The notes under the pieces: generated by a model
What the model was told of the DNA's origin: nothing
The model's database searches: none
Seen by the model: only the letters and a program-made list of their open reading frames with translations
In this document: in pieces, positions 1 through 40,940 of the stretch
Layout: each line of letters starts with the position of its first letter
Numbering within the stretch: the stretch's first letter is position 1
From: a virus
DNA: 40,940 bases
Reading direction: 5' to 3' (one strand)
Virus record (IMG/VR): IMGVR_UViG_3300042923_000849
Span: 1 to 40,940 of that record
Position numbers and translations under genes: made by a program

Positions 1-169
1 TTCTCTTCCACCGTTTCATCCACCGTTGATCGGACCTGTGCCGGAGAACGGTGGGACTCCCGGCACAGGAACTGGGTCACGCCGCGAGAACGCCCTCGAC
101 GATCGGGCCCGTTATCGAAGCGCGCTGCTTGATGCGGAACTTGCCCTCACCGAGGTTCGGCTTGATCTG
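1..169. repeat. Left copy of the contig-end overlap
   Basis: Bases 1-169 match 40771-40940 except that the left copy has CCGG near position 41-44 and the right copy CCGGG. The repeat covers the gap after the first tail-chaperone gene and the 3' end of the major tail protein gene. It shows that the contig closes on itself. It is either the overlap of a circular assembly or a genuine terminal redundancy, and the single-base homopolymer difference favours an assembly overlap with a sequencing error. Confidence 0.9.
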
Positions 170-598
170 CGAGCCGAGGGTCACGGGGATGACCTGGACC
201 TTCTGTGACGCGGCGGCCAGGGTGCCGTTCGAGACACCGCGGCGAACCACGAAGTAGCCCGACTTCGACGTGGCGGGCGCCGTGGGCTTCAGCACGACCG
301 CCGCGGAGGACGCGGCCTCGGAGTCGACGTACTCGAGCATGCCGAGCGTGTCCGTGCGGGTGCCGAGCGACTCGAGGTCGACGGTGAGCGCGAGACGCGA
401 GTCCACGTCCACGGCCTGGTCACCGTCGAGCCCGAACCCGGTCGGGGTGAACGAGTGCGTGATGCGGAACGCGCCCGCAGCACCAATCTCCGTCGCAGCC
501 TTCGGGGCGGCGAGGTCAGCGATGGCGGGAACCCACCAGATGACGAGGTTCCCCTTGACGTCGAGCGCGGGGGGAACGGTGTCGACAACGTCAACCAT
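77..598 (-). CDS. Major tail protein (tail tube subunit)
   Basis: This 173-residue protein probably forms the stacked rings of the tail tube. It is beta-rich and compact, with an N-terminal stretch rich in valine and aspartate (VDVVDTVPPALDVKGN) and a C-terminal domain around FRIKQRASITGP. Its place, after the tail terminator and before the tail chaperones once the contig is circularised, is the standard position of the major tail gene in siphoviruses. An AGGACAGA ribosome-binding site lies just upstream of the ATG at 598. No single motif proves the call, so it rests on size, fold character and order. The 3' end of the gene is repeated at 40848-40940. Confidence 0.75.
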   Translation of the reverse strand: MVDVVDTVPPALDVKGNLVIWWVPAIADLAAPKAATEIGAAGAFRITHSFTPTGFGLDGDQAVDVDSRLALTVDLESLGTRTDTLGMLEYVDSEAASSAAVVLKPTAPATSKSGYFVVRRGVSNGTLAAASQKVQVIPVTLGSQIKPNLGEGKFRIKQRASITGPIVEGVLAA

Positions 599-687
599 GT
601 TCTGTCCTTTCTTCTCCCCGGCTTCCGGGGTTTCGGATGCCTCCCGGGAGAGCCAGGAGGGTCAGGTACGCGCGGGGCGCGAAGCGT

Positions 688-1068
688 TTACGAGCTCGAC
701 AGGTCGTACTGATCGACCAGGAACCACAGCGGCGGGTTCGCCTCGCGATCCAGTAGCGGGTCACGGGAGACCGGGTGTGTGAGTTGCCCCTTGCCGGGGA
801 CCGGCTCGAAGTCCTTCAGGAGGGCGTTGACCCGACGGGCGACCCACTTCGCCTGCTCAACCGTGTGGCCCACGCTGTGGATCGTGTACGTCGTCTCGTT
901 GACGTTCGACGGCCCGGCGAGGCGATCGCCGACGTCTCGTCCAAGAGGGGCGAAGACGGACACATAGCGGGCGGGCGGGTTCTTGACGGTGCCCTCGTAG
1001 ACGGCGTCCGCCAGTTGCAGGTCGGAACGGAGACGTGCGAGCACGGCCGCGTCAGATGCGGCGGTCAC
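688..1068 (-). CDS. Tail terminator / tail completion protein
   Basis: The 126-residue product resembles the tail-terminator group (DUF3168-like), which caps the tail tube and joins it to the head connector. It begins with a helix (LARLRSDLQLADAVY), has a central strand pair around YTIHSVGHTVEQAKWVA typical of these proteins, and ends in a proline-rich segment. It overlaps the preceding connector gene by four bases (ATGA at 1065-1068), which indicates translational coupling. It lies directly before the major tail gene, as expected. A more general head-tail connector role cannot be excluded. Confidence 0.65.
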   Translation of the reverse strand: MTAASDAAVLARLRSDLQLADAVYEGTVKNPPARYVSVFAPLGRDVGDRLAGPSNVNETTYTIHSVGHTVEQAKWVARRVNALLKDFEPVPGKGQLTHPVSRDPLLDREANPPLWFLVDQYDLSSS

Positions 1069-1442
1069 AGTTCGATCTCCGACGCGATCTCGAGGCCCTT
1101 CACGAAGTCGTCCTCGTTCTTCTGCAGAGCGGCGTGCCCGTAGCCGGTGGGGCCGACCGTGGGGGTGCCGTACTCGAGCATGCCGACGAGGGCGCCGGGT
1201 CCACCGATCTCGGGACCGATCTCCGCCTCGGCTCCATCGGGGCCGGATGTTACGTCGTAGCTGATCGTGCGTGCACCGCCGGGGACGCTCTGCGAACCAC
1301 TCACCGGCACCCGCCAGTCGTCCTTCACGTGACGGGCGGTGACCTCGACGGCCTTCCGGACGTTCGGACGGATCTTTGCCGGCACTTCTCCGAGGTCCGC
1401 GGCCAGCTTGTCGATCTCTGAGAAGTCGAAGTTAATGCTCAC
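1065..1442 (-). CDS. HK97 gp10-like head-tail connector component
   Basis: This 125-residue protein looks like the HK97 gp10-like minor structural family. It has an N-terminal helical part with IDKLAADLGEVPAKIRPNVRKAVE, then a beta part with the characteristic MLEYGTPTVGP segment near residues 87-97. Members sit between the connector and the tail terminator and take part in head-tail joining. The gene overlaps its upstream neighbour by four bases (1439-1442) and its downstream neighbour by four, so the connector genes form a coupled run. Order and motif agree, but the precise role is inferred. Confidence 0.65.
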   Translation of the reverse strand: MSINFDFSEIDKLAADLGEVPAKIRPNVRKAVEVTARHVKDDWRVPVSGSQSVPGGARTISYDVTSGPDGAEAEIGPEIGGPGALVGMLEYGTPTVGPTGYGHAALQKNEDDFVKGLEIASEIEL

Positions 1443-1834
1443 GACTGCACCTCCACAGGGAATCGGCGTGCGGTCGCGTCGGTCTGGAAGAAGACGCCCT
1501 CGATGTTCAGGCGGAGCCCGACCGATGCGGGGTCGTGGAGAGAGGCGATGATCTCGGCAGTGTCGTTGACCTGCACATCGCCGGACGTCGCCACGGGAAG
1601 GTCGAGGCGGGGCGCCTGGGCGGCGAGGAGTTGCCCCTGGGCGTTCACGTCACTCACGACGCTGGACGCGAGCTTCAGTCGTCCGGGGCCGGTGTAGATG
1701 ACCGTGTCGGCTGGTGTGTACGTGCCGGTCTCTTCGTTCCAGACGGGCTCACTGGAGCGGGTGACTCGGATGGTGTCGGTCATGCGGGATTCGAGCTTCG
1801 CCCGCGCTGCCACGAGCCGTGACGGCGAGAGCAT
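1439..1834 (-). CDS. Head-tail connector, stopper-like (DUF6093-like)
   Basis: The product is 131 residues if started at the ATG at 1834, which overlaps the stop of the upstream gene as ATGA. The open frame runs further upstream, but that part is basic shadow sequence of the adaptor gene. The protein begins MLSPSRLVAARAKLESRM, which I recall from the DUF6093 family of actinophages. It then has a beta-rich part (VWNEETGTYTPADTVIYTGPGRLK) resembling head-closure or stopper proteins. Its slot between adaptor and gp10-like protein fits a stopper that seals DNA in the filled head. The family assignment is from memory. Confidence 0.6.
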   Translation of the reverse strand: MLSPSRLVAARAKLESRMTDTIRVTRSSEPVWNEETGTYTPADTVIYTGPGRLKLASSVVSDVNAQGQLLAAQAPRLDLPVATSGDVQVNDTAEIIASLHDPASVGLRLNIEGVFFQTDATARRFPVEVQS

Positions 1835-2229
1835 CAGTACACCGTCAGGGGAATCGAGTACATGCCGCCGTGACCGACGATGTCGCGCGGCATGAGCGAC
1901 ACACGCTCCGCCTCTGTGACGTACAGCTGCCCGGACGACAGGGCGGCGTCGATGGTCTGGCTGTAGTCGTCGCCGGCCCACGTGCGGAGCCCGTCGGCGT
2001 TCCGGACCTTCCGCTCCACCATCGCGACGACGACGTCCTTGACGTCGTCTGTGGCGAGGTGCTGCGGGTCGTCGGTGGGGAGTTCGTTGCGTGTGGTGAT
2101 GCCGGGCACGACCCGGTTCAGTTCACGCCATGCCTTCCCCAACCACGTGGGGATCACGCGTTCTTCATCGGAGGTGAGGGGACGCTCGATCGAACCGCGA
2201 ACGTCTTCGAGACCTGCAGGATTGTCCAC
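1834..2229 (-). CDS. Head-tail adaptor (Gp15/Gp19-like)
   Basis: The 131-residue product resembles the phage Gp19/Gp15/Gp42 family of adaptors that dock under the portal. It is mostly helical: an N-terminal LTSDEERVIPTWLGKAWRELNRVVPG, a second helix DDVKDVVVAMVERKVRNADG, and a C-terminal segment (AERVSLMPR) ending in a hydrophobic strand. This two-helix plan with a conserved VVPG region is typical. It is the first connector gene after the capsid module and shares its stop with the next start (ATGA). Confidence comes from order plus overall sequence character. Confidence 0.65.
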   Translation of the reverse strand: MDNPAGLEDVRGSIERPLTSDEERVIPTWLGKAWRELNRVVPGITTRNELPTDDPQHLATDDVKDVVVAMVERKVRNADGLRTWAGDDYSQTIDAALSSGQLYVTEAERVSLMPRDIVGHGGMYSIPLTVY

Positions 2230-2247
2230 GAGCGCCCCCTCCTTCCG

Positions 2248-2571
2248 TTACTTGCTGATGACCGACGACTCGCCGGTGTCGATGTTGCGGCGCACGCGCA
2301 CCACCGTGCCGTCAGGCTTGGTGGCGTCGTACTCCTCGATGCGCTGGTCCTTCTCGGACACCTCGGGCACCCCGGGGTTCCGCTCGACCTTGACGACCGC
2401 GTTTACGGTTCCGACGGCGAGAGCCTCCGGGCCGGGCTGCGGCGAGACCGAGACTGCGATCTCGGTCGGGTCGGTCGTGTCGGCCGGGCCATCGCCGGGG
2501 GCGGTGACCGACGGCTTGGTGACGTCGGAGTCGAGCGTGGTGGTCTCTTCGACCTGCTTCTTGACGGCCAT
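2248..2571 (-). CDS. Small acidic protein after the capsid gene
   Basis: This 107-residue protein is low in complexity. Residues 8-50 are rich in Thr, Pro, Asp and Val and look disordered, and a short charged C-terminal segment (EEYDATKPDGTVVRVRRN) could fold as two strands. It lies between major capsid and adaptor genes, where phages often encode head decoration or accessory proteins, but nothing in the sequence proves that role. The ATG at 2571 has an AGGAGGAA-type ribosome-binding site. I do not recognise a named family. Confidence 0.6.
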   Translation of the reverse strand: MAVKKQVEETTTLDSDVTKPSVTAPGDGPADTTDPTEIAVSVSPQPGPEALAVGTVNAVVKVERNPGVPEVSEKDQRIEEYDATKPDGTVVRVRRNIDTGESSVISK

Positions 2572-2588
2572 TTCGTTCCTCCTCAGGA

Positions 2589-3530
2589 TCAGCCGTTGAG
2601 CACGCCGGTGAGGCGCGCCGCAGCCTGGCCGCCGAACGTGGCGAGGCCGCAGTAGAACTCGATGCGGGTGCGGTAGACGGGCTTCTCCTGCAGCTGGCCC
2701 AGGTCGTCGACCTGGATCCCGCCGTTGGTGATGCCAGTCACGCCGCCGTCGGTCTCGTCTTCACCGAACTTGACGGCGTAGATCGAGGAAGCGACGCTCG
2801 AGGATCCCTGCGTCTCCGTCTGCGGCAGGATGGCCGTGCCGGCGAGGTTGACGCCCGGGTCGAGGATGGGCACACCGTTCCACGTCACGAGACGCTTGCC
2901 GGTCATGTCCTCCTTGACGATGTCGACGCCACCGATGCGACGACCCGCGGAGCGGATCTTGCCGATGACGTTCGCGTTCGCGTAGATCGCGTCCGCTCCG
3001 GGCACCAGTGCGAGGAGTTCGTCGAGCTTGTCGAAGAACGCGCCGCGCGTGGTGTCGTCGGTGTTGATCGCGGCGCCGTTGGTGCCGGTCGAGATGACCT
3101 GCCCGCCGGTGAGGCGCTTCTTGAGACCGTCGAACGCCTTGGTGTCGACCGTGACGTCGCCGTTGAAGAACGTGTCCTGGTACTTGTAGGACGCTGCCTT
3201 CACCTTCAGGCGGGTCTGGATCGCACGCTGGTCGTTGAGGTTGCCGCGCGTCTGCACGATGAACCGGTCAACGTCAGCGTCGCCACCGAGGATGACCAGC
3301 GACTCCGTCGCCTGCACGACGGTGCCGGTCGACTCGGTGTAGGCCTCGTTCACAGAGCGGAACGCGACGCCCGGGAGGGTCGCTTCCTTGTTGTAGGCGT
3401 ACGCGTTGCCTTCGATTTCCATCAGCGGGAGCCGGTCGAGGACCGGCGACAGCTGGACGAACGTCTCGATGACACCGCGCTGCAGGTCGTTCTCCGAGAG
3501 GACGGCCGCCTGCGCGAGAGTGACTGCCAT
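2589..3530 (-). CDS. Major capsid protein, HK97 fold
   Basis: The 313-residue product is the likely major capsid subunit. It shows features common in HK97-fold capsid proteins of this size class: an N-terminal arm (ENDLQRGVIETFVQLSPVLDRLP), a long E-loop/spine region (VDRFIVQTRGNLNDQRAIQTRLKV), a P-domain segment (AFFDKLDELLALVPGADAIYANANVIGKIR) and a C-terminal beta segment (KPVYRTRIEFYCGLATFGG). It has no long N-terminal delta domain, which fits the separate scaffold gene just upstream. An AAAGGAGACTGCC leader gives a good ribosome-binding site for the ATG at 3530. Confidence 0.9.
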   Translation of the reverse strand: MAVTLAQAAVLSENDLQRGVIETFVQLSPVLDRLPLMEIEGNAYAYNKEATLPGVAFRSVNEAYTESTGTVVQATESLVILGGDADVDRFIVQTRGNLNDQRAIQTRLKVKAASYKYQDTFFNGDVTVDTKAFDGLKKRLTGGQVISTGTNGAAINTDDTTRGAFFDKLDELLALVPGADAIYANANVIGKIRSAGRRIGGVDIVKEDMTGKRLVTWNGVPILDPGVNLAGTAILPQTETQGSSSVASSIYAVKFGEDETDGGVTGITNGGIQVDDLGQLQEKPVYRTRIEFYCGLATFGGQAAARLTGVLNG

Positions 3531-3578
3531 GGCAGTCTCCTTTCAGGATCGGACTCGACCGCAGGCTGCGCTCGAGGT

Positions 3579-4178
3579 CTATTTCTTGGGGGTGTTCGCG
3601 TAGGCCTGCCGAATTCGGTCGGTTCCCGGGCGAACTTCCGGCTTGTCGCCGGAGCCTGTGGAGCCGATCCCCGCGGTGCGGTGATCTGCTGTGGTGTCGG
3701 TGGGCTTGAGAAGGTGGGGCGAGTCGGTCTTCAGCGCCTCGAGCAGTGCCTTCACGGCTGCTTCGTCGGCGTCCCCGTTCTCGTCGACCTTCACTTCCGC
3801 GAGCTTCTTCGAGTCCAGGAGGGCGAGAGCCTGGGTCGGCTTGATGAACCCGAGCTCGGCGGCCTGCGCGCGCACTTCCGCTGCGCGCGCCTTGGCATCC
3901 GCCTTCGCGGTCTGCTCAGCGGTGACCTCGGCGATACGCTTCTCGACGTCCTTGTCCGACGGAGCGTTCTTCGACGAGTCCTTCAGCGCCTTGATCTCGT
4001 CGGCGCTGAGCCCGAGCTCGGTGAAGGCGCGCAGCTGCGAATCCTTCTGGTCGATCACTGCCTGACGGGCCTTGATCCGGTCGGTTTCGAGGTCGAGTCC
4101 GTCGATGAACTCCGCGAGCTTGCCTTTGTCGGGCACCCCGAGCGCTTCGGCGTCGGCGTCGCTGATTTCGATGGGCAT
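3579..4178 (-). CDS. Capsid scaffolding protein
   Basis: This 199-residue protein is highly charged, rich in Ala, Lys, Glu and Asp, and predicted to be largely coiled coil (about residues 20-125, for example KGLAEFIDGLD-like and KADAKARAAEVRAQAAELG segments). The C-terminal tail is Gly/Thr-rich and basic. Such proteins template procapsid assembly and then leave the shell. It lies directly before the capsid gene. I chose the ATG at 4178 because AAGGAG sits five bases upstream. A start nine codons earlier would be a non-ATG codon without such a site. Confidence 0.8.
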   Translation of the reverse strand: MPIEISDADAEALGVPDKGKLAEFIDGLDLETDRIKARQAVIDQKDSQLRAFTELGLSADEIKALKDSSKNAPSDKDVEKRIAEVTAEQTAKADAKARAAEVRAQAAELGFIKPTQALALLDSKKLAEVKVDENGDADEAAVKALLEALKTDSPHLLKPTDTTADHRTAGIGSTGSGDKPEVRPGTDRIRQAYANTPKK

Positions 4179-4248
4179 TGCATCTCCTTGCGAGATTGGT
4201 GGCACGTTGCGTGCCGGTGGCCGCCGCCGCCGTTGCGGCGCGGTGGTC

Positions 4249-5214
4249 CTAGAGGGCGAGTCCGTAGTACGCGTCCCGGAGGTTCCCGCCCGCGACTTGC
4301 TCGCCGGTGATGAACCCGTTCTTCGTCAGGAGTCGGATCGCGTCGTCACGGTTCTTCGCTGCGCGGTACACGTCATCGACGGTCATCTTCGACGGGCTGT
4401 CCCACCGGCGTGATTGCCACCCGCGGTTGCGTCCGGGCGTGTTCTTCAGCGCATCGTCCGCGAGCCCACGGGAGCGGATGTTGATCACCCGGTACATGTC
4501 AGCGCCGTCGCGGATCGCTTGCGCGTCACGCTTCCCGAAGAGGCGGTCCTGCATCTTCTCGTCGAGCCGGTCGAAGTACGCGTACGGGTCGATGGTCAGG
4601 TCACCAGCGGCCGACTCCTGCGAGGGAATGTGACGGCAGTCGCATAGCCGGTGGGACTGGAAGCCCTGATTCCACTTGAACCACTTGCCGGCGAGCATGA
4701 TGCAGAACTTGCAGGCCGGCGGGTTCAGCATTCGCACCCACCCGCCGACACGCGGTCGGACCGTGATTGCCCCCGAGACAGCCTGCCGGTTCGCGTCTCG
4801 GACGCTGTCCATGGCGACGTCCTGCAACCATCCGCGCGCCAGCGTGAGTGCCGCGCGAACGTCCTGGCCGGATCCGATCGCTTCCTTCGTCTTCACGACC
4901 GCGCCCTGCAGGAGGGTTTCCAGCGGTCGCCCGTCGCGCGTTCCACCGACGAACCGGTTCGCGTTGACCGTCGCAACCGCCGGCGCGACCACGTCGGTCT
5001 CATCCAGAACAGCGCCGACGTAGTCGATGCCGACCGCGGCGGCGGCCAACTGCCCGGCGCCCACCGTCTCGAACAGCGGCGTTTGAATGCGAGACCACGA
5101 AGCGTCGAGGTCGTCCGACATGGTCGACCAGATGCCGTCGACTTCACGGGCGGTAGCGACCGTGATCGCCTGCTGCTGCCGGTAGTGGCTAACCGCGGTC
5201 CGAGGTAGCGTCAC
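4249..5214 (-). CDS. MuF-like minor head protein
   Basis: The 321-residue product resembles MuF / VG15-type minor capsid proteins, which lie inside the head next to the portal and are often annotated in actinophages as capsid maturation proteins. The helical N-terminal 150 residues are followed by a cysteine-histidine cluster (C168, C171, H188, C191, C193, H195 in CKFC...HRLCDCRHIP) that could bind zinc. The C-terminal region has ADDALKNTPGRNRGW, as in this family. It overlaps the end of the portal gene by 26 bases. No protease active site is evident, so I do not claim protease activity. Confidence 0.8.
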   Translation of the reverse strand: MTLPRTAVSHYRQQQAITVATAREVDGIWSTMSDDLDASWSRIQTPLFETVGAGQLAAAAVGIDYVGAVLDETDVVAPAVATVNANRFVGGTRDGRPLETLLQGAVVKTKEAIGSGQDVRAALTLARGWLQDVAMDSVRDANRQAVSGAITVRPRVGGWVRMLNPPACKFCIMLAGKWFKWNQGFQSHRLCDCRHIPSQESAAGDLTIDPYAYFDRLDEKMQDRLFGKRDAQAIRDGADMYRVINIRSRGLADDALKNTPGRNRGWQSRRWDSPSKMTVDDVYRAAKNRDDAIRLLTKNGFITGEQVAGGNLRDAYYGLAL

Positions 5215-6712
5215 GGCCGAGCTCCGTCTGGTCGTTCACGGGCGCTGCTGGCGCGGCGGTCGCGTCGACGAACTCGCGAGCGGCGCTGGCTAGCCGATTC
5301 GAGAACGACTCGTCCTCGGCGTGCTCAACCCAGCCGTCGACCTTCTGCTTCGTCGCGCCCGGGAGCATCGCCCACGCATCCCGCTTCGGGAATCCGCCGG
5401 TGACGAGCTTGCCGATGCCGTCGACGACTTGAGCGAACGACTTCGCCTCCGCGTCGGCGTAGTTCATCTCCGCATCAGGGAAGTCCGAGTTCAGCCCGGC
5501 GCACTTCGCGCCGCGGCGGAAGATGCCCTCGTTCGCCTCGGCGCCAATCATCTGGATCTCTTGCACCAGGGACGCGAGAGTCGATTCTGCGCCGGCGAGG
5601 GCGTCGCCGGAGAGGTTCGCCATACGGGACAGGAGGTACTGCGGCGGGATCTGACCGGTCGCGAAGAACTGGGTCAGGAACTCGCCGAGCACCTCGATGT
5701 AGTTCTTCAGGTTCGACTCGGGAAGGTCGAAGACCTTCGTCTCCTGGCCCGGGAACGCGAGCAGGCGATCCACGCCAATACGACCGGGTGATGTGAGCTT
5801 CGCCTGCGGGTTCCCGAAGCGGTCGAGAATGAGTGCGCCGTTGTCGTCGCGTTCGTACAGAACGTTGCCGTCCTTGTCGCGCTGCACCGGGTCGAACCCG
5901 ACGACGATCCGCTGACGGAACGCCGAGAACTGCATTGCGAGGAGCGTGTTGAACCGGATCGTGTTGATCGCGTCCTGCTGAGGGATCAGCGGGTCCATCG
6001 GGGACCACACTTGCCCCTTGGTGTCCGGGCGGAAGTCGTACGTCTGGAACGGGTTCTCCCCCATCGGGTGAGTGCCCTCAGCGGTGACCTCGAAGTCGGA
6101 GTTGTTCGACTTCCCGCCCTTCTCGAATCGGAGCATCCCCTGGTCGTCGTAGACGATCGCGACGGTACGGGTCGTGGCGGTCGAGACACCGAACGGCATT
6201 ACGAGAGCAGTGGCCTGCGGCGAGTAGTCGTTGACGGTGAAGATCTTCACCGTCCAGTCATTCGTGAACGGGTCCTCTTCGGAGGGGTGCACGTAGACGA
6301 GCTCGTTCGACTCGGGACGCACGATCGGCCGGGAACGGTTCGCCGTGTTTGGCCAGACCGACATGATCCCGCGGCCGTGCATCATCATGTCCCGGTACGG
6401 GAGTGCCTGCAGTGAGTCGAGCCGGTTCCTCTGCCACACGTCACGCCAGAGCGTCTTGTCGAGTTCCTCGTCCACATGGGTGACGAACGAGTCACCACGG
6501 AGACGCTGGACGGGTGCCGAGACCGCCAGGGTGATCCAGTTCGCGACGGCCTGTTCCCGGAGCTCTTCGTACTCGACATTCACGCCAGCCGGCGCGAACG
6601 GCAGGTCGTGATCGCCACGGTCGTACCGTTCCCGCTTCTCTTTCGCCGGTGCGGTGTCGTGGAGCTCACGCTGGGCGATGCGGATGCGGTCGCGTGCGAC
6701 GTTCACGTCCAT
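5189..6712 (-). CDS. Portal protein
   Basis: This 507-residue protein is the portal, the twelve-fold ring through which DNA enters and leaves the head. It belongs to the SPP1-like portal group in length and layout: an N-terminal helical and wing region (YEELREQAVANWITLAVSAPVQRLR), a clip and stem region around residues 230-330 (WSPMDPLIPQQDAINTIRFN), and a C-terminal crown with QIPPQYLLSRMANLSGDAL, a stretch common in actinophage portals. It follows the large terminase by 14 bases and overlaps the MuF gene. GGAGG lies four bases before the ATG. Confidence 0.93.
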   Translation of the reverse strand: MDVNVARDRIRIAQRELHDTAPAKEKRERYDRGDHDLPFAPAGVNVEYEELREQAVANWITLAVSAPVQRLRGDSFVTHVDEELDKTLWRDVWQRNRLDSLQALPYRDMMMHGRGIMSVWPNTANRSRPIVRPESNELVYVHPSEEDPFTNDWTVKIFTVNDYSPQATALVMPFGVSTATTRTVAIVYDDQGMLRFEKGGKSNNSDFEVTAEGTHPMGENPFQTYDFRPDTKGQVWSPMDPLIPQQDAINTIRFNTLLAMQFSAFRQRIVVGFDPVQRDKDGNVLYERDDNGALILDRFGNPQAKLTSPGRIGVDRLLAFPGQETKVFDLPESNLKNYIEVLGEFLTQFFATGQIPPQYLLSRMANLSGDALAGAESTLASLVQEIQMIGAEANEGIFRRGAKCAGLNSDFPDAEMNYADAEAKSFAQVVDGIGKLVTGGFPKRDAWAMLPGATKQKVDGWVEHAEDESFSNRLASAAREFVDATAAPAAPVNDQTELGRDATSDRG

Positions 6713-6726
6713 GCGTCCTCCGATCG

Positions 6727-8367
6727 TCAGCTGAACCCGTAGAAAGTGGTGGAGATGTTCGCGCTCGGACGTTTCCCGAGGTCGCCGGCGGCGATGGCGT
6801 CGTTCACGGCCTCATGTGCGAGAGCCGAGGACATGGCGAGGTCGATTTTCTGCGTCTGGCTGGCCTTGCCGAGGATGTACGTCTGCCGGCGGATCCCGTC
6901 GAGGCTTGTCTGCACTCCACGGGCCCGTTCGACCGCGTTCCGGATGTGCTGCGCCGTGAAGTCGCAGTCGTCGTGGCGGAACTCGCTGCTCGGGTTGGTG
7001 ATGTCGGTCTTGAACGCTTCGAGCGCCGCGTGCATCGGGTTCAGCCGGTATGTGGGCCACTCGATGACGATCTTCTCGCCGTACTTGCCCTGCAGGTGAG
7101 CGATCTCTGAGCCCCACAGCGGCGGATCGAGGTACGCACGGACCACGTCGAAGTTCGCGAAGATGTCGTCCCACGCCGCCATGACCTCGCTCCGCGGGAT
7201 GCGGTGACCGGGCCACACGGCAGGGTTCCAGATCGCACGGCGGGTGCCGTCATGGTAGACGGGCGTGAACTGGTACCGGTCGAACGTCTCTAGGCGGATG
7301 CCGGTCCAGTCGTCCTTGTCGGAACCATCGAACCCTGCACATACCGGCACCGACTTGGGCCGGTCGCGGACCTCGAGCTTGTCGTTCCACGCACCGTCGG
7401 GCATCCACTGCCCGGAACCCATCGTCGGGCGGTTCCCGTAGAACCGGGCCGCCTGATTCGGGTCCTTCCGTGCAAGCTTCGCCGCGTCGATCTCGATCCG
7501 CTCGAGGTCGACCCACCCGGAGACTCGCTCACCGGACCGGTTGATCTTCAGGGCCGAGTCGCCGTACACGATCTCGTGAATCTTGTGCCGCTCCCGCTTG
7601 TTCGCGTACGACAGGTTCTCGGGGGCCTGGACGTGGTCGACGTAGTCGGTGGACTCGCCGCCCTCCGCGATCTGCTGCGCGACGCTGTTCTCCGCGAGAT
7701 CCCACGCGTTCGTCGTGAGCATCGACCTGCCGCCCGTGCCTGACAGGCCGCGGTATTGCGTGTCGGCGAGGTACCGCATGTTCGGCGACACCCACGTACC
7801 GACCTCGTCCTGAGGTGCGAACGTGATGCGCGCGCCCAGGCGGGACAGGGCCTTCGACGTGACCGGTTCCACCCAGCCCTGACCAGGCAGGTTGATCCGT
7901 GTCTCACCGGTGTCCGGGATGATGTCCGCGAGAGGACCCATCTGGATCATCGGAAGCAACACCTTCCAGATGTTGTCCGTCTGATCCTCGCTGTACGCCG
8001 TGACCTGAATGATCGGAGTCGGCCACGGCCGCGCCACGGGTTCCCCGTACGCATCCCACCCTGCGAACAGAACGTCACCGACGGCCTCAGCACAGATCAT
8101 CGCGGACGTGATCGGCGCCTTGCCCCACTTCTGCGGCTTCACCAGCAGCGACCGCGTGTACTGCCACGCCGTCTGCCACCGGGCCTCAGTCGCCTCCGGC
8201 TTCAACCGGTAGTGGTGGACCAGGAACGCCAGCTGCTCATCCGACAGCACGAAAGGCTCGCCAGCATCCTCACGGTCCGGGACGACGCAGTGCGCCTCGA
8301 TCCACTCCGCGACAGCCCATCCGAGCGAAGGGAACTCACCCTCATACTCGGGACCACGCCACGGCAT
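6727..8367 (-). CDS. terL: Terminase large subunit
   Basis: The 546-residue product is the packaging motor ATPase and headful/cos nuclease. The ATPase domain has a variant Walker A at residues 77-84 (KPQKWGKA), a Walker B with acidic pair at 183-188 (TFAPQDE) and a coupling motif TTNAW near 218. The C-terminal RuvC-like nuclease shows D347 in AGFDGSDKDDW, a second acidic site in RAYLDPPLWG and a last one in FRHDDCDFTAQHIRNA. The protein is full length for the family. Its start shares one base with the stop of the small subunit (TGATG at 8365-8369). Confidence 0.95.
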   Translation of the reverse strand: MPWRGPEYEGEFPSLGWAVAEWIEAHCVVPDREDAGEPFVLSDEQLAFLVHHYRLKPEATEARWQTAWQYTRSLLVKPQKWGKAPITSAMICAEAVGDVLFAGWDAYGEPVARPWPTPIIQVTAYSEDQTDNIWKVLLPMIQMGPLADIIPDTGETRINLPGQGWVEPVTSKALSRLGARITFAPQDEVGTWVSPNMRYLADTQYRGLSGTGGRSMLTTNAWDLAENSVAQQIAEGGESTDYVDHVQAPENLSYANKRERHKIHEIVYGDSALKINRSGERVSGWVDLERIEIDAAKLARKDPNQAARFYGNRPTMGSGQWMPDGAWNDKLEVRDRPKSVPVCAGFDGSDKDDWTGIRLETFDRYQFTPVYHDGTRRAIWNPAVWPGHRIPRSEVMAAWDDIFANFDVVRAYLDPPLWGSEIAHLQGKYGEKIVIEWPTYRLNPMHAALEAFKTDITNPSSEFRHDDCDFTAQHIRNAVERARGVQTSLDGIRRQTYILGKASQTQKIDLAMSSALAHEAVNDAIAAGDLGKRPSANISTTFYGFS

Positions 8368-8801
8368 CAGCCGACGATCTTGAGCTCGACGCGCTTGGAA
8401 GCCGTCCTAGACGGAGCGGACTCCTTCTCGTCACGCTTGTCCGACACAGCGTCCTCCGACGAAACCTCCCACAGCAGTGAACGCATCGCCTTCGGGTTCA
8501 AGCCCAGACGATCCTCCATCTGACGAACCTCACCGAGCAGCGCGGACGCCGGCACCCCCTCGGACTCTTCGACCGCCTCGATCAGCACCGCATAGCGGGC
8601 GACGACACGAGTCCAGCCAAGCTTCTCCCACGCGGCGGCCTGCGGAGTCGCCCAGAGACCCTTCCACGTCTCAGCCTCAGCACGAGCCAATGGCCACGCC
8701 GGCGGATCGCCAACACGACCACCAGCAGGAAGCATCGTCTTCCCGACAGCAGCATTACGCCGACGTCGAGCAGCGGGATCCTTCGGAGCAGGACCGGGCA
8801 T
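8367..8801 (-). CDS. terS: Terminase small subunit
   Basis: The 144-residue protein has the usual plan of the small terminase of actinophages. It has an N-terminal Pro/Arg-rich arm (MPGPAPKDPAARRRRNA), a helical centre around WKGLWATPQAAAWEKLGWTRVVARYAVLIE, and a region (LLGEVRQMEDRLGLNPKAMRSLLW) very typical of these proteins. It recognises the packaging site and loads the large subunit. GGAGG lies six bases before the ATG at 8801. The gene is coupled to terL. An HNH gene lies just upstream, as in many cos-type phages. Confidence 0.88.
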   Translation of the reverse strand: MPGPAPKDPAARRRRNAAVGKTMLPAGGRVGDPPAWPLARAEAETWKGLWATPQAAAWEKLGWTRVVARYAVLIEAVEESEGVPASALLGEVRQMEDRLGLNPKAMRSLLWEVSSEDAVSDKRDEKESAPSRTASKRVELKIVG

Positions 8802-8959
8802 TTCATACCTCCAGAGAGCGTTGCGCCCTCATCGGTGAACCGCTCGAGCATTGCGCTCAGCGGGAGAGTTGCGACCCTGGAACCCGTACGCAGAAGTTTT
8901 GCCCTCCCCGGCGGTCCCGGCTGTCCCCGGTCGAAGGGGTCACCCCCCACCCTCTTGGG
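8802..8959. other. Intergenic gap between HNH and terS, candidate packaging-site region
   Basis: This 158-base gap separates the HNH gene from terS in an otherwise tightly packed genome. In cos-type HK97-like phages with an HNH gene beside the terminase, the packaging site often lies here. The gap is GC-rich, with C-runs near 8922-8936 and 8943-8953 and a GGTCGAAGGGGTCACC segment at 8930-8945. I cannot define cohesive ends from sequence alone, so the cos call is inference. Confidence 0.35.
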
Positions 8960-9280
8960 TCAGCGTCGTCGCTGTCGGGGTTGTCTGGCACCTGCTGCCC
9001 GGTTGCATGTTGCGTGCTCGGGTCCGGTGTACTTGCTCCGGTCGGTGTCGTGGTGTCCTAGGTCCCATGGGTCTGTGGGTGTGATGAGTCGGTGGCATCG
9101 GGCACAGGGGATGGTGCCGGTCGCTACTCTCGGTGCCCATTGGGCTCGGAGTCTGTCGTGGTTGGTGTCGTACCCACGTGACTGTCGGCTGCCTCGTGCA
9201 CGATCACGGGCCCGCGTGTGTGTGGGGCAGCGTGAGTTGGGGGTGAGGGTGGGGCATCCGGGTTCGGCGCATACCTTCAC
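8960..9280 (-). CDS. HNH endonuclease next to the terminase genes
   Basis: This 106-residue protein begins at a GTG (9280) that overlaps the stop of the membrane-peptide gene as GTGA, with AGGGG six bases before it. The N-terminus has zinc-binding CAEPGCP and RCPTHT motifs. The HNH core follows: CARC at about 65, WDLGHHD, and EHATCN, giving the His-Asn-His/Cys arrangement. HNH proteins placed beside TerS/TerL are needed for specific DNA cleavage and packaging in several cos phages. The open frame extends far upstream, but that part is basic and lacks coding character. Confidence 0.85.
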   Translation of the reverse strand: MKVCAEPGCPTLTPNSRCPTHTRARDRARGSRQSRGYDTNHDRLRAQWAPRVATGTIPCARCHRLITPTDPWDLGHHDTDRSKYTGPEHATCNRAAGARQPRQRRR

Positions 9281-9396
9281 TGGTCGCCCCTGCTGAATGC
9301 CCAGTACAGGAGTGTGGACCACCATCGACGGGCGGCGATGACCGTGGCGATGGTGGCGAGTATCCCAGCAGTAGCGCCGAGAGTGACGCGCAACAT
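9277..9396 (-). CDS. Tiny membrane peptide (39 aa)
   Basis: The product has one predicted membrane helix (VTLGATAGILATIATVIAA, residues 4-22) followed by an aromatic, basic tail (RRWWSTLLYWAF). The ATG at 9396 shares a base with the TGA of the zinc-finger gene, and its own stop overlaps the HNH start as GTGA, so all three are one coupled unit. Its ribosome-binding site is weak, consistent with coupling. The function is unknown. Confidence 0.6.
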   Translation of the reverse strand: MLRVTLGATAGILATIATVIAARRWWSTLLYWAFSRGDQ

Positions 9397-9533
9397 CAGT
9401 CGTAGCCCAGCCAATCCCCGCAGCAATCGTCTGCGACGGCGGAGGAGTACCAGGTCCGTCCGCAGTTGATACACGTGTACGTAGGCGTGGTCGCAGGGTG
9501 GAAGGTCGCGGCGACTTTGTCGTTCGCTCCCAC
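9396..9533 (-). CDS. Small zinc-ribbon protein (45 aa)
   Basis: This very short gene starts at GTG 9533, with AAGGG about nine bases upstream. The peptide carries CINC near residue 21 and a CC pair near residue 37, a CxxC...CC arrangement that probably binds one zinc ion. It leads the short unit zinc-ribbon, membrane peptide, HNH that precedes the terminase genes, and its stop overlaps the next ATG. The function is unknown. The start is the least certain part, because only a GTG is available near the ribosome-binding site. Confidence 0.55.
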   Translation of the reverse strand: MGANDKVAATFHPATTPTYTCINCGRTWYSSAVADDCCGDWLGYD

Positions 9534-9555
9534 GTGCGTGTCCCTTCGCGGGGGT

Positions 9556-9603
9556 GACAGGGGCGGGCGCTGGAGGAATCGGCACTGAGTGCCCGCCCCT
9601 GTC
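9556..9603. repeat. 13-bp inverted repeat with nested hairpin
   Basis: GACAGGGGCGGGC (9556-9568) is the exact reverse complement of GCCCGCCCCTGTC (9591-9603). Inside the 22-base loop a second small hairpin GGCAC-TGA-GTGCC (9580-9592) partly overlaps the right arm, so two alternative folds exist. There is no T-tract. It lies in the gap between early and late genes, upstream of the late unit, and could act as a processing or attenuation structure. Confidence 0.6.
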
Positions 9604-9694
9604 GGGGGTCCCGCGGCCGGGCGGGATGTGGTGGCGCGATGTGCGCCGCTCGCCGAGTTCGCATCGGGTCAGGAAGCGGTCGGGAGGTACACGA

Positions 9695-9735
9695 AAGGCC
9701 AGACGCGATCCGGATACGGACACACTTCTGGCCTT
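9695..9735 (-). terminator. Possible early-operon terminator or stem-loop
   Basis: AAGGCCAGA (9695-9703) pairs with TCTGGCCTT (9727-9735). Read on the minus strand, the hairpin follows the last early gene (stop at 9767) by about 30 bases and is followed by a short T-run (TTTCG). The loop is long at 23 bases and the T-run weak, so termination would be partial at best. Between here and the zinc-ribbon start at 9533 there are no genes. Confidence 0.4.
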
Positions 9736-9766
9736 GCATGACTAGTCTATGCGATCTCCTGCCCGG

Positions 9767-9982
9767 TTATACATACTCCTGACCTCCGACACGCGGGGCG
9801 TCTGCGGCGCGCTGGTAGTGATTCACGATCATCCGGTCGATCTCATTCCCCGTGAAGCCATGCGCGAGGAAGCGTGCCCCGAGCATGAGTGCCGTCTCAG
9901 CATCGTCCGGATAGAGACCGGCCTGCATCGCGATGCGCGCGAGGTCGGCGGTGGCTCTGCGAGTCCACTGCTTCCCTATCAC
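9767..9982 (-). CDS. Hypothetical early protein (71 aa)
   Basis: This small, mostly helical, slightly basic protein has a core RATADLARIAMQAGLYPDDAETALMLGARFLAHGF that suggests two or three short helices. It is the last gene of the early chain. Its ATG at 9982 overlaps the upstream stop as ATGA, so it is translated by coupling. I recognise no family. A candidate terminator follows at 9735-9695. Confidence 0.6.
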   Translation of the reverse strand: MIGKQWTRRATADLARIAMQAGLYPDDAETALMLGARFLAHGFTGNEIDRMIVNHYQRAADAPRVGGQEYV

Positions 9983-10176
9983 TTCATGCTCCAGGTGTGC
10001 TCGATGCCGAATCGGCCGGTGGGGAGGGAGTTGATCCAGAGCATGAGCATGTCTGAGTCGGATCGAGTGCGTTGACGACGCTCCTCGTGCTCTACCAGCC
10101 TGGCGAAGTCTTCCTCGTCGACCTCGACTTCCCGGGTCACCTCGAAGACGTGCTGGAACGTGGCCTTGACCTTCAT
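9979..10176 (-). CDS. Hypothetical early protein (65 aa)
   Basis: I place the start at ATG 10176, which shares a base with the upstream stop and has AGGAG six bases before it. A GTG one codon earlier is possible but too close to the ribosome-binding site. The protein starts with an alternating strand (MKVKATFQHVFEVTREVEV), followed by an acidic helix with EERRQR and an aromatic end. No family is recognised. Confidence 0.6.
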   Translation of the reverse strand: MKVKATFQHVFEVTREVEVDEEDFARLVEHEERRQRTRSDSDMLMLWINSLPTGRFGIEHTWSMK

Positions 10177-10469
10177 CACTCGCTCCTGTTCGGATACAGG
10201 ACGACGATCGGGCCGCGCAGCTGGTCGAGATTGCGCTCGAATGGGTCGATGTAGCTCAAGTCATCACCAGTGCTGTTCTCGTGCGTTCGGTCCTCGCCGG
10301 GCTCGATGAAGCAGGCCGTGTCCATCTCGTCGCCTCGGTCGATTCCGTAGGCGACGCCTGTGACGCCACCTGCGTCCATGAACGCCACCGAAGGCCAGAC
10401 GCCCCTCTCGTTCAGGTCGTGCAGCAGAGTGACCAGCGCTTCGGGGTCACGCACGGTGTGCAGGGACAT
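10176..10469 (-). CDS. Hypothetical early protein (97 aa)
   Basis: The start is ATG 10469, overlapping the upstream TGA, with GGGAGC as ribosome-binding site. The frame upstream of it is a shadow of the previous gene. The protein has a helical start (VRDPEALVTLLHDLNERGVWP) then a beta-like part with many acidic residues and ends in IVVLYPNRSE. It is probably a small alpha/beta soluble protein. The function is unknown. Confidence 0.6.
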   Translation of the reverse strand: MSLHTVRDPEALVTLLHDLNERGVWPSVAFMDAGGVTGVAYGIDRGDEMDTACFIEPGEDRTHENSTGDDLSYIDPFERNLDQLRGPIVVLYPNRSE

Positions 10470-10669
10470 CACTCGCTCCCGTTCGGTTGGTCGAGTTCTG
10501 TCCTGCCCTCGTTGAAGGGCCTCTCGAATAGCTCCTGACGCATGCGGGCACACTCGCTCTCGATCTCTTCGGCGAGGGCGTCAAGTGCAGCAGCAGCGGC
10601 GGGCTCTCCCGCTTGTGCGAGGTTCTTCGCTGCGGCGCGGCAGCGGTCTACGAACCATTCAGGACTCAT
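10469..10669 (-). CDS. Hypothetical early protein (66 aa)
   Basis: I chose ATG 10669 because AAAGGA sits about eight bases before it. A longer frame would add fifteen residues with no such site. The product is an Ala/Glu-rich helical hairpin (VDRCRAAAKNLAQAGEPAAAAALDALAEEI) with a polar tail. It overlaps the end of the upstream 55-residue gene by eleven bases. No known family. Confidence 0.6.
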   Translation of the reverse strand: MSPEWFVDRCRAAAKNLAQAGEPAAAAALDALAEEIESECARMRQELFERPFNEGRTELDQPNGSE

Positions 10670-10826
10670 CGTGGGTTCCTTTCGTGAGGGTGTCGGGGTC
10701 GCCGATCGCGACATGTACGGCGGATGAGTCGGTGTTGAGGCCGGCGTTGATGAAGTTGCGGAGCATGCCCTGTGCGGCGGAGACGTTGTCGCACGTAACC
10801 GCGATGTACAGCACCGCGCCGGTCAT
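10659..10826 (-). CDS. Hypothetical early protein (55 aa)
   Basis: The start is ATG 10826, overlapping the upstream stop as ATGA, with an AGGGG immediately before. The sequence is an alpha/beta mix: a strand (AVLYIAVTC), a helix (NVSAAQGMLRNFINAGL) and a second strand (AVHVAIGDP). That suggests a tiny ferredoxin-like fold. It has no recognised family. The long frame upstream in the same register is a shadow of the next gene. Confidence 0.55.
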   Translation of the reverse strand: MTGAVLYIAVTCDNVSAAQGMLRNFINAGLNTDSSAVHVAIGDPDTLTKGTHDES

Positions 10827-11485
10827 CCCCTGCTCTCCACGGCTTCGTTCTGGTCGCTGTCCCACCGGAGCGCGCGGAGCTCGTGCGACCCCCGCCACAC
10901 GCGTCCGCAGGCGCGGCACTGGGCGTGGGCTTTCGCGAGGATGTCGGGGTCCTGCTCCTGGTACTGCAGTCGCAGAGGGTGCGGAAGGGTCTGGTCTTCG
11001 TTGTCTACCCAGTGGGTGGCGCCGCAGTCGGGGCAGGGGAAGGTGAGCTCGATCGACTTCGAAGGGTTGAGCTTGGCGCGGATGGTGCCGGCCCATGCGC
11101 GCAGCTGTTCGGTCACCCACTGGTCGTCACGGTCGTGGATGGTGAGGCGGGACACGTACCAGGCGCGGAGTCCCTGCACGGGGTGTTCGGGTCTGGGGAG
11201 GCCAGCGAGGCGGCACCAGTCGCGGATCGTGGTGTTGATCAGGCTGAACGAGTAGAGCGCGTCGGAGTCGAGGACGTTGAGCGCCCACTTCGCGGTCATC
11301 GCCCGTCCCCCGCCGGCACCGATCGTGGATGCGATGGCCTGCTCGAGTTGCAGGAGAAGGGGTTCGTGTTCGATGCGGGTGGTCTGTGCGACGTCCTTCC
11401 CGTCGACCTCGTGCCATTGGACGACACGGGTGTGGGTGGGGAGAGTCAGAGCGTCGACAGCTTCGAGAAGATCATCGGTGGTCAT
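10823..11485 (-). CDS. Zinc-ribbon protein of the early operon (220 aa)
   Basis: The start is ATG 11485 with AAGGAG seven bases upstream. The N-terminal 130 residues are helical (TTDDLLEAVDALTLP; WALNVLDSDALYSFSLINTTIRDWCRLAGLP). The C-terminal part has two CxxC pairs, CPDCGATHW (about 151) and CRACGRVW (about 195), making a probable zinc ribbon. I recall similar proteins in the early operons of many actinophages but know no assigned function. The ribbon suggests nucleic-acid binding. Confidence 0.7.
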   Translation of the reverse strand: MTTDDLLEAVDALTLPTHTRVVQWHEVDGKDVAQTTRIEHEPLLLQLEQAIASTIGAGGGRAMTAKWALNVLDSDALYSFSLINTTIRDWCRLAGLPRPEHPVQGLRAWYVSRLTIHDRDDQWVTEQLRAWAGTIRAKLNPSKSIELTFPCPDCGATHWVDNEDQTLPHPLRLQYQEQDPDILAKAHAQCRACGRVWRGSHELRALRWDSDQNEAVESRG

Positions 11486-11594
11486 GGGTTGCTCCTTCGC
11501 AGGGCACTTCGTTGTCGTTGTCGTCGAGGGTCCAGCCGGTGCAGTTCCACGGCTTCCCGTCCCGGCACTCGGGGCAGATCTTGCGTTCAGGCAT
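11472..11594 (-). CDS. Small cysteine-rich protein (40 aa)
   Basis: This tiny gene starts at ATG 11594 with AAGGA about nine bases upstream and overlaps both neighbours. The peptide has CPEC (residues 7-10), C at 17 and C at 33, giving four cysteines that could hold one zinc ion, then an acidic segment. The overlaps and ribosome-binding site support its being real. Its function is unknown. Confidence 0.5.
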   Translation of the reverse strand: MPERKICPECRDGKPWNCTGWTLDDNDNEVPCEGATHDHR

Positions 11595-11901
11595 GTCCGG
11601 CTTCCTTCGCTTCCTGCGCGAACTTCGCGCGCCAGTTCTCGACCGTCCTGTAGTGGCATCCGAGGTGAACCGCGATCGCCTGTGCGCTGGCACCGCTCGC
11701 GGTCATCACCCGGATCTCGCGTACCTGGTCCGGCGACAGGCGCACGCCGTGTACGGCGCGGTCGCGCTTCACCTTCGGACGGGTCGACGTCGCCAGGTAC
11801 TGCTCGACCAGAGACCGCATCGACACACCCTTCCGGGCGGCCGCGGTCTCGAGGGCGGCGTACGTGGGCCCGTCCAGCTGGATCGTCAGCGGGATACCCA
11901 T
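11587..11901 (-). CDS. DNA-binding protein with helix-turn-helix
   Basis: The 104-residue protein starts at ATG 11901, sharing a base with the upstream TGA, with GGAGG eight bases before. The N-terminus (IPLTIQLDGPTYAALETAAARKG) resembles a ribbon-helix-helix module. The C-terminal half (LSPDQVREIRVMTASGASAQAIAVHLGCHYRTVENWRAKF) is a clear helix-turn-helix of the homeodomain/resolvase type. It sits right after the probable replication gene and may regulate replication or early transcription. Confidence 0.75.
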   Translation of the reverse strand: MGIPLTIQLDGPTYAALETAAARKGVSMRSLVEQYLATSTRPKVKRDRAVHGVRLSPDQVREIRVMTASGASAQAIAVHLGCHYRTVENWRAKFAQEAKEAGHA

Positions 11902-12680
11902 CAAGCCACCTCCAGTGCGCGCTCGTGGATGAACTGCTGCACCTCGAGCGGTGACTGTTGGATCGCTGAGGACACGTACCGGGCTGGTGCTTTGGGGTAG
12001 TCCTTCGCCCGTTCGAGGAGTGACACGGCGACCTGCAGTGCCCCGTTCGCATCAACGCGGATGCCGGTGTGGCGGGTGATCGCGTCAGCGACGGTTCGCA
12101 GTGAGGTGATGCCCTTCTGGGCGGCGAGGCGTCTCGTGACTTCTGGGATCTCCATCGCGTCTGTCGAAACGCTCGCGCGGTTACTACGGGACTGACTCTT
12201 GGAAGGTGAGTAGAAGTCCTCTAGCTCTGACTCTGACTCTGACTCTGCTTTGTGCTGGGTTTCGTTGGGTTTCGTGTCGGAACCCACTGGGTTTCCAGTC
12301 GGTTTGGCGTCGGTTCCTTCTGGGTTCTTGCGCGGGCGGCCACCCTTCGCCCCGTTCGCACGGTTCTTCGCCACTCGTGCCTCGCGCTGTTCACGGGTCT
12401 CCTGGTGCTCTGCGTAGTCACGGATGATGTAGTCGCCGCCGTTCTCGACGCGGTACACGAGCGGTCTTGTGGGGTGGCTGGTCACGAGCGCGTCGAGGTG
12501 CTCGAGCGGCCACAGGAACTCCGCTTCCTCGGCGGCGAACACACCGTCGTTGTCAGCGATGCGTGCTTCTCCGTTCATCTCGAGGAACGTCCAACGCACC
12601 TCGACAGGAAGGCGCATGATCTTCGGGTGCCGGTGAATGTCGACGGGGAACGTCATCCATAGCCGTTGGTCGCGGGGCAT
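11901..12680 (-). CDS. Probable replication initiation protein
   Basis: The 259-residue protein starts at ATG 12680 (TGATG with the HNH stop; GGAGGG eight bases upstream). Residues 1-95 form a winged-helix-like domain (FPVDIHRHPKIMRLPVEVRWTFLEMNGEARIADNDG) of the kind found at the start of phage replisome organisers. A basic and then Ser/Glu-rich linker follows (about 105-150, with an SESESE run). The C-terminal domain is helical (DAITRHTGIRVDANGALQVAVSLLER). Phages of this type lack a polymerase and recruit host replication via such a protein. The role is inferred from layout. Confidence 0.6.
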   Translation of the reverse strand: MPRDQRLWMTFPVDIHRHPKIMRLPVEVRWTFLEMNGEARIADNDGVFAAEEAEFLWPLEHLDALVTSHPTRPLVYRVENGGDYIIRDYAEHQETREQREARVAKNRANGAKGGRPRKNPEGTDAKPTGNPVGSDTKPNETQHKAESESESELEDFYSPSKSQSRSNRASVSTDAMEIPEVTRRLAAQKGITSLRTVADAITRHTGIRVDANGALQVAVSLLERAKDYPKAPARYVSSAIQQSPLEVQQFIHERALEVA

Positions 12681-13072
12681 CAGGCGGCCCTCCATTGGAA
12701 GTACTCGTCGCCGTACACGTCGTGCATCATGTCGAGCGCGACGACGGCGGTGATCGGGTGTCGTTCGAGTCCCTCGAGCCGGTACCACCGGAAGTCGTGG
12801 GGGTAGTACACGGGGACCTTGGTGGGGTCGGCCCAGCGGCGTACCTTCCACCCGTAGGCGAGGGCGAGGGTCTGCATCTCGGCTTCCGCGGCGGTGTTGC
12901 AGCGGTAGCAGAGGGTGAGTCCGTCGGCGGCGCCGGGTCGCACCTTCGAGCCGCCCATGCCGACCGCTCGACGGTGTTGGAAGGTGAGCTCGTCGTGCGC
13001 CCCACATGCTGCGCAGCGGCGGCCGTCCCGGTCGTACACCGCGACCCGGATTGAATCGGTCGGGGCGCTCAC
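12680..13072 (-). CDS. HNH endonuclease (130 aa)
   Basis: The protein starts at GTG 13072, overlapping the upstream stop as GTGA. The HNH core is at the N-terminus: YDRDGRRCAACGAHDELTFQHRRAVGMGG and GLTLCYRCN, with CxxC pairs at about 20-23 and 55-58 and the H-N-H residues around QHRR and CN. The C-terminal 60 residues (WKVRRWADPTKVPVYYPHDFRWYRL) form an accessory part. Being fully coupled in the early chain, it looks like a resident gene, not a recent insertion. The substrate is unknown. Confidence 0.8.
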   Translation of the reverse strand: MSAPTDSIRVAVYDRDGRRCAACGAHDELTFQHRRAVGMGGSKVRPGAADGLTLCYRCNTAAEAEMQTLALAYGWKVRRWADPTKVPVYYPHDFRWYRLEGLERHPITAVVALDMMHDVYGDEYFQWRAA

Positions 13073-13185
13073 GATGTGGCCCCGTCGTCGAACTGTTCCT
13101 CGAGCTCGGCGATCACCTCGTCATCGAAGACACCGAACCGGGTGATCTCTGCCCGCTCGAGCGGTGATGGGTCCGGGGCGGTCAC
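13069..13185 (-). CDS. Tiny acidic protein (38 aa)
   Basis: A short frame begins at GTG 13185, overlapping the methyltransferase-like gene stop as GTGA, and ends at a TGA overlapping the HNH start. The AAGGCGGTG leader is a passable ribosome-binding site. The peptide is acidic and probably a single helix (DDEVIAELEEQFDDG). The double overlap is the main evidence that it is translated. The function is unknown. Confidence 0.5.
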   Translation of the reverse strand: MTAPDPSPLERAEITRFGVFDDEVIAELEEQFDDGATS

Positions 13186-13874
13186 TGGTTCACCGCCTTG
13201 AAGGCGTGTGCGAATCCTTGCGAGCACAGGGACCGGAACTCGGCGTCTGTGGTTGGCGCCGGCATCCCGGAGTCCCGGAACTCAGGGATCAGTTGGAACG
13301 CGCTCTTGTGGAGGAATGCGATCGAGGGCTTCCGGCCGGGGCGTGCGTAGATCGGGAGCTTCGGGACGTCCTCCCACTTCCCGTAGATCGGTGCCGGCGG
13401 ATTGAACGTGCCCCACAGGGCGGTGCGCTTCGTCCAGGGTGATCCGAACTCCCACGGCTCATAGGCGAAGTCGGGCTTGCCGAGGAACGACCGAAGCAGT
13501 CCGCCCGCCGGGTTCTCGATCGCGTGCCACTGGGGTTGCGCTTCCTCGATCACGCGGAGGCACTCGCGGACGAGCCACATACCTTCGTCGAGATCACGTG
13601 CAACTCGTTCGCCACCGCCGAACGCTGTGCCGTACTTGGCGGGGCTGAACTCGGTGCAGACGGGGTTCGCGATGATGCCCCAGATAGGGCGGTCGGGGTG
13701 GTAGTTCTGCACGCCAATGTCGGCGCCGATCGTGATCACGTCGTATCTGGGGTCGGACCGGTAAGCCCAGGTGTCTGAGCCGGTGTCAGCGCACAGCTGA
13801 AGAATCGTCCTCACGCCGGTCGGACTGAGATGGGCCGGTTCGGTCACATCGAAGAGCAGTTCGACGGCACTCAT
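13182..13874 (-). CDS. C5-cytosine methyltransferase-like protein
   Basis: The 230-residue product resembles the short DNA cytosine methyltransferase-like proteins of phages. A degenerate SAM-binding start is seen at TILQLCADTGSDTW (about 23-36). A PC-loop-like segment NPVCTEFSPAKYG (70-82) holds the candidate catalytic C73, and IENPAGGLL (119-127) matches the ENV/ENP motif. It is much shorter than bacterial C5 enzymes and lacks a visible target-recognition domain, so it may be a reduced modifier or may not methylate. The start at ATG 13874 overlaps the upstream stop as ATGA. Confidence 0.7.
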   Translation of the reverse strand: MSAVELLFDVTEPAHLSPTGVRTILQLCADTGSDTWAYRSDPRYDVITIGADIGVQNYHPDRPIWGIIANPVCTEFSPAKYGTAFGGGERVARDLDEGMWLVRECLRVIEEAQPQWHAIENPAGGLLRSFLGKPDFAYEPWEFGSPWTKRTALWGTFNPPAPIYGKWEDVPKLPIYARPGRKPSIAFLHKSAFQLIPEFRDSGMPAPTTDAEFRSLCSQGFAHAFKAVNQ

Positions 13875-14173
13875 GACGCACGCTTCTTCGTGAGGCGGGT
13901 GCGCTGGTTGGGTGTGAGGCCGCCCCAGATGCCGTGTCGCTGTTTCGTGCGGAGCGCGTATTCGAGGCATGCCTCACGGGCCGGGCAGTTGCCGCAGATC
14001 TTGATGGCGTCTTCGTTGTGCGAGCCCCGACCTTCTGGGAACCAGGCGTCTCCGCCGACCTGTGCGCAGGACGCGTCCTGCATCCACGGTTCGGGGTCGA
14101 TGAGTGAGCTCATCCCGGACCATTCGGTGGCTTCGTTGGGGACGGTCTGCGCGACGGCGTACACGTCTTTCAT
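13871..14173 (-). CDS. WhiB-like regulator
   Basis: The 100-residue protein carries the WhiB signature: four cysteines C36, C60, C63 and C69 (the last three in ICGNCPAREACLEYAL) that would hold a 4Fe-4S cluster, followed by the GIWGG turn at 81-85 and a basic C-terminal tail. WhiB proteins are found in actinobacteria and their phages, where they bind the vegetative sigma factor and change transcription. The start at 14173 is fixed by the ATGA overlap with the membrane peptide. It may help switch host or phage transcription from early to late. Confidence 0.9.
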   Translation of the reverse strand: MKDVYAVAQTVPNEATEWSGMSSLIDPEPWMQDASCAQVGGDAWFPEGRGSHNEDAIKICGNCPAREACLEYALRTKQRHGIWGGLTPNQRTRLTKKRAS

Positions 14174-14280
14174 GCGTTCTCTCGATTCCCGAAGGCGACG
14201 TAGATGGTGGCACCGAGGGTGAGCGCGATGATCGACCAGGCCACGACGTTGGCGAGGGTGGTGAGGTCGGCGGGTGTCAT
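14170..14280 (-). CDS. Tiny membrane peptide (36 aa)
   Basis: A short frame from ATG 14280 to a TGA overlapping the WhiB start encodes a peptide with one membrane helix (LANVVAWSIIALTLGATIYVAF) and a charged tail. Both ends overlap neighbours as ATGA, which is the best evidence for translation. Its function is unknown. Confidence 0.55.
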   Translation of the reverse strand: MTPADLTTLANVVAWSIIALTLGATIYVAFGNRENA

Positions 14281-14510
14281 CGGTCGCCCCATCCCTCGTA
14301 GACCGCGTCCGCGTGAAGGGAGTCGCCGCCGGAGTGGCCGGTCTGGGCGCGCTCACCGGCGGGGATGATGCCGCCGTGGCTGTGGGACGGGCGGACCGCT
14401 GCGTCCCAGGCGGCCTGAGCTTTGCGGCGTCGCGCGGGAGTCTCGTTCGGGTCGGTGATGATGCGCTCGAATCCTTCGATCGCGCGGTTCCACTTCTCGT
14501 TGTCGTTCAC
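14277..14510 (-). CDS. Hypothetical early protein (77 aa)
   Basis: A polar protein with a helical N-terminal half (EKWNRAIEGFERIIT; PARRRKAQAAWDAAVRP) and a Gly/His-rich C-terminus (HSHGGIIPAGER). The start at ATG 14510 overlaps the HNH stop as ATGA, and the end overlaps the membrane peptide start. No family is recognised. Confidence 0.6.
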   Translation of the reverse strand: MNDNEKWNRAIEGFERIITDPNETPARRRKAQAAWDAAVRPSHSHGGIIPAGERAQTGHSGGDSLHADAVYEGWGDR

Positions 14511-15043
14511 GCTGCGACCTGCTTCCGCGCGGCGCGGTACTCCCGGAAGTAGGCGTTGTAACAGGTGCGGCAGCGACGGCCGTCACCTTCGCGTCGGATG
14601 GTGTTCTCGGGTGAGAACGGGTGGCCCTTGCGGCATCGCGTACGTGCTGCCAGGCGGTTGTGTCCGTGACGGACGGTGTCGAGATTGTTCTCTCTACGTG
14701 TGTCCCACCGGAGATTCGAGAGACGGCAGTTGCTGGGGTCGCCGTCGTTGTGGCAACCCTCCATGCCTTGGGGGCACGGTCCGACGAAGGCGAGAAGGAC
14801 GAGTCGGTGAATCTCGATCGTGCGACGCCGGTCTGAGCCGTAGAGCTCGACGCGTGGGTAGCCCTTGCGACTCAGGGAAGTCGCGAGGATTCCGCCAGGC
14901 ACGCGGCGTGGCCGGGTGCTCTGTGTCCGGCGGGGTAGCGATCTGACGCGACCGAGGTCAGACGCTTCGTAGCGTCCTTCATAGCCCGGGATCGGACGCC
15001 ATTGTTCGTCGGGGTTTGTGAGGCGAAGATGGGTAGCACTCAT
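14507..15043 (-). CDS. NUMOD4-HNH homing-type endonuclease
   Basis: The 178-residue protein starts at ATG 15043, with AGGAG about ten bases upstream. Residues 14-35 (EQWRPIPGYEGRYEASDLGR) match the NUMOD4 DNA-binding module. The HNH_3-type core follows at HRLVLLAFVGPCP...CHNDGDPSNCRLSNLRWDT. A C-terminal zinc finger (CRKGHPF...RCRTC) ends the protein. This arrangement is that of free-standing homing endonucleases, which move their own gene between related genomes. The 81-base gap and perfect stem-loop just upstream break the otherwise continuous early chain, as a past insertion would. Confidence 0.87.
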   Translation of the reverse strand: MSATHLRLTNPDEQWRPIPGYEGRYEASDLGRVRSLPRRTQSTRPRRVPGGILATSLSRKGYPRVELYGSDRRRTIEIHRLVLLAFVGPCPQGMEGCHNDGDPSNCRLSNLRWDTRRENNLDTVRHGHNRLAARTRCRKGHPFSPENTIRREGDGRRCRTCYNAYFREYRAARKQVAA

Positions 15044-15084
15044 CGAAGTGATCTCCTGTTGAGGGAATGAGTTCGTTGGGTAAG

Positions 15085-15117
15085 GGGCTGGGAAGTGCTG
15101 CAATCACTTCCCAGCCC
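15085..15117. repeat. Perfect 13-bp stem-loop between recT and HNH
   Basis: GGGCTGGGAAGTG (15085-15097) and CACTTCCCAGCCC (15105-15117) form a 13-bp perfect stem with a 7-base loop. It lies eight bases beyond the recT stop on the minus strand. No T-tract follows, so it may be an RNA-stability element or a weak terminator that lowers HNH expression. It is the strongest simple hairpin in the early operon. Confidence 0.7.
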
Positions 15118-15124
15118 TGCTGTG

Positions 15125-15937
15125 TCAGGAGGCGGCGTCTTCGGCTTGCTCCTCCGGTGTCCGCTCGAGCGGGTTCTCTTGGACGACGAGGGTGTCCCGC
15201 TCGTCGTCGAGGCGGGTTACTTCGACGTCGTCGAGTCCCTTAAGGTGCTGGACCTTCTGCTCGTCGGCTTCGAGCGCGCGGCCGAGGTCGGTGGACTTCG
15301 GGAGGTACTTCGCGAGGGCGCGGACGGCGGTCTTCTTGACCATTTCGGGCTCGTCGGTCTTCCACGGGCCCTTCTCCCAGTACGTGGGGCGGCGGTCCAT
15401 CACCTGTCCGCGGGTGAGGTACACCCATGTGGTGCCGCCGCTGCGCATCTTCGCGGTCGCGACGACCCCGATCCAGGTGCGGGTTTCTTCGAAGTCCTGG
15501 GGGGTCCAGTCGTAGAACATGCCTCGTTCCGCGTTGGCGCCGTACGCGAACTGGTCACCTTCGCGGACGAGGAACGCCTGCACGTTCGTGACGAACTCAG
15601 AGCGGAGGGCGAGTTTGATGAACCCCTGGTAGCCGATGATCGGGAGGCAGATCTGACGGCCGTGGTCCTTGCGCGGCGTGAGGTAGAACTCTCCGAGTCC
15701 GGACCCGATTTCGAGGCGCAGCTGCGCGGCGAGCATGACGCCACCGAGGAGGGTCTTCGGGTCAGCGGCCATAAGGTCGGGGGACTTCCCGATCTCGGAG
15801 AGCACGGCGCGGACGAACGCTTCGGAGTTCATCGCGCCGCCGAGCTGTCTCTCGATCGCGGGCAGTTGGGCTTCGACGAGGTCCTTCATCGTCGGGTTCT
15901 TCTTCGCGGCGGCCGCGGCGACACTGAGGTCAGTCAT
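15125..15937 (-). CDS. recT: RecT-like single-strand annealing protein
   Basis: The 270-residue protein is RecT. It contains KTLLGGVMLAAQLRLEIGSGLGEFYLTPRK and ICLPIIGYQGFIKLALRS, the best conserved stretches of the family, and the C-terminal WEKGPWKTDEPEMVKKTAVRALAKYLPKS region. It anneals complementary single strands left by the partner exonuclease and so repairs or recombines phage DNA. The exonuclease gene is two genes upstream. The start at ATG 15937 overlaps the upstream stop as ATGA. The acidic C-terminus (EEQAEDAAS) is typical. Confidence 0.93.
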   Translation of the reverse strand: MTDLSVAAAAAKKNPTMKDLVEAQLPAIERQLGGAMNSEAFVRAVLSEIGKSPDLMAADPKTLLGGVMLAAQLRLEIGSGLGEFYLTPRKDHGRQICLPIIGYQGFIKLALRSEFVTNVQAFLVREGDQFAYGANAERGMFYDWTPQDFEETRTWIGVVATAKMRSGGTTWVYLTRGQVMDRRPTYWEKGPWKTDEPEMVKKTAVRALAKYLPKSTDLGRALEADEQKVQHLKGLDDVEVTRLDDERDTLVVQENPLERTPEEQAEDAAS

Positions 15938-16572
15938 CGCGACACCGCCTCGTCGAACTGCACCTTCTGGGCGTCGGCGCTCCACGTGTAGTTGCGGTAG
16001 CGATGTGTGTCGTGCTTGCCGCGCAGCTGGCAGTACCAGTGGTTGTAGCCGCCGGACCCGCGGGGTGGCGTCTGCTGGCACGTGAACGGGATGCGCTGGT
16101 GCACGGCGGCGTGGAGGCCCTTGTAGTAGAGCCAGCGGCGGAGCCCGAACCACTCGCCTCGGGCGCGGCACTCCCAGAAGTCCCAGCGGCGGAACAGAGC
16201 GAGCTCGCGGCGGCTCATGCCGTAGTGGGCGATGCGATCGCCCCAGAACCCGATCTGGACTGTGCCGCCCTCGTCCTGCACGTCAAAGACGCGCCACGAG
16301 ACGTCCTGTCCGGCGGTAGCCCGGACGTCTGCATAGCGGTGCGTGGTGATGATCCGTCCGCGCGCCTCGTTCTCGTCTGCGAACCGGTACCAGAGGTCTC
16401 GCCCGCGAGGCGTCTCGTAGCTGCCCGTGCGGTAGTCGCCGACGAGCGTCATGAGCCGGTGACCCCAGTCGTACCAGGGGCGCCGTTCGATGATGAGAGT
16501 CGCCAGACGGTGCGCGAGGGACCCGTCACGCGTCCTGTACCGCAGCCGGATCGCGGTCTTGCGCGCGGTCAT
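15934..16572 (-). CDS. Hypothetical protein between exonuclease and RecT (212 aa)
   Basis: I do not recognise this 212-residue basic protein. It is unusually rich in Trp, Tyr, Arg and His, with runs such as RRPWYDWGHRL, RRWDFWECRARGEWFGLRRW and GGYNHWYCQLRGKHDTHRYRNYTW. Cysteines near 135, 165 and 180 together with nearby histidines could bind metal. It is locked into the recombination module by four-base overlaps on both sides, which suggests a role with the exonuclease/RecT pair or in DNA handling. Confidence 0.6.
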   Translation of the reverse strand: MTARKTAIRLRYRTRDGSLAHRLATLIIERRPWYDWGHRLMTLVGDYRTGSYETPRGRDLWYRFADENEARGRIITTHRYADVRATAGQDVSWRVFDVQDEGGTVQIGFWGDRIAHYGMSRRELALFRRWDFWECRARGEWFGLRRWLYYKGLHAAVHQRIPFTCQQTPPRGSGGYNHWYCQLRGKHDTHRYRNYTWSADAQKVQFDEAVSR

Positions 16573-16877
16573 CGGGAGACCCGCTTGTACTTCTTGCGGA
16601 GCGTGCGCTCGGAGACGCGGGACACGTTGCCGACAGCGTCGGGGTTGCGGGGGTGCGCTTCTGTCTTGACGTAGAAGTAGGTCTTGCGGGAACGGACACG
16701 TTCGATGTGGTCCGCGGATGACTCGGTGTGACCCTTCTCCTCGATGCGTGCGATGTGGTCGCGCGCGGATCGCAGGAGCCCGAGGTCTCGCGTGACTTCG
16801 ACGACACGGCCCGCGTCGCGTCCGTCGGTGGTTTCGAATCGGTCTCCGACCTGAATGGGTCGCTCGTCACTGGTCAT
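16569..16877 (-). CDS. Hypothetical basic protein (102 aa)
   Basis: The start is ATG 16877, overlapping the exonuclease stop as ATGA. The first 40 residues (RPIQVGDRFETTDGRDAGRVVEVTRDL) look like a small beta-barrel of the KOW/Tudor sort. The rest is basic (RVRSRKTYFYVKTEAHPRNP; RTLRKKYKRVSR). It probably binds nucleic acid or a partner in the recombination module, but that is inference. The long frame upstream in this register is antisense-type shadow. Confidence 0.6.
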   Translation of the reverse strand: MTSDERPIQVGDRFETTDGRDAGRVVEVTRDLGLLRSARDHIARIEEKGHTESSADHIERVRSRKTYFYVKTEAHPRNPDAVGNVSRVSERTLRKKYKRVSR

Positions 16878-17818
16878 TTCTGGATCTCCTTCTGCTTGGT
16901 TCGGCGGAGCACTTTGAATCCGGCTCCCTGGTTCGTGTACTGCGCGGCGAGCTTCGGGTGTTCGCGTTCGAACTGGGCGTGATCGAAGGACCGTCGGCCC
17001 TTCTGCGACTTCCATGTCGCGACCTTCCGGCCGTCGTGCATGAGGGTGTCCGCAGCTCCGACGTACTGGGAGAGGACGACCTTGAGTGCTTCGCGTTCGG
17101 CTTCCTGAGCGGCGATGTCGGAGTTGAGGACGGTGATCCGCTCGAGCGTTTCGAACGCGGAGTCGGAGAGGTCGACGGGGCGGTTCTCGGAGGGGAAGAC
17201 TTCGTTGACCTCGGCGACACTCATGGGCAGCGGAGGGACCTGTGCGCGCACGTTCCCGTCCCAGAACTGCTGCACCGTCGGGAGGAGGTACTCGTTGATG
17301 AACCGGTCGTCGCGGGGTTCCCAGAACAGGCGGAACTCGCGGCCGCCGATCCACACGACGACGGCGGCGCGGGGTGTGCCGGCGACGGCCATCTCCGCTT
17401 GCACCTGGACGCGGATGTCGGTGGGGATGCCTTCGTTCCAGTGGTGGCCGGTGTAGTGGTGCGCTGTCTTGAACTGGAATGTGGTGAAGGGGCGTGCTGA
17501 GACACGGTCGAACGACGCGTGCAGGTACGGGTGGTCGATGGAGCGGGCCATGAACCCGGGATGCAGTTCGACGTCGAGTCCGGAGAACTGCTCGACCCAC
17601 TTGTGCATGATGGGTTCGGACTCGTGGCCGATGAACGACAGGATCGGGTCGAAGTCGCGGTCGATGCCGAGCTTGTGCTTGTACACGTCGAGGGCGGTCA
17701 CCCCGTACGACGAGAGACCCATGAGCGCGGCGACCTCGGACGCGCCGACGCTGCCCCGCCGCTCGAGCTCCCACTGTGGGGTGTCAGAGACGACGTCGAC
17801 CCGGGTATACGGCGTCAT
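16874..17818 (-). CDS. YqaJ-like recombination exonuclease
   Basis: The 314-residue protein belongs to the YqaJ / lambda-exonuclease type viral recombinases. Visible motifs are GASEVAALMGLSSYG (25-39), FIGHESEPIMHKWVE (62-76), and an active-site region with LHASFDRV (D104) and FQFKTAHHY (Q115, K117). Family members usually have E-x-K at the last site, so Q115 is a notable change. A helical C-terminal part (ERITVLNSDIAAQEAEREALKVVLSQY) follows. It would digest one strand of duplex DNA so that RecT can anneal. The ATG at 17818 overlaps the upstream stop. Confidence 0.88.
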   Translation of the reverse strand: MTPYTRVDVVSDTPQWELERRGSVGASEVAALMGLSSYGVTALDVYKHKLGIDRDFDPILSFIGHESEPIMHKWVEQFSGLDVELHPGFMARSIDHPYLHASFDRVSARPFTTFQFKTAHHYTGHHWNEGIPTDIRVQVQAEMAVAGTPRAAVVVWIGGREFRLFWEPRDDRFINEYLLPTVQQFWDGNVRAQVPPLPMSVAEVNEVFPSENRPVDLSDSAFETLERITVLNSDIAAQEAEREALKVVLSQYVGAADTLMHDGRKVATWKSQKGRRSFDHAQFEREHPKLAAQYTNQGAGFKVLRRTKQKEIQK

Positions 17819-18183
17819 TGCCCTGCACCCGCGAGCCGGGCACGTTCCGGTGCGATGAGGGCTTCGAAGGCGGCGTCGTGCTGGGCGTCTGCTTCCTTGT
17901 AGATCGCAAGGGTCTGGGCGATGCGGGGGTCGACGTTGGTCGAGTTCTCGACCATGGCGGCGAGGGTGGCGCCGGCGGCGAGCAGTGACGTTCTGGTGGA
18001 TTCGTACGCTCTCTGTTCGGGTGTGGGTTCCATGGGTGGCTCCTGTCGGGTGCGGAACGTGAACAGGTAGATGAGGGCGAGGGTGAGGGTGAGTGCGGCG
18101 AGGGTCCAGTCGCGGACGCCGGTCCAGTGGATGTAGAGGCAGAGGGCGAGGATGAGGCCGGACGCCCAACGGATCGTGATCAC
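17815..18183 (-). CDS. Small membrane protein with internal start (122 aa)
   Basis: The start is GTG 18183 (GTGA overlap; GGGAG eight bases upstream). The first 50 residues hold two membrane helices (ASGLILALCLYIHW; WTLAALTLTLALIYLF). The remainder is a soluble Ala/Glu-rich helical part (TRTSLLAAGATLAAMVEN...). A second, in-frame ATG at 18033 has AGGAG six bases before it, so the 72-residue soluble part may also be made on its own. The function is unknown. Confidence 0.6.
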   Translation of the reverse strand: MITIRWASGLILALCLYIHWTGVRDWTLAALTLTLALIYLFTFRTRQEPPMEPTPEQRAYESTRTSLLAAGATLAAMVENSTNVDPRIAQTLAIYKEADAQHDAAFEALIAPERARLAGAGQ

Positions 18184-18302
18184 GGCTTCGTCTCCCAGAT
18201 GTGTGTGACGGCTGCCCAGTCGGTGTCGAGGCCGTAGGTCATTTCCCACCGTTCGAGGGCTTCGATCTCGGTGAGGAGGCGGTGGTCTTCGGGATCAGTC
18301 AT
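18180..18302 (-). CDS. Tiny acidic protein (40 aa)
   Basis: This short frame from ATG 18302 to a stop that overlaps the next GTG encodes an acidic helix (DHRLLTEIEALERWEMTYG) with a Trp-rich end. Both overlaps support translation in the early chain. No family is recognised. Confidence 0.5.
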   Translation of the reverse strand: MTDPEDHRLLTEIEALERWEMTYGLDTDWAAVTHIWETKP

Positions 18303-18478
18303 GACGACCGCTCCGAATCGGTCTTGGGGAAGTCGCAGGGCTCGGTACTCGCGACCGGCGAGTGACAGGTGCAGATCTCGCACCGATGGCAGAACCTCGC
18401 CTCGGGGCGCTCGCTCGGGTCGAATGCGTGCCAGTCGTGTGAAGGGTGAGGGCCTGGAACGAAGCTGGTCTCGGTCAT
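18299..18478 (-). CDS. Small cysteine/histidine-rich protein (59 aa)
   Basis: The start is ATG 18478, overlapping the upstream stop as ATGA. The peptide has HDWHAF then FCHRCEICTCHS (about 29-40) with four cysteines and two histidines, plus C at 48, a likely zinc-binding knuckle. Its place among several such peptides in the early chain suggests a host-takeover or DNA-binding role. That is inference. Confidence 0.55.
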   Translation of the reverse strand: MTETSFVPGPHPSHDWHAFDPSERPEARFCHRCEICTCHSPVASTEPCDFPKTDSERSS

Positions 18479-18666
18479 GACTGACCGCCCTTCGTGTGGA
18501 TTAGGTCGGGGATGCACAGCCCGACGACCACGAGTCCGATGACCACCCATCCGGCGATGTACATCTGCCCGACAGCGGCAACCACGACCATGAACAGGAG
18601 GACCCCGGCCCATGTCGCAGCCCAGCGGGCGAAGGTGTGGCGGGTGGGTGCGGTGAGGAGAGTCAT
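18475..18666 (-). CDS. Small membrane protein (63 aa)
   Basis: The start is ATG 18666, overlapping the upstream stop. Two hydrophobic helices are present (ATWAGVLLFMVVVAAVGQMYIA and GWVVIGLVVVGLCI), separated by only a few residues, with a short polar tail. It resembles the small two-helix membrane proteins scattered through early operons of actinophages. The function is unknown. Confidence 0.6.
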   Translation of the reverse strand: MTLLTAPTRHTFARWAATWAGVLLFMVVVAAVGQMYIAGWVVIGLVVVGLCIPDLIHTKGGQS

Positions 18667-18845
18667 GACGTCCTCGCGATCGGCTCGGGAAGATCGCCGA
18701 GGTTGGTCATGTGGGACTGGCAGTCGCCGCACGTCACCTCGCGTCGGAGTTCGGCCTGACGCTCCGGGTACCGCCGGTCGGAGATGTAGCCGCATTCCGC
18801 GATGAACGAGCCGTAAGGGATGAAGTGCTTTCGTGCCGAAGTCAT
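18663..18845 (-). CDS. Small zinc-binding protein (60 aa)
   Basis: The start is ATG 18845 (ATGA overlap). The segment HFIPYGSFIAECG ... VTCGDCQSHM holds a His/Cys set (H7, C18, C39, C42) similar to the zinc-binding peptides in actinobacterial phages and genomes. It has no assigned function. Confidence 0.55.
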   Translation of the reverse strand: MTSARKHFIPYGSFIAECGYISDRRYPERQAELRREVTCGDCQSHMTNLGDLPEPIARTS

Positions 18846-19120
18846 GACGCCATCTCCCGGTCGATGAGGACACGACTGCCGCAGCAACGGGAGAGCTCGT
18901 CTGGCCCGATGGCTTCCGTGTCGGCACCACACGACGTGCACGGGCCGAACGCACGATCGTCGGCGCACTCGATACACCCGCTCGGGCAGACTTCGATGTG
19001 CTCACGGTGACGGTCACGTCGCCCCGCGAGGTACGCGTTCAGGAGGGAACTGCCGTACCGGTTCGGGCGGGCATTCACCCACTTCTCGTAGGCGGCTCTC
19101 TCCGCGACAGTCATCGTCAC
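18842..19120 (-). CDS. Zinc-ribbon protein (92 aa)
   Basis: The start is GTG 19120, which overlaps the upstream stop as GTGA. An ATG two codons later is an alternative. The N-terminal half is helical (AERAAYEKWVNARPNRYGSSLLNAYLAGRRDRH-like). The C-terminal half has several pairs (CPSGCIEC, CTSCGAD, CCGS), seven cysteines in all, likely one or two zinc ribbons. The function is unknown, though nucleic-acid binding is plausible. Confidence 0.6.
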   Translation of the reverse strand: MTMTVAERAAYEKWVNARPNRYGSSLLNAYLAGRRDRHREHIEVCPSGCIECADDRAFGPCTSCGADTEAIGPDELSRCCGSRVLIDREMAS

Positions 19121-19797
19121 GATGCCGCCCTCGCTGGATCAGTGGCGACGACGAAGACAGGAACCGCGTGAGGGCAGCGCCGCTCGGGGTCATCCTTCGC
19201 CCAGAGCGATGAGTGCCAGGAGGCGTGCACGTTGGACTCGCGGACCAGCTTCTTCTTCCGGTCGTCCCACTTCATGTGGGTTCCGTCGGAGGGAGTGTTC
19301 CAGCGGTGCTCGCAGTGCCACCCGACCAGTCGCAGCGCGGTGGCTTCGGCGGTGTTCGCGGCGGTGCCAGCGTCGAGGAGAGACTGCAATCGGTCGACTT
19401 CGCCCACGAGCCACTCGACGTCGGCGCGGGAGTGCGCGATGAACGAGGCGTCCGCATTGCGAAGCGCGACGATGTCCTCGCGGTACACGGCGGGATCCTT
19501 CTTGGAACGCGCCTGCGGAGCGACCTCGTACACCGGCACGTCGGACGCCTTCACGAACGTCGAATCCGTGACGATCGACTGACGGACCTGATCCTGGTCG
19601 GGGCGCTGGTAGAAGGCGGGCTGCGCGCTCTGCATCCCCCAGCGCTCGAACGTCATCACCATGTGCCGTCCCCACCGCTGAGTGGCGAGGTAGACGTGGT
19701 TGACGGCGGTGTTGCCGAACCATCCCCACGGACCGGGGGTGGCGCGGTTCATGCGCTCCCGGATCTCCTCGAGCCGCGGCTTCATGAAGTCGCTCAT
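19117..19797 (-). CDS. Ea22-like hypothetical protein (226 aa)
   Basis: The start is ATG 19797, fixed by an ATGA overlap with the upstream 40-residue gene. The N-terminus (LEEIRERMNRATPGPWGWFG) carries the ATPGPW motif found in Ead/Ea22-like and many early phage proteins, followed by strands and DASFIAHSRADVEWLVGEVDRLQ, also typical. The C-terminal 70 residues contain CEHRWNTPSDGTHMKWDD and an RRCPHAVP segment that may bind metal. The molecular function of the family is not known. Confidence 0.65.
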   Translation of the reverse strand: MSDFMKPRLEEIRERMNRATPGPWGWFGNTAVNHVYLATQRWGRHMVMTFERWGMQSAQPAFYQRPDQDQVRQSIVTDSTFVKASDVPVYEVAPQARSKKDPAVYREDIVALRNADASFIAHSRADVEWLVGEVDRLQSLLDAGTAANTAEATALRLVGWHCEHRWNTPSDGTHMKWDDRKKKLVRESNVHASWHSSLWAKDDPERRCPHAVPVFVVATDPARAAS

Positions 19798-19916
19798 GGC
19801 AGCCACCGCCGGATGAGTTCACGCCACCCGCGTCTCCTCAACGGGGGCACCACCGGTTGGGTGGCGATGTGAGCGGACGCCGGCATAGGCGTCGGGTACT
19901 CGATCTGGACGTTCAC
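19794..19916 (-). CDS. Tiny basic protein (40 aa)
   Basis: This frame runs from GTG 19916 (GTGA overlap with the upstream stop) to a TGA overlapping the next ATG. The product is a Pro-rich N-terminus followed by a basic Trp/Arg helix (RRRGWRELIRRWLP). It has no known family. The overlaps at both ends are the evidence for translation. Confidence 0.45.
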   Translation of the reverse strand: MNVQIEYPTPMPASAHIATQPVVPPLRRRGWRELIRRWLP

Positions 19917-20155
19917 GCGTCACGCTCCGACAGTTCCGAGGTGACGTCCGGGTGGCGGTGCAGTTCACGAGCATCCGCGAACAGTGCCGTGCGGGCGGCT
20001 TCCAGATCCCGGGCTGCTTCGTCCAACCAGCGGGACACTGCGTGACGGTCCGACTGGGTGACGTAGAACTGTGCCGACTGGATATGAGCGACCGCGGTCG
20101 ACAGGTGATCGAACACGGTGTCGCCGGTGTGTACCGGCTGATTGGTGGTGAGCAC
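19913..20155 (-). CDS. Hypothetical early protein (80 aa)
   Basis: A helical, acidic protein (FDHLSTAVAHIQSAQFYVTQSDRHAVSRWLDEAARDLEAARTALFADA) begins at GTG 20155 with GGGAGCAGGG just before it. It is the third gene of the early operon and is separated from the MerR-like gene by 45 bases holding a GC-rich CCCGCCTGGGCGGG hairpin (20177-20190). No family is recognised. Confidence 0.6.
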   Translation of the reverse strand: MLTTNQPVHTGDTVFDHLSTAVAHIQSAQFYVTQSDRHAVSRWLDEAARDLEAARTALFADARELHRHPDVTSELSERDA

Positions 20156-20200
20156 TGACCCTGCTCCCTTCCTCCCGCCTGGGCGGGCTAGTTGTTCGGC

Positions 20201-20404
20201 TTACGGCTCACGTTCGGCGGGCAGCGATCTGAGCCACCGCTGTCCCTCTTCGCGGAGGATGAGCGGCTTCGCTCCCGCGTATGAGGGGGTGAGCTTGTTC
20301 GCGGTGATCTGCTGCCGGATGAATTCCTTCGACAGCGACACGGCGGTCGCGAACTCGTCGAGGGAGTACGCGAGCTTGTCGAGTACCGGGGTCTGCGTCG
20401 TCAT
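20201..20404 (-). CDS. Excisionase/MerR-type DNA-binding protein
   Basis: The 67-residue protein has the HTH_17/excisionase plan: YSLDEFATAVSLSKEFIRQQITANKLTPSYAGAKPLILREEGQRWLRSL, that is a helix-turn-helix followed by a short wing. It could be the excisionase, acting with the integrase at attP, or an early regulator. It is the second gene of the early operon and would be made as lysogeny breaks, which suits excision. The ATG at 20404 overlaps the upstream stop as ATGA. Confidence 0.7.
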   Translation of the reverse strand: MTTQTPVLDKLAYSLDEFATAVSLSKEFIRQQITANKLTPSYAGAKPLILREEGQRWLRSLPAEREP

Positions 20405-20601
20405 GCGAACTGCTCCTTCATGGGGACGCCAAGAAGGCCACCGACCTTCACCCGTTCGGAGACGGTCACGCTGTCGCTGTCGATGAGGACAGCGTTGACA
20501 CGCTCCGGGGTGAGGCCGGTGGCCTTTGCGATGGACTCGGTCGTCTGACCGGTCGTGGCGTGGAATCTTCTACGGGACACATTTGGGAGCGTACAACCCA
20601 T
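20401..20601 (-). CDS. Cro-like small DNA-binding protein
   Basis: I start this 66-residue protein at ATG 20601, where AGGA lies six bases upstream. An earlier in-frame ATG at 20622 would fall almost at the promoter. The centre (TTGQTTESIAKATGLTPERVNAVL) forms a helix-turn-helix. It is the first lytic gene, divergent from the repressor, which is the position of cro. It presumably represses the repressor promoter, but this is inferred from context. Confidence 0.65.
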   Translation of the reverse strand: MGCTLPNVSRRRFHATTGQTTESIAKATGLTPERVNAVLIDSDSVTVSERVKVGGLLGVPMKEQFA

Positions 20602-20672
20602 TTCTGTCCTATGCAACCCCATTCGAGACAATAGGGGCCAATACTGTCCGGTTAACTGGCTAAACTGGCCCC
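20602..20672. promoter_or_regulatory. Immunity switch: divergent promoters and operator-like repeats
   Basis: Rightward, TAAACT at 20661-20666 lies six bases before the repressor ATG (20673), so the repressor mRNA is probably leaderless. Leftward, a possible -35 TTAACC and -10 TATTGT precede the cro-like gene. GGGGCCA (20634-20640) and TGGCCCC (20666-20672) form an inverted repeat around CCGGTTAACTGG (20648-20659), itself palindromic at 10 of 12 positions. These are candidate repressor or Cro operators. Promoter positions are predictions by eye. Confidence 0.55.
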
Positions 20673-21059
20673 ATGCCTCCGAAGCGGAAACCACCCGTCA
20701 CGTTCGACGAGCACCTCGGCGCGGTCATCGAGGGAGTCGCGATCCCCTTCGGTGGACGCGAGTTCCTCACTGGACTCACCGACTGGTCGAGCAAGACAGT
20801 CGACAGGCGCATCCGCGGTCAGGCGCCGTTCCTGGTCTCCGAGCTTGAGGTGGTCGCCCACGCGACGGGCACGCCGGCACACGAACTCGTCGGGACTGCG
20901 CTGCGGAACTACGGGGGCATCGAGAAGCTGCTGCAGGAGTCGGTGTCGGACGCGGAACGTAACGTCACTCCCGAAGACAACGTGACGTACCTGGGTCATC
21001 GGACGCCACCGCTCGAGGCAGCTGCTTCGGAGGGCGACCGGGTCCCGCCGAAGGACTAG
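20673..21059 (+). CDS. Immunity repressor
   Basis: This 128-residue protein begins at the first base of its likely transcript and is the only plus-strand regulator facing the lytic operon. The first 85 residues contain a helix-turn-helix-like region (EFLTGLTDWSSKTVDRRIRGQAPFLVSELEVVAHATG). The last 45 are polar and probably disordered, a possible target for the adjacent ImmA-like protease. It has no LexA-like peptidase domain, so induction would not be by RecA-driven self-cleavage but by the ImmA route. That is inference from the gene pair. Confidence 0.75.
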   Translation: MPPKRKPPVTFDEHLGAVIEGVAIPFGGREFLTGLTDWSSKTVDRRIRGQAPFLVSELEVVAHATGTPAHELVGTALRNYGGIEKLLQESVSDAERNVTPEDNVTYLGHRTPPLEAAASEGDRVPPKD

Positions 21060-21071
21060 GGGGAGCCCTTC

Positions 21072-21509
21072 TTGCGCGAACTGCTCGCTCACGCATCGAC
21101 GCTGGGCGTCTCCGTGCATGTGGCGCACCTCCCGGCCCCGTACCGCGGGTACTACGACTCCGACAGACGGATGGTCGTGTACGGGTTCGACCTGACACCC
21201 ATCGAACGGCGATGCGTCCTCGCGCACGAACTCGGGCACGCGTTCTACGACCACCGGTGCCGTGGGCATCAGGCGTCGGAGGACGCCGCCGACCTGTACG
21301 CCGCGCATCTCCTCATTGACCCCGCCGAGTACGCGGAGGTGGAGGCGGTCTACCCGTCGGTGGAGACGATCGCGGAAGAACTGGGGGTCACCGTTGACCT
21401 CGTGCGCATCTTCCAGGAACGCAGTCTCACCCGGCTCCGCGGCATCACGTACGCGCGGTCACGGATGGGCGTGGGCCAGTTCCGGCACGCCTGGGCGCAC
21501 CAGAACTAG
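21072..21509 (+). CDS. ImmA-like metallopeptidase
   Basis: The 145-residue protein starts at TTG 21072 with AGGGGGAG upstream. It contains VLAHELGHAFYDHRC with the zinc site H52-E53-x-x-H56 and a downstream SEDAADLYAAHLLI segment supplying the third ligand, the pattern of the ImmA/IrrE family (DUF955). In ICEBs1 and many phages ImmA cleaves the partner repressor after DNA damage. Here it follows the repressor by twelve bases, so the same pairing is likely. Its stop shares CTAG with the stop of the convergent integrase gene. Confidence 0.88.
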   Translation: MRELLAHASTLGVSVHVAHLPAPYRGYYDSDRRMVVYGFDLTPIERRCVLAHELGHAFYDHRCRGHQASEDAADLYAAHLLIDPAEYAEVEAVYPSVETIAEELGVTVDLVRIFQERSLTRLRGITYARSRMGVGQFRHAWAHQN

Positions 21510-22681
21510 GCGGCGGGCGGCGCGAGGAGCGCGCCCAGCTGCTGCATCGCCACAGTGAGCCGTGCCTGGTTCGCGCGGGACTTGTACCCGCGGGTCATCG
21601 CCCGAGTGGAGTGGCCAACGATCTCCACGATGATGTCCTCGTCGATCCCCGCGAGGTACAGCAGGTCAACGGCGGTGTGGCGGAGGTCGTGGAGGCGTGC
21701 GGCGCGCTGGATGCCGGTCTCCGCGAGGAGGCGGTTCCACGCTTTCGTGTCCCGGTCAGGGTCACGCGGCCGCCCGTCCTCCGTGAACACGAGACCCCAC
21801 TCGTTCGGTTCCATGGCCGCGATGTGGCGGGTCAGGATCGTGCGCAGCGGATCCACGAGGGGGATGATGCGGGTGCCGGCCGCCGACTTAGGTCGGGTCA
21901 GGTAGAGGCCGCCGCGCACGTGCCGCCATTCGAAGTCGGCGGGGGCGATGGGGATGCCGTCGTCGGTGAGCTTGAGGCGTTGCATCTGCCAGGACAGGTC
22001 GATGTACTCACCGACCCGGTCCGCTTCGATGCCGATCACCTCACCCCGCCGGGCGCCTGTGAGGAGCCCGGTCGCCCAGCGTGCACCATCGGGCAGGTTG
22101 GAAACGTGTTCGAGGAGGTGGATCGCTTCGTCGAGGTCGAGGACGTCGAGCTGCTTCACTTCCTTGCGGGGTGCGTCGACGAGCTTCGCCGGGTTCCGGC
22201 CGATGTGACCTTCGCGGACGGCGATCTCCAACGCGCGGGACATGATGCGGTGCGCGTTGAGAGCGTACGTCGACGTCAGGCCGCGGTCGAGGATCCGCTG
22301 GTGCACCTGCCGCACGGTGGTGGGGGTGACTTTGTCGAGCTTCGTCCGGGCGCCGAGGCCCGGGATGATGTGCTGGTTCGTGGTGGACCGGTAGCCGGCG
22401 AACGACTTGGGGCGGATCTCGTTGACGGCGACGTTGTCGAGCCAGTACGTGAACCACGTCTGCACGTCGATCGCCGCGCTCGGTAGGTCGCCGCGGGTCT
22501 CGAGCTCGCGTTTCAGTTCGGCGAGCTTCGCGAGGACGACCTTCTTGTCCTTCGACCGAAGCACTTTCCGGCGCCGCTTCCCGGGCTCCGAGGGGAGTTC
22601 GACGACAGCGGTCCAGTACTTGAGCGGCTGGGACGTGTCCTTCGGGACCCGGTAGACCGAGCCCTCGCCTTTACCCCTCAC
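21506..22681 (-). CDS. int: Tyrosine integrase
   Basis: The 391-residue protein starts at GTG 22681 (GTGA overlap with the upstream gene). The N-terminal arm-binding domain (about 1-65, EGSVYRVPKD...YWTAVVELP) is followed by a SAM-like core-binding domain (70-165). The catalytic domain has R211 (TGARRGEV), a lysine near 265 (TRPKS), H331-x-x-R334 (LHDLRHTA), H357 (EIVGHST) and the nucleophile Y366 (RGYKSRA). All catalytic residues are present. It should recombine the attP at 23.5 kb with a host tRNA-Phe gene. The frame extending beyond 22681 is not part of the gene. Confidence 0.95.
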   Translation of the reverse strand: MRGKGEGSVYRVPKDTSQPLKYWTAVVELPSEPGKRRRKVLRSKDKKVVLAKLAELKRELETRGDLPSAAIDVQTWFTYWLDNVAVNEIRPKSFAGYRSTTNQHIIPGLGARTKLDKVTPTTVRQVHQRILDRGLTSTYALNAHRIMSRALEIAVREGHIGRNPAKLVDAPRKEVKQLDVLDLDEAIHLLEHVSNLPDGARWATGLLTGARRGEVIGIEADRVGEYIDLSWQMQRLKLTDDGIPIAPADFEWRHVRGGLYLTRPKSAAGTRIIPLVDPLRTILTRHIAAMEPNEWGLVFTEDGRPRDPDRDTKAWNRLLAETGIQRAARLHDLRHTAVDLLYLAGIDEDIIVEIVGHSTRAMTRGYKSRANQARLTVAMQQLGALLAPPAA

Positions 22682-22917
22682 GACGACTCCGAACCGATCG
22701 GTTCGGCGCCGAGCACCCCGGACTCGATTAGCGCAGCCGCTGCAGCGAGGTGCTTCGCTACGAGGAAGTAGCTCGGGTCCAGACGCACCATGTCGATGTG
22801 CGGATCGGGTCGCCAGGTGTTCCGGTCGGTGCCGTACTCGGCATCCATGAGCACCGCGGCGATGCGCTCCTGCCAGGTGGGCGGTGTCTGCAGCGGGTTG
22901 TCGAGTCGCTTCGCCAT
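22678..22917 (-). CDS. Hypothetical protein upstream of the integrase (79 aa)
   Basis: The start is ATG 22917, which shares a base with the stop of the (frameshifted) DUF4326 gene in its ancestral frame. The protein has TPPTWQERIAAVLMDAEYGTDR and a helical DPSYFLVAKHLAAAAALIESG. It is coupled to the integrase by GTGA. In the deposited sequence this frame is continuous with the first part of the DUF4326 gene, but the overlap arrangement shows two genes. Function unknown. Confidence 0.6.
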   Translation of the reverse strand: MAKRLDNPLQTPPTWQERIAAVLMDAEYGTDRNTWRPDPHIDMVRLDPSYFLVAKHLAAAAALIESGVLGAEPIGSESS

Positions 22918-23307
22918 CACATAACCCCATCCGCGTGGTTCCCGTTTGCGATCTCGAGCAGGACGTCCGCGTGGCAGGGCTGGTCGAGTGGGCAGAAGCA
23001 CCATGAGGTTCTTGCCGCGCAGCTGCGCCCGCACTTCGCCCACCCCGTACAGGAGACGACCGTTCGTCAGCCAGAGACGGAATTCGCTGACCGCGGTGGC
23101 GCGGGCCTCTGTCTGGGTCGATTCGTGTGCGAGGGATGGACGCTCGACGTGGCGGACGACCCAGCACATGCCGTCGTCGTTCATCTGGTCGCACTCTTCG
23201 TGCGTGATTCGGAAGGGGTTGCCCCAGCGGGACGGGCGGGCGACGCTTACCGTGTTCTCCGGCTTGCGCCACCCCGCCGTCCGCTTCTGCTGAATACGCT
23301 CCGGCAT
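22917..23307 (-). pseudogene. DUF4326 protein gene, interrupted by a one-base frameshift
   Basis: From ATG 23307 (AAGGAG six bases upstream) the frame encodes RIQQKRTAGWRKPENTVSVA and RPSRWGNPF, the start of the DUF4326 family, up to LRGKNLM. The expected ending CFCPLDQPCHADVLLEIAN follows only after skipping one base at about 23001-23002 (CC on the plus strand), and then ends at a TGA overlapping the next ATG. Without the extra base the protein would have 129 residues. Either the phage gene is broken or one base is a sequencing error. The family function is unknown. Confidence 0.75.
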
Positions 23308-23427
23308 CAGTAGCTCCTTCTCCCGTGAGCAGACCACAGCTGTTGGTTGATGACACCGACGTGGGTGTGTCTTCTTCTGCGGGGTTCGAATGGCTTGTTC
23401 ATGTGGATCCTTCCGGCCAAGGATTAG

Positions 23428-23447
23428 GTGTAGCCATCCGTGTAGCC
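23428..23447 (+). repeat. Left arm-site pair for the integrase
   Basis: GTGTAGCC occurs at 23428-23435 and again at 23440-23447, exactly 12 bases apart in direct orientation. The same pair with the same spacing lies on the other side of the tRNA core. A further copy in inverse orientation (GGCTACAC) is at 23491-23498. These are the likely arm-type binding sites of the integrase N-terminal domain. Confidence 0.75.
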
Positions 23448-23537
23448 TTCGCTATTGGTTGGCATTGGCCCGAATGGGCCGTTATAGAGAGGCTACACCC
23501 CACATGTGGGTTATTGCAAGCCAAAATAGGGTCGACC

Positions 23538-23585
23538 GTTCGACTGAAAATCGAAAGGTCACCGGATCGATGCCGGTCGGAGCCA
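23538..23585 (+). other. attP core: 3' half of a tRNA-Phe
   Basis: The segment reads as the right half of a tRNA. It has an anticodon stem TTCGA/TCGAA around loop CTGAAAA (anticodon GAA, Phe), variable loop AGGTC, T-arm ACCGG-ATCGATG-CCGGT, the acceptor strand CGGAGCC and discriminator A. No D-arm or 5' acceptor strand exists upstream, so this is not a functional tRNA gene. Such a half is what a phage carries to restore the host tRNA gene upon integration. The exact ends of the shared core cannot be set without the host sequence. Confidence 0.85.
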
Positions 23586-23660
23586 CTGGCCCCTTTCTCA
23601 GGCTTCTACTGGGATCGGGGCCTTCTTAGTTTCCGCCAGTGTAGGCGTCGAAATGACCGG

Positions 23661-23680
23661 GTGTAGCCGAACGTGTAGCC
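23661..23680 (+). repeat. Right arm-site pair for the integrase
   Basis: GTGTAGCC at 23661-23668 and 23673-23680, again 12 bases apart in direct orientation. Together with the left pair this brackets the core at about 90-100 bases on either side. The pair lies just before the end of the DUF3263 gene. Confidence 0.75.
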
Positions 23681-23696
23681 GATGCGTTCCGTTCGA

Positions 23697-23891
23697 TTAC
23701 GCCGCACGCTCACGCACGATGCGAGCCATTTGAGGATCGTGAGCCATCCCGTCAAGCGTCACCGCCGCACGGTGCAGCAGCACGTAGTAGCGGGCCGGTG
23801 TCATGCCCAGCTGGTCACGGATCGCATTGTCCTTGGCCCCCGAGTGCCGCGGCCACGCGCGCTCGAAGTCGAGCAACTCCCCAGTTCCCAT
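23697..23891 (-). CDS. DUF3263 protein
   Basis: The 64-residue protein matches the actinobacterial DUF3263 family: LLDFERAWPRHSGAKDNAIRDQLGMTPARYYVLLHRA followed by a short helical tail (HDPQMARIVRERA). The fold is a small helix-turn-helix of sigma-factor region type, so DNA binding is likely. The ATG at 23891 lacks a good ribosome-binding site, whereas a perfect AAGGAG lies upstream at about 23945-23951, six bases before an in-frame GTA (23939) with no stop in between. The real start may therefore be upstream or may have been lost. Confidence 0.75.
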   Translation of the reverse strand: MGTGELLDFERAWPRHSGAKDNAIRDQLGMTPARYYVLLHRAAVTLDGMAHDPQMARIVRERAA

Positions 23892-24063
23892 CTCGATATC
23901 GGACCAGAGGGTCCCGACATCGGCGATCCGTTGCGATACGTGCGTCTCCTTTCAGCTACTAGGTGATAGCGTGAAGTCATTGCCTCACCATCGCGGTGGA
24001 TGAGGAAGTCAGCCCGGGAGATCCTGCTTTGTAGTGGGGCCCGGGTTTGGCGTTTCTAGGGGC

Positions 24064-24624
24064 TCAGTATCCCTGGTTCGTGGATCGAATCCAGGCCTGG
24101 TGTTCAAGCCCGTGGGCGCGACCATCGAGCGCCCTTCCCACCACGCCATTTACGACGTCTGGCACCCAGAGGAGGGGCTCGCTGGGTCCTGGCATGTGGT
24201 CCACGCGCATCGGTCGTAGCAATACGCGTTTAGCGCGCAACGCTGCGACCATGTGGCGATCGAGAGAATCGCTGGGTCCACGCGACTCGAAGACGGCGTG
24301 GTCCACTTCCATCATTCCGAGTTCGTAGAGAAGCATCTCGAGGCATGCCCGTCGCGAACGCTCAGGGGGCTCATTCTGAGTGTGCTCCCGGACGATAACG
24401 ATGTGGATGAGCTCCAAGCCCGCAACGGTACGAGCGATTTCCGCTCGCCTGGCATCGGTCGCATCGCGCCAGTGAAGCTTCTTGGCTCCCTTTGGCAGAA
24501 GACTCCGCATCGCGCTACGAACCTCGTCGACGTCGGCACCGTAAGCGAACGATGCAGTGAGCAGAAACGGCCGGCCACTGCCGGTGCCTCCGATCTGCGA
24601 CTCGTCCACGAATGCCGTCTGCAC
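24064..24624 (-). CDS. DUF3800-like protein (186 aa)
   Basis: The likely start is GTG 24624, seven bases downstream of a TAGGCT -10 box, so its mRNA would be leaderless. The protein begins QTAFVDESQIGG, the FVDES start seen in DUF3800 and related RNase H-like proteins. It continues with PFLLTASFAYG, GAKKLHWRDATDARRAEIARTV and a C-terminal half with LLYELGMMEVDHAVFESRG and NGVVGRALDG. Such proteins are found in accessory and mobile regions and their activity is not established. It is divergent from a zinc-ribbon gene. Confidence 0.65.
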   Translation of the reverse strand: MQTAFVDESQIGGTGSGRPFLLTASFAYGADVDEVRSAMRSLLPKGAKKLHWRDATDARRAEIARTVAGLELIHIVIVREHTQNEPPERSRRACLEMLLYELGMMEVDHAVFESRGPSDSLDRHMVAALRAKRVLLRPMRVDHMPGPSEPLLWVPDVVNGVVGRALDGRAHGLEHQAWIRSTNQGY

Positions 24625-24650
24625 GATCGAGAGCCTACGATGACGGCGTG
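24622..24650. promoter_or_regulatory. Overlapping divergent leaderless promoters
   Basis: Minus strand: TAGGCT (24637-24632) lies seven bases before GTG 24624. Plus strand: TACGAT (24636-24641) lies six bases before GTG 24648. Both fit the actinobacterial TANNNT -10 box with transcription starting at the start codon. The two boxes share two bases, so the promoters cannot fire at the same time. No clear -35 elements are seen. Confidence 0.5.
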
Positions 24651-24782
24651 GACGACCCGACCGATGACATGCGGCAGCCTCACTGCCCGAAGTGCGACGC
24701 AGTCCTACGCGATGCCGCCCGCGGCTATTGGTGTCCCGGCTGCGAGCTCGTGTACATGCCAGACGTGGATCAGCCGCGATGA
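24648..24782 (+). CDS. Small zinc-ribbon protein (44 aa)
   Basis: The gene starts at GTG 24648 and ends with a TGA overlapping the next ATG. The peptide has HCPKCD (about 12-17) and YWCPGCE (about 27-33), two CxxC knuckles that make a complete small zinc ribbon. It is co-transcribed with the 48-residue gene and divergent from the DUF3800-like gene. Function unknown, though nucleic-acid or protein binding is likely. Confidence 0.6.
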   Translation: MDDPTDDMRQPHCPKCDAVLRDAARGYWCPGCELVYMPDVDQPR

Positions 24783-24925
24783 CTGAGCCGATCTCGTTCG
24801 AGGAGTATTGCGAGCTGCACGACATCCAGCCCGCCGAGTACGGCGCCGCTTTCGCCGCCTACCTGCACGAGATCTCCGGTGGCGAGTGGGACGGCGGGAT
24901 GCGGAAGGTCGAACCCGAGGATTAG
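24779..24925 (+). CDS. Small acidic protein (48 aa)
   Basis: The start is ATG 24779, overlapping the upstream stop as ATGA. The peptide is acidic and helical (TEPISFEEYCELHDIQPAEY and AAFAAYLHEISGG). The frame upstream of the ATG is an alternative reading of the zinc-ribbon gene. It is probably translated by coupling. It ends three bases before the convergent 86-residue gene. Confidence 0.55.
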   Translation: MTEPISFEEYCELHDIQPAEYGAAFAAYLHEISGGEWDGGMRKVEPED

Positions 24926-24928
24926 TCG

Positions 24929-25189
24929 CTACGTGTACGCGTGGTGAACGTGCCATTCCTCGCCGGTGCGGAACACGTCGAACACCAAAGACTCGCCGTC
25001 GTCGTTGGTGGCTTGGAAGCGCCAGCCGTAGAGGCCGTGGTGGTCCTCGAGTGGTGCGGTGCAGATCGACTGGCGCAGTCGTGTAGGGGTGTCGGTGATG
25101 CGCCATCGGCGGCCGGCGTAGACCATGCGGGTGGGGATGTCGTTGAGCATCCATAGAGTTGCTGTGTGTTCGAGATGCGTCACCGTCAT
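24929..25189 (-). CDS. Conserved actinobacterial-type protein under an SOS box (86 aa)
   Basis: The protein runs HTATLWMLNDIPTRMVYAGR, RWRITDTPTRL, YGWRFQATNDDGESLVFDV and EWHVHHAY, a small beta-rich fold. I recall near relatives in many actinobacterial chromosomes, often near DNA-repair or plasmid genes, without known function. A TACAGT -10-like box (25203-25198) lies eight bases before the ATG and a LexA-type box (25202-25217) overlaps the promoter. The gene is thus a candidate DNA-damage-induced phage gene. Confidence 0.7.
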   Translation of the reverse strand: MTVTHLEHTATLWMLNDIPTRMVYAGRRWRITDTPTRLRQSICTAPLEDHHGLYGWRFQATNDDGESLVFDVFRTGEEWHVHHAYT

Positions 25190-25201
25190 GGGTTAATACT
25201 G

Positions 25202-25217
25202 TAGAACACATGTTCGA
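25202..25217. promoter_or_regulatory. LexA-type SOS box
   Basis: Reading the minus strand, TCGAACATGTGTTCTA matches the actinobacterial/Gram-positive SOS box CGAACRNRYGTTCG at 13 of 14 positions. It lies between the divergent genes at 25189 (minus) and 25255 (plus) and overlaps the likely core promoter of the former. On the plus strand a TAGCCT -10 box (25226-25231) follows it. Binding by host LexA would repress one or both genes until DNA damage. Confidence 0.65.
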
Positions 25218-25254
25218 TGATTGGTAGCCTCATCATCGAGCCGAGGAACCACCC

Positions 25255-25572
25255 GTGACGAAGAACAAGCGGTACGAGGCGTACTACGACGCACTCAACG
25301 ACAAGAAGATCGCGGACGCAATACCGGCGCCAGTGACCCTCCCCGTAGCTGCGTACGGACCTCAGCCGATCGAGTGGGCCGCGCAAGGTGAACGGGTCGC
25401 CGTGTGGGCATGGGTGCAATGGAAAGACCGTCCGGCAGAACGCATCCCCGCCGTCGCCACCGGATGGAACGACCGCGTCGTGATCGTGCAGTGGTACAGC
25501 GAGGGCGGCGTCCGAGACACCGTCGTTTGGCGGAACGCGGTCACACGACGAAAAGCCCCCTCCCCGCCGTAA
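25255..25572 (+). CDS. Hypothetical protein (105 aa), divergent from the SOS-box gene
   Basis: The start is GTG 25255, with GAGG about nine bases before. The protein begins with a polar helix (NKRYEAYYDALNDKKIADAIP) and continues with a beta-rich part (QGERVAVWAWVQWKDRPAERIPAVATGWNDRVVIVQWY) resembling a small SH3-like barrel. It has no assigned family. Its last codons lie inside the minus-strand terminator hairpin. Confidence 0.6.
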   Translation: MTKNKRYEAYYDALNDKKIADAIPAPVTLPVAAYGPQPIEWAAQGERVAVWAWVQWKDRPAERIPAVATGWNDRVVIVQWYSEGGVRDTVVWRNAVTRRKAPSPP

Positions 25573-25586
25573 GGCAGGGAGAGGGC
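25551..25586 (-). terminator. Rho-independent terminator of the acyltransferase unit
   Basis: On the minus strand GCCCTCTCCCTGCC (25586-25573) pairs, with G-U pairs, with GGCGGGGAGGGGGC (25568-25555) across a 4-base loop, and TTTT follows (25554-25551). It would stop leftward transcription coming from the 25.9-27.6 kb genes. The stem overlaps the end of the plus-strand 105-residue gene. Confidence 0.75.
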
Positions 25587-25731
25587 CTGGCCGCTGTCGG
25601 GGCGAACCGTCAGTCGTTCGGAGCGCGCCACGGATCGGATTGTCCCCGCGCGGAGGTGGGCGGGCCGGTATAGGCTGTGTCCACCATTCGGGGGACGCTG
25701 GGCCTCCCCCGACGTGGCTGGGGAGTTGGAT

Positions 25732-25893
25732 ATGGACTGGGGAGTCCTCATAGTTGCCGGGGTCGCCGTTTGGCTTACCGTCGCCGCGGCGATCGCACTG
25801 CTCATCGGACGCATGGTGCGCCGTCGCGAACAGCAGGAGCCACCGCCCGCGCGGGAAGAGCACATTCGGGAGCAAGACCGGTGGGCAGCCTGA
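25732..25893 (+). CDS. Small membrane protein (53 aa)
   Basis: This gene starts at ATG 25732 with GGGGAG about nine bases upstream. Residues 4-26 (GVLIVAGVAVWLTVAAAIALLIG) form one membrane helix and the rest is basic then acidic (RMVRRREQQEPPPAREEH). A TATAGGCT -10-like box lies at 25670-25677, with a GGGGG/CCCCC hairpin in the leader (25691-25710). A single-helix membrane protein expressed from the prophage side could act in superinfection exclusion, but nothing proves it. Confidence 0.6.
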   Translation: MDWGVLIVAGVAVWLTVAAAIALLIGRMVRRREQQEPPPAREEHIREQDRWAA

Positions 25894-25923
25894 TGCATCG
25901 CTAGATCGTCCAGCCGCTGCAGT

Positions 25924-26478
25924 CTATGGGTGAAGCGCGGACACAGCACCGACGTACTCGATGTGAACGAGTTGCCACTCGAACGCGTCTTGATGCAGAT
26001 TCCAGGCCGCGGCGTGGTTGACGAGCGCGTAGTGATACCGCCACCGGCCCACTCTTCGGAAATCGACGCATTCGACCACCGCGCGATCGACCAGGGTGTC
26101 GGGGTGTCGTAGCTCACCTGGATCGATCTCGACCCGGAGCTCCTTCGCTGCGTCGAACACTGGCATGGGCTGCATGAACGGGGCGCTGATCGTCGCGACC
26201 ATCGGTCCACGTCGGAAGTACCACGCGACGACGTCGACCGCGGGATGTTCGCCCTCAACGCTCAGCACCATCTCCCTCGCCTCCTGAGAGATGTGGAACA
26301 CCGGCCGAAGTGCTGCGCTCAGAGCCTCGATCGCGGCCGTCGCAGTCACTTCCGATCGCTTCGCTGCTCGTCTCGACTCGAACGCCGCCCAAACCGCGGC
26401 GCCAGCTGCCACGACCGTCCCCACAGCAACCAGCACATCCAGGAGCACGGAGAAGGCGCCGACCGGTGCGTGGCTCAT
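25924..26478 (-). CDS. Membrane-anchored protein paired with the acyltransferase (184 aa)
   Basis: The start is ATG 26478 (or GTG 26481), sharing a base with the acyltransferase stop. An N-terminal membrane helix (SVLLDVLVAVGTVVAAGAAVWAAF, about 10-33) is followed by a basic Arg/Lys/Ala stretch (ESRRAAKRSEVTATAAIEAL) and a soluble beta-rich domain of about 130 residues (DVVAWYFRRGPMVATISAPFM; GRWRYHYALVNHAAAWNL). The soluble part probably faces the cytoplasm. The family is not recognised. It is co-transcribed with the acyltransferase and ends before a terminator. Confidence 0.65.
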   Translation of the reverse strand: MSHAPVGAFSVLLDVLVAVGTVVAAGAAVWAAFESRRAAKRSEVTATAAIEALSAALRPVFHISQEAREMVLSVEGEHPAVDVVAWYFRRGPMVATISAPFMQPMPVFDAAKELRVEIDPGELRHPDTLVDRAVVECVDFRRVGRWRYHYALVNHAAAWNLHQDAFEWQLVHIEYVGAVSALHP

Positions 26479-27644
26479 CACCGGCCCGCTTCAGTCCTCT
26501 GTGCCTCGCGCGAACCCTTGCGAAACTCGGCCTTCTGGTGCGTGGTGATGAAGTGCCGCTCGACGAGCCGGTGGAACACGTAAGCCAGCGCGCCGGCCGC
26601 GGGCAGGACGACTCCCAGCATGACGATCAGCTGCAGCCACGTCGGCAGGCCGAGCGGAAGCAGGAGCAGGTTCCCGAGCGCCAGCATCGGCGAGTGGATC
26701 AGGTACAAGCTGTACGACCAGAGGCCGACCCAGACCAAGAACCGAGTCTCGAGGATGCGGTGCAGCCAGGTGCGGCGGCCGTCCAGGGACGCCGCGGCGA
26801 GCCAGAGCAGCGCTAGAGCAATCGCCGCGCCGATGAGCGACTCTGAGTAAAGGTTCCGCGCTTCTGCGCTGTCGGGGTCGATGTACAGCCAGCCGACCGC
26901 TGCGACGAACATGATCAATGCGGGCCATCCCGCCTTGAACCGGGTGCGGCGTACAGCGAGGAAGGCGGCGAGCATGCCCATGCCGAAGAGACCGATTAGC
27001 CAGAAGTGCGCGGCGCCAACGTTCGGCACGAACCGGCTCAGGGCAAAGCCGAGCCCTATCGCGATCGCGGTTGTCCACCACGGCCCGAGACGACGCCAGA
27101 GCGGCAGCAACACGAGCGGCATCAGGAAGTAGATCTGCCACTCAGTGGCGATCGACCAGGCGGGACCGTTGATCTGGTAGATCCACTCGGGCGACAGGTT
27201 GTGCACGACGAGCAGGTGCGAGACCACGCCGCCGATCGTCACCGGAATCTTGTTGTCCCAGGCGGTGCCCGACTGCACCTGCAGCACGGGGATCGTCCAG
27301 ATCATGATGAGGAACAGCAGCAACGACGCATAGTACGGCGGAAGGATGCGCTTCGCGCGCCGGCCGATGTACCTGCCGAACCCACCGCGCAGCTCGAGGT
27401 CTTCGGACCGCGCCACGGGGAGCATCAGCACGAAGCCCGACAGGACGATGAACACGGGGACGGCGTAGTTCCCGATCTCGGCGATGCGGTCCACCAGCGG
27501 CAGGTCTTCCTGCACGTCGCCGAGGTAGCCGGTGAACATTGTGGCGTGATAGATCGCCACGGTGAGCGCCGCGATAGCCCGCAGACCGTCAGCGAACTCG
27601 AACTTGGGGCGAGCAGGTGGCGCGGCAGTCACGGTCAAGAGCAT
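26478..27644 (-). CDS. Membrane acyltransferase (acyltransferase 3 family)
   Basis: The 388-residue protein has about ten membrane helices and the acyltransferase-3 signature: FADGLRAIAALTVAIYHA (R22, H33) at the N-terminus, GYAVPVFIVLSGFVL-like sequence in the next helix, RYIGRRAKRILPPYY, and GPAWSIATEWQIYFLMPL with a conserved glutamate. Such enzymes (OatA, O-antigen and glycan acetylases) transfer acetyl groups to surface carbohydrates. In a temperate phage this suggests modification of the host surface receptor and exclusion of other phages. It starts at ATG 27644 with AGGGA upstream and lies outside the late operon, between two terminators. Confidence 0.9.
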   Translation of the reverse strand: MLLTVTAAPPARPKFEFADGLRAIAALTVAIYHATMFTGYLGDVQEDLPLVDRIAEIGNYAVPVFIVLSGFVLMLPVARSEDLELRGGFGRYIGRRAKRILPPYYASLLLFLIMIWTIPVLQVQSGTAWDNKIPVTIGGVVSHLLVVHNLSPEWIYQINGPAWSIATEWQIYFLMPLVLLPLWRRLGPWWTTAIAIGLGFALSRFVPNVGAAHFWLIGLFGMGMLAAFLAVRRTRFKAGWPALIMFVAAVGWLYIDPDSAEARNLYSESLIGAAIALALLWLAAASLDGRRTWLHRILETRFLVWVGLWSYSLYLIHSPMLALGNLLLLPLGLPTWLQLIVMLGVVLPAAGALAYVFHRLVERHFITTHQKAEFRKGSREAQRTEAGR

Positions 27645-27665
27645 GGCAGATCCCTGGCACGCGCG

Positions 27666-27702
27666 AAAAACCCCCTCCCCAGCCGGAGCCAGAGAGGGGG
27701 TT
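27666..27702 (-). terminator. Terminator at the end of the late operon
   Basis: On the minus strand AACCCCCTC (27702-27694) and GAGGGGGTT (27677-27669) form a stem with a GC-rich loop, running into TTTTT (27670-27666). It lies 14 bases after the tailspike stop. This is a textbook intrinsic terminator and marks the end of the structural transcript. Confidence 0.85.
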
Positions 27703-27715
27703 CCTGATCGCGGGT

Positions 27716-30214
27716 CTACGGGTCGCCGGTGTTGCCAGCGATTCGTACGCCTGTCATCGTCGCGCCCGAAGTCGTCACAGTCGCGAGCTGCGTCGCCGAC
27801 GTCTGCAGATCGTAGATGTCGTTGTTCTGGATACGGCCACCCTCGAGCGTGCTCCCCGACGGGACGAGCACACCGGACTGGTCGCCGGCGACGGCCGCCT
27901 TCCCGTTGGCGACGATCTGATTGTCCGACACCGCGACGTAGCGAATCTTCCGACCCGTCGCCGAGTACAGCCGGACACCGGATCGACCGTTCAGGCGGAT
28001 CTGATTCCCGCGGATCGAGACACCAGTGATGTCCTTGCCGTTGTCGCCAGCCGAGAGCGCGATGCCCCACGACTTGTTCTCGATGATCTGATTCGCCTCG
28101 ACGATGCTGTGCAGGTAGTCGCGCGTGTTCGTCGTCGTCCCGGTGGGGGTCGAGATGAAGATGCCGATACCTTCCTGCGCACCGGGCCCGGTGCAGCCAC
28201 GGATCAGGTTGCCGAGGATCGTCGTGTGCAGTCCCGGGTAAGCGTCCGGGAGGGTGGTCTTCCCGACCCGAATGCCGACGTTGCAGCCGATGATCACGTT
28301 CCCCTGGATGAGCGTGCCAGTGGAACCGGTGTCCGAGATGCCGTAGTACATCCCGATGATCACGTTGTTCAGGATGCGGTAGCCGTGCACACCGAGGTCA
28401 GGGTCTGCCCCGGTCTGCGCCTCAGTGAAGATGCCGTTATGGCCCGGACCGTTCACCCCAGACGACTGCGTGCCGATGATGATGTTGTTCGCGATCAGGG
28501 TCGGCTCCGTGGCGCCGGTCCCCTTCGTACCGGCACCGATCCCCGAGCCGCCCGGGCCGACGCCAGCGGGCGCCAGGCGCCCCGGGCGCTTGATCACGTT
28601 GTCGGTGATCGAGCACTGGTCGTACGAGTGGTCGAACGGGATGGCGGTCGCTGGTGTGTTCCAGACGTTCATGTCGTGGATGGAGCAGCGCTGCACGTAG
28701 TAGATGTTCAGAGGCTTCACCGCCGACCCGTAGCCAGCGGTGTGGATCATCGCCTCCGCTTCGATCCCGAAGTCGTGGAAGTCGGCGCCGACGAGCGGGT
28801 TCACGGCGGAGCGCCCTGCACAGGTGAGCCAGTCAGACGTGCCAGCGGCGGACGAGTCACCCGGCCGGTCTGCCACCACGTGCACCCAGGACGCTTCCCG
28901 GCTCACACCAGCCCACGAGACATAGTTCTGGACGCTGAGCGGCGTGGTGACGATCGTGCGACCCTGCGGGATGTGGATGGTCCCCCCACCGGCAGAGACC
29001 GCCGCGACCTGAGCTGCTGCGAACGCTGCGTCGTCGGGGGTTCCGAAGATGCACCGGGCGCCGGACACGGTCGACGTTGCGTTGCTTCCGAGAGTCGCCA
29101 CGCCTGACGCGACTGACTGGATGACACCGATCCACACACCGTCGTTCGCGTTCGCGACGATCGGACCGGCGCCCATCACAGCGAGGGTCTTCCCGATGTC
29201 GCCTGTCGTGAAGGGGCGAGCTGCGGAAGAGACCGTGGGCTGCCCGGTGACGGTCGCGGCATCCGTGAGCAGGATCGCGTCCATCGCCGCGCCGTAGTCC
29301 GCGATGTTGAATCGGCTGTTGTGGCCGGGCTGGAAGTCAAGCCCGGCGGGGAGCCGCAGCGACTCCGAGACGGCGACCATCTTGCGGGCGGGGGTCGGGA
29401 GAGACGTCGCCCACTCCCATGCGCCGAACTTGGGTGTCAGGCCGGCGCTGGGCGTGCTGTAGACGCCCGCGAAGACGTTGCTGCCGAACGTGGTCCACTC
29501 ACCCGAGGTGAGCGTGTACGAGTGCACGGCGACGTCATTGACGAACAGACGCAGCACGTGGTCGTCGGTGAGCACGAGCTCGACCTTGTCGCCCACCTGC
29601 GCGACGACAGAAGTAGCGGAGCCGAGCGTGGTGTTCGTCAGGCCCGTGAGGACGGTGCCGGTGGACTTCTGCACCACATAGACGCGGGACGTTCCGGATA
29701 CGGCCCACCGCAGCAAACGGATGTCGCTCGCGTCGAACCGGCCGGCGATGAACCCGCCAAACGACGACGCCGAGCCCACAGCGTTGATGCCGTTGATGAT
29801 CACGCGGCTGACACCCACCGCAGACCCGACACCGACGTACATGCACGTCAGGCCCGTCGTCCCGGCGACTGCCTGCATCGACAGCCCGTCCGAGGTGACG
29901 TTGAACACCCCGGCCGGAGCATTGTCGGGCCGGACGATGATCGGGCTCACCGTGACAGTGGTGTTCTGTCCCTCGAGACTCGTTGACGACGAGTAGTCGG
30001 TGGGATCGATCACGTGACTGACGTTCGCCGATCCTTCCGAACCGGGAAAGTCGTACAGGCCGTCGTCGCCGAAGAAGTTGTCCTTGACGACGACAACTTC
30101 TTCAGCGAGCCGCCCGCCCAGAGCGGACTCCGCCTCGTTTGCGATCTGCGCGACAGCGCGCGCCCACGCGGTGATGCCCGGTTCATTCGGATTGACGTTC
30201 TCGTCGACGGCCAT
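27716..30214 (-). CDS. Tailspike with lectin-like and beta-helix domains
   Basis: The 832-residue protein has a short N-terminal helical segment (NPNEPGITAWARAVAQIANEAESAL) probably binding the tail. A concanavalin/glucanase-like beta domain follows (about 40-275; KVELVLTDDHVLRLFVNDVAVHSYTL). Then comes a right-handed parallel beta-helix from the NIADYGA motif near 305 to the end, with repeated coils such as ILNNVIIGMYYGI, IQGNVIIGCNVGI and IRGNQIRLNGRSGV. This is the structure of depolymerase tailspikes that bind and cut surface polysaccharide. It is the last gene of the late operon, with GAGGGGG before its ATG. Confidence 0.85.
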   Translation of the reverse strand: MAVDENVNPNEPGITAWARAVAQIANEAESALGGRLAEEVVVVKDNFFGDDGLYDFPGSEGSANVSHVIDPTDYSSSTSLEGQNTTVTVSPIIVRPDNAPAGVFNVTSDGLSMQAVAGTTGLTCMYVGVGSAVGVSRVIINGINAVGSASSFGGFIAGRFDASDIRLLRWAVSGTSRVYVVQKSTGTVLTGLTNTTLGSATSVVAQVGDKVELVLTDDHVLRLFVNDVAVHSYTLTSGEWTTFGSNVFAGVYSTPSAGLTPKFGAWEWATSLPTPARKMVAVSESLRLPAGLDFQPGHNSRFNIADYGAAMDAILLTDAATVTGQPTVSSAARPFTTGDIGKTLAVMGAGPIVANANDGVWIGVIQSVASGVATLGSNATSTVSGARCIFGTPDDAAFAAAQVAAVSAGGGTIHIPQGRTIVTTPLSVQNYVSWAGVSREASWVHVVADRPGDSSAAGTSDWLTCAGRSAVNPLVGADFHDFGIEAEAMIHTAGYGSAVKPLNIYYVQRCSIHDMNVWNTPATAIPFDHSYDQCSITDNVIKRPGRLAPAGVGPGGSGIGAGTKGTGATEPTLIANNIIIGTQSSGVNGPGHNGIFTEAQTGADPDLGVHGYRILNNVIIGMYYGISDTGSTGTLIQGNVIIGCNVGIRVGKTTLPDAYPGLHTTILGNLIRGCTGPGAQEGIGIFISTPTGTTTNTRDYLHSIVEANQIIENKSWGIALSAGDNGKDITGVSIRGNQIRLNGRSGVRLYSATGRKIRYVAVSDNQIVANGKAAVAGDQSGVLVPSGSTLEGGRIQNNDIYDLQTSATQLATVTTSGATMTGVRIAGNTGDP

Positions 30215-30217
30215 CGA

Positions 30218-30286
30218 CTACCCCCTCTTGGGTGAGAAATAGACGGTGACCGCCCCTGCCAGGACGGCGGCGATGAGCCAGCACAT
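30218..30286 (-). CDS. Very short membrane peptide (22 aa)
   Basis: A 22-codon frame from ATG 30286 overlaps the upstream stop as TGATG and encodes almost a single membrane helix (WLIAAVLAGAVTVYF) with a basic tail. It ends four bases before the tailspike start. Its size makes the call uncertain, and the overlap and hydrophobic character are the evidence. Confidence 0.4.
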   Translation of the reverse strand: MCWLIAAVLAGAVTVYFSPKRG

Positions 30287-30384
30287 CAGGTGAGGACGAT
30301 CAGCAGGATGATGATGTCGAGCAGGGCGAGGTCGATGTCCGCGAGGGCGAGGAACCAGTTGATCTGCCTCGTCCCCGCGGACAT
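30286..30384 (-). CDS. Short membrane peptide (32 aa)
   Basis: The frame from ATG 30384 encodes a peptide with a C-terminal membrane helix (ALLDIIILLIVLT) preceded by an amphipathic segment. It starts seven bases after the holin stop and overlaps the next tiny frame. It could be part of the lysis cassette. No family is recognised. Confidence 0.45.
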   Translation of the reverse strand: MSAGTRQINWFLALADIDLALLDIIILLIVLT

Positions 30385-30390
30385 GACTCA

Positions 30391-30765
30391 TCACCGCAGG
30401 TCGGCGCGGAGCGTCTGCCCAGGCACGAACTCGCGAGGCGGTTCGTTCGGGACGATGTAGACGCCGATGCCGGCGAAAGCCGCCACGGCGATCTGCAACC
30501 ACTCTGCGGTGGTGATCCCATCGGTCAGGAACGACTGCAGTGCGACCAGCGCGGCCGCGACAAACGCGACTACAGCCTTCAGATAGCCACCGGGGCCCTC
30601 GGGCAGGTTGGGGACGAAGTAGGTCGCGACGGCGCCGACGCCAATGATGGCGACGTTGACGAGCTCGGCTGTAGTCACCACGTTGTCGGTGAGCGCAGTC
30701 ACGAGGACGCCGACGACAGCGAGGGCGATGTACGTGATCGCTTTCGCGTAGTGCGAGATGTTCAT
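30391..30765 (-). CDS. Probable holin with internal duplication
   Basis: The 124-residue protein has four hydrophobic helices arranged as two similar halves. DNVVTTAELVNVAIIGVGAV followed by ATYFVPNLP matches DGITTAEWLQIAVAAFAGI followed by GVYIVPNEP. The tail is basic (GQTLRADLR). Small multi-helix proteins at this position, beside the endolysin, act as holins that open the membrane at the end of infection. The start at ATG 30765 overlaps the upstream stop as ATGA. Confidence 0.7.
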   Translation of the reverse strand: MNISHYAKAITYIALAVVGVLVTALTDNVVTTAELVNVAIIGVGAVATYFVPNLPEGPGGYLKAVVAFVAAALVALQSFLTDGITTAEWLQIAVAAFAGIGVYIVPNEPPREFVPGQTLRADLR

Positions 30766-31103
30766 GATGTGGTGCGGTCCTTTCGTTGTTCGAGGTCGAG
30801 GACGGGCTTGTCAGCGCGCCAGTTGTGCCAGAGCACCCACACCAGGCGCCAGATGGTGAGTGCGACTGCGATGTACACGGCGAGGCGCACCCATTCGCGG
30901 AACGGGTAGTCGGTCCCGGCAACACGGGCGACCGTGTTGTTGAGGAACACGGCGATCAGCGACCACACGAAGTACATGAGCGCGCGGCCCGCCGGCGTCT
31001 TCCGCCAGTTGAAGAACACCGCGTACGACAGACCGAAGACGATCGCGCCAACGACCGCGCTCACCATGATCAGGTCTCCGAGGAGGAACACGTTCTCAAG
31101 CAC
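30762..31103 (-). CDS. Membrane protein of the lysis cassette (113 aa)
   Basis: The start is GTG 31103 with AGGAGG four bases before. Three hydrophobic segments are seen (LIMVSAVVGAIVFGLSYAVFF; ALMYFVWSLIAVFL; LAVYIAVALTIWRLVWVLW) with a charged C-terminus (DLEQRKDRTTS). It could be a second holin or an antiholin. It is coupled to the duplicated holin. The long hydrophobic content and position give the role, not a recognised motif. Confidence 0.65.
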   Translation of the reverse strand: MLENVFLLGDLIMVSAVVGAIVFGLSYAVFFNWRKTPAGRALMYFVWSLIAVFLNNTVARVAGTDYPFREWVRLAVYIAVALTIWRLVWVLWHNWRADKPVLDLEQRKDRTTS

Positions 31104-31314
31104 GGGACCTCCTCGTGAAGGTGATCTGGATCGAGTCGCCGAAGTGGTTCAGCGCACGACGCTCGTTGAGCCAGCCGGACAGCTGAGAGATCGCGAAGCC
31201 CTGGCTGACGACCGCATGATGCTCAGCGGTCGCTTCTTGACGCATCTCTCGCGCCTCAGCAACGTCGTCGGGAACTTCTATCGGCTCGGTCGGTGGGTTC
31301 TTCTTTCCCCACAT
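31096..31314 (-). CDS. Small soluble protein of the lysis cassette (72 aa)
   Basis: The protein begins MWGKKNPPTEPIEVPDD and is helical and charged in the middle (DDVAEAREMRQEATAEHHAVV), ending in a basic strand (GDSIQITFTRRSRA). I recall such WGKK-starting proteins next to holins in actinophages but not a function. Its start overlaps the upstream stop (TGATG) and its end overlaps the next start by eight bases. Confidence 0.6.
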   Translation of the reverse strand: MWGKKNPPTEPIEVPDDVAEAREMRQEATAEHHAVVSQGFAISQLSGWLNERRALNHFGDSIQITFTRRSRA

Positions 31315-31640
31315 CAGGCGCCCCCCGCCGGTTGCGTGTCACCTATCGAAGGTCCAGCGGCCTGCAGCAGCGCCTTCACCACCTTGTTCGCCTCAATGAG
31401 CTCGGAGTTCTGCGCGCGCACTACGGCGTTGACCTTCCCGGTCTCCTCCGCGGTCTGCTTCCACTCGTTGCCACGCTCCACCGCGTCCTGGGTTCGTTTC
31501 TCCGCAGCCGCGAGCTCACGTTCGTGAGTGGACTTCGGAATCAGCCGGCCGGTGAGGATCATGAGCACGACGAGAACAAGGAGCGTGATCGCTCCGATAT
31601 CCCTGACGGTGGGGTTGGCGAAGAATGCGAGGACGTCCAT
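31314..31640 (-). CDS. Membrane protein with coiled coil (108 aa)
   Basis: One N-terminal membrane helix (IGAITLLVLVVLMILTG, about 15-31) is followed by a long charged coiled coil (THERELAAAEKRTQDAVERGNEWKQTAEE) and a disordered tail. This layout of helix then coiled coil recalls Rz-like spanin or accessory holin proteins, although Gram-positive hosts lack an outer membrane, so a spanin role is unlikely. It directly follows the endolysin and lies within the lysis cassette. Confidence 0.65.
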   Translation of the reverse strand: MDVLAFFANPTVRDIGAITLLVLVVLMILTGRLIPKSTHERELAAAEKRTQDAVERGNEWKQTAEETGKVNAVVRAQNSELIEANKVVKALLQAAGPSIGDTQPAGGA

Positions 31641-31660
31641 GCCGCTCCCCTCGTCCTGGG

Positions 31661-32644
31661 CTAGAGGGCGGCTTTGATGGCAGCGACGACGTCGTCCGGC
31701 ATCGTGCGGATCGACGCCACGATGTCGTCGATACCTGCGTCGATGTGCGCGCCCGCAGCGGTACCGGCGGCGGCGCCGATCTTCGCGAGCTCCTCATCGG
31801 TGAACTGGTGCGGGGTCCCGTCGAACTCCGTGTCGATCGCGGCAACCTCGGTGCGCAGCTGCTCGAGCCGAGCAAGCGTGTCCGCGTCGTTGGAACCGTT
31901 GACCTGACCGAGGTACCAGTCGATCGCGCCGCGCGCGCCGACCAGGTCACCGAAGTAGAACTGCTCGATGTTCTGCCCAGGGGTGAGCATCGCGTTCCGG
32001 TACCGAAGCAGCGCCTCGAGGTGCGCAGCGGACTGCACACCTTGGCGGCGGCCGTCGAGACCCTGCACATAGATGAGTCCCTGGTCCGGGACTCCGATCA
32101 GAGCGAACATGGGGATACCTCCGGTGGTTGGCTTGGATGCCGGCTCGAACGGCCGTGCGGTGTCGTATGCGGGGATGGCGGAGAACGGGTGCAGGTCGAT
32201 GACGTGCCACCACTCGTCGACGCCGGCGACATCCCGGAGGATGCCTCCGACGACGAACCCGGCGGCTTCCATCTCCTCGCGGAAGATGGCGAACGGGACG
32301 CGCCAGTAGTCCCCGATGTCGAGGGCGGCGGCGTCGACCCAGCGGCCGCCGGTGTGGATCCGGTGGTTCCAGGTGAGACCGTGGGACGAGTAGCCAGCGA
32401 CGGCGGCGGCGTTGCAGTTGCCCTGCGCGCACGCCTTCTGTCGACCGAGGGTCTGCTCGTGGAGAGGGCGGAAGACGTTCCACCCGCCGGTGATGTTCAG
32501 CCAGATGCCAGTGCGCTCGTAGATCCTCCGACGGGCCCGGTACCAGCGGGCGCGTGTCGCGGCCGGCCCCCAGTGCTGGCCTCCGCCACTGTCGAACGCG
32601 ACGAGGTCAGAGAGGGGTGCGCGTCCGTTGGCGTAGCGAGTCAT
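31661..32644 (-). CDS. Endolysin, peptidase M15 (VanY/L-Ala-D-Glu type)
   Basis: The 327-residue protein starts at ATG 32644 with AGAGG six bases upstream. The N-terminal 160 residues hold an M15 peptidase site: H88 in GYSSHGL, D109 in AALDIGD, and E144/H147 in DEWWHVID. The enzyme would cut peptide cross-links of the host wall. After a linker (FEPASKPTTGG) comes a second domain, from MFALIGVPDQGLIYVQ (about 187), which in other phages I recall as a separate small protein and which may bind the wall. The C-terminus is helical (TMPDDVVAAIKAAL). Confidence 0.88.
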   Translation of the reverse strand: MTRYANGRAPLSDLVAFDSGGGQHWGPAATRARWYRARRRIYERTGIWLNITGGWNVFRPLHEQTLGRQKACAQGNCNAAAVAGYSSHGLTWNHRIHTGGRWVDAAALDIGDYWRVPFAIFREEMEAAGFVVGGILRDVAGVDEWWHVIDLHPFSAIPAYDTARPFEPASKPTTGGIPMFALIGVPDQGLIYVQGLDGRRQGVQSAAHLEALLRYRNAMLTPGQNIEQFYFGDLVGARGAIDWYLGQVNGSNDADTLARLEQLRTEVAAIDTEFDGTPHQFTDEELAKIGAAAGTAAGAHIDAGIDDIVASIRTMPDDVVAAIKAAL

Positions 32645-32684
32645 CGCATCCTCTTCTCTCTGCACAGCACGGAGACGGCCCCAG

Positions 32685-33371
32685 TTAGCCCAACCGGGCG
32701 ATGCGCACGGTCGTTTTGCAGCGCGTGGTTCCCACGCCGTTGGTCTTGAAGATGCGGACCTCGATGTCCGTGTTGGACGCCGTGATCCGAAGGACTGGCA
32801 TCGCTATCGAGATTTGGTCCTCGCCTGCGTTCACGGATGCCCGATGCAAGGGGATTGGGACTCCAGGGGGCACCGAGATGTCGAGAAAGGACCGCGCCGT
32901 GACAGGGAGCCAGGCATCGTCGGCGGAGTTCCGGATGAGGGTGTGAGCCTGGATGCTGTAGATGCCGGGGTTCACGCAGCGAACGATGCCGGAGCTTTGC
33001 GGGACCAGCATCGACGAGTCGGTGGACTGTCCGCTGTCGATGGCAAACACGCCCAGCCCGGTGAAGGTCCCATCGGCGACGTTTGTCTGCGTCGCCGTGT
33101 ATTCGGCATATGGCAACGCCAGCCGCCACGTGGAGTTGTCGTAGAGATACTCCGACTTGGTGTCTTCGCGGTACCCGCGGGATCCCTGCACCATCCCCGT
33201 CTGCGCGTCGAGCTCCGCCGCGTTCGCCCAGGTGAAGTCGAAGCGTTCGCGGCGCCGCATCAGGTCGGCAAGACTGTTTCCTTCTGCCGCGCTGATCGCG
33301 ACGGGATCTGCGGAGCCTGTGCCGTCGTGGATGTAGACGGATTCGCCGTTGTCGAGAGGGATGCTACCCAT
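32685..33371 (-). CDS. Minor tail protein (228 aa)
   Basis: The N-terminal 80 residues resemble a tail-attachment part (LDNGESVYIHDGTGSADP ... SLADLMRRRERFDFTWANAAEL). Residues 85-228 look like a C1q/TNF-like jelly roll (AEYTATQTNVADGTFTGLGVF; NPGIYSIQAHTLIRNSADD; ITASNTDIEVRIF). Such domains occur at the tips of actinophage tails and bind receptors. It follows a small coiled-coil gene by TGATG overlap and precedes the endolysin. Confidence 0.7.
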   Translation of the reverse strand: MGSIPLDNGESVYIHDGTGSADPVAISAAEGNSLADLMRRRERFDFTWANAAELDAQTGMVQGSRGYREDTKSEYLYDNSTWRLALPYAEYTATQTNVADGTFTGLGVFAIDSGQSTDSSMLVPQSSGIVRCVNPGIYSIQAHTLIRNSADDAWLPVTARSFLDISVPPGVPIPLHRASVNAGEDQISIAMPVLRITASNTDIEVRIFKTNGVGTTRCKTTVRIARLG

Positions 33372-33493
33372 CAGCCGTTCGCCTTCACGAGGTCGCGGAG
33401 GCGCTCGATTTCCCGCTGCTGCTGCTCGATCACGCGGTCGACTTCCTTCTTCCAGGCTTGGTCATCGCCCTGCGGCAGGATGTTGTTCGGCAT
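33371..33493 (-). CDS. Short coiled-coil protein (40 aa)
   Basis: The frame from ATG 33493 to a TGA overlapping the next ATG encodes a peptide that is mostly one charged helix (AWKKEVDRVIEQQQREIERL). Both ends overlap neighbours as TGATG. It sits between two minor tail genes and may bundle or attach tail-tip subunits, which is inference. Confidence 0.55.
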   Translation of the reverse strand: MPNNILPQGDDQAWKKEVDRVIEQQQREIERLRDLVKANG

Positions 33494-35769
33494 CACTTAC
33501 TCCACTTCGGCTCAGACGGGTACGACCGCACGAAGGGCGACGGCTCGGCAGGGAAGAAGCCTCCGGGCCAGACGTCGTCCGCAGGCCAGACGTCGTCCGC
33601 GGGCCACAGGTCTTCCTCCGTCACGCTGAGGGCTTCGAGCGGTCGGAGGAACGCGTCTAGCGCGCGCCGTCCGCCCCATAGGATGGCGAAGTCGGCGGCG
33701 GTCTTTCCCGCCCACACGGCGGCCATTTGCGCAGCGGTTGTGAACCAGACGGCGGTCACCGACGTGGACGCACGCGAATGCTTGACGTCCATGACACGGA
33801 AGGTTGCCCACCCGTAGCCGACGACCTGCCCCACTCCGAACTGTGAACGGCGGGAGGCTGGTACTTCGAACGAGAGGGTCACCTGTGGCGCGCCGTACGA
33901 CGATGTCAGCCAGGTGGACCGGTCGAAGACATCGGCGACAGTGTTGAGGAACGGGTTGTCGACGGTGCCACCCTTGTCGCGGGTGACCATCGACTCAGGG
34001 GCGCCCGTGTACAGCGGGACGGTCTGGTTGTCTTCGAAGAACCCCTGATTGCGGATCACCACCGACGAGATCCGCCAGGGACCCTCACCGAGACCAACAG
34101 CATCTCGAGGTCCGCGGACGTCAAGCGCAAGCGTCCGGTCGTCGGTGAAGACGGCCGTGATCCTGAACCCGCGATTCCACATCGCCAGCTGGGACACCAC
34201 CAGCCCGTTGCGGTCCGTGATGGTGCAGGAGACCGAGCCGGACGTGTACTCCCCCGGCGGGAACCCGATGAGGCCCGAGGTTTCATCGTTGATGCGGACA
34301 GTGATAGAGACGTCGGCCGTGTAGGGCGCACCAGTGGTGATCGTTCGCCCGGTCTTCGCCTTCCGCGCCACAACGTCCACTGAGCGAGCTCGACCAGAGG
34401 CACGTATCCCCAAGACAGCTGGTGCGATCGTTCCTGTCACTGCCTGGGCATCGCCGACCGTGAGGTCCGTGACGTGAAGCGCCGCACCGACCACGCGCAT
34501 GGTCTTCGCACGGGCTGTGAGCAGCATCTTCAGGTAGTCCCAGCCCGAACCGGACCATGCGTGAATCGGAGGGCGCATCGACATCGCTGGCGCGGCCGGG
34601 ATCGACCCTACGGACGCCTTCGTGAACGAGTGGGTGATCGTCGCCGGTTCCGCGATGACCGGGTAGTGGTAGGCCAGCCCGTGCGGCGCCTGCGAGTGGA
34701 TGACATCACGGAAGCCAGCGACGCCCGATTGCCGGTACAGGTACGTGTTGCCCGAGACGTTGTTGCCCCGCATCGCAGAAGCAAGGGTGATCTGCCGGAC
34801 ATTCGACGGTGCGCCCGCCGGGACCGATGCGACCGGGTAGGCGTACGCCTTGACCGTTAGATCCGACTCGAGGTCATCGTCCGCGTAACCCCATTGGATG
34901 ACGCACTGGATCTCCTGCGACATGTTGACGCCGGTCAGCGGGGTAGACCCAGAAGTGATGGTCGTCGCCGATCCCGCGTTGTGCTGCCGGTACGAACCCG
35001 CGGTGGTGATCGTCCCCGCCGTGCCGGCGTCTCGAGCGAATGTGACGTCCAGCAGCAGTCGCGGGATGGCCTCGCCGTGGTGGACTCGCAGCTGCAACCG
35101 CACCGCCGAGCTCGCGTTGAACCGCGCTCGGAATGCCAGGTAGTTGACGCCGTCGCCTGTGATCGTCGGATTGATCAGTGGGCGGATCTCGCCGCAGTAC
35201 ACGGATTCGGCGAAGCGGACCCAGTAGGAGGGGGCCATGGCCGCTGAGCCCCAGAAGGGTACTGCTGCACCGCTGTCGATCTGCGTCCCCGCGGCCACAC
35301 CCCAGCCGCGCTGGTGGTACGGCTGGTTCAGCCCGTCGACCGTGAAGCCCTGCGCGTACCCGCGGAGCGGGTAGTAGGCGTGGACGACGCCGCGTCCGTC
35401 CCACGGCAGTTCCACGCCTCCGGCGCCGTACATGCGCTGCACCATGTCGAGCGCGGCTTCCTCAAACCCCGAGGAGACGGGAGGGAAGTCTCGCACCGGG
35501 AGGAAACTGGAGTCCACGTCGTACGACGACGTCGTCACTTGGTCGCCGACGAGAGTCACGTCGAGGACGTTGCCGGCGGAATCGAAGGGACCGTCAACAG
35601 CGATCGACTTCCCGATGAGGAGGTCACTGGTCGCGTTCGCCTGGGCAGAGAACGACGTCTGCCGGGTCGCGCCCGCCATGTCTCCGATCACGTGCGGGGA
35701 AGCGGACTCCTCCTGCGACCAGCCCTGGCGGAGGTGGCCGTGGTCGGCGCTGTCCGTCGTGATGCTCAC
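33493..35769 (-). CDS. Large minor tail protein (758 aa)
   Basis: This is the largest tail-tip protein after the tape measure. It is beta-rich with carbohydrate-binding-like segments (LRVHHGEAIPRLLLDVTFARD, IQWGYADDDLESDLTVKAYAYPV), a region with WSGSGWDYLKMLLTARAKTM near 405-425, and a C-terminal baseplate-like part (YGWATFRVMDVKHSRASTSV). It ends with the tandem repeat LWPADDVWPADDVWPGG. Actinophages usually have one such protein after the tape-measure-proximal minor tail protein, and it probably forms the central tail-tip fibre. No enzymatic motif is evident. Confidence 0.75.
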   Translation of the reverse strand: MSITTDSADHGHLRQGWSQEESASPHVIGDMAGATRQTSFSAQANATSDLLIGKSIAVDGPFDSAGNVLDVTLVGDQVTTSSYDVDSSFLPVRDFPPVSSGFEEAALDMVQRMYGAGGVELPWDGRGVVHAYYPLRGYAQGFTVDGLNQPYHQRGWGVAAGTQIDSGAAVPFWGSAAMAPSYWVRFAESVYCGEIRPLINPTITGDGVNYLAFRARFNASSAVRLQLRVHHGEAIPRLLLDVTFARDAGTAGTITTAGSYRQHNAGSATTITSGSTPLTGVNMSQEIQCVIQWGYADDDLESDLTVKAYAYPVASVPAGAPSNVRQITLASAMRGNNVSGNTYLYRQSGVAGFRDVIHSQAPHGLAYHYPVIAEPATITHSFTKASVGSIPAAPAMSMRPPIHAWSGSGWDYLKMLLTARAKTMRVVGAALHVTDLTVGDAQAVTGTIAPAVLGIRASGRARSVDVVARKAKTGRTITTGAPYTADVSITVRINDETSGLIGFPPGEYTSGSVSCTITDRNGLVVSQLAMWNRGFRITAVFTDDRTLALDVRGPRDAVGLGEGPWRISSVVIRNQGFFEDNQTVPLYTGAPESMVTRDKGGTVDNPFLNTVADVFDRSTWLTSSYGAPQVTLSFEVPASRRSQFGVGQVVGYGWATFRVMDVKHSRASTSVTAVWFTTAAQMAAVWAGKTAADFAILWGGRRALDAFLRPLEALSVTEEDLWPADDVWPADDVWPGGFFPAEPSPFVRSYPSEPKWSK
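33566..33601 (-). repeat. 18-bp tandem duplication in the minor tail gene
   Basis: GGCCAGACGTCGTCCGC plus one base occurs at 33566-33583 and 33584-33601 and a degenerate third unit starts at 33602. It encodes the WPADDV repeats at the C-terminus. The copies are nearly identical, indicating a recent in-frame duplication. Confidence 0.8.
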
Positions 35770-35782
35770 AGCGGACCACCTC

Positions 35783-36715
35783 CTACAGCCACGCGCCGAT
35801 TTCCTTCAGCCCGAACGACAGGCCCTTGACGTGGCGGCCGTCGTGCTCGAACACGTGCTCGTAGATCTCGCTGATGTCGGACCCAGCGAACTGGCATCCG
35901 GTGTTGCCTGTGCCTCGGACGTGCGATCCGCTGAGCGACGGCGTCACCGTGTTTGGGTGCAGCTGCGCGAGCATCGACGCGATTGAGACCGTGGAAGCGA
36001 CGCTCGAGGTACGGGCGAGGCCGATGGTGACGTAGTCGTACGTGTCACCGTTGATCGACTGGTTCAGGCGGGTCGCCGCCGTCGGGGAGAGGGCCGCCGC
36101 GTTCTGCACGAGGGTCGCGCCACCGGTCTTGTGGTGGGCCTCCGCGCGGACGACTCCAGTTCCGGTGCTGGCACCTGACCAGCCCCAGCGGAGCGTGTAC
36201 CCGGGCGGGATGGGGATCACGAACCGTCGCGCGATCTCAGTGGGTAGCGTCGCCGCTGTGTGCGTCACGTTGAACGTCACCGTGCGCGGCGGCTGCCGGT
36301 ACGAGCTCGCCGCCGTCGCACTGTTGGACGCGTACGGCCCGATCCACGGCCAGTCGCCCGTGAGAGCCAGTGCCGGCATCGCCCAGTGCGGGGCGAAGAG
36401 GTTCGCTGCAGCGTTCATCGGGTCGAGGAAATACAGCAGGTCGTTCGGGTTGAACCCATCGACCACCGCTCCGAGGTCGTTCCACATACCCGTCCGGTAC
36501 TCCTGGAACACATCCAGTCCGGCAGGCCCGTGCGCTTCCCGGTGCGCGAAGTTGAACTCGAACTCGACGTGCTCACCGTATGACCGGGACGCGAAGCCGC
36601 CACCTCGCTCGAGCGTCCCTGCCTCGTACGAGGAAAGCACCCGACGCTGAACCCCCGCGGCAGGCTGCGGGACCCACTGGAACCGCTGAAGGGTCCCGAA
36701 CCATAGTTCGTTCAT
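35783..36715 (-). CDS. Minor tail protein after the tape measure (310 aa)
   Basis: The start is ATG 36715, overlapping the tape-measure stop as ATGA. The N-terminal 110 residues (LERGGGFASRSYGEHVEFEFNF ... GFNPNDLLYFLDPM) are like the distal-tail proteins of actinophages, which dock the tail tip to the tube. A beta-rich C-terminal part (RTVTFNVTHTAATLPTE; GYTLRWGWSGAST) resembles a galactose-binding-like domain. Position right after the tape measure is that of the distal tail protein. Confidence 0.75.
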   Translation of the reverse strand: MNELWFGTLQRFQWVPQPAAGVQRRVLSSYEAGTLERGGGFASRSYGEHVEFEFNFAHREAHGPAGLDVFQEYRTGMWNDLGAVVDGFNPNDLLYFLDPMNAAANLFAPHWAMPALALTGDWPWIGPYASNSATAASSYRQPPRTVTFNVTHTAATLPTEIARRFVIPIPPGYTLRWGWSGASTGTGVVRAEAHHKTGGATLVQNAAALSPTAATRLNQSINGDTYDYVTIGLARTSSVASTVSIASMLAQLHPNTVTPSLSGSHVRGTGNTGCQFAGSDISEIYEHVFEHDGRHVKGLSFGLKEIGAWL

Positions 36716-39423
36716 CCGGACCCTCCACGCCACGCCGAGTTAGCGTTCGACTCGTTCGCGGCCCAACCGATCGCGTCGCGGTCGATCATGATGTTGTTGA
36801 TGATGTTCCGCTGGAGGTCCCGCATCTGCGCCGGGTCGAGGATCGCGAAAACCGGCCCCCCGCCGCCTCGGGAGGGCACGCTCGACGCGTACCGAGGCTG
36901 GACCTCGCCACCGTTTGCGTAGCCCCGGAAGGCCCCGTTGTTGATCGCGTCGAGCAGGGCCCGGTTCCGTCTCGTCGCTGCCGCGTTGATGACGTACTCG
37001 CCGTTCGAGAGCATCGCTGGGATCGAGTCAGAAGTGCCCGTTCCCGGACCGCTGATGTAACCACCAGACGCCTGCTTGATTGCTGCTCTTCCGCTACCGC
37101 CGCCAGAGTTGATCGCGTCGATGTACACGTTGAACCGCCGCCCAGCGTTCCGCCGGATGAAGTCCTCGACGGAGCTCTGTGCTGCTGCCGTCTGCGCCAG
37201 AATCTCCACTTCCTTCTCAGAGGGGAGTGCGAAGACCTTGTCTGCGAGTTTCTGCACTTCGCCCGCGTCGTATCCGGCCGCGACCGCGGAGTCGATGAAC
37301 GCTTGACGTTGGGCGGCGAGAGTGCCCATGTACTTGTCGGTCGCGTCTTTCGACGACATCGTTTTCAGGTCGAGGTCGTACTGCGCGGCTGCGGCGGCCT
37401 GCGCTTTCCCCGCCACATCGGAGAGCATGTCTGCGTTGCTCGAACCGGCAACGGTCGACTCATCCAGTGACAAAGCGAACCCGTCGAGTGTCCCGTTGAG
37501 CTGCTCGTACTCGTCGCGCTGACGCTGCACTTCAGCGCTGATGCCGGCGAGAGCAGTCTGGTAGGCGGCATTCGACGAGACCGCGTCCTGGCCGACGCCG
37601 TTGGCTTCGTTGACCGCGTCAATGAGTTGGCGCAGGTTGCTCTGCAATTCGGCTGCCTTGTCGGCTGCCTCCTGATAGGCGGCCGCTGCGTTCTCGGTCG
37701 AATCAGCCGACTCGGCCGCCGCGGCGGCTTGGTCGTCGAAGTTCTGGTCGGCGCGCTCAAGACCTTCGGACAGGTGGTTGAGCGTGTTGACCGAGTTTGC
37801 GATGGACGGATCGAACGGGTTCCCGTTGGCGTAGTCGTACAGGCGCTGCCGCAACTCTTCGACGGCGTCACCACCCTCGAGGATCGCGTCCGTGAGTTCT
37901 TTCTGCGAGATGCCGGCGTTCTTCGCGCCGGCGAACGCATCGGCCTCGGCGAGCTTCTTCGCGACCAGTTCCCGCGTGTAATCGGTGACCGCGCCGGTCG
38001 ACTCCTCCAGGGAGTCCTCGAACTCCGCAGCGGTGGCAGTCGCTTCGGCCTGGCGCTGCGCCCAGATCGCGAACGCTGCACCGGCGACCGCCAGCGCCCC
38101 CGACGCGAGGCCGATGGTCCGTGCGGCCGACGCCCCCGAGACGTTCAGGACGGATAGCGCGGTTTTGAACTGGACGATCTTGGGCACCGCCAGCAGTGCC
38201 GCGCCGCCAGCGAGGGCAATTGCGCCAACGAGTCCGGTGATGACCCCTGCTGCACCGAGCACGGGCGTGGGAAGCTGACCCACAGCATCGACGAGGCCCG
38301 TCGCGCCCTGCACGAGTGCGCGCAGCATGTCGTTCGCGCCCGACCCGGACTTGATGAGCGCCGTATCGAGAGCTCCCCCGAGCTTCTCGACGTCGCCGGA
38401 GAGGTTGTTGAGCCGGTCGGCGGCGACTTTCGCGGCGTACCCGGAGTCGTTGGTCTGGTCGATGTACTTCCGGATGCCGTCGGCGCCCTCGTCGTACAGG
38501 ACGTTCGCGACACGGAGGGCGTCGTTCCCGAAGATCGTCGCCAGCGCCGCGTTCCGCTGCTCGTCGGTCAGCCCGCCGAGGTTCGACTCCAACTGGCCAG
38601 CGATCTCGTCGAACGAACGCATCTGGCCGTTCGCGTCGTAGAAGGACAGGTTGTACTCGTCCATCACAGCGCGGGCCTTGTCCGTGGGCGCCTGCAGAGC
38701 GATGATCGCCGCCTTCAGCGACGTACCCGCGTCAGAACCGATCAGACCGGCGTCAGCGAAAGCCGACAGGACACCCGTGGTGTCCTCGATCGACTGACCA
38801 GCGCCGTTCGCGACCAGACCCGCCTGATTGAGCGCCTCCCCCAACTGGCTGACGCTACCCACCGCCTTGCCGGCACCAGCCGCGAGAAGGTCCGCGACGT
38901 GTGGAACGTCGCCGCCTTCGAGGTTGAACTGCTTCACCGCGACGGCAGCGATGTTCGCTGCGTCCGCGACACTCAGCTGACCGGCTGCAGCGAGGTCCAG
39001 GGCACCGTTCAGACCGCCGTCGAGGATCTGCTGGGTCGTGAGACCCGCCTTGCCCAGTTCTTCAATCGCCCCTGCGGCTTCCGTAGCGGTGAACACCGTG
39101 GAGGCACCAGCCTCGAGCGCCGCCTCACGGAGAAGGCCCATGTTCTCGGCCGACTCCTGCGTAGCCGCCTTGACGTTCGACATCGCGGCGTCGAACTCCG
39201 CGAACCGGGCCACAGCGAGACCGAACGCGACAGCCGCGACAGCACCGATCGCTGTAACGCCCGCGCCGACTTCGCGCATCGCGTCGGACTGCTTCGAGAA
39301 CCGGTCCGCCGCCTGCTCGGCCTCGGTCCCTGTCTTCTTCGTCGCCGTCTGCGCCCGCTGCATGTCGGCGATGTACTGACCCACCGCAGCGGTGAGCGTG
39401 ACCTTGGTTACGCGATCGGCCAA
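36712..39423 (-). CDS. Tape measure protein
   Basis: The 903-residue protein starts at TTG 39423 with GGGAGG six bases upstream. The N-terminal part (VTKVTLTAAVGQYIADMQRAQTATKKTGTEAEQAADRF) and the core FSKQSDAMREVGAGVTAIGAVAAVAFGLAVARFAEFDAAMSNVKAAT-like region are typical of tape measures. Hydrophobic segments follow near 375-405 and 435-460, then long coiled coils. At about 1.5 angstroms per residue it predicts a tail of roughly 135 nm. It sets tail length and passes into the host upon infection. Confidence 0.95.
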   Translation of the reverse strand: MADRVTKVTLTAAVGQYIADMQRAQTATKKTGTEAEQAADRFSKQSDAMREVGAGVTAIGAVAAVAFGLAVARFAEFDAAMSNVKAATQESAENMGLLREAALEAGASTVFTATEAAGAIEELGKAGLTTQQILDGGLNGALDLAAAGQLSVADAANIAAVAVKQFNLEGGDVPHVADLLAAGAGKAVGSVSQLGEALNQAGLVANGAGQSIEDTTGVLSAFADAGLIGSDAGTSLKAAIIALQAPTDKARAVMDEYNLSFYDANGQMRSFDEIAGQLESNLGGLTDEQRNAALATIFGNDALRVANVLYDEGADGIRKYIDQTNDSGYAAKVAADRLNNLSGDVEKLGGALDTALIKSGSGANDMLRALVQGATGLVDAVGQLPTPVLGAAGVITGLVGAIALAGGAALLAVPKIVQFKTALSVLNVSGASAARTIGLASGALAVAGAAFAIWAQRQAEATATAAEFEDSLEESTGAVTDYTRELVAKKLAEADAFAGAKNAGISQKELTDAILEGGDAVEELRQRLYDYANGNPFDPSIANSVNTLNHLSEGLERADQNFDDQAAAAAESADSTENAAAAYQEAADKAAELQSNLRQLIDAVNEANGVGQDAVSSNAAYQTALAGISAEVQRQRDEYEQLNGTLDGFALSLDESTVAGSSNADMLSDVAGKAQAAAAAQYDLDLKTMSSKDATDKYMGTLAAQRQAFIDSAVAAGYDAGEVQKLADKVFALPSEKEVEILAQTAAAQSSVEDFIRRNAGRRFNVYIDAINSGGGSGRAAIKQASGGYISGPGTGTSDSIPAMLSNGEYVINAAATRRNRALLDAINNGAFRGYANGGEVQPRYASSVPSRGGGGPVFAILDPAQMRDLQRNIINNIMIDRDAIGWAANESNANSAWRGGSG

Positions 39424-39459
39424 GACGCACCTCCCGCGGTTGAGTTGTAGAGTCGGCGC

Positions 39460-39828
39460 ATGAAACGCGCCGTCGTCCTGCTTGTTGTTCTGCTCGGGCT
39501 CACGGGGTGTACTGCCACGGCCGCGCCGGCGAAGACGACACCGGCAGTCGCGGAAGCCCCATCGATCAGCGCATCGTCGTCACTGGACGAACTCATCGCG
39601 TACGGGCGGTCCCTGTCCGGGTCGACACCGGATCTCGCAGAGGCCGTGTCTGAGTGGACCCAGTACATGTCGGATGCGGTTGCTGAATCGGACCTACCGA
39701 CGATGCTTCGCAACTCGGTGAATCAGGACCTGACGAAGCTGAACGCGGACGTGCAAGCGGAGCCGTCGGACGCGGCCGCTCACTTGGGTGACCTGAACGC
39801 TATCCTGGATGAGATCGAGGCCGCCTAG
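39460..39828 (+). CDS. Lipoprotein gene inserted antisense in the tail operon
   Basis: This 122-residue protein begins MKRAVVLLVVLLGLTGC, a lipoprotein signal peptide with lipobox LTGC (C17 would be lipidated). An Ala/Thr/Pro-rich linker and a helical domain follow (LDELIAYGRSLSG...SVNQDLTKLNADVQ...LNAILDEIEA). TAGAGT (39448-39453) lies six bases before the ATG, so it likely has its own promoter and leaderless mRNA. It is the only plus-strand gene inside the late operon and shares CTAG with the convergent chaperone stop. Phage-encoded lipoproteins often block DNA entry of rival phages. The role here is inferred. Confidence 0.85.
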   Translation: MKRAVVLLVVLLGLTGCTATAAPAKTTPAVAEAPSISASSSLDELIAYGRSLSGSTPDLAEAVSEWTQYMSDAVAESDLPTMLRNSVNQDLTKLNADVQAEPSDAAAHLGDLNAILDEIEAA

Positions 39829-40241
39829 AACTCGACCTTGCGGACGGTCCAGAACTTGCCGTCCATGTCCGGGTCTTCGCCGAGTTCTTTCCGGTGCAGT
39901 TCGATCGCTTCGAGTCGAGCCTTCTCAGCCCAGTTGGTGAACGGACCCTCAGCGACGTACCGGAACCCGGACTCGTACTCCGTGGGGTCTGCGCCGTCTG
40001 ACGTCGCCTCCGGCAACCACTCGCCGTTCGGGCCGGTGTTGCTCCGGATGATCTGCTCAGCGGCGATCAGATCCAGTTGCTCTTCGTCCCACTCGGGTTC
40101 CGACCAGGACGTGGTCATGCGGCCGTCGTCGTCGTATTCGTAGAAGGTTCGTGGCTCCCACCCCCAGAGTCGCCGTGGGGCGATTCCGGAGCGCGCGGCG
40201 AAAGCTACTTGGCGTCGGAGCGCGTCGCTGCTCCGGAGCCT
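39825..40241 (-). CDS. Tail assembly chaperone, second frame (T part of G-T)
   Basis: This is the downstream half of a -1 frameshift pair. Read from the slip site at 40241 the frame gives ALRRQVAFAARSGIAPRRLW, then GWEPRTF, YEYDDDGRM and SEPEWDEEQLDLIAAEQIIRS, the sequence pattern of the second reading frame of actinophage chaperones. No start codon with ribosome-binding site opens the frame. An internal ATG at 40118 exists but would drop the conserved GWEPRTF part. The fused G-T protein would be about 314 residues and binds the tape measure during tail assembly. Confidence 0.8.
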   Translation of the reverse strand, partial: RLRSSDALRRQVAFAARSGIAPRRLWGWEPRTFYEYDDDGRMTTSWSEPEWDEEQLDLIAAEQIIRSNTGPNGEWLPEATSDGADPTEYESGFRYVAEGPFTNWAEKARLEAIELHRKELGEDPDMDGKFWTVRKVEF

Positions 40242-40768
40242 TTTACCAGTGCCTGTCGGCGCTGTTCCGGCTCGTATTCGTTGAGAGCCCAGATCGCGTC
40301 ACGGATCTTGCCGATGTCGCTGCCGGAGAGCACATCGAACAGTTCCGACCACTCATGGTTGGTGAGCTCGACGGGGATGCCGTCCTCGAGCCGTGCCCCG
40401 TACGCCCGCCCAGACTTGTCGCGGAACCGTGCGGCGGCCTCGCAGACGGCGTCGAAGTTGTAGCCGTAGTGGCGGTCGATCATGACGTCCGGCCGCACGG
40501 GATGCAGGGACGTGAGCACAGACCAGTCCTTGCCAGGCAGGCGTGTGAACCGAAGGGTCTCGACCGACCCGGTCGCTTCGAGCTCCGCCAGCCGCTCGCG
40601 GATCTCGTCAGCCGGCGACTTCGACGCGAGACGGGTGTCGTCGTCAGCGGCCTCGAGCTCCGCTTCCAGGCGGTCTCGTTCGTTCGTGTCGCCGTCGAGG
40701 ACGACGGTCACGTCTTTGGTGGGCACGTTGGCGCGCGCCTTGGCAAGCTTCTCTGAGAAGTCAGACAT
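40205..40768 (-). CDS. Tail assembly chaperone, first frame (G)
   Basis: The 187-residue protein starts at ATG 40768 (GGAAGAG upstream; the longer frame beyond it is not coding). It is acidic and helical: MSDFSEKLAKARANVPTKDV, LEAELEAADDDTRLASKSPADEIRERLAEL, then a globular part with FDAVCEAAARFRDKSGRAYG and a C-terminal LSGSDIGKIRDAIWALNEY. This is the standard layout of the G protein, made in excess over the frameshifted G-T. It lies between major tail and tape measure genes, as expected. Confidence 0.85.
   Translation of the reverse strand: MSDFSEKLAKARANVPTKDVTVVLDGDTNERDRLEAELEAADDDTRLASKSPADEIRERLAELEATGSVETLRFTRLPGKDWSVLTSLHPVRPDVMIDRHYGYNFDAVCEAAARFRDKSGRAYGARLEDGIPVELTNHEWSELFDVLSGSDIGKIRDAIWALNEYEPEQRRQALVKGSGAATRSDAK
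40239..40249 (-). other. Probable -1 frameshift site of the tail chaperones
   Basis: On the minus strand the zero frame reads CTG GTA AAA GGC. Slipping back one base on the A-run (40244-40241) gives AGG CTC CGG and enters the frame of the second chaperone, open until 39825. The heptamer is not the strict XXXYYYZ type, so slippage at AAAA or AAAG is inferred from the overlap of frames and the strong protein similarity of the second frame. Confidence 0.6.
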
Positions 40769-40770
40769 CT

Positions 40771-40940
40771 TTCTCTTCCACCGTTTCATCCACCGTTGAT
40801 CGGACCTGTGCCGGGAGAACGGTGGGACTCCCGGCACAGGAACTGGGTCACGCCGCGAGAACGCCCTCGACGATCGGGCCCGTTATCGAAGCGCGCTGCT
40901 TGATGCGGAACTTGCCCTCACCGAGGTTCGGCTTGATCTG
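40771..40940. repeat. Right copy of the contig-end overlap, with partial major tail gene
   Basis: These 170 bases repeat positions 1-169 with one additional G (CCGGG instead of CCGG). Bases 40848-40940 on the minus strand are the last codons of the major tail protein gene again, cut off by the window edge. The copy should be collapsed with the left one to give the circular genome. Confidence 0.9.

What the first reader, a model, noticed from the sequence alone, without database searches (positions are those of the whole stretch)
23538..23585. attP core is the 3' half of a tRNA-Phe gene
The segment has anticodon stem-loop with GAA, variable loop, T-arm, acceptor 3' strand and discriminator base in perfect register, but no 5' half. 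Together with a complete tyrosine integrase nearby this identifies the integration target as the host tRNA-Phe gene. The phage half would restore the tRNA on integration.
Basis: partly seen in the sequence, partly recalled or inferred. Interest (0 to 1): 0.65.

Follow-up and report, generated by a model that had tools for sequence, protein, structure and literature searches.

The report
Phage attachment site in tRNA-Phe
This complete bacteriophage carries the last two-thirds of a bacterial phenylalanine-tRNA gene as its chromosome docking site, so that when its integrase inserts it there the tRNA gene should be rebuilt; this is a well-known strategy, here confirmed and mapped in detail for a phage of Microbacterium-like bacteria.

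Summary
Confirmed, and ordinary in kind. Window 23537-23586 (50 nt, slightly wider than reported) is identical to the 3' part of an intact tRNA-Phe(GAA) gene found in 34 of 119 sampled genomes of the genus of Microbacterium sp. CSI-V; the window has no 5' half. A 170-bp near-exact terminal repeat marks the contig as a free, circularly assembled phage, so the site is attP. An intact tyrosine integrase (21506-22681, -) lies beside it. Its nearest relatives (MT835599, Nesterenkonia MAG, M. allomyrinae, Leaf320) have a tRNA-Phe 3' part at the same place. In M. allomyrinae a 44.5-kb prophage sits between an intact tRNA-Phe and a displaced 3' part. Added here: paired arm-type sites (GTGTAGCC twice, 12-bp period) flank the core at offsets matching the rejoined M. 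allomyrinae attP; the phage brings its own terminator; junctions place strand exchange in the anticodon stem-loop. The wider clade uses other tRNAs (Arg, Thr, Met, Lys); one relative, in M. telephonicum, disrupts tRNA-Arg(CCG) but carries its own copy. Integrase family and mechanism are published (PMC10865867), so: new member of a known kind. A conserved ~30-aa peptide gene between attP and int is unexplained.

The parts
23537..23586 (+). attP common core = 3' part of tRNA-Phe(GAA): position ~25 through discriminator plus one base
   Evidence: Identical to host tRNA-Phe genes; no 5' half
23539..23555 (+). anticodon stem-loop TTCGA-CTGAAAA-TCGAA, inferred strand-exchange region with inverted core-type sites
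   Evidence: attL/attR divergence in Leaf320, M. telephonicum, CSI-V and 5K110 prophages; only copy in the window
23428..23447 (+). P-arm pair of inferred integrase arm-type sites: GTGTAGCC-N4-GTGTAGCC
   Evidence: All five GTGTAGCC copies of the window lie at attP, 0.48 expected; same offset in M. allomyrinae; paired repeats in relatives
23491..23498 (-). single inverted arm-like site GTGTAGCC
23661..23680 (+). P'-arm pair of inferred arm-type sites: GTGTAGCC-N4-GTGTAGCC
   Evidence: left and right pairs co-vary among relatives
23516..23522 (+). GCAAGCC box on the phage side of the core, 23 bp before the anticodon stem; unknown protein-binding site (inferred)
   Evidence: Present at -23/-24 in 10 of 13 Phe/Arg/Met-targeting members including the window
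23588..23622 (+). terminator-like hairpin that would replace the host tRNA operon's terminator at attL
   Evidence: -23.5 kcal/mol, z -3.1; similar hairpin after tRNA-Phe in M. allomyrinae attL
21506..22681 (-). tyrosine integrase, 391 aa (GTG start), SAM-like and catalytic domains; conserved R211, K265, H331, R334, H357, Y366 (roles by analogy with known tyrosine recombinases)
   Evidence: PF00589 1.5e-10, PF14659 8e-7; phrog_1 3e-57; residues invariant
23307..23402 (-). 31-aa basic peptide gene MNKPFEPRRRRHTHVGVINQQLWSAHGRRSY between attP and int, function unknown
   Evidence: Conserved in 10 phages in the core-int interval with synonymous codon changes
20204..20404 (-). possible small excisionase/regulator (weak)
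   Evidence: phrog_66, E 5e-4; no Pfam match

Best explanation
Window 23428-23680 is the attP of a temperate tailed phage of Microbacteriaceae-like Actinobacteria. Its 50-bp core copies the 3' part of tRNA-Phe(GAA). The neighbouring tyrosine integrase binds the paired arm-type sites with its N-terminal domain and the anticodon-stem repeats with its catalytic domain, and exchanges strands in or close to the anticodon loop (inferred). Integration puts the phage 3' part behind the host 5' half, so attL is a functional tRNA-Phe followed by the phage's own terminator, and the displaced host 3' part remains at attR on the integrase side. Shown: sequence identity, the reconstituted tRNA fold, the occupied junctions in a related prophage, the shared architecture. 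Inferred: protein binding, the exact crossover, and integration by this very phage.
For: 50/50 identity to intact tRNA-Phe genes. Free-phage state from a 170-bp, 99.4% terminal repeat. Complete integrase next to it. Nearest integrases carry the same core in the same place and orientation: MT835599 47/50, Nesterenkonia MAG 49/50, M. allomyrinae, Leaf320. M. allomyrinae prophage: attR core at C13:86397, intact tRNA-Phe at 130848, flanks matching the two sides of the window's attP. Rejoined attP has GTGTAGCC pairs at -109/-97 and +74/+86 against -109/-97 and +75/+87 here. A search with the arms alone, blind to the core, recovered an independent tRNA-Phe attP (L012) and other tRNA attPs, each with an integrase homologue beside it. 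All four viral contigs with the exact 27-nt core but no 5' half carry an integrase homologue of 44-48% identity.
Against: No lysogen of this exact phage was found, and the host is not identified beyond the tRNA match. The MT835599 core differs in the anticodon loop (CTCAAAA), which does not fit an overlap region that must match the host there; that record is marked UNVERIFIED. The integrase clade switches tRNA targets, so target inference rests on the core and not on the integrase alone.
Confidence: 0.96

Rival explanations
1. The segment is an attR or attL of an integrated prophage and not an attP.
For: A displaced 3' part also marks attR in lysogens.
Against: Both flanks are phage: left matches the M. 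allomyrinae attR phage side, right matches its attL phage side; the contig closes on itself by a 170-bp terminal repeat; phage structural genes lie on both sides.
Confidence: 0.02
2. A degenerate phage-borne tRNA gene, formerly complete, unrelated to integration.
For: Phages often carry tRNA genes; the Rfam match is below threshold.
Against: Identity starts at the anticodon stem as in other att cores, is perfect to the discriminator, sits between paired arm-type sites next to int, and recurs with the same layout in relatives.
Confidence: 0.01
3. The core is used, but integration does not rebuild a functional tRNA and the phage relies on its own tRNA (tRNA-dependent lysogeny).
For: A relative in M. 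telephonicum appears to do this at tRNA-Arg(CCG).
Against: The window has no tRNA gene and its core reaches the discriminator base, rebuilding a perfect tRNA-Phe.
Confidence: 0.01

Closest known systems
Arthrobacter phage Hestia (cluster AY) integration system, attB in tRNA-Thr-CGT, 52-bp core (PMC10865867 Table 2)
   Same: Related integrase (46% identical), tRNA 3' part as core upstream of int in the same orientation, tRNA rebuilt, no phage tRNA
   Different: Target tRNA-Thr; arm repeats GTGTACTC instead of GTGTAGCC
Arthrobacter phages Kumotta/MargaretKali (cluster FB), attB in tRNA-Met-CAT, 51-bp core (PMC10865867)
   Same: Related integrase (41%), same layout
   Different: Target tRNA-Met
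Prophage in Microbacterium allomyrinae BWT-G7 (G002:C13 86397-130890)
   Same: tRNA-Phe target, arm sequence and spacing, terminator, 57% integrase, part of the early region alike
   Different: Few structural genes alike at protein level; the tRNA stem sequence differs
tRNA-dependent lysogeny phages Fionnbharth/LeBron (PMC10865867)
   Same: Same integrase phamily by the paper's own grouping with Hestia and Kumotta; tRNA-overlapping attB
   Different: Those share only about 9-17 bp and need a phage tRNA; the window shares 50 bp and rebuilds the tRNA

Membership tests
tRNA-targeting tyrosine-integrase attP (tRNA-restoring class) | attP core identical to the 3' part of a host tRNA gene, about 30-50 bp | tested here: met
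   50-nt identity
tRNA-targeting tyrosine-integrase attP (tRNA-restoring class) | Joined junction folds as a complete tRNA | tested here: met
   ARAGORN tRNA-Phe(gaa) on the joined sequence
tRNA-targeting tyrosine-integrase attP (tRNA-restoring class) | Related prophages flanked by the core with intact tRNA at one end | tested here: met
   M. allomyrinae and Leaf320
Tyrosine recombinase (phage integrase) | Catalytic R-K-H-R-H-Y set and Pfam domain | tested here: met
   and invariant columns
Arm-binding (lambda-like) integrase system | Paired arm-type repeats on both sides of the core | tested here: met
Arm-binding (lambda-like) integrase system | Integrase binds arms and core and recombines them | not testable with these tools
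   needs protein and DNA assays
tRNA-dependent lysogeny (PMC10865867) | Short common core that fails to rebuild the tRNA, with a cognate phage tRNA gene | tested here: not met
   50-bp core rebuilds the tRNA; no tRNA gene in the window
Fionnbharth/LeBron integrase phamily | Sequence relationship to named members | tested here: met
   Hestia 46%, MargaretKali/Kumotta 41%, Yoshi 35%, Hestia, Kumotta and Yoshi listed in that phamily in PMC10865867 Table 2; formal phamily assignment not run

The most novel reading that the evidence does not exclude
The integration module of this clade includes a previously undescribed conserved micro-protein (about 30 aa, motif HVGVINQxxWSAHGRR) encoded between attP and int that controls the integrase or directs excision, while the arms and integrase stay put as the tRNA core is exchanged.
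Probability: 0.2. Interest if true: 0.5.

Novelty: new member of a known kind. Interest (0 to 1): 0.27.

Why it matters
It gives a fully mapped attP, integrase and predicted attB for a phage of Microbacterium-like bacteria. tRNA-Phe is not among the targets listed for this integrase phamily in the published table. The comparison shows tRNA targets changing within one integrase clade while the arm architecture is kept, and yields a probable tRNA-dependent lysogeny case at tRNA-Arg(CCG).

Tried and rejected
Megablast of 20 kb of the window against phage records: no match. Viral contigs holding integrase relatives L002-L005 start at or near the int gene, so their att sites could not be read. The repeat finder's other direct and inverted repeats near the site looked like chance apart from the GTGTAGCC family. 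A 12-bp-period arm scan with a fixed G...CC mask missed arms of the Thr and some Met members, which show other repeats by eye. I considered a tRNA relic, an attR, and tRNA-dependent lysogeny for the window and rejected them. The MT835599 anticodon-loop change was looked at as a possible retargeting to tRNA-Leu(CAA); no phage tRNA is in that record and it was left open.

Full report
Observation. The window carries CGTTCGACTGAAAATCGAAAGGTCACCGGATCGATGCCGGTCGGAGCCAC at 23537-23586 on the + strand. It is the 3' part of a tRNA-Phe(GAA) gene in full register, and there is no 5' half: ARAGORN finds no tRNA, a 5' half is absent with up to 3 mismatches, and the Rfam tRNA model matches only below its cut-off. 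The same 50 bases end intact tRNA-Phe genes, GGCTCTGTAGCTCAGTTGGTAGAG + core, in nine fetched loci. In the genus of Microbacterium sp. CSI-V, 34 of 119 genomes hold the exact 50-mer; the four fetched from that search lie in Glu-Asp-Phe tRNA operons. Joining a host 5' half to the window's core yields a complete tRNA-Phe.

It is an attP, not a prophage junction. The window is a virus record whose ends repeat 170 bp at 99.4%, so it closes into a circle; gene order (terminase, portal and capsid at one end, tape measure and tail at the other) fits a permuted tailed-phage genome. The tyrosine integrase at 21506-22681 (-) is complete, with residues R211, K265, H331, R334, H357 and Y366 invariant in its relatives.

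Relatives. A genome scan with the integrase alignment gave 30 loci, mostly Microbacteriaceae and Micrococcaceae. In most of them a tRNA 3' part lies on the opposite strand upstream of int, the same layout as here. The relatives nearest in the tree carry tRNA-Phe cores: MT835599 (47/50), a Nesterenkonia MAG (49/50), M. allomyrinae and Microbacterium sp. Leaf320, and further out a Schumannella MAG. In M. allomyrinae the cores lie 44.45 kb apart, one beside int without a 5' half and one inside an intact tRNA-Phe. The phage-side flanks at the two junctions resemble the two flanks of the window's attP, and the prophage also shares early-region genes with the window. In the Nesterenkonia MAG the phage contig holds a 3' part and a different contig holds the intact tRNA-Phe.

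Arm-type sites. GTGTAGCC occurs five times in the window, all within 253 bp around the core, with 0.48 expected: direct pairs of 12-bp period at -109/-97 and +75/+87 from the core and one inverted copy at -46. The attP rejoined from the M. allomyrinae junctions has the same pairs at -109/-97 and +74/+86. In relatives the left and right pairs change together, for example GTGCAACC in CSI-V and 5K110, GTGTNTCC in Leaf320 and GTACAGCC in the Schumannella MAG. A search of viral contigs with the arms alone, blind to the core, returned four contigs; all have a tRNA 3' part between the arms (Phe, Met-CAT, and Lys-CTT twice, the Lys pair being near-identical) and an integrase homologue beside it. This is the strongest independent support. 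That these are integrase-binding sites is inferred from known systems such as the cluster K mycobacteriophages (PMC3203893), where a terminator between the core and the right arm sites is also reported, as seen here at 23588-23622. A further GCAAGYC box sits 23-24 bp before the anticodon stem on the phage side in 10 of 13 members of the Phe/Arg/Met set; its role is unknown.

Where strands are exchanged. In Leaf320 the attL T-arm is phage-type while attR keeps the host T-arm, leaving ACGACTGAAAATCGTGAGGTCAC in common. In M. telephonicum attL and attR share only TTGGTTTCCGGTACCAAAGGTC; CSI-V and 5K110 diverge right after TGGTTTCCGGTACCA. Together these place exchange in the anticodon stem-loop for the clade, by parsimony. 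The changed loop in MT835599 (CTCAAAA) does not fit and stays unexplained.

Target switching. In a tree of 38 integrases, target labels are clustered but need 7 changes against a minimum of 4 (shuffled mean 11.7), so targets have changed several times. Published data on the same integrase phamily list Thr-CGT (Hestia), Met-CAT (Kumotta), Lys, Gly and Ile2 targets (PMC10865867); tRNA-Phe and tRNA-Arg-CCG are not in that table. A literature search did not find a tRNA-Phe site for Microbacterium phages, but only open-licence papers are held.

Side finding: tRNA-dependent lysogeny. In M. telephonicum (int 52% identical) the host tRNA-Arg(CCG) 5' half is followed by only the 22-bp core and then phage sequence; some 60 bases on, right after a GTGCATCC arm pair, the prophage carries a complete tRNA-Arg(CCG) with a different anticodon stem. 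No other tRNA-Arg(CCG) 5' half was found in that draft genome with the pattern used. This fits the tRNA-dependent lysogeny of PMC10865867 with a new tRNA and host genus; it has not been tested.

Conclusion. The phenomenon is textbook; what is added is the full attP anatomy, a supported host group and a clade-level comparison. Host assignment beyond Microbacterium-like Actinobacteria remains open.

Noticed in passing
window 23307-23402 (-); also L014 2890-2973, L018, L019, L006, L009, L023, L024, L033, L036 in the core-int interval: A conserved basic micro-protein of about 30 aa (RRRxxHVGVINQxxWSAHGRR) is encoded between attP and int in ten phages with different tRNA targets; many codon changes are synonymous; no Pfam or PHROG match.
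   Followed up: partly
L081 1475-1659 and L085 (Microbacterium telephonicum, G006:C3 277.8-315.4 kb): Prophage interrupts tRNA-Arg(CCG) without rebuilding it and carries its own complete tRNA-Arg(CCG) next to the P' arm: probable tRNA-dependent lysogeny at a new tRNA.
   Followed up: partly
L014 2706-2755 (MT835599): Otherwise Phe-type attP core with anticodon loop CTCAAAA and a broken stem pair, and host-like sequence after the core although phage genes continue on that side.
   Followed up: partly
window 22911-23309 (-): The DUF4326 gene upstream of int looks frameshifted: a typical C-terminal stretch WCFCPLDQPCHADVLLEIANGNHADGVM* is in another frame; assembly error or real. The terminal repeat of the contig also has one gap.
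   Followed up: no
window 23602-23609; also L051, L053, L060, L061, L067: Terminator hairpins after tRNA-Phe in hosts and phages repeatedly carry the loop motif GCTTCTAC; reason unknown.
   Followed up: no
G002:C13 81476-86397 (L061): A second, slightly degenerate tRNA-Phe 3' part lies 4.9 kb beyond attR in M. allomyrinae, suggesting a tandem or decayed second element at the same tRNA.
   Followed up: no
window 26478-28070 (-): Membrane O-acetyltransferase-like gene (PF01757, phrog_3333), a possible lysogenic-conversion or surface-modification gene.
   Followed up: no

Follow-up and report, generated by a model that had tools for sequence, protein, structure and literature searches.

A lipoprotein gene located between the tail assembly chaperone (TAC) and tape measure protein (TMP) genes of a temperate actinobacterial phage, and transcribed against both, was found to occupy a recurrent antisense slot whose cargo is exchanged among related phages. 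We give about even weight to the complete interpretation of this arrangement: that the gene is an envelope moron expressed in lysogeny from a recurrent antisense cassette slot, that it probably serves superinfection exclusion at DNA injection, and that late transcription silences it. Three of its components taken together, namely leaderless expression in the lysogen, a lipid-anchored envelope product and exchange of the cargo, are considered very probable.

The phage and its lysogeny genes

The window, that is, the whole stretch of 40,940 bases that was analyzed, corresponds to one whole virus record, in which head, tail, recombination and integrase genes are present. The phage is temperate, since a tyrosine integrase is encoded (21506-23356, minus strand; PF00589, E=4.5e-10), and its host is a soil-type actinobacterium. 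A likely immunity repressor gene (20673-21059, plus strand; weak match to BetR, PF08667, E=3.6e-4) adjoins a gene for an ImmA/IrrE-type (M78) peptidase (21072-21509, plus strand; PF06114, E=9.3e-11). Both are located on the same strand as the lipoprotein gene and the late genes are located on the opposite one. With a small cro-like ORF on the minus strand, the repressor candidate and the peptidase gene make up a likely immunity switch at 20401-21509.

Other genes of this part of the window were also annotated. A membrane acyltransferase gene (26478-28070, minus strand; PF01757, E=5.5e-34), which is a candidate surface-modifying gene, is located between the tail region and the integrase gene. 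Near the integrase gene, the ORFs at 24064-24624 (minus strand) and 24648-24782 (plus strand) have TANNNT boxes upstream at leaderless spacing; the longer ORF that covers the first of them matched no family, and the product of the second has the look of a zinc ribbon when inspected by eye.

The lipoprotein gene is antisense to the tail operon

The ORF at 39460-39828 (plus strand) starts with an ATG codon and encodes 122 aa, exactly as described in the initial annotation, which had identified the product as a lipoprotein. Its N-terminus, MKRAVVLLVVLLGLTGC, is a lipoprotein signal peptide with the lipobox LTGC at residues 14-17, the cysteine being Cys17 (39460-39510, plus strand); the score against the LPAM_1 profile was below the cut-off. 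The gene had also been described as an antisense moron between TAC and TMP, and this is what the neighbourhood shows: a frameshifted TAC gene on one side and the TMP gene on the other, both on the minus strand, in an arrangement that recurs in relatives.

The first (G) frame of TAC (40205-40768, minus strand) is placed between the major tail protein and TMP genes and is followed by the -1 frame (T) part (39825-40220, minus strand), for which relatives were found. The TMP gene (36712-39423, minus strand) was identified by PF10145 (E=1.5e-48) and as a PHROG tape measure; it starts with TTG at 39423, with the Shine-Dalgarno sequence GGGAGG at 39430-39435. The divergent starts of the TMP and lipoprotein genes are separated by 36 nt, and the convergent stop codons of the TAC and lipoprotein genes have the tetranucleotide CTAG in common (39825-39828), a 4-nt overlap that was found again in relatives.

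The G+C content of the lipoprotein ORF by codon position (0.66/0.49/0.76) fits that of the real genes of the window. Because this composition is gene-like, and because the arrangement recurs in many relatives together with its conserved promoter geometry, the sequence argues that the ORF did not arise by chance.

The promoter is of the leaderless type

The conserved promoter element TTGAGTTGTAGAGTCGGCGC (39440-39459, plus strand) contains the -10-like hexamer TAGAGT (39448-39453), which ends 6 nt before the ATG of the lipoprotein gene, and no Shine-Dalgarno sequence was seen ahead of this codon. Judged from the sequence, this is the arrangement of an actinobacterial leaderless gene. Both the separate TANNNT promoter and the probable leaderless mRNA that had been proposed for the gene are in agreement with these observations, and the geometry of the TAGAGT box is conserved and enriched in relatives, as would be expected for a prophage-expressed moron with a promoter of its own.

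Both strands of the window were scanned for ORFs of at least 40 codons with TANNNT located 5-8 nt before ATG or GTG, and only seven such ORFs were found in the whole window. Two of them have an ATG at exactly 6 nt from the box: the lipoprotein gene and the likely repressor gene, in which TAAACT (20661-20666) has the same leaderless geometry. Of the five others, four fall within 20.4-25.2 kb, where the repressor and integrase genes lie. A repressor candidate with a similar leaderless promoter, on the same strand and in a temperate phage, fits expression of the lipoprotein from the prophage. In its 14-nt form the promoter element occurs once in the window, and the 15-nt form was matched in 91 viral stretches, mostly unrelated contigs.

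The lipoprotein belongs to a rare family and is predicted to be a helical bundle

No family was found for the lipoprotein in Pfam, PHROGs or PADLOC, and no close relative came from phage collections or IMG/VR, whether the protein itself or a profile of 4 sequences served as query, in keeping with the earlier remark that the family was not a recognized one. A profile search of 396 genomes of the order yielded no match either. Three convincing relatives (30-37% identity) were obtained when 400 genomes from the family to which Microbacterium sp. VKM Ac-2923 belongs were searched. One of these (L063/L110) is located in a Cryobacterium prophage remnant; the other two are stand-alone lipoprotein genes of host chromosomes, L117 at 1471-1869, flanked by leuA-like and recO-like genes, and L118 at 1501-1890. 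As these two are ordinary host chromosomal genes, the domain found in the window may have a general envelope role.

AlphaFold2, with a model built on two sequences, predicted a helical-bundle domain for residues 42-122 (39583-39825, plus strand), with helices at residues 42-51, 59-76, 81-100 and 102-121 and a pLDDT of at least about 90 over most of the domain. On this model, the mature lipoprotein, which is acidic (charge -13), is predicted to be a four-helix bundle with rare relatives. Foldseek gave no match at E<=0.001 in the PDB or BFVD for this model, which rests on two sequences, and neither sequence nor fold matched those of known exclusion proteins. A weak PDB sequence match to 3jqh (E=1.5e-5) was discarded as a helix/coil artefact; no stretch of it passes the limit alone.

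The TAC-TMP junction of relatives is a recurrent slot

Related loci were collected by TAC- and TMP-guided searches, giving a redundant set of 91 junctions. The gap was shorter than 100 nt in 31 of these and an insert was present in 60, about two thirds of this redundant set. The initial annotation had presented the junction as the most conserved one in siphoviruses; with inserts at this frequency it is not inviolate.

After removal of near copies, 36 filled slots of related actinophages, a roughly non-redundant sample, were scored for an antisense ORF whose end is close to the TAC stop codon. In 30 of the 36, TANNNT was located 5-8 nt before an in-frame ATG or GTG, compared with 2.25 expected from dinucleotide shuffles; the maximum reached by the shuffles was 10 among 200,000 simulations. 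A strongly hydrophobic segment was detected in 32 of the 36 slot products versus 15% of 509 further ORFs from the same loci. Lipoboxes were present in 13 of the 36 products and the exact 4-nt overlap with the TAC stop codon in half of the slots (18/36). As the slots are not fully independent by descent, these numbers describe a pattern and not a formal probability. Unanchored cargo was rare, the few cases being L045, L026, L034 and gp17 of phage Periwinkle, for which no membrane anchor is evident.

Integrase genes were equally common in phages with filled (16/18) and with empty (7/8) slots, and their presence was rejected as a feature separating the two groups. The slot is empty (about 12 nt) in Brevibacterium phage AGM1, for which the search for a tyrosine integrase was negative; empty slots also occur in many integrase-bearing relatives.

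Among isolated phages, a reverse gene is annotated between TAC and TMP in Footloose, ChuckDuck, TripleJ, Kukla, Persistence, Seahorse, Hestia, Auxilium, Constance and Periwinkle, all ten of which have an integrase; the genes are mostly labelled as hypothetical or membrane proteins. Leaderless expression from the slot would be common, not universal, since in several Arthrobacter slot genes TATGAT is accompanied by a leader and a Shine-Dalgarno sequence.

Additional structures were seen at some junctions. HNH endonuclease genes are located on the sense strand beside the antisense cassette in L010, L013 and L105 (Footloose). The sequence L014:3764-3952 looks like a deletion or recombination product, in which the C-terminal part of a DUF732 protein is kept and the promoter and signal peptide are lost. 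In L107 (Arthrobacter phage Pitbull), an unannotated antisense ORF for a two-helix membrane protein lies between 2283 and 2501, in a junction annotated as empty.

The cargo is exchanged and the promoter and signal peptide are kept

Close relatives of the window phage, with TMP N-termini 80% identical, carry DUF732 lipoproteins in the slot, and DUF732 (PF05305) was above the cut-off in six tested slot proteins of relatives. The window lipoprotein did not match this profile and its membership of the family was rejected. The promoter element TTGAGTTGTAGAGTCRGCGC, the signal peptide and the CTAG end are common to the window phage and the phages with DUF732 in the slot. When the window lipoprotein was compared with the DUF732 lipoproteins, amino acid identity was 47-65% over residues 1-17 and 15-19% over the mature part. 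Because the promoter, signal peptide and CTAG end are held in common and the mature parts are unrelated, the sequences indicate that the cargo was replaced and the promoter and signal peptide were retained.

Other slots carried different lipoproteins (L002, L052, L138) or membrane proteins with one or two helices (L019, L024, L028, L049, L092, L125, L130). The DUF732 slot lipoproteins are under purifying selection, with a median dN/dS of 0.13 for 78 pairs. Divergence of the TMP C-terminus does not follow the type of cargo, since the phages with DUF732 proteins differ among themselves as much.

Proposed function and alternative explanations

The following sequence of events is proposed. In the prophage, when the late genes are silent, the -10 box TANNNT would be used by a host sigma factor to drive a leaderless mRNA, as the geometry of the start suggests. 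The signal peptide and lipobox indicate that the product would be exported and lipid-anchored, displaying a small acidic bundle of helices, as the fold is predicted, outside the membrane. There it would most likely act against related siphophages by interfering with the injection of their DNA, perhaps through contact with the tape measure on its way out of the tail, in analogy to HK97 gp15 and Ltp. After induction, head-on late transcription would silence the lipoprotein gene while the phage makes its own TMP, which is the logic of the noncontiguous operon of Staphylococcus Ith/Tha (PMC11087260). Between phages, as comparison shows, the cargo is exchanged and the promoter and signal peptide are retained. 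Exclusion at the injection of DNA by related siphophages is derived from the position at the junction and from analogy, and it falls a little short of an even chance; the absence of covariation with TMP and the existence of host chromosomal relatives weaken it.

Those same relatives, stand-alone host genes of which one lies between leuA-like and recO-like genes, would also fit lysogenic conversion without exclusion, in which the slot tolerates host-derived envelope genes that alter how the lysogen behaves with respect to surface, stress or nutrients, TMP being an incidental neighbour. Two points favour conversion: the cargo of the slot is very diverse, and the DUF732 family consists of cellular proteins of actinobacteria. 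However, a membrane anchor is present in 32 of the 36 cargos irrespective of family, and in HK97 this junction is occupied by a protein with proven exclusion activity; we regard conversion without exclusion as rather unlikely. The lipobox, which predicts a surface location, would also suit a block of adsorption, with the lipoprotein occupying or modifying a surface receptor of the same phage group and not acting on injection. Prophage lipoproteins that block receptors exist, such as Llp of T5, but the small two-helix membrane proteins present in the slot of relatives would expose little surface for masking, and this explanation appears improbable.

The higher conservation of the promoter than of the cargo could point to a mainly regulatory role, the antisense promoter lowering TAC-TMP read-through in the lysogen and the protein being secondary, as the antisense overlapping units of Staphylococcus phage 80alpha work (PMC11087260). 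Purifying selection on the cargo (dN/dS 0.13), its consistent membrane anchoring and the many relatives with no insert at all at the junction make such a role very improbable. That the ORF arose by chance and has no function is hardly credible: spurious ORFs are abundant in high-GC DNA and no close relative was found in phage or IMG/VR collections, but the common promoter and signal peptide, the exact stop overlap, the recurrence in relatives and the homologues with an intact domain all contradict it.

The exclusion reading can be extended, tentatively and with some doubt, to actinobacterial temperate siphophages in general. In these, an antisense slot between TAC and TMP would be dedicated to exchangeable cargo, and a leaderless promoter active in lysogeny would express from it membrane-anchored exclusion proteins of many unrelated families, encoded beside their target TMP and turned off by head-on late transcription. 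If this is true, one position in the genome is enough to predict a large and unmined collection of exclusion proteins of actinobacterial phages, comprising DUF732 lipoproteins, two-helix membrane proteins and other helical lipoproteins, to be found by position and promoter and not by homology. It would also suggest a function for some of the DUF732 proteins encoded by phages, and a simple way in which a phage avoids excluding itself once induced.

Comparison with known systems

A recurrent slot with exchanged cargo is a wider pattern than the initial annotation had claimed. Reverse genes at the TAC-TMP junction are already in print for Gordonia cluster DN, and the passage of that paper dealing with the reverse gene proposes no function for it (PMC9476921). 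No statement of a general slot, of its leaderless promoter or of cargo exchange was found in the literature searched, which consisted mostly of papers available without subscription. The reverse genes of Gordonia cluster DN and of Arthrobacter phages are similar to the window gene in being antisense at the junction, often with the 4-nt overlap of the TAC stop codon; they differ from it in carrying other cargo and, for several of the Arthrobacter genes, in having leaders with a Shine-Dalgarno sequence. The DUF732 slot lipoproteins of Microbacterium-type phages agree with the window lipoprotein in slot, strand, promoter, signal peptide and CTAG end, and differ in their unrelated mature domain.

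Tha and Ith of Staphylococcus phage 80alpha are encoded in a noncontiguous operon with antisense overlapping units (PMC11087260). In both phages an antisense gene with its own promoter lies within an operon that serves the opposite state of the life cycle; in 80alpha this gene is an inhibitor within the lysogeny operon, whereas in the window it would be a lysogeny gene within the late operon. Tab of Pseudomonas phage JBD26 is a moron of the late operon that is expressed from the prophage and acts on the tape measure of invaders (PMC10884400). The window gene is likewise a moron inside a late operon and is proposed to be prophage-expressed and TMP-directed; unlike it, Tab is encoded between the terminase genes and acts on tail assembly.

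The product had initially been compared with Ltp of Streptococcus phage TP-J34, a prophage lipoprotein that acts on TMP and whose gene is located in the lysogeny module (PMC3952083). The comparison holds in part. Both are small prophage lipoproteins with a lipoprotein signal peptide, tethered outside the membrane (as predicted here for the window product), and the acidic mature part is as expected of a TMP binder such as Ltp. The likeness does not extend to gene location, the window gene being in the tail operon, or to the repeat domains of Ltp; membership of the Ltp family was rejected, as no credible PDB sequence relative and, with the two-sequence model, no PDB fold at E<=0.001 was found.

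HK97 gp15, found at the same junction, offers the closest analogy, rather than Ltp. The gp15 gene, labelled as encoding a moron product, is located between the frameshifted TAC and TMP genes on the sense strand and is followed by a terminator. Papers citing the original work on gp15 describe it as an exclusion protein of the membrane that prevents the entry of DNA, the block being lifted by exchange of the tail tube/TMP region (PMC10883804, PMC4737114). The window gene differs in being antisense and overlapping the TAC stop codon, and its product is a predicted lipoprotein whereas gp15 is an inner-membrane protein of an E. coli phage. What the two have in common is that each is a lone small gene inserted in a temperate siphophage at the exact junction of the frameshifted TAC and the TMP genes, with a product located in the membrane for gp15 (PMC10883804) and predicted to be so for the window gene.
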